From Amycolatopsis sp. FBCC-B4732 (lineage in GTDB: Bacteria; Actinomycetota; Actinomycetes; Mycobacteriales; Pseudonocardiaceae), in assembly GCF_023008405.1 (NCBI RefSeq), contig NZ_CP095376.1, forward strand, positions 706,001 to 770,000: a stretch of DNA of 64,000 bases, written 5' to 3'. The notes beneath the pieces were generated by a model. That model did no database searches, was not told the DNA's origin, and worked only from the letters and a program-made list of their open reading frames with translations. Below, one piece after another: positions 1 to 64,000 of this stretch (within the stretch, counting starts at the first letter, position 1; every line of letters starts with the position of its first letter). Made by a program: the position numbers and the translations under genes.

Positions 1-1
1 C

Positions 2-2745
2 CGGCTCGACGAATGCGGTGCCGCGCTTGCATCCTTTGTGGACTGCTCACTTCGCGACGTGCTGGCCGACGCTTCGGCCCTGGCGCGGGTCGACGTCGTC
101 CAGCCCGCGTTGTGGGCCGTGATGGTCTCGCTGGCCGAGCTGTGGCGCTCGTTCGGCGTGGTGCCGGACGCGGTCGTCGGGCACTCGCAGGGCGAGATCG
201 CCGCGGCGGTCGTCTCGGGCGCGTTGTCCCTCGAGGACGGTGCTCGCGTGGTCGCGTTGCGCAGCAGGGCGATCCTGGCGCTGGCCGGGGGCGGCGGCAT
301 GGTTTCCGTCGCGGCGCCCCTGGCCGCGATCGAAGCGCGGCTGAGCGACGGGGTGTCGATCGCCGCGGTCAACGGCCCGGCCGCCGTCGTCGTCTCCGGT
401 GAGCCCGCCGCCCTGGACGCGCTGATCGCCGCCTGCGAGGCGGACGGCGTGCGTGCCAAGCGGATCCCCGTCGACTACGCGTCCCACTCGGCGCAGGTCG
501 AGCAGCTGCGGGGCGAACTCCTCGACGTGCTGGCCCCGATCCGGCCGCGCACCGGCGACATCGCGTTCTTCTCGACCGTCACCGGTGCCTGGATCGACGG
601 CGCCGAGCTGAACGCCGAGTACTGGTACACGAACCTCCGCGAGACCGTCCGGCTCGACGTCGCCGTCAGCACGCTCGCCGCGGAAGGGTTCGGCACGTTC
701 GTCGAATCCTCGCCGCACCCGGTGCTGACGATGGCGATCGGCGAGGCCGACGGCGTCGAGGCGCTCGGTTCGCTGCGCCGCGACGACGGCGGGTACGAGC
801 GGTTCCTGCGGTCGCTCGGCGAGGCCCACGTGCGCGGGGTCGTCGTGGACTGGACGCCCGCGTTCCCCGGCGCCCACCGCGTCGACCTGCCCACCTACGC
901 CTTCCAGCGCCGCCGCTACTGGCTCGACGCGGGTGTCGCCCCGCAGCCGGCCGCCGACCCGGTGGACGCCGCGTTCTGGGCCGCCGTCGACGGCCTCGAC
1001 CTCGACGCGGTCGCCGGCACGCTCGACGTGGGCCCGGCCAGCACCCTCGCCGAAGTCCTGCCCGCGCTGACCCGCTGGCGTGAACGCGCCCGCGCCGCGT
1101 CCGAAGTGGACTCATGGCGCTACCGCGTCGAGTGGAAGCCCGTCGCCACGCCGTCCGCGCCGGAACTGTCCGGACGCTGGCTGGTCGTCGTCCCGGAGGG
1201 CCACGACGACGCCGGTGTCCCGGCCGCCCTCGCCGCGCACGGTGCCGAGCCCGTCGTGGTCTCGGAGTTCACCGGCGCGGAGGGCTACGCCGGGGTCGTG
1301 TCGCTGCTCGCGCTCGATGAAACCCCGTCGCCGGAGGCGGACTTCCTGCCCGCCGGCGCCACCGCGAACCTCGCGCTGGCTCAGGCCATGGCCGACGGCG
1401 AGACGCCGTTGTGGCTGCTGACCCGCGGTGGGCTCGACCGCCGTCCGGCGCAGGCCATGACGTGGGGCCTGGGCCGCGTGATCGGCCTGGAACTGCCCGC
1501 GATCTGGGGCGGCCTGCTCGACCTGCCCGCGGAACCGGACGCCGCGACCGCGGGCCTGCTCGCCGCCGCACTGTCCGGTGTGGACGATGAGGACCAGGTC
1601 GCGGTCCGCGAGTCCGGGCTGCTGGCCCGGCGCCTGGTCCGCGCTCCCTTCACCCCGCCGGCCGAGCGCTGGAAGCCGCGCGGCACGGTCCTGATCACCG
1701 GCGGCACCGGCGCGCTGGGCGCGCACGTGGCCCGCCGCCTCGCCACCGACGGCGCCGAGCACCTGGTGCTCACGAGCCGCCGTGGTCCGGCTGCACCGGG
1801 CGCGGCCGACCTCGAAGCCGAACTGTCCGCGCTCGGGACGCGGGTGACGATCGCCGCGTGCGACGTCGCCGACCGCGAGTCGCTCGCCGCGTTGCTGGCG
1901 GACCTCGGCGAGCCGGTGCGCGCGGTCGTGCACGCCGCCGGGCTGCCGCAGGCCACGCCGGTGCGCGAGACCACCGCGGCCGAGTTCGCCGACGTCGTCG
2001 GCGGCAAGGTCGCGGGCGCCCGGAACCTGGACGAGCTGCTCGGCGACGACGTCGACGCCTTCGTGCTCTTCTCCTCGAACGCCGGTGTCTGGGGCTCCGG
2101 CGGCCAGGGGGCGTACGGCGCGGGCAACGCCTACCTCGACGCCCTCGCCGAGCAGCGCCGCGCCCGCGGGGCCGCCGCGACCTCGGTCGCCTGGGGGTTC
2201 TGGGGCGGCGGGGGCATGGCGGGCGACGTCGAGCTGGAAGAGCAGCTGCGCCGCCGCGGGCTCCGCGAGATGGCGCCGGAAGCCGCGGTGGAGGCGCTCT
2301 GCCAGGCCCTCGACGCGCGTGAGGTCTTCCTGGCCGTGGCCGATGTCGACTGGGCGCGGTTCGCGCCCGGCTTCACGCTTTCGCGGCGGCGTCCGCTGAT
2401 CGAGGACATCCCCGAGGTCCGGGCGCTGCTCGAAGCGTCCGGCGAGCCGGAGACCGAGCGCCCGGCGCTGGCCCGCCGGGTCGCCGGACTCGGCGAAGCC
2501 GAAGCCCGCCGGCTGCTGCTGGACCTCGTCCGCGCCCAGGCCGCGTCGGTCCTCGGGCACGACTCGGCGACCGCGGTCCCGGCCGGGCGCGCGTTCCGCG
2601 AGCTCGGCTTCGACTCGCTGACCGCGGTCGAGGTCCGCAACCGGATCAACGCGGCGACCGGGCTGACGCTGCCCGCGACGCTGGTGTTCGACCACCCCAC
2701 GCCGGCCGCGCTAGCCGACGAGCTGCGGCGGCTTCTGTTGGGCCG
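2..2745 (+). other. Module W1 (partial): AT(methylmalonyl)-KR(A1)-ACP
   Basis: The KS and the N-terminal part of the AT lie upstream of the window. The AT active-site Ser is at 185 in GHSQGE, and YASH at 476-487 predicts methylmalonyl-CoA. No DH lies between AT and KR. KR: intact GGTGALG at about 1690-1720, Trp at 2090 and catalytic Tyr at 2114 in WGSGGQGAY; Trp present, no LDD, and Gln rather than His before the Tyr indicates an A1-type reductase. The ACP phosphopantetheine Ser is at 2615 in LGFDSL. Predicted product: alpha-methyl-beta-hydroxy thioester. Confidence 0.9.
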
Positions 2746-5700
2746 CACCGAAACCGCGGTGGTCACGTCGGCCGCCGCGACCGACGAGCCGATCGCGATC
2801 GTCGCGATGGGCTGCCGCTTCCCCGGCGGCGTCCGCTCGCCGGAAGACCTGTGGCGCCTGGTCACCGACGGCGTCGACGCCCTGACGGCGTTCCCGGCCG
2901 ACCGCGGCTGGGACCTGAATTCCTTCGGTGACGAGGAATTCGCCGAGGTCGGCGGGTTCGTGGCCGGCGCGGCGGAGTTCGACGCGGGCTTCTTCGGCAT
3001 CTCGCCGCGCGAGGCGCTGGCGATGGACCCGCAGCAGCGCGTGCTGCTGGAAACGGCGTGGGAGGTGTTCGAGCGCGCGGGCGTCGACCCGGCTTCGCTG
3101 CGCGGCAGCGCGACCGGCGTGTTCGTCGGCGCCAGCAGCTCCGGCTACGGCTCGAACCTCGAACAGGGACCGTCCGGTTCGGAGGGTTACCTGCTCACCG
3201 GCGAAGCCCCCAGCGTGATGTCCGGACGGCTGTCGTACACGTTCGGGCTGGAAGGCCCGGCCGTCACGGTGGACACGGCGTGCTCGTCCGCGCTGGTCGC
3301 GATGCACCTGGCGAGCCAGGCGCTGCGGCAGGGCGAGTGCTCGCTCGCGCTGGCCGGCGGCGTGGCGATCATGGCCAAGCCGATGGCGTTCCTGGAGTTC
3401 GCCCGCCAGCGCGGCCTGGCCGCGGACGGCCGCTGCAAGCCCTTCGCCGACGCGGCCGACGGCACCGGCTGGGGTGAGGGAGTCGGCCTGATCCTGCTGG
3501 AGCGCCTTTCGGACGCCGAGCGCAACGGCCACCAGATCCTCGCGGTCGTCCGCGGTTCGGCGGTCAACCAGGACGGCGCGTCCAACGGCCTGAGCGCCCC
3601 GAACGGCCCCTCCCAGCAGCGGGTCATCCGCGCCGCGCTCGCCAACGCCGGACTGTCCACTTCGGACGTCGACGCGGTCGAGGCCCACGGCACGGGCACC
3701 CGCCTCGGCGACCCGATCGAGGCCCAGGCCCTCCTGGCCACTTACGGCCAAGACCGCACGGAACCCCTCTGGCTCGGTTCGGTCAAGTCCAACCTCGGCC
3801 ACACCCAGGCGGCGGCCGGTATGGCGGGCGTCATCAAGACGGTCGAGGCCCTGCGCCACGGCGTCCTGCCGCGAACCCTGCACGTGGAAACCCCTTCGTC
3901 CCAGGTGGACTGGACGACCGGGTCCGTCGAGCTCCTCACCGAACCCCGCGAGTGGCCGGAGCGCGATCGTCCCCGCCGGGCGGCGGTCTCGGCGTTCGGC
4001 GTGAGCGGCACGAACGTCCACACCATCCTCGAACAGGCCCCCGCCGGTCAGCCGCAGCCCGAGCCGGAACCCACGGACGCGTTGCTGCCCCAGGTGTTCT
4101 CCGCCCACGACGCGGCCGCCCTGGACACCCTGATCAGCCACCTCCCGGACGCGAACCCGGTCGACCTGGGCTTCTCCCTGGCCACCACCCGAGCCCGCCT
4201 CGAGCACCGCGCCGTGCGCTTGGGCGAGGACATCATCACCGGCACGGCCGACCCGGACGCCCTGCTGGCGGTGCTGTTCACCGGCCAGGGCGCCCAGCGA
4301 GCCGGCATGGGCCAGGGCCTCTACGCCCGCTTCCCGGCCTACGCCGCCGCCTTCGACGCGGTCCTCGCCCACTTCGACCCGTCCCTTCCCGCCGCCTTCG
4401 CCGACCCCGCGCTCCTCGACCGCACCGAGTTCACCCAGCCGGCCCTGTTCGCCGTCGAAGTCGCCCTCTACCGCCTGGTCGAGTCCCTCGGCATCCGCCC
4501 GGACTTCGTAGCGGGTCACTCGATCGGCGAAATCTCGGCAGCGCACGTTGCCGGTGTCCTGTCCCTCGAGGACGCCTGCCGCCTGGTCTCGGCGCGCGCC
4601 TCGCTGATGCAGGCTCTCCCGCCGGGCGGGGCGATGGTCTCGATCGCGGCCCCCGAGTCCGAGATCACTCTGACCGAGGGCGTCTCCATCGCCGCGGTCA
4701 ACACCCCCGAGTCGGTGGTCATCTCCGGCGAGGAAGCCGCGGTCCTGGACATCGCCGCGGAATTCGCCGCGCGGGGCGTCAAGACCAAGCGCCTCACGGT
4801 GAGTCACGCGTTCCACTCGCCGTTGATGGACCCGATGCTGGAGGAGTTCCGCGCGGTCGCCGAGTCCCTCACGTACCACCCGGCGGCGATACCGGTGATC
4901 TCGAATGTGAGCGGTGCTCTCGCCGAGCCGTTCACGGCCGACTACTGGGTCCGTCATGTCCGCGAGGCGGTCCGTTTCGCCGATGGCGTCGCCACCCTCA
5001 AGTCCGAAGGTGCCCGAATCTTCCTGGAGCTGGGGCCCGACGGGGTGCTCAGCGCGATGGTCGACGGAACCGCGATCAGTGCTCTGCGACGAGAGCGGGA
5101 TGACGAGAGAGCACTGCTCACAGCGTTGAGCACTGTTCACGTCCACGGTGTCGACGTCGACTGGGCCGCGTTCTTCCCCGGCGGCCGCCGCATCGACCTC
5201 CCGACCTACCCGTTCCAGCGCGAGCGCTACTGGCCGCGCGCCGGAGCGGCCCGGGGCGACCTCGGCGCCGTCGGCGTGGGCGCGCTCGAACACCCGCTGC
5301 TCGGCGCCGCCGTCGACCTCGCCGGCGACGAAGGCACCGTCCTCAGTGGACGCCTCTCGCTGGAAACCCACCCGTGGCTGGCCGGGCACGCGCTGTCCGG
5401 GACCGTCCTGGTTCCCGGCACCGCCCTGCTCGAACTCGTGGTCCAGGCCGGCGACCAGGTCGGCTGCGACGTCGTCGACGAGCTGACCTTCGCCGCGCCC
5501 CTGGTGCTGCCCGCCCGCGGCGCGGTCACCGTCCAGGTCTCGGCCGGTCCAGCGGACTCCGCCGGGCGCCGCCCGATCGCCGTCCACTCCCGCCACGCCG
5601 ACGCCGACTGGACCCAGCACGCCACCGGCAGCGTCAGCCAAGCTGCACTTTCACGTGAAAGTGCCGTTGAATGGCCGCCTGCGGGGGCCGAGCCGGTCGA

Positions 5701-8700
5701 CACCACCGGGCTGTACGCGCGGCTCGCCGCGATGGGCTTCGTCTACGGCGAGGCCTTCGGCGGCCTCACCCGCGTCTGGCGCGAAGGCACCGACGTATAC
5801 GCCGAAGTCGCGCTGCCGGAACCGTTCGACGCCACCGGGTTCGCGATCCACCCGGCCCTCCTCGACGCCGCCCTGCACCCGCTCGGCCTCGGCATCGTCA
5901 CCCCCGACGACGGCGCGGCCCGGATCCCGTTCTCCTTCACCCGCGTCGCGGTGCACGCCACCGGCGCCACCGAGCTGCGGGTCCGGCTGAGCCCGGCGGG
6001 GGAGAACGCCGTCGCGCTCACCGCGTGGGACACCACCGGCGCCCCCGTGGTGACCGTCGGATCGCTCTTGCTGCGCCCGGTCGCGCAGGCCGCGGCCACC
6101 GCTCCCGACACGCTCTTCGAGCAGGCCTGGACCGAGGTCACCGCCGACCCCGGCGCCGCCCGCGAGGAACTCGTGTTCGCCCGGGTGACCGGCGACGACG
6201 TGCACGAAGCCACCGCCTGGGTCCTGGGGAAGCTGCAGACCTGGCTCGCCGAAGAGCCGGCGGGCAAACTCGTCGTCGTCACCCGCGGCGCGGCCGACGG
6301 CGCCCTCGCCGCGGCGGCCGCCGCCGGGCTGGTGCGGTCCGCGCAGTCGGAGCACCCCGGCCGGTTCCTCCTCGTCGACGTCGACGACGACCCGCGCTCC
6401 GAAGCACTCCTGTCCACTGTGGACGCCTTCGGCGAACCGCAGCTGACGCTCAGGGAAGGCGTCGCGACCGCGCCGCGGCTGGTCCGCGCGACCGGGATGC
6501 CGCTGACACCGGCCGGCGACTCGTGGCAGCTCGTCACCACCGGCGGCGGCACCACCGACAGCCTGACCCTGGCCGAAGCGACCGAAGCGCCGCTCGACCC
6601 GCGTGACGTCCGGATCGAGGTCCGCGCGGGCGGCCTCAACTTCCGTGACGTGCTCATCTCCCTCGGCATGTACCCGGACCCCGCGGCCCGCCTCGGCTCC
6701 GAAGCGGCGGGTGTGGTCGTCGAGATCGGTACCGACGTCCACGACCTCGCCGTCGGCGACCGCGTCTTCGGCCTCGTCGACGACGCCTTCGCGCCGCGGG
6801 CCACCGCCGACGCCCGCCGCCTGGCCCCGATCCCGGCCGGGTGGACGTTCGCCGAGGCGGCCACCGTCCCGGTCGCGTTCGTCACCGCCTACTACGGCCT
6901 GTTCGACCTCGGTGGCCTCGAAGCGGGCCAGTCGGTGCTCGTGCACGCGGCCGCCGGCGGCGTCGGGATGGCCGCGGTGCAGCTCGCGCGCTGGAAGGGC
7001 GCCGAGGTGTTCGCGACGGCGAGCGAGGGCAAGCACGCCGCGCTGCGCGAACTCGGCCTCGACGACGCCCACCTGGCCAGCTCCCGCACCCTGGACTTCC
7101 GCGAGAAGTTCGGCCGTGTCGACGTCGTCCTGAACTCGCTGACCGGCGCGTTCACCGACGCTTCGCTGGAGCTGCTCAAGCCCGGCGGGCAGTTCGTCGA
7201 GCTGGGCAAGACCGACGTCCGCGAAGGCCCGGGCTACCACACCTTCGACCTCGGCGACCCCGGCGCGGACCGGATCGCCGCCATCTTCGCCGACCTGCTG
7301 GCCGCGTTCGGCCGCGGCGACTTGACACCGTTGCCGGTGCGCGCCTGGGACCTCGGCCGCGCCGCCGACGCGTTCCGGTTCGTCAGCCAGGCCAAGCACA
7401 TCGGCAAGAACGTCCTCACCCTGCCTCCTCGCGAACCCGCCGGCACCGTCCTCGTCACCGGCGGCACCGGCACGCTCGGCGCGGCGGTGGCCCGGCACCT
7501 CGCCCGCCGCCCCGGCGTGCGGCGGCTGGTGCTCGTCGGCAGGCGGGGCTTGGACGCACCCGGCGCCGCCGGGCTCGTCGACGAACTGACCGCGCTCGGC
7601 GTCGAGGCGGTCGTGGCCGCCGGCGACGTGGCCGAGCCCGGTTTCGTGGCGGACGTGCTGCGGGCGATCCCCGCCGGGCAGCCGCTGATCGGGGTGGTGC
7701 ACGCGGCCGGCGTACTGGACGACGGCGTGCTCGAAGCGCAGACACCGGCACGGGTTTCCGCCGTGCTCCGCGCCAAAGTGGACGGTGCGGAGGCGCTCGA
7801 CAGGCTTACCCGGGACCACGACCTGGCCTGGTTCGTCCTGTTCTCCTCGGTCGCCGGGATCGTCGGCGCGGCCGGGCAAAGCGGCTACGCGGCGGCGAAC
7901 AGCGCCCTCGACGCGCTGGCCGCGCGACGGCGTTCCCGTGGCCTGCCCGCGGTTTCGCTCGCGTGGGGCCAATGGGACCTGTCCAGCGCGATGACCGGCA
8001 AGCTGGGCGAGCGCGACCGCGGCCGCATCGAACGCGCCGGCATCCGGCCGCTGTCCACAGAGGACGCACTCGCCGCGATGGACGCCGCCATCGGGCTCGG
8101 CCGCCCGGTCGCCGTGCCGATGCGCGTCGACCTCGCCGCCCTGCGCGCCGCCGAAGACCTCGCCCCGCTGTGGCGCGGGCTCGTGCGCACGCCGGTCCGC
8201 CGCAGCGCGCGGACCGCCGTCACCGACGACGGCTGGGCCGCGCAGCTCGCCGGCCTCGGTGCCGGGGAGGCGCGCGAAAAACTGCTGGACCTCGTCCGCA
8301 AGCACGTCGCCGCGGTGCTGGGGCACGCGAGCCCCGAGGCGATCGACGCCGCGAAAGCGTTCAAGGACAGCGGGTTCGACTCGCTGACCGCGGTCGAGCT
8401 GCGCAACCGGCTCGCCACGGCGACCGGCCGCACGCTGCCCGCGACGCTCGTCTTCGACTACCCGAACCCCGAGGTGCTGGCCGGCTTCCTGCACGGCGAA
8501 CTGGCCGGCGCGGCCCCCGCGGCGGCCCCGGTCGTCCCGACCCGGAACCGCACGGACGACCCGATCGCCATCGTGGCGATGAGCTGCCGCTTCCCCGGCG
8601 ACGTCGATTCGGCCGACGCCCTGTGGCGCCTGGTCGCCGAGGGCCGCGACGCGATCGGCGGCTTCCCGGCCGACCGCGGCTGGCCCGTCGACGAGCTGTA

Positions 8701-11700
8701 CCACCCGGACCCGGCGCACCCCGGCACGTTCTACGCCTCCGGCGGCGGCTTCCTGCCCGGCGCCGCGCAATTCGACGCGGGCTTCTTCGGAATCTCGCCG
8801 CGTGAAGCCCTCGCCATGGACCCGCAGCAGCGGTTGCTCCTGGAAGTCTCGTGGGAGGCGTTCGAACGAGCGGGAATCGAGCCGGGCACGTTGCGCGGCA
8901 GCAACACCGGCGTGTTCGTCGGCGCGGCCCACTCGGGCTACGCCGCCGGTTCGACGTCCGCCGCGGAAGGCGTCGAAGGGCACCTGATGACCGGCAACGC
9001 GGGCAGCGTGCTGTCCGGCCGGGTCGCCTACCACCTGGGCCTGGAGGGCTCGGCGGTCACGGTGGACACCGCGTGCTCGTCGTCGCTGGTGGCGCTGCAC
9101 CTGGCCGGCCAGGCCCTCCGCCAGGGTGAATGTGACCTCGCGCTGGCCGGCGGCGTCGCGATCCTCGGCACGCCGGACATCTTCGTGGAGTTCAGCCGCC
9201 AGCGCGGCCTCTCCCCGGACGGCCGCTGCAAGGCCTTCTCGGACGACGCCGACGGCACGGGCTGGAGCGAAGGCGCGGGCATGGTCGTGCTGGAGCGCCT
9301 GTCCGACGCCCGCCGCAACGGCCACGAGGTCCTCGCCCTCCTGCGCGGTTCGGCGGTCAACTCCGACGGCGCTTCGAACGGCCTGACCGCACCGAACGGT
9401 CCCTCGCAGCAACGCGTGATCCGAGCGGCACTGGCGAGCGCGGGTCTGTCCACTTCGGACGTCGACGCGGTCGAAGCCCACGGCACCGGGACGACCCTCG
9501 GCGACCCGATCGAGGCGCAGGCGGTACTGGCGACCTACGGCCAGGACCGCGGCGAACCGCTGTGGCTGGGCTCCCTGAAGTCCAACCTGGGCCACACCCA
9601 GTCGGCGGCGGGCGTGGCCGGCGTGATCAAGATGGTCATGGCCATGCGCCACGGCGTGCTCCCGAAGACGCTGCACGTGGCTGCGCCTTCGTCCCGGGTG
9701 GACTGGGAGGCCGGAGCGGTCGAGCTGCTCACGGAGCAGCGTGCATGGCCCGCGACCGGACGCCCGCGCCGGGCCGGGATCTCGGCGTTCGGCATCTCGG
9801 GCACCAACGCCCACGCGATCCTGGAACTGCCCACCGAAACTGCCCCGCCGCCGGCCGCGGTACCGGAGCCGCCGGTGGTGGCGTGGGCACTGTCGGCCAA
9901 GAGCGAACCGGCGTTGCGCGCCCAGGCCGGCAAGCTGGCGGCCGCCGTCGCGGATGCTTCCCCGGCGGCGGGTGCGCTGCCCGGCCGCGAGCCGGCGGAC
10001 CCTTCCCCCGCGGCGATCGCGGGCGCCCTGCTCGCCCGCACCCGCTTCGAGGACCGCGCGGTCGTGCTCGGCGGCAGCCGCGACGAACTGGTCTCCGGCC
10101 TGCACGCGCTGGCCGCCGGGGAACCCGCACCCGGCCTGGTCCGCGGCACGGCGTCGGCCGGCAAGCTCGCGGTGCTGTTCACCGGACAGGGTGCGCAGCG
10201 AGCCGGCATGGGCCGCGAGCTGTACGACCGCTACCCGGTCTACGCGGCGGCGTTCGACACGATCTGCGCCGAGTTCACCGTGCCGGTCCGCGACGTCGTC
10301 TTCGGCGACGCCCCGGGCCTGGACGAGACCGGCTTCACCCAGCCCGCGCTGTTCGCCGTCGAGGTCGCGCTCTACCGGCTCTTCGAGTCGTGGGGCGTCC
10401 GGCCGGCGTTCGTCGCCGGGCACTCGATCGGCGAGCTGGCCGCGGCGCACGTCGCCGGCGTGTTCTCCCTCGAAGACGCGTGCTTGCTCGTCTCGGCGCG
10501 CGCCGCGCTGATGCAGGCCCTGCCGAAGGGCGGTGCGATGGTGTCGATCGCCGCACCGGAAGCCGACGTGCTGCCGCTGCTGAGCGACCGGGTTTCGATC
10601 GCGGCGATCAACGGCCCGGCGTCCGTCGTCATCTCCGGCGACGAGCCCGAAGTCCTCGCTGTGGCCGCGCAATTCGCGGACCGCGGTGTCCGGACCAAGC
10701 GCCTCAGCGTCAGCCACGCTTTCCACTCACCGCACCTCGACCCGATGCTCGACGAGTTCCGCGCGGCCGCCGACAAGGTCACCTACCACCCGGCGGAGAT
10801 ACCGGTGATCTCGAATGTGAGCGGTGCTCTCGCGGAGCCGTTCACCGCGGACTACTGGGTGGACCACGTGCGGCAGGCCGTCCGGTTCGCGGACGGCGTC
10901 GCGACGCTCGAAGCCCGGGGCGCCCGCTTCTTCCTGGAACTGGGCCCGGACGGCGTGCTCAGCTCGATGGCCCGCGACAACGTGTCCGAGAACGTCGTGG
11001 TGGTCCCGTCGCTGCGGCGCGACCGCCCGGACGGAACGGCGGCGCTGACCGCGCTGTCGACGCTGTTCGCGAACGGCGCGCCCGCGGACCTCTCGGCGGT
11101 CTTCGGCCCCGCCGGGCGCGTGGCCTTGCCGACCTACGCCTTCCAGCACGAGCACTACTGGCTCGAGCCGGCCACCCCGTCCCCCGCGGTGGACACGGCG
11201 TTCTGGTCGGCGGTCGAACGCGAGGACGTCGGCGAACTGGCCGGCGCACTGGCGATCGACGAGGCCCAGCGCGAATCCCTGACCGCGCTGCTGCCGGCGT
11301 TGTCGACTTGGCGACGTCAGCGTGACGAAGAGTCCGTTGTGGACTCCTGGCGCTACCGGGTCACCTGGGAACCGGCCCGCGAGACCGGCGCGCGGCCGGC
11401 GGGCACCTGGCTGCTGGCCGTTCCGGCGACGGAAACCACGCTCGGCGACCGGATCGCGGCAGTACTCACCGCGAACGGCGTCGCGCTGACCCGGCTCGAC
11501 GACCCGGCTCCCGAGGCCCTGGCGGAAGCCGCCGCGACGGCGGACGCCGTTCTGTCGCTGCTCGCGTTGACCCCGGGAGCCGGCACCGTCCCGGCCGGAG
11601 TGGCGGCAACACTCGCCCTCCTCCGCGCCGTCCCCGGCACTCCCGTGTGGACAGTCACCCGTGGTGCCGTCACGACCGGCGCCACCGACGACGCCCCCGA

Positions 11701-13195
11701 CGCCGTCCAAGCCCAGGTCTGGGGCCTCGGCCGCACCGCCGCCCTCGACCGCCCAGCCGGCTGGGGCGGCCTCGTCGACCTGCCCGCGAACTTCACCCCC
11801 CGAACCGGAGAACTGCTCGCCCAAGCACTGGCCGACCCGGCCGAAGACCAGGTCGCGGTAAGGGAAACCGGCCGGCTCGCCCGGCGACTCACCCCGGTCA
11901 CCGGCGCGCCCACCGCACGCCCGTGGCAGCCCCGCGGCACCGTGCTGGTCACCGGCGGCACCGGCGCGCTGGGCGCCCACGTCGCCCGCTGGCTGGCCAC
12001 CGCCGGAGCGGAACGGATCGTCCTCACCAGCCGCCGCGGCCGCCAGGCGCCCGGCGCGGAAGACCTCCTGGCCGAGCTGACCGCCCTGGGCGCCAAGGTG
12101 ACGATCGCAGCCTGCGACGTAGCCGACCGAGCCGCGCTGGCCGAGGTCCTCGACGACATCCGCGAAGACCTCACGGCAGTCGTCCACGCGGCCGGCACCG
12201 GAGGAGCGACCCCGCTCGACGACGCGGACCTCGCGCCGTTCGCGGACATCCTGACCGCGAAGGTGGCCGGCGCCGAAAACCTCGACGCCCTGCTCGGCGA
12301 CACCGAGCTGGACGCCTTCGTCCTGTTCTCGTCGATCGCCGGGATCTGGGGCAGTGGCGGCCAGTCCGCCTACGCCGCCGCCAACGCCCACCTCGACGCC
12401 CTCGCGCGCCGCCGCCGGGCCGGGGGCCGGACCGCGACCGCGCTCGCCTGGGGCCCGTGGGCCGATGGCGGCATGGCGGCCGACCACGACGCCGAGGACT
12501 ACCTGCGCCGCCGCGGCCTGCGGACCCTGCGCCCCGCCCTCGCCGTCCGCGCGCTCGCCGGTGCGGTCGGGCGCGACGAAACGACGCTGACCCTGGCCGA
12601 CGTCGACTGGGAGCGGTTCGTCCCCGCGTTCACCTCGGCGCGGTCCAGCGCGTTGCTGCTCGGCGTGCCGGAAGCACGGCGCGCAGCGGAAACCGAGCCG
12701 GTGGCCGACGGCGACCTGCGAGACGAGCTGGCCGAGCTGGACCCGGCGGAGGCCGAGCGGACGCTGCTGGGCTTGGTCCGCACCGAGGCGGCGGTCGCGC
12801 TGGGGCACCGCGGTGCCGACGCCGTCCCCGCCGCCCGGCCGTTCACCGAGCTGGGCTTCGACTCCCTGACCTCGGTCGAGTTCCGCAACCGCCTGGCGGC
12901 CGCGGCCGGCGTGGCCCTGCCCGCGACGGTCGTCTTCGACCACCCGACCCCGGCGGCACTCGCCGCGCACCTCCTCGATGTCCTGCGGCCCGGCGCCGCG
13001 GCCGACCCCGGGGAAGCCCGGATCCGGGCGGCGCTGGCCACCGTGCCGCTGGCGAAGTTCCGCGACGCCGGCCTGATGTCGGCGCTGCTGGAGCTGGCCG
13101 GCCTCGAAGACGCCACCGACGCCGGCGACGACCTGGACGAACTGGACGCCGAAGCGCTGGTGCGGCTGGCGCTCGACGGTACCGATTCCCGATGA
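2..13195 (+). CDS. Gene A: type I modular PKS, modules W1 (partial)-W2-W3, 5' end outside window
   Basis: Giant modular polyketide synthase, cytoplasmic, extending a thioester-bound chain by three units in view. The frame is open from base 2 and already encodes conserved AT sequence ([13 protein letters not shown]), so the GTG at 38 is internal and the true start lies upstream. Domain order: AT-KR-ACP of W1; KS-AT-DH-ER-KR-ACP of W2; KS-AT-KR-ACP of W3. The C-terminal tail (about 12990-13192) ends in LDAEALVRLAL, which looks like a docking helix for the next protein. The stop TGA is 21 nt before gene B, so co-transcription is likely. W1 strongly resembles W12 of gene E, including the KR loop and LRRRGLREM. 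Confident as to family; the full length and number of upstream modules are unknown. Confidence 0.97.
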   Translation, partial: RLDECGAALASFVDCSLRDVLADASALARVDVVQPALWAVMVSLAELWRSFGVVPDAVVGHSQGEIAAAVVSGALSLEDGARVVALRSRAILALAGGGGMVSVAAPLAAIEARLSDGVSIAAVNGPAAVVVSGEPAALDALIAACEADGVRAKRIPVDYASHSAQVEQLRGELLDVLAPIRPRTGDIAFFSTVTGAWIDGAELNAEYWYTNLRETVRLDVAVSTLAAEGFGTFVESSPHPVLTMAIGEADGVEALGSLRRDDGGYERFLRSLGEAHVRGVVVDWTPAFPGAHRVDLPTYAFQRRRYWLDAGVAPQPAADPVDAAFWAAVDGLDLDAVAGTLDVGPASTLAEVLPALTRWRERARAASEVDSWRYRVEWKPVATPSAPELSGRWLVVVPEGHDDAGVPAALAAHGAEPVVVSEFTGAEGYAGVVSLLALDETPSPEADFLPAGATANLALAQAMADGETPLWLLTRGGLDRRPAQAMTWGLGRVIGLELPAIWGGLLDLPAEPDAATAGLLAAALSGVDDEDQVAVRESGLLARRLVRAPFTPPAERWKPRGTVLITGGTGALGAHVARRLATDGAEHLVLTSRRGPAAPGAADLEAELSALGTRVTIAACDVADRESLAALLADLGEPVRAVVHAAGLPQATPVRETTAAEFADVVGGKVAGARNLDELLGDDVDAFVLFSSNAGVWGSGGQGAYGAGNAYLDALAEQRRARGAAATSVAWGFWGGGGMAGDVELEEQLRRRGLREMAPEAAVEALCQALDAREVFLAVADVDWARFAPGFTLSRRRPLIEDIPEVRALLEASGEPETERPALARRVAGLGEAEARRLLLDLVRAQAASVLGHDSATAVPAGRAFRELGFDSLTAVEVRNRINAATGLTLPATLVFDHPTPAALADELRRLLLGRTETAVVTSAAATDEPIAIVAMGCRFPGGVRSPEDLWRLVTDGVDALTAFPADRGWDLNSFGDEEFAEVGGFVAGAAEFDAGFFGISPREALAMDPQQRVLLETAWEVFERAGVDPASLRGSATGVFVGASSSGYGSNLEQGPSGSEGYLLTGEAPSVMSGRLSYTFGLEGPAVTVDTACSSALVAMHLASQALRQGECSLALAGGVAIMAKPMAFLEFARQRGLAADGRCKPFADAADGTGWGEGVGLILLERLSDAERNGHQILAVVRGSAVNQDGASNGLSAPNGPSQQRVIRAALANAGLSTSDVDAVEAHGTGTRLGDPIEAQALLATYGQDRTEPLWLGSVKSNLGHTQAAAGMAGVIKTVEALRHGVLPRTLHVETPSSQVDWTTGSVELLTEPREWPERDRPRRAAVSAFGVSGTNVHTILEQAPAGQPQPEPEPTDALLPQVFSAHDAAALDTLISHLPDANPVDLGFSLATTRARLEHRAVRLGEDIITGTADPDALLAVLFTGQGAQRAGMGQGLYARFPAYAAAFDAVLAHFDPSLPAAFADPALLDRTEFTQPALFAVEVALYRLVESLGIRPDFVAGHSIGEISAAHVAGVLSLEDACRLVSARASLMQALPPGGAMVSIAAPESEITLTEGVSIAAVNTPESVVISGEEAAVLDIAAEFAARGVKTKRLTVSHAFHSPLMDPMLEEFRAVAESLTYHPAAIPVISNVSGALAEPFTADYWVRHVREAVRFADGVATLKSEGARIFLELGPDGVLSAMVDGTAISALRRERDDERALLTALSTVHVHGVDVDWAAFFPGGRRIDLPTYPFQRERYWPRAGAARGDLGAVGVGALEHPLLGAAVDLAGDEGTVLSGRLSLETHPWLAGHALSGTVLVPGTALLELVVQAGDQVGCDVVDELTFAAPLVLPARGAVTVQVSAGPADSAGRRPIAVHSRHADADWTQHATGSVSQAALSRESAVEWPPAGAEPVDTTGLYARLAAMGFVYGEAFGGLTRVWREGTDVYAEVALPEPFDATGFAIHPALLDAALHPLGLGIVTPDDGAARIPFSFTRVAVHATGATELRVRLSPAGENAVALTAWDTTGAPVVTVGSLLLRPVAQAAATAPDTLFEQAWTEVTADPGAAREELVFARVTGDDVHEATAWVLGKLQTWLAEEPAGKLVVVTRGAADGALAAAAAAGLVRSAQSEHPGRFLLVDVDDDPRSEALLSTVDAFGEPQLTLREGVATAPRLVRATGMPLTPAGDSWQLVTTGGGTTDSLTLAEATEAPLDPRDVRIEVRAGGLNFRDVLISLGMYPDPAARLGSEAAGVVVEIGTDVHDLAVGDRVFGLVDDAFAPRATADARRLAPIPAGWTFAEAATVPVAFVTAYYGLFDLGGLEAGQSVLVHAAAGGVGMAAVQLARWKGAEVFATASEGKHAALRELGLDDAHLASSRTLDFREKFGRVDVVLNSLTGAFTDASLELLKPGGQFVELGKTDVREGPGYHTFDLGDPGADRIAAIFADLLAAFGRGDLTPLPVRAWDLGRAADAFRFVSQAKHIGKNVLTLPPREPAGTVLVTGGTGTLGAAVARHLARRPGVRRLVLVGRRGLDAPGAAGLVDELTALGVEAVVAAGDVAEPGFVADVLRAIPAGQPLIGVVHAAGVLDDGVLEAQTPARVSAVLRAKVDGAEALDRLTRDHDLAWFVLFSSVAGIVGAAGQSGYAAANSALDALAARRRSRGLPAVSLAWGQWDLSSAMTGKLGERDRGRIERAGIRPLSTEDALAAMDAAIGLGRPVAVPMRVDLAALRAAEDLAPLWRGLVRTPVRRSARTAVTDDGWAAQLAGLGAGEAREKLLDLVRKHVAAVLGHASPEAIDAAKAFKDSGFDSLTAVELRNRLATATGRTLPATLVFDYPNPEVLAGFLHGELAGAAPAAAPVVPTRNRTDDPIAIVAMSCRFPGDVDSADALWRLVAEGRDAIGGFPADRGWPVDELYHPDPAHPGTFYASGGGFLPGAAQFDAGFFGISPREALAMDPQQRLLLEVSWEAFERAGIEPGTLRGSNTGVFVGAAHSGYAAGSTSAAEGVEGHLMTGNAGSVLSGRVAYHLGLEGSAVTVDTACSSSLVALHLAGQALRQGECDLALAGGVAILGTPDIFVEFSRQRGLSPDGRCKAFSDDADGTGWSEGAGMVVLERLSDARRNGHEVLALLRGSAVNSDGASNGLTAPNGPSQQRVIRAALASAGLSTSDVDAVEAHGTGTTLGDPIEAQAVLATYGQDRGEPLWLGSLKSNLGHTQSAAGVAGVIKMVMAMRHGVLPKTLHVAAPSSRVDWEAGAVELLTEQRAWPATGRPRRAGISAFGISGTNAHAILELPTETAPPPAAVPEPPVVAWALSAKSEPALRAQAGKLAAAVADASPAAGALPGREPADPSPAAIAGALLARTRFEDRAVVLGGSRDELVSGLHALAAGEPAPGLVRGTASAGKLAVLFTGQGAQRAGMGRELYDRYPVYAAAFDTICAEFTVPVRDVVFGDAPGLDETGFTQPALFAVEVALYRLFESWGVRPAFVAGHSIGELAAAHVAGVFSLEDACLLVSARAALMQALPKGGAMVSIAAPEADVLPLLSDRVSIAAINGPASVVISGDEPEVLAVAAQFADRGVRTKRLSVSHAFHSPHLDPMLDEFRAAADKVTYHPAEIPVISNVSGALAEPFTADYWVDHVRQAVRFADGVATLEARGARFFLELGPDGVLSSMARDNVSENVVVVPSLRRDRPDGTAALTALSTLFANGAPADLSAVFGPAGRVALPTYAFQHEHYWLEPATPSPAVDTAFWSAVEREDVGELAGALAIDEAQRESLTALLPALSTWRRQRDEESVVDSWRYRVTWEPARETGARPAGTWLLAVPATETTLGDRIAAVLTANGVALTRLDDPAPEALAEAAATADAVLSLLALTPGAGTVPAGVAATLALLRAVPGTPVWTVTRGAVTTGATDDAPDAVQAQVWGLGRTAALDRPAGWGGLVDLPANFTPRTGELLAQALADPAEDQVAVRETGRLARRLTPVTGAPTARPWQPRGTVLVTGGTGALGAHVARWLATAGAERIVLTSRRGRQAPGAEDLLAELTALGAKVTIAACDVADRAALAEVLDDIREDLTAVVHAAGTGGATPLDDADLAPFADILTAKVAGAENLDALLGDTELDAFVLFSSIAGIWGSGGQSAYAAANAHLDALARRRRAGGRTATALAWGPWADGGMAADHDAEDYLRRRGLRTLRPALAVRALAGAVGRDETTLTLADVDWERFVPAFTSARSSALLLGVPEARRAAETEPVADGDLRDELAELDPAEAERTLLGLVRTEAAVALGHRGADAVPAARPFTELGFDSLTSVEFRNRLAAAAGVALPATVVFDHPTPAALAAHLLDVLRPGAAADPGEARIRAALATVPLAKFRDAGLMSALLELAGLEDATDAGDDLDELDAEALVRLALDGTDSR
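2783..8510 (+). other. Module W2: KS-AT(malonyl)-DH-ER-KR-ACP, fully reducing
   Basis: KS about 2783-4050 with Cys 3281 (TACSSAL), His 3686 (EAHGTGT) and His 3800 (NLGHTQ). AT about 4262-5235: Ser 4520 in GHSIGE and HAFH at 4805-4816, malonyl type. DH about 5285-6090: catalytic His 5387 (HALSGTVLVP) and Asp 5864 ([10 protein letters not shown]). ER about 6545-7425 with nucleotide-binding HAAAGGVG starting at 6944. KR about 7440-8165 with LDD motif (B type) and Tyr 7886. ACP Ser 8381. All catalytic residues are present, so this unit should end as a saturated methylene pair. The KS loop SSGYG...GSEGYLLTG is shared with W13. Confidence 0.93.
8555..12990 (+). other. Module W3: KS-AT(malonyl)-KR(A1)-ACP
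   Basis: KS about 8555-9825 with Cys 9074, His 9479 and His 9593. AT about 10165-11165: Ser 10424 in GHSIGE and HAFH at 10715-10726, malonyl. KR about 11190-12690: intact GGTGALG near 11945, Trp and Gln in WGSGGQSAY with Tyr 12371, no LDD, hence A1. ACP Ser 12863 in LGFDSLTSVEF. Predicted product: beta-hydroxy thioester without alpha branch. The KS variable loop (HSGYA...EGHLMTG) resembles that of W6; both follow fully reducing modules. Confidence 0.93.
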
Positions 13196-13204
13196 CCCAC
13201 CCCT

Positions 13205-13208
13205 GGAG
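13205..13208 (+). promoter_or_regulatory. Ribosome binding site of gene B
   Basis: GGAG lies 8 nt before the ATG at 13217 inside the 21-nt gap (13196-13216) between genes A and B. It supports this start together with the docking helix that begins right after it. Confidence 0.65.
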
Positions 13209-13216
13209 CTGAAACC

Positions 13217-16200
13217 ATGGCCACGCCTGAGAAGGTGCTCGACGCGCTGCGCGCCTCCGTCAAGGAGGCCGAGCGGCTGCGGCGGCAGAACCGGCAGCTC
13301 GTCGAGGCCGCGACCGAGCCGGTCGCCATCGTCGCGATGGCCTGCCGGTTCCCCGGTGGCGTGCGCTCGCCCGAGGGGCTGTGGGACCTGGTGGCCCGCG
13401 GTGGTGACGCCGTCACGGCGTTCCCCGCCAACCGCGGCTGGGACACCGCGACGCTGTTCGACGAAGGCCGCCCGGGCACGACGTACGCGCGAGAAGGCGC
13501 TTTCCTGCACGACGCCGACCTCTTCGACGCCGGCTTCTTCGGGATCTCGCCGCGCGAAGCCCTCGCCATGGACCCCCAGCAGCGGCTCCTGCTCGAGACG
13601 TCCTGGGAGGCCTTCGAACGCGCCGGCATCGACCCGGCTTCAGTGCGGGGCAGCCGGACCGGCGTCTTCGTCGGCTCCAACGGCCAGGACTACCTCACCC
13701 TGCTGCGCTCGTCGGCCGAGGACGTCGAGGGCTACCTCGGCACCGGCAACGCGGCGAGCGTCGTTTCCGGGCGGCTGTCGTACCTGTTCGGGTTCGAAGG
13801 CACGTCGCTGACCGTCGACACGGCGTGTTCGTCGTCGCTGGTCGCCCTGCACCTCGCCGTGCAGGCGCTGCGGCAGGGCGAGTGCGACCTGGCCCTCGCC
13901 GGCGGCGCGACGGTGATGGCCACCCCCGGCACGTTCGTCGAGTTCAGCAAGCAGCGCGGGCTCGCCCCGGACGGCCGCGTCAAGGCGTTCGCCGAGGCCG
14001 CCGACGGCACCGGCTGGGGCGAAGGCGTCGGAATGCTCCTGGTGGAGCGCCTTTCCGACGCACAGCGCCACGGCCACGAAGTCCTGGCCCTGGTCCGGGG
14101 ATCGGCGGTCAACTCCGACGGCGCGTCCAACGGCCTGACCGCGCCGAACGGCCCGTCCCAGCAACGCGTGATCCGCGCGGCCCTCGACAGCGCCCGCTTG
14201 TCCACTTCGGACATCGACGTCGTCGAGGCGCACGGTACGGGAACCACCCTCGGCGACCCGATCGAAGCGCAGGCACTCCTGGCCACCTACGGCCAGGACC
14301 GTTCGACGCCGCTGTGGCTCGGTTCGGTGAAGTCGAACATCGGGCACACCCAGGCGGCGGCGGGTGTCGCCGGGATCATCAAGATGGTCATGGCGATGCG
14401 GCACGGTGTCCTGCCGCGGACGTTGCACGTCGACGCGCCATCGTCGCATGTGGACTGGTCGGCGGGCGCGGTCGAGCTCCTGACCGAGTCCCGCGAATGG
14501 CCTTCGGACGACCGGCCTCGGCGAGCCGCGGTGTCGTCGTTCGGGGTCAGCGGCACCAACGCGCACACGATCCTGGAAGCCGTTCCGCCCGCCGAGCCGG
14601 TGCCCGCCGGGACACCGATGGGCACCCTCACGCCGTTCGTGCTGTCGGCGAAGACCCCGGAAGCCCTTCAGGCGCAGATTTCCCAGCTCGACGCGGTGAC
14701 GGCCGACCCCGTTGACATCGCCCGCACCCTGGCCACCACCCGGACGGCGTTCGAGCACCGCGCCGTCGTCCTCGAACCGAACCTGATCACCGGCGAGGTC
14801 CGCGAGGATTCCCGGCTGGCAGTGCTGTTCACCGGCCAAGGCGCGCAACGGGCCGGCATGGGCCAAGACCTCTACGCCCGCTTCCCGGTCTACGCCGAAG
14901 CTTTCGACGCCGTCCTCGCCCACTTCGACCCCGCCCTCCGCGCCGCCCTCACCGACGCCGAACTCCTCAACCGCACCGAGTTCACCCAGCCCGCGCTGTT
15001 CGCCATCGAGGTCGCGCTCTTCCGCTTGGTCGAGTCGTTCGGCGTCCGCCCGGACTTCGTGGCGGGGCACTCGATCGGCGAGATTTCCGCCGCGCACGTT
15101 GCCGGTGTCCTGTCCCTCGAGGACGCGTGCCGCCTGGTCGCCGCGCGGGCGTCGCTGATGCAGGCCCTGCCCACTGGTGGCGCGATGGTCTCGATCGCCG
15201 CCCCCGAGTCCGAGATCGTGCTGACCGAGGGCGTCTCGATCGCCGCGGTGAACGGTCCCGAGTCGGTCGTCATCTCCGGCGACGAGGCCGCCGTGCTGGC
15301 GATCGCCGCGCAGTTCCCCAAGACCAAGCGCCTCACCGTCAGTCACGCGTTCCACTCGCCGCTGATGGACCCGATGCTCGAGGACTTCCGCGCGGTCGCC
15401 GAGACGTTGAACTACCGCTCTGCGACGATCCCGGTGATCTCGAATGTGAGCGGTGCTCTCGCCGACCCGTTCACGGCCGACTACTGGGTCCGCCACGTCC
15501 GCGAGGCCGTCCGGTTCGCCGATGGAATCGCGACCCTCGAAGCCGAAGGCGTCCACACGTTCCTGGAGCTGGGACCGGACGGAGTCCTCAGCGCGATGGT
15601 GCCGGGCACGGCCTTCCCGGCCCTGCGACGTGACCGCGACGAGGAACGGACCCTGCTCGCCGCCCTCGCGGGGGTGTGGGTCAACGGCGGCGCCGTCGAC
15701 TGGGCCGCCTACCTGCCCACCGGCCCGCGGATCGACCTGCCCACCTACCCCTTCCAGCGGGAACGCTTCTGGCCCACGCCCGCACCGCAGGCCGATGTCG
15801 ACGTCCCCGCGCTCGCCGCCGAACTCGGCCTGCCCGAACACACCCTGCGCCCCGCCATCGCGGCCGTGCGGCGACGCCGTGAAGAGGCCACGGCCGCGGA
15901 CGCGTGGCGCTACCGGGTCACCTGGACACCGCTGACCGCCACCGACGTCCCGGCACCGCAGGGCGACTGCCTCGTCATCGACCCGTCCCCGCAGCTGGAA
16001 GCCGTCCTCGAGAACTGGAACGGCCGGGTCATCCGCCTCGACGGCCCTATCGGTGACATCGATCCGGTCGCCGTGTTCAGCGGTGCCGGGCTCGAGCGAA
16101 CCGTCGACCTCCTGCGCGAACTCGGTGCCACCGGGATCGACGCCCCGCTGTGGTGCGTCACCACCGGAGCCGTCCGCGCCACCGGAACCGACCCCGCGCC

Positions 16201-19200
16201 GGACCCCGATCAGGCCGCGATCTGGGGTCTCGGCCGCGCGGCCGCACTCGAACTGCCGGAGCGCTGGGGCGGCCTGATCGATCTTCCATCCACTGTGGAC
16301 GAAGACGTCGCGGCACGGTTCCTGGCACTGCTCAGCGGCGACGAGGACCAGGTCGCCGTGCGCGCGGAGGGCAGCTTCGGGCGGCGGCTGGAGCCCGCCG
16401 AGCCGGTCGCCGCTCCCGCGTGGACCCCGCGTGGCACGGTCCTCGTCACCGGCGGGACCGGCGCGCTGGGCGCCCAGGTCGCCCGCCGTCTCGCCCGGGA
16501 CGGTGCCGACCACCTGGTGCTGGTCTCCCGCCGCGGCGCCGACGCACCCGGCGCGGCCGAGCTGGCCGACGAGCTGGGCGTGCGGGTGACGTTCGCCGCC
16601 GGCGACGTCGCCGACCGGGAGTTCCTGGCCGAGCTGATCGAGCGCGTCAGTCCCGGGCTCACCGCCGTCGTGCACACCGCGGGCGTCGTGCGGTCCGCGC
16701 TGCTGTCCGAAGTGGACAGCGCCGCGGTCGCCGAGCAGTGGGCGGCCAAAGTGACCGGCGCCCGCCACCTCGACGAACTCCTCGCCGACGCCGACCTCGA
16801 CGCGTTCGTCCTGTTCTCCTCGATCGCCGGGGTGTGGGGCAGCGGGCAGCAGGGGCTCTACGGCGCCGCAAACGCTTTCCTCGACGCGCTCGCCGAAGGC
16901 CGCCGCGCCCGCGGGCTGGCCGCCACGGCCGTCGCGTGGGGTCCGTGGGCCGACGGCGGGATGGCCGCCGACAACGACGCCGAGGACTACCTCCTCCGCC
17001 GTGGTCTGCGCGCACTGGAGCCGGGCGTGGCCGTGACGGCGCTCCTGCGGGCCGCGGGCGGCGATACGAACGTCACGTTCGCCGACGTCGACTGGCCCCG
17101 GTTCGCCGCCGCGTTCACCTCCCGGCGGCCGAGCCCGCTGCTGGCCGGGATCCCGGACGCCGTCCCGGCGCCGGAAACCCCCGCGACCGGTGGTCTCGTC
17201 GGCCGGCTGCGCGGCCTGACCCCGGCGGTCGCCGACGAGGTGCTGCTGCAGCTCGTCCGTGACCAGGCCGCCGCGGTGCTCGGGCACGCGAGCGCGGCCG
17301 CCGTCGCGCCGGACCGCGCGTTCCAGGAGATCGGCTTCGACTCGCTGACCGCGATCGAGCTGCGGGACGCCCTGCACGCGGAGACCGGGCTCGCCCTGCC
17401 CGCGACGCTCGTCTACGACTGGCCGACGCCGGCCGCGCTCGCCGGTCACCTGCGGGCCGGTGTCCTCGGCGACGCCGTCACCGAAACCACCACGAAAACG
17501 GCCGCGGCGGCCGACGAGCCGATCGCCATCGTCGCGATGAGCTGCCGGTACGCGGGCGGGATCGCGTCGCCGGAAGACCTGTGGCGCCTGGTGTCCGGCG
17601 GCGCGGACGCGGTCTCCGGTTTCCCCGCCGACCGCGGCTGGGACCTCGAAAACCTCTACGACGCCGACCCCTCGCGACTCGGCTCGGTCAGCGTCACCGA
17701 AGGCGCTTTCCTCGACGCGGCAGGCGGTTTCGACGCCGGGTTCTTCGGCATCTCGCCGCGCGAGGCACTCGCGATGGACCCGCAGCAGCGGCTCCTGCTG
17801 GAGCTGACGTGGGAGGCGTTCGAGCGCGCGGGCATCGACCCGGCTTCGGTCCGGGGGAGCCGGACCGGCGTGTTCGCCGGCACCAACAGCCACGACTACA
17901 CGACGCTGCTCCTCGGCTCGGCCGACACCCTCGAAGGCCACATCGCGACCGGCAACGCGGCGAGCGTCGCATCGGGCCGGCTCTCTTACACCTTCGGCTT
18001 GGAGGGCCCGGCCGTCTCGGTCGACACGGCGTGCTCGTCTTCGCTGGTCGCGCTGCACCTGGCCGTCCAGTCGCTGCGGCTCGGCGAATGCTCGATGGCG
18101 CTGGCGGGCGGCGTCACGGTGATGGCGACGCCGGGCACGTTCGTGGAGTTCAGCCGCCAGCGCGGCCTCGCCACCGACGGTCGTTGCAAGGCGTTCGCCG
18201 AGGCCGCGGACGGCACGGCGTGGGGCGAAGGCGCGGGCCTGGTCCTGCTCGAACGGCTCTCGGACGCCGAGCGCAACGGACACCGCGTGCTGGCCGTGGT
18301 CCGCGGCTCGGCGGTCAACCAGGACGGCGCGTCCAACGGCCTCACCGCGCCGAACGGCCCGGCCCAGCAGCGCGTCATCCGCGCGGCACTGGCCGACGCC
18401 GGTCTGTCCACTTCGGACGTCGACGTGGTCGAAGCCCACGGCACCGGAACCACTTTGGGCGACCCGATCGAAGCCCAGGCGCTCCTGGCCACCTACGGCC
18501 AAGACCGTGAGACGCCGTTGTGGCTCGGCTCGGTGAAGTCCAACATCGGCCACACCCAGGCCGCCGCGGGCGTCGCCGGCGTGATCAAGATGGTGATGGC
18601 GATGCGGCACGGCGTGCTGCCGCGGACGCTGCACGTCGACGCGCCCTCTTCGCACGTGGACTGGACGGCGGGTGCCGTCGAGCTGCTGACCGAGTCGCGC
18701 GAGTGGACGGCCGACCGGCCGCTGCGGGCCGCGGTCTCGTCGTTCGGCATGAGCGGCACCAACGCGCACACCGTACTGGAAGCCGTTTCCCAGCAGGAGC
18801 TTTCGCCTGCCGCTGAGTCAGGCCCGGTTCCGTGGGTGCTCTCGGCTCGTTCGGCCGATGCCCTGCGCGGCCAGGCGCAGGCTCTGCTCGGGGTGGCCGG
18901 TACTCCGGCGGACATCGGCTTCTCCCTGGTCGCCACCCGGGCTTCCCTGCCGCACCGCGCGGTCGTGACCGGCGACTTCGCCGAGGGCCTGACTGCGCTG
19001 GCCGAGGGTACCCCGGCGGCGAACGTCGTCACCGGCGTGGCCGGGGCGCCGGGCAAGGTCGCCCTGGTCTTCCCCGGTCAGGGCTCCCAGTGGGCCGGAA
19101 TGGCACTCGAACTCGCGGAGTCTTCGCCGGTCTTCGCCGCCCGCCTCGACGAGTGCGCGGCTGCGCTGGACTCCTTTGTGGACTGGCAGCTCCGTGACGT

Positions 19201-22200
19201 GCTCGCCGACGCGGAGGCGCTGAGCCGGGTCGACGTCGTGCAGCCCGCGTTGTTCGCGGTGATGGTTTCGCTGGCGGAGTTGTGGCGCTCGTTCGGCGTG
19301 GTCCCGGACGCCGTCGTCGGCCACTCCCAGGGTGAGATCGCCGCCGCGGTGGTGTCGGGTGCGCTGTCCCTTGAGGACGGTGCCCGCGTGGTTGCTCTGC
19401 GGAGCAAGGCGATCCTCGCGCTGGCCGGCCGTGGCGGGATGGTCTCGGTGGCCGCCTCCCGCGAAGCCGTCGAAGAACGGCTGACCGACGGTCTCTCGAT
19501 CGCCGCCGTCAACGGCCCGGCCGCGGTCGTGGTCTCCGGCGAGCCGCGGTCGCTCGACGAGCTGATCGCCTCCTGCGAAGCCGACGGCATCCGCGCCAAG
19601 CGGGTCCCAGTGGACTACGCGTCGCACTCGGCGCAGGTCGAGCAGCTGCGTGACGAACTCCTCGACGTGCTGGCCCCGATCGCTCCTCGCGTGGGCGAGA
19701 TCGCCTTCATCTCAACGGTGACGGGGGAGTGGAACGAAAGCGTCGACGCCGAGTACTGGTACACCAACCTGCGCAGCACCGTCCGCCTGGACACCGCGGT
19801 CGAGCGGTTGAAGAGCGAGGGCTTCGGCACGTTCATCGAGGCCTCGCCGCACCCGGTCCTGACGATGGCGCTGGGCGAAGACGTTGTGGCACTGGGAAGT
19901 CTGCGCCGCGACGACGGGGAATTGACCCGCTTCCACACCGCGCTGGCCGAGGCGCACGTCCACGGGGTCACCGTCGACTGGACCCCGGCCTTCCGGAACG
20001 CCCGGGTCGTCGACCTCCCGACGTACGCCTTCCAGCGCAAGCAGTACTGGCCCCGCCCGGCCACCCGCACCGGCGACGCCGCCGGGCTCGGCCTCGGCCC
20101 CGTCGAGCACCCCCTGCTCGGCGCCGCGGTCACCCTCGCCGAGGAGGATCGGCTCGTCCTCACCGGACGGCTCTCCCGGCAGACGCACCCCTGGCTCGCC
20201 GACCACGAGGTCCTCGGCACCGCGCTGCTGCCCGGCACGGCGTTCGCCGAACTCGCCATCCACGCGGGCGACCACACCGGCTGCGGCACCGTCGAAGAAC
20301 TCACCCTCGGGGCGCCGCTGGCCGTGCCCACCACCGGCGGCGTCCAGCTCCAGCTCGTCGTCGAGGCACCGGCCGAGGACGGCCGCCGCGCCCTGACCAT
20401 CAGCTCCCGCCCGGACCGACCCGGCGCCCGCTGGACGCGGCACGCCCAAGGCGTCCTGGCCCTCGGCGCCCCGGAAGCCGAGCCCCTGCCCGACTGGCCG
20501 CCCGCCGGCGCGGAGGCGCTCGACGTCGAGGCCCATTACACCGCACTCGCCAACGCCGGTTACCACTACGGACCCGCCTTCCGCGGCCTGCGCGCCGCGT
20601 GGCGCCGCGACGGAGACGTCTTCGCCGAGGTGGAGCTGCCGGGAACCGACGCGTTCGCGGTGCACCCGGCTCTGCTCGACGCCGCCCTGCACGCACTCGG
20701 CCTCGGCGGGTTCTTCCCCGACGACGGCCAGGCCCGCCTCCCGTTCGCGTTCACCGACGTGAGCCTGTTCGCCACCGGGGCGAGCGCCCTGCGCGTGCGG
20801 CTGAGCCAGGCGGGTCCGAACGCGGTGTCGGTCGTGGCCAGCGACCCGGCCGGCCACCCGGTGGCAAGCATCGGCTCGCTGGCGTTCCAGACCGCGTCCA
20901 CAGTGGACGACGTGCCGGACGCCCTCTTCCGCACCGAGTGGACACCGGTCACCACGACCGGCGAAGCGCCCGGATTCACGTGGCTGACCGGATCCTTGAC
21001 GGACCTCGCCGAGGTGCCGGCCGCGGTGGTCCTGCCGGTCACCGGCACCGACCCGCACGCGGTCGCGGCGCACGTCCTCGCGACCGCGCAGGAGTGGCTG
21101 GCCGACGACCGGTTCGCGGCGGCCCGGCTGGTGGTGCTCACCACCGGCGCGCTCGCTGCCCTGCCCGGCGACCCGGTGCCCGCGTTGGCGCAGTCCCCGG
21201 CGTGGGGCCTGATCCGTTCGGCTCAGTCGGAAAACCCCGACCGCTTCGTGCTCCTCGACCTCGACGACCGTTCCGACGCGGCCGCCGCCATCGGCACCGC
21301 GCTGGCGTCCGGCGAACCGCAGTCGGCCGCCCGCGCGGGGACAGTGCTCGTCCCGCGCCTGGCTCGCCCGGCCACGGAATTGACCCTGCCCGGCGCTGGG
21401 CAGGCATGCCCGGAACTGGCCTTGCCCGGCGCCTGGCGCGTCGGCACGACCGGCACCGGCACCCTCGACGGCCTCACCACCCTCCCGGCGCCGGAAGCCG
21501 AAGCCGCACTCGGGCCCGACGAGATCCGCGTCGAGGTCCGCGCGGCCGGCCTGAACTTCCGCGACGTCCTGATCACCCTCGGCATGTATCCGGGCCAGGC
21601 CCTGATGGGCGGCGAGGCCGCCGGCACCGTCCTCGAAACGGGCGAACAGGTCCGCGGCCTGACCGCCGGCGACCGCGTGACCGGCCTGTTCACCGGCGCA
21701 CTCGGTCCCGTCGCGGTCACCGACCACCGCCTGGTCACCCCGATGCCGGACGGCTGGAGCTTCGCCGAAGCCGCATCGATCCCGGTCGCGTTCGCCACCG
21801 CCTACTACGGCCTGTTCGACCTCGGCGGCCTCGAAGCGGGCCAGTCCGTACTCGTGCACGCGGCCGCCGGCGGCGTCGGCATGGCGGCCGTCCAGCTCGC
21901 CCGCCACCACGGCGCCGAGGTCTTCGCGACCGCGAGCACCGGAAAGCACGACGTGCTGACGCAAATGGGTCTCGACACCATCCACATCGGAGACTCCCGG
22001 TCACTGTCCTTTGAGGATCACTTCCGCAAGGCGACCAACGGGCACGGCGTCGACGTCGTGCTCGACGCCCTCGCCGGCGAGTTCGTCGACGCCTCCCTCC
22101 GGCTGCTGCCCCGCGGCGGCCGCTTCGTCGAGATGGGCAAGGCCGACCTCCGCGACGCCGCCGAAGTCGCGCGGGTCCACGAAGGCGTCCTCTACCGCGC

Positions 22201-25200
22201 GTTCGACCTGATCGAAGCCGGACCCGAACGCCTGCAGGAGATCCTGCGTGAACTGGCCGGGCTGTTCGAAGCCGGCGGACTCACCCCGCTGCCGCGGCGC
22301 ACCTGGGACCTGCGGCAGGTGCCGGAGGCGTTCCGGTTCATCAGCCAGGCCCGGCACGTCGGCAAGAACGTCGTCACGCTGCCGCGCCCGCTCGACCCGG
22401 CCGGCACCGTGCTCGTCACCGGCGGCACCGGCACGCTCGGCGCCCGCGTCGCGCGCCACCTCGTGACCGCGCACGGCGTCCGGCGGCTGCTGCTGGTCAG
22501 CCGCCGCGGCCCGGACGCGCCGGGCGCGACTGAACTCGCGAACGACCTGACCGCGCTGGGCGCCGAGGTGACGATCGCCGCGTGCGACGCCGCCGATCGC
22601 GACGCACTGGCCGAGCTGCTGGCCGGCCGCACACTGACCGGCGTCGTGCACACGGCGGGCGTCCTCGCCGACGGCCTGCTCACCGGCCTCGACCCGGCCC
22701 GCCTCGACGAGGTGCTGCGGCCCAAGGTCGACGCCGCCGTCAACCTGCACGAGCTCACGCGGAACATGGACCTGGCGCTGTTCGTGCTCTTCTCGGCTGC
22801 GGCCGGCGTGTTCGGCACGGCCGGGCAGGGCAACTACGCGGCCGCCAACACCGCGCTCGACGCACTGGCCGCGCACCGGCGTGCGCTCGGCCTGCCGGGA
22901 GTCTCCCTGGCCTGGGGCCTGTGGGCGGAGGCCAGCGGCATGACCGGCCACCTCGGCGCCACCGACCTGGCGCGGATGTCGAGGGGCGGCATGACCGGGC
23001 TGTCCGACGCCGACGGGCTGGCCCTGTTCGCCGCGGCCATCGCCCGCGGCGAGACCTTGGCGATCCCGGCCCGGCTCGACCTCTCGGCGTCGAACGGTCC
23101 GGTGCCGCCGCTGCTGCGCGGGCTCGTCCGCGCCACCCGCCGCGCCGCCACCACGACCGCGTCGAGCGACGGCGGACTGACCTCCCGGCTGCAGACGCTG
23201 CCCGCCGCCGAGCGTGACCGGCGGCTGCTGGAGCTGGTCCGCGACCACGTCGCCGCGGTGCTCGGCCACGACACCGCCGACGAGATCGAGCCCGGCCGCT
23301 CCTTCGCCGAACTCGGCTTCGACTCGCTGACCGCCGTCGAGCTGCGCAACCGGCTCGGCGCCGCGACCGGCCTGCGCCTGCCGGCGACGCTGGTGTTCGA
23401 CCACCCGGCCCCGGCGGCGCTCGTGGCCCTGCTGCGGACCGAGCTCTTCGGTGCCGCCGCGGAACAGCCGACGCAGGTCGTGACCGCGGCATCCGGCGAC
23501 GACCCGGTCGTCATCGTGGCGATGAGCTGCCGCTACCCGGGTTCGGTCGCGTCGCCGGAGGACCTGTGGTCCCTTGTGGACGGTGGCGTCGACGCGATCA
23601 CGCCGTTCCCCGCCGACCGCGGCTGGGACCTCGATGGTCTGTACCACCCGGAACCCGGCACGCCCGGCCGCATCTACACGCGCAACGGCGGTTTCGTCCG
23701 CGACGCCGACCGCTTCGACCCGGAGCTGTTCGAGATCGCGCCGCGCGAGGCCCTGACCATGGACCCGCAGCAGCGCCTGCTGCTCGAAGCGACGTGGGAG
23801 GCCTTCGAGCGCGCCGGCATCGACCCGACGTCGGCCCGGGGCAGCCGGACCGGCGTGTTCGTCGGCGCGGCGACGTCCGGCTACGGCACGGGCGCGGCGA
23901 CCGACGGCCTCGAAGGGCACCTGATGACCGGCGGGACGTCGTCGGTGGCGTCGGGCCGACTGTCCTATGTGTTCGGTTTGGAAGGTCCCTCGCTGACGGT
24001 GGACACGGCGTGTTCGTCGTCGCTGGTGGCGTTGCACCTGGCAGTGCAGGCCCTGCGGCGCGGCGAATGCGACCTGGCGCTCGCCGGCGGCGTGACGGTG
24101 ATGCCGACCCCCGGCGTCCTGCTCGCGTTCAGCCAGCAGCGCGGTCTCGCCGAAGACGGCCGGATCAAGGCGTTCGCCGAGGGCGCGGACGGCACCAGCA
24201 TGGCCGAAGGCATCGGCATGCTGCTGGTGGAGCGCCTCTCGGACGCGCGGCGCAACGGTCACGAGGTGTTGGCCGTGGTGCGCGGTTCGGCGGTGAATTC
24301 GGACGGCGCGTCGAACGGCTTGACGGCGCCGAACGGCCCGTCGCAGCAACGGGTCATCCGCGCCGCGCTGGCCGACGCAGGCTTGGCTCCGTCCGAAGTG
24401 GACGCGGTGGAGGCGCACGGCACCGGCACCAAACTCGGTGACCCGATCGAAGCGCAGGCGCTGCTGGCGACCTACGGTCAGGACCGGTCGACGCCGCTGC
24501 TGCTGGGTTCGGTGAAGTCGAACCTGGGACACACCCAGGCCGCCGCCGGGGTCGCGGGCGTCATCAAAATGGTGATGGCGATGCGCCATGGTTTGCTGCC
24601 CCGGACATTGCACGTCGACACGCCGTCGTCGCATGTGGACTGGGCTTCGGGTGCGGTGGAGCTGCTGACCGAGCCGCGCGAGTGGCCGTCGGACCGTCCC
24701 CGGCGGGCGGGTGTTTCGTCGTTCGGCATCTCCGGCACCAACGCGCACACGATCCTGGAGCAGGCACCGGACGCCGTCACCGAGGATCGCGCGCCGGTTT
24801 CCGGCCCGGTGCCGTGGGTGTTGTCGGCGAAGAGCCCGGCGGCACTGCGGGCACAGGCCGCCCGCCTGCACGGATTCCTCGGCGACGAGGTCCCCGCCGA
24901 CGTCGCACTGAGCCTGGCGACCACCCGCGCCGACCTCGGCCACCGCGCGGCGGTCATCGGCGAGACCGGCCCCGAACTCCTGGCTGGACTGGCCGCGATC
25001 GCCGACGCCGACCCGGGCGCCCTGACCGGCACCGGCGCCCCCGGCCGCCTGGCGGTGCTGTTCACCGGCCAGGGCGCACAGCGGGCCGGAATGGGCCGCG
25101 AGCTGTACGCCCGGTTCCCGGTGTTCGCGGCGGCGTTCGACGAGGCCTGCGCCCTGCTCGACACCGACGTGCCGCTGGCCGAGGTGATCGAGACGGATCT

Positions 25201-28200
25201 GCTCGACCGGACCGGCTACGCGCAGCCCGCGATCTTCGCCCTCGAGGTCGCGTTGTTCCGGCTCGTCGAGTCGTGGGGAGTCCGGCCCGACTTCGTGGCG
25301 GGACACTCGATCGGCGAGCTGGCCGCCGCGCATGTCGCTGGGGTGCTCTCACTGCCCGACGCGTGCAAGCTGGTCACCGCCCGCGCAACCCTGATGCAGT
25401 CCCTCCCCGAGGGCGGCGCGATGGTGGCAATCGCCGCTCCGGAGGCCGAGGTCCGGGCCGCACTGGCCGATGACCGGGCCACGCTGGTCGGCGAGCGGGC
25501 CGAGCTGGCAGACGAGGCCACGCTGACCGGCGGCCGGGCTGAGCTGGCTGGGGATCGCGCCGAGCTGACCAGTGGCTGGGCTGAGCCGGCTGCCGACCGG
25601 GCTGAGCCTGCCGGTGACCGGGCCGAGAAGGTCGGCGCCGGGGCCGCACTGCCCGGCGATCGAGCTGAGCAGGTCGGCAACCGGGCCGCGCTGGTCGGCG
25701 ACCGTGTCGGCATCGCCGCGGTCAACGGTCCTCGCAGCACCGTCATCTCCGGCGACGAAACCGCCGTGCTCGCCATTGCCGCCGAGTTCGCCGCCCGCGG
25801 GGTCAAGACCAAGCGGCTCCGCGTCAGCCACGCCTTCCACTCGCCGCTCATGGACCCCATGCTCGCCGACTTCCGCGCGGTCGCCGAAACCCTCACGTAC
25901 CACCCGGCGCAGATACCGGTGATCTCGAATGTGAGCGGTGCTCTCGCCGAGCCGTACACCGCGGAGTACTGGGTGCGCCACGTGCGCGAAGCCGTCCGGT
26001 TCGCCGACGCCGTGCACACGCTCACCGAGCAAAGCGCGAGCACGTTCCTCGAACTCGGCCCCGACGGCGTGCTGTCCGCGATGGCTGCCGAGAGCACTGA
26101 TCTCCCTTCGGTCCCGACGCTCCGCGACGGCGAGAACGAGCCCCGCGCGCTGGTCACGGCCTTCGCCCGCCTCCGCGTCGCCGGCTTCCCGCTCGACACC
26201 GCCGCCCTGCTCGAAGGGGCCCGAAGGACCGCGCTGCCGACCTACGCCTTCCAACGGTCGCGGTTCTGGCTCGAACCCGCGGCAAAGACCGAAAGCGACA
26301 GCGGCTTCTGGGCCGCAGTCGACGCGGGCGACCTCGGACTCGACGACCAGGCCATGGCAGCCCTCGACCGCTGGCGCTCATCGTCCACAGTGGACGCCTG
26401 GCGCTACCGCGTCACCTGGCGACCGCTCGCCGAGACCACGGGACGCCTGACCGGTCGCTGGCTCATCCTCGGCACGAACGAGCTCGCCGAGCAGGTCGCC
26501 CAGGCACTGAAAGCGCACGGCGCCGAGCCGATCGTCGAGTCCGGCCGCCGCGAAAGGGCCGCGTTGACGACCCTGCTCCGCGACCACGCCGACGTCGAAG
26601 GAGTCGTGTCCCTGCTGGCGATCGGAGAAGACGCGGAGACCGGGCTCGCCGCCAACCTGGCGCTCACGCAGGCCTTCGCCGACTCCGGCATCCCCGCCCG
26701 CCTGTGGTGCCTCACCCAGGGCGCGGCCAAGGACGTCACCCAGCCCGGCCAGGCCACGACCTGGGGCTTCGGCCGGATCGCGGCCCTCGAGCTGCCGTCC
26801 GGCTGGGGCGGCCTCGCCGACCTGCCCGAGACGTTCGACGCGGCGGCCGGAGCCCGGCTCGCGGCCGTGCTCGCCGACGGCACCGAGGACGAGGTTGCCC
26901 TCCGACCGGACGGTGTCTTCGCCCGCCGGCTCGCGCCCGCCCCGCCCGGGGAGACGCGGGATTGGCGCCCGCGCGGCACGGTGCTGATCACCGGCGGTAC
27001 CGGTGCGCTCGGCGCCGCGGTCGCCCGTGAACTCGCCGCCACCGGAGCCGAACACCTCGTGCTCACCGGCCGTCGCGGCGCCCAGGCACCGGGCGCCGCC
27101 GAGCTGGCCTCGGAGCTGTCCGCCCTCGGCGTCCGCGTCACCCTCGCCACCTGCGACGCGGCCGACCGGGACGCCCTCGAGAAGGTCATCGCGGCCATCC
27201 CGGCCGACCTGCCGCTGACCGCGGTCGTGCACGCCGCCGGCACCGGCCAGAACGGCCCGCTCACCGCGATCACGCCCGGGGAGGTGACCGCGGTGCTGGC
27301 CGGCAAGGTGGCCGGCGCCCGGCACCTCGACGAGCTGACCCGCGACCGCGACCTCGACGCGTTCGTCCTGTTCTCCTCGATCTCCGGCGTGTGGGGCAGC
27401 GGTGAGCAGGCGGTTTACGGTGCGGCGAACGCGTTCCTCGACGCGCTCGCCGAAGAACGCCGCGGCCGCGGGCTCACCGCGACCGCGATCGCGTGGGGCC
27501 CGTGGGCCGAATCCGGGATGGCGGCCGACGACGGCGCGGTGCGGATGCTGCGCGGACGCGGCCTGCCGCCGATGGAACCCGCGCTCGGCGTCACGGCCTT
27601 CCGCCGGGCGCTCGCGACGGACGACACCGCCGTCGTGGTCGCCGACGTCGACTGGGCCAAGTTCGCGCCGGTCTTCACCGCGGCCCGGCCCCGGCCGGTC
27701 CTGGCCGACCTCCCGGCGGTGCGGGCCGTGCTCACCGAGGCCGAGCCCGAGGAGACCGGGTTCGCTTCGATGTCCATTCAGGACCGGCCGAAGGCGCTGC
27801 TCACCCTGGTCCTCGACCAGGTCGCGGGCGTCCTCGGGCACTCGGCGCAGGCGATCGGGCCGGAACGCGCTTTCAAGGAGCTCGGTTTCGACTCGCTGAT
27901 GGCGGTCGAGCTGCGCAACCGGCTCGCCACCGGAACCGGGCTGAGCCTGCCGGCGTCGCTGGCCTTCGACCACCCGACGGCGGCCGACCTGGCCGAGGAG
28001 CTGGACCGGCGGCTGGGCGGCGGCGAGGCGGGCGGCGTCCGGCTCCTCGACGAGCTCGACCGGCTGGAAGCCGCTTTCGAAACCGTCACCGAGTCCGAAT
28101 TGGACGGCATTTCCGCGCGCGGCGAGGTCACCGCGCGCCTGAAGGGTTTCCTCGCGCGCTGGAGCGACCTGTCCGGCGAGACCGGCGGCACCGACCTCGG

Positions 28201-28258
28201 CGGCGCCAGCGACGACGAGCTCTTCGACTTCATCGACAACACCTTCCGGACCTCGTGA
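13217..28258 (+). CDS. Gene B: type I modular PKS, modules W4-W5-W6
   Basis: Complete 5013-residue PKS. The N-terminus (residues 1-32, [20 protein letters not shown]...) is a charged coiled-coil docking helix, a different class from those of genes C-E; the KS starts at about residue 33. W4 KS-AT-KR-ACP: KS Cys204, AT Ser619, KR Tyr1215, ACP Ser1376. W5 KS-AT-DH-ER-KR-ACP: KS Cys1606, AT Ser2037, DH His2330 and Asp2488, KR Tyr3207, ACP Ser3370. W6 KS-AT-KR-ACP: KS Cys3599, AT Ser4031, KR Tyr4734, ACP Ser4893. The C-terminal tail (from about residue 4935) has the [11 protein letters not shown]...DDELFDFID pattern of a DEBS-like docking domain. Odd feature: an 83-residue tandem-repeat insertion in the W6 AT (residues 4083-4165). 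The next gene starts 17 nt after the stop. Confidence 0.98.
13313..17465 (+). other. Module W4: KS-AT(malonyl)-KR(A1)-ACP
   Basis: KS about 13313-14575 with Cys 13826, His 14231 and His 14345. AT about 14815-15775: Ser 15071 in GHSIGE and HAFH at 15344-15355, malonyl. KR about 15795-17150: intact [16 protein letters not shown] with Tyr 16859, Trp present, no LDD, Gln at the A1/A2 position, so A1. ACP Ser 17342 in [11 protein letters not shown]. Predicted product: beta-hydroxy thioester. Confidence 0.93.
17513..23450 (+). other. Module W5: KS-AT(methylmalonyl)-DH-ER-KR-ACP, fully reducing
   Basis: KS about 17513-18785 with Cys 18032, His 18437 and His 18551. AT about 19055-20055: Ser 19325 in GHSQGE and YASH at 19616-19627, methylmalonyl. 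DH about 20100-20895: His 20204 ([10 protein letters not shown]) and Asp 20678. ER about 21450-22385 with HAAAGGVG from 21857. KR about 22400-23100: GGTGTLG, LAD in place of LDD (B-like), Tyr 22835. The residue 13 before that Tyr, normally the catalytic Ser, is Ala (22796), with a Ser just before it. ACP Ser 23324. Predicted product: saturated alpha-methyl unit. Confidence 0.92.
23500..28010 (+). other. Module W6: KS-AT(malonyl, repeat-bearing)-KR(A1)-ACP
   Basis: KS about 23500-24760 with Cys 24011, His 24416 and His 24530; note [17 protein letters not shown] where other modules read [17 protein letters not shown] about 25050-26275: Ser 25307 in GHSIGE and HAFH at 25829-25840, malonyl, interrupted by a 249-bp tandem repeat at 25463-25711. 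KR about 26300-27740: intact [16 protein letters not shown] with Tyr 27416, A1. ACP Ser 27893 in [11 protein letters not shown]. Predicted product: beta-hydroxy thioester, if the AT still folds. Confidence 0.92.
25463..25711 (+). repeat. In-frame 21-bp minisatellite, 12 units, inside the W6 acyltransferase
   Basis: Twelve consecutive degenerate units, eleven of 21 bp and one of 18 bp (the third, 25505-25522), each encoding a heptad close to L-x-G-D-R-A-E. Examples are LADDRAT (25463-25483), [42 protein letters not shown] and LVGDRVG (25691-25711). The frame is kept. The other malonyl ATs here pass directly from the APEAEV/APESEI segment to SIAAVNGP over a few residues, so this is an insertion of about 80 residues in the small ferredoxin-like subdomain, between the GHSIGE Ser and HAFH. 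The flanking LADDR and [10 protein letters not shown] suggest expansion from a local seed. It is rich in charged and small residues and has no membrane character. Confidence 0.95.
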
Positions 28259-28264
28259 AAGACA

Positions 28265-28270
28265 GTGGGG
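28265..28270 (+). promoter_or_regulatory. Weak ribosome binding site of gene C
   Basis: GTGGGG ends 5 nt before the ATG at 28276, inside the 17-nt gap after the gene B stop. It is a poor match to GGAGG, so translational coupling to gene B may matter. The start is fixed mainly by the docking helix MANEQKLRDYL, which matches the N-termini of genes D and E. Confidence 0.45.
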
Positions 28271-28275
28271 CGGCC

Positions 28276-37119
<8,844 letters not shown>

Positions 37120-37134
37120 AAGCAATTCTTGAAA

Positions 37135-37169
37135 GGAAAACCCGCCCTCGGCAAGGGGGCGGGTTTTCC
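37135..37169 (+). terminator. Perfect 13-bp hairpin, likely transcription terminator after gene C
   Basis: The arm ggaaaacccgccc (37135-37147) is followed by a 9-nt loop and its exact reverse complement (37157-37169). The stem has a GC core and an A4/T4 run near the base, so it could act in either direction. No U-run follows outside the stem, which is common for actinomycete terminators. It starts 16 nt after the gene C stop. It could instead act as an mRNA-stabilising 3' hairpin. Confidence 0.6.
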
Positions 37170-37321
37170 CTGTGTAGGGGCCCCTTTAAGGGGGATCATT
37201 AGGGGTTGTAGGGCCAAAAAAGGTCCCATAGCCTGCAGATTGATGCCACTTCGGCGCGGGTCCGGTGCCGCTTTCGGCGGTGCGGCCGGCCGGGGTTCCG
37301 CAGTTCGCTGGAGAAAAGGCT

Positions 37322-37326
37322 GGTGG
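37322..37326 (+). promoter_or_regulatory. Candidate ribosome binding site of gene D
   Basis: GGTGG lies 7 nt before ATG 37334. A stronger purine tract (GGAGAAAAGG, 37310-37319) sits 14 nt or more upstream, which is rather far. The start is decided mainly by the docking helix [11 protein letters not shown], which aligns with the N-termini of genes C and E. Confidence 0.45.
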
Positions 37327-37333
37327 CACTGAC

Positions 37334-64000
<26,667 letters not shown>

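Follow-up and report, generated by a model that had tools for sequence, protein, structure and literature searches.

The question raised by this locus is where a tandem repeat of twelve units inside a catalytic AT domain came from, and whether the domain that carries it still works. The repeat lies in the last of three AT domains of a modular type I PKS open reading frame of 5013 amino acids (positions 13217..28258, + strand) within the window, by which we mean the whole stretch of 64,000 nucleotides analysed here, part of a genome assembled as a single contig of 10.19 Mb. The reading we favor, with a probability of about 0.77, is a slippage-born in-frame expansion from one unit to twelve that the AT carries as a tolerated loop. 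The alternatives weighed below are not all exclusive, as a functional loop would also arise by expansion, and the likelihoods attached to them need not sum to one.

The KS, KS-AT linker and AT of the module that bears the repeat occupy approximately 23498..26275 (+ strand; Pfam, tblastn and blastn against paralogs), with a KR and an ACP downstream, and the Pfam matches to KS, AT, KR and ACP come from 22001-28258. The AT matches Pfam Acyl_transf_1 (PF00698) in two stretches, with 180.1 bits against a cut-off of 32.7. Its nucleophile motif GHSIGE (25301..25318, + strand) contains the G, H, S and G that are invariant in an alignment of 45 ATs, and all 21 invariant columns of that alignment, which includes the window AT, are kept in it. 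The residues of GQG, GHSxG and HxxHS, together with an Arg and an Asn, have roles in the AT, and on this basis the domain is a type I PKS AT. Its downstream motif is HAFHS (25829..25843, + strand), which we take to be a malonyl-type signature. Some exact 40-mers recur in the AT or KS domains of separate modules, 26 of them touching 24400-26400, and among the matches listed they connect 4888-4931, 25912-25955 and 30499 of the window, and 24428 with 33574. We take them as a minor sign that these domains underwent gene conversion or share a recent origin.

The array itself spans 25454..25702 (+ strand, 249 bp) and divides into twelve units, of which eleven are 21 bp long and one is 18 bp, with the consensus CGGGCCGAGCTGGCCGGCGAC, translated RAELAGD. 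The short unit is the fourth (25517..25534, + strand), which encodes ATLTGG and has no Arg codon. All twelve units are in the frame of the open reading frame, each length is a multiple of three, and there are no stop codons, an absence that is uninformative by itself (chance P = 0.485). Tandem Repeats Finder reports 25453-25704 with a period of 21, 12.1 copies, 63% matches and a score of 147, while the best of 100 codon shuffles of the open reading frame scored 86 (mean 54.7), placing this head-to-tail repeat beyond chance. An initial annotation, made from the sequence alone, had described an in-frame 21-bp minisatellite of twelve units, one of 18 bp, inside the AT, and repeat finding and unit parsing agree; its coordinates of 25463..25711 were about 9 bp off. 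The predicted RNA structure of the array is not notable (z = -1.27).

The effect on the length of the domain is large. There are 14 AT motifs in the window, and the distance from the nucleophile Ser to HAFHS is 176 residues in the repeat-bearing AT compared with 93, 93, 93, 93, 97, 99 and 102 residues in the seven other HAFHS ATs, with an equivalent distance of 99 residues in each of the six YASHS ATs, so that the longer gap claimed at the outset is real. In blastn comparisons with seven paralogous ATs of the window, similarity ends at 25448-25453 in six cases and at 25425 in one, and restarts at 25689-25712; positions 25703..25732 (+ strand) encode the last part of the loop and strand beta-2, the point at which the sequence again resembles other ATs.

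To find the equivalent module elsewhere, the DNA of the linker and N-terminal AT was compared with 80 genomes of the genus, its own included (E ≤ 1e-100). This recovered the orthologous module from nine further genomes, all of other species, and all nine have about one unit at the site of the array, taken as the stretch between "(D)V" and "AAVNGP", with no intermediate unit numbers. Seven of the orthologs are equal in length and two are one residue shorter, giving a net gain of 76 residues (228 bp) against the seven and 77 against the two, close to the figure of about 80 first proposed. The single units are RAELPGD (G005 and G003), RAELPGE (G058), RAELPAE (G051), RAALTGD (G093 and G074) and RAALDDD (G086), with RAALPDG (G057) and LAVLPAD (G076) in the two shorter orthologs. 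The unit shared by G005 and G003, CGGGCCGAGCTGCCGGGCGAC, matches the consensus of the array in 19 of its 21 bases. The closeness of the single unit of the nearest orthologs to the consensus points to a local seed for the expansion, as the initial annotation had suspected from the flanking sequence. The unit in G086 opens with CCGGGCCG, and CCGGGTCG occurs 21 bp downstream, an imperfect direct repeat that could seed a first duplication.

Whether one unit became twelve or twelve became one depends on the phylogeny. A maximum-likelihood tree built from 1021 codons, and left unrooted, splits G093, G074, G076, G057 and G086 from the window with G051, G058, G003 and G005 at an ultrafast bootstrap of 100. 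Support for the exact position of the window is weak, as the grouping of the four nearest orthologs without the window has an ultrafast bootstrap of 49, and a smaller tree with five orthologs puts the window beside G074 and G086 (support 0.876). If the long internal branch holds the root, genomes without the insert fall on either side of it, and the lineage of the window would have gained the array. An ancestral array that shrank to a single unit in the other lineages would be compatible with a root on the window branch, which an unrooted tree and the weakly supported place of the window allow, but it requires that contraction to about one unit took place on either side of the best supported split, in four and in five genomes, with no intermediate left, and we consider it highly unlikely. 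We infer gain rather than loss, with slippage as the mechanism. Synonymous divergence of the units from their consensus is 0.29, while that between the window and G003 is 0.35 over both branches, so the expansion is likely to have occurred early on the lineage of the window, a rough estimate from few sites.

The units have diverged considerably since. The mean difference between them is 33%, distributed as 22%, 36% and 40% over codon positions 1, 2 and 3, and 27 of the 49 changes from the consensus are C>T or G>A. Third-position GC is 0.81 in the array compared with 0.91 in the open reading frame, a value as low being found in 1.5% of stretches of the same length in that frame. The non-synonymous share of changes in the array is 0.683, compared with 0.729 in a neutral simulation (P = 0.25), which is a weak test as the mutation spectrum was taken from the array itself. 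Neighboring units are no more alike than distant ones (0.357 and 0.323). At a spacing of two the units are a little more similar (P = 0.010 by permutation, for one lag of the six tried), so that some duplication steps may have copied 42-bp dimers. The array appears to drift like unconstrained, near-neutral sequence and is best read as an old, frozen expansion that is no longer homogenizing. The description of the tract as a variable repeat is not supported for the present, as one genome was found with the array and its units are too diverged, with no likeness between nearest neighbors, to point to continuing slippage.

An array known from a single genome, with no second strain found to carry it, invites the suspicion of an assembly or sequencing artefact. 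A mean difference of 33% between units makes an error of repeat collapse or repeat expansion unlikely, and the 249 bp are in frame without a stop, leaving an artefact most improbable.

To determine how unusual the expansion is, we surveyed 139 AT motifs, which gave 129 distinct entries including the window AT; three motifs were excluded as the downstream motif was absent, and their loops were ordinary by eye. The distance from GHS to the next motif is 57-69 residues in 125 of the 129 entries and 138 in the window AT. For two entries (L117 and L025) the pattern overshoots, and the loops are ordinary by eye, giving 127 ordinary loops among the 128 other distinct ATs and one, L144, that is out of frame; L144 aside, the window AT has the sole long loop of the survey. 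In L144, from a contig of Streptomyces exfoliatus, the frame of the AT appears broken downstream of the GHS motif, possibly by a frameshift in a draft contig.

The insert, together with short flanks, was also searched against 80 genomes of the genus (E ≤ 0.001), 390 of the family and 394 of the class (both E ≤ 1e-4), sets that overlap, and the best 59, 12 and 12 candidates per genome respectively were scored, which limits other cases without excluding them. Matches were obtained in 8 of 80, 5 of 390 and 1 of 394 genomes, the match in the class being the window itself, and no second expanded AT was present among the best-scored candidates. The remaining matches are short ortholog stretches or sequence other than PKS ATs (L035, L036, L038-L040 and L084-L086). 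In the protein database, the 5013-residue protein (P0001) was seen in one contig only, and the insert had no homologue other than the window's own protein among 1261 scored candidates of PKS length, the best by shared words, while a shorter query of 1680 amino acids found none at E ≤ 0.001 among 7315 candidates. Within its own genome only short pieces were found besides the array (best E 0.002 among the 40 matches listed at E ≤ 1), and a pattern combining two unit types had no matches in the window. Among open-licence PMC papers the search found none that describes an AT expanded by a tandem repeat. One of the matches, L086 (G317:C5:39179-39430), comes from another genus of the family; it lies outside PKS genes, has a heptad-like repeat with a 21-bp period, and aligns with the insert over 84 residues at 49% identity (E 5.2e-6).

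Repeats with the same period are also found elsewhere in the genus. A dispersed 21-bp minisatellite family, whose unit is approximately GTCGGCTCGCGTACCTGGACG, is represented in 29 of the 80 genomes at E ≤ 0.001, and 23 of these 29 have 8-14 matches each, with at most nine candidates scored per genome. Its loci include L035, L038-L040 and L054-L083 (for example G088:C1:1541508-1541791), and by a crude coding-bias check 24 of 30 have no coding-like open reading frame over the array, counting L079, at which no array was called. At L040 arrays lie side by side in opposite orientations. No report of this family was found in the literature search; in passages of a survey of prokaryotic satellites, dispersed non-coding families are described as rare, a statement that concerns repeats of more than 30 nt (PMC6749651).

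The existence of this family, with its equal period and its spread through the genus, would make it conceivable that the AT captured its array from it. Set against this, the genome of the window contains no match to the family at E ≤ 0.001, the likeness of the units is 12 of 21 bases at the best rotation, which is at chance level (P = 0.43), and the single unit of the orthologs accounts for the array unaided. On the homology of its units the array is not a member of the family, and we regard capture as scarcely credible.

The remaining question is what 76 added residues do to the domain. So large an addition to a catalytic domain could cause misfolding, and the initial annotation had allowed that the AT was inactivated, in which case the module would be bypassed or supplied in trans. 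For a domain that had long been dead, a raised dN/dS would be expected. With the insert left out, the dN/dS of the AT is 0.146 between the window and G003, 0.130 with G005 and 0.148 with G058, while the insert-free pairs G005-G003 and G058-G003 give 0.143 and 0.158; against the more distant G074 the window gives 0.193 and G003 0.289. Thus the raised dN/dS that was looked for in the window AT relative to its orthologs was not seen, and as the ratio is as low as in the insert-free pairs the AT reads as functional. This holds although the array is much decayed, and hence not recent; the catalytic motifs are present, and the frame and the downstream open reading frames are open. With intact motifs and a low ratio the AT looks functional, and its inactivation is very unlikely. 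The low ratio also agrees with a putative transfer of the acyl group from malonyl-CoA to the ACP by this domain. In the segment after the AT the window-G003 ratio is slightly higher (0.247, compared with 0.170 for G005-G003 and 0.225 for G058-G003), a weak difference.

We compared an AlphaFold2 model of the window AT, made with an alignment of 45 ATs, with a control lacking the insert, the AT of ortholog G005 (with 44 ATs). The window model has a mean pLDDT of 86.5, with 373 of 490 residues at 90 or above, and the control has a pLDDT of 93.0. Helix alpha-1 covers residues 213-218 in the control, followed by beta-2 at 225-232, and 213-240 in the window model, a lengthening of 22 residues in which the added part has a pLDDT of about 74-81. 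Residues 242-297 of the insert, about 56, are below 50. After a shift of 76 residues the other elements match the control within a residue or two, except that the window model has a short C-terminal helix of low confidence, and the 50 fold matches listed are solved AT and KS-AT structures. From these predictions we infer that the AT fold is kept, with alpha-1 extended and the rest of the insert mostly disordered. A tolerated surface loop, one of the outcomes first envisaged, is what the low dN/dS of the AT, its predicted fold and the low confidence over most of the insert support.

The loop could instead have a selected function, in which a longer helix and an acidic flexible loop alter AT-ACP docking, AT-KS packing or the choice of module partner. 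The small subdomain, to which the loop belongs, also has the RXR strand that one report proposes for carrier recognition (PMC4207774). The 83-residue array has a net charge of -7, all 12 units have Ala at heptad position 2 (P = 0.08), and of the 40 residues immediately preceding the insert four occur in the window alone, a weak signal (P = 0.056) of possible local co-adaptation. That Ala is the sole invariant position of seven, however, the amino acid changes of the array fit the neutral simulation, and most of the insert has a pLDDT below 50, making a selected function unlikely, if the least far-fetched of these alternatives. A more specific form, in which the longer alpha-1 and a flexible acidic arm are a new structural element, born by expansion of the seed unit in one species lineage, that modulates AT-ACP docking or carrier choice, and so a natural example of repeat expansion remodelling an assembly-line catalytic domain, is a speculative prospect to which we give slightly less credence still.

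Under the preferred reading of slippage-born expansion into a tolerated loop, the seed would be the 21-bp stretch that codes for the short alpha-1/beta-2 loop of the small, ferredoxin-like subdomain of the AT, and the start was probably a short imperfect direct repeat (CCGGGCCG / CCGGGTCG) of the kind still seen in G086. Repeated in-frame tandem duplication on the lineage of the strain would then have taken the locus from 1 unit to 12, further units being added by replication slippage or unequal recombination between copies; as a counterpoint, no relative has an intermediate unit number and the steps are not seen directly. The added residues would extend alpha-1 and, past the helix, make a loop that is mostly disordered and tolerated by the AT, and the units would later have drifted near-neutrally, with the reading frame kept because the rest of the synthase lies downstream. 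The locus is an unusual and clean case, most likely a tolerated one, of a seed unit expanding within a catalytic domain, and its place, its size and the nine relatives with one unit make it useful. About one unit in nine orthologs and twelve here make a before and after pair, showing an insertion of 76 residues into a catalytic domain and a dN/dS that stays low in the remainder of the domain. The alpha-1/beta-2 loop may also tolerate large insertions in general, which would be useful for tagging or engineering PKS modules.

The AT itself has known counterparts. By sequence and structure comparison the salinomycin AT (6iyo) and the GfsA chimera (9iyw) share the AT family and fold of the window AT, and in two alignments both have an ordinary short alpha-1/beta-2 loop, unlike the window AT. 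The known repetitive elements of assembly-line PKS genes are GRINS, described in excerpts of one study as about 1 kb long, often more than 90% identical to another PKS region and strongly skewed (PMC10394414). GRINS resemble the array in being repetitive DNA in PKS coding sequence, and differ from its short 21-bp head-to-tail units. In blastn rows of the module against the rest of the window the identity is 66.6-79.3%, and by this comparison within the window the array is not a GRINS. The closer likeness is to the in-frame coding minisatellites and amino-acid repeat satellites of prokaryotes. In the relevant portions of the satellite survey many prokaryotic satellites lie inside genes, most of those with long units have units that are a multiple of three, and, as here, the repeat is in a protein gene with the frame kept (PMC6749651). 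The expansion is best read as ordinary in its mechanism and unusual in its place and size: from the same portions, those satellites are found mainly in repeat-bearing proteins such as surface-layer proteins (PMC6749651), while the array described here lies in a conserved catalytic fold that had one native unit as its start.
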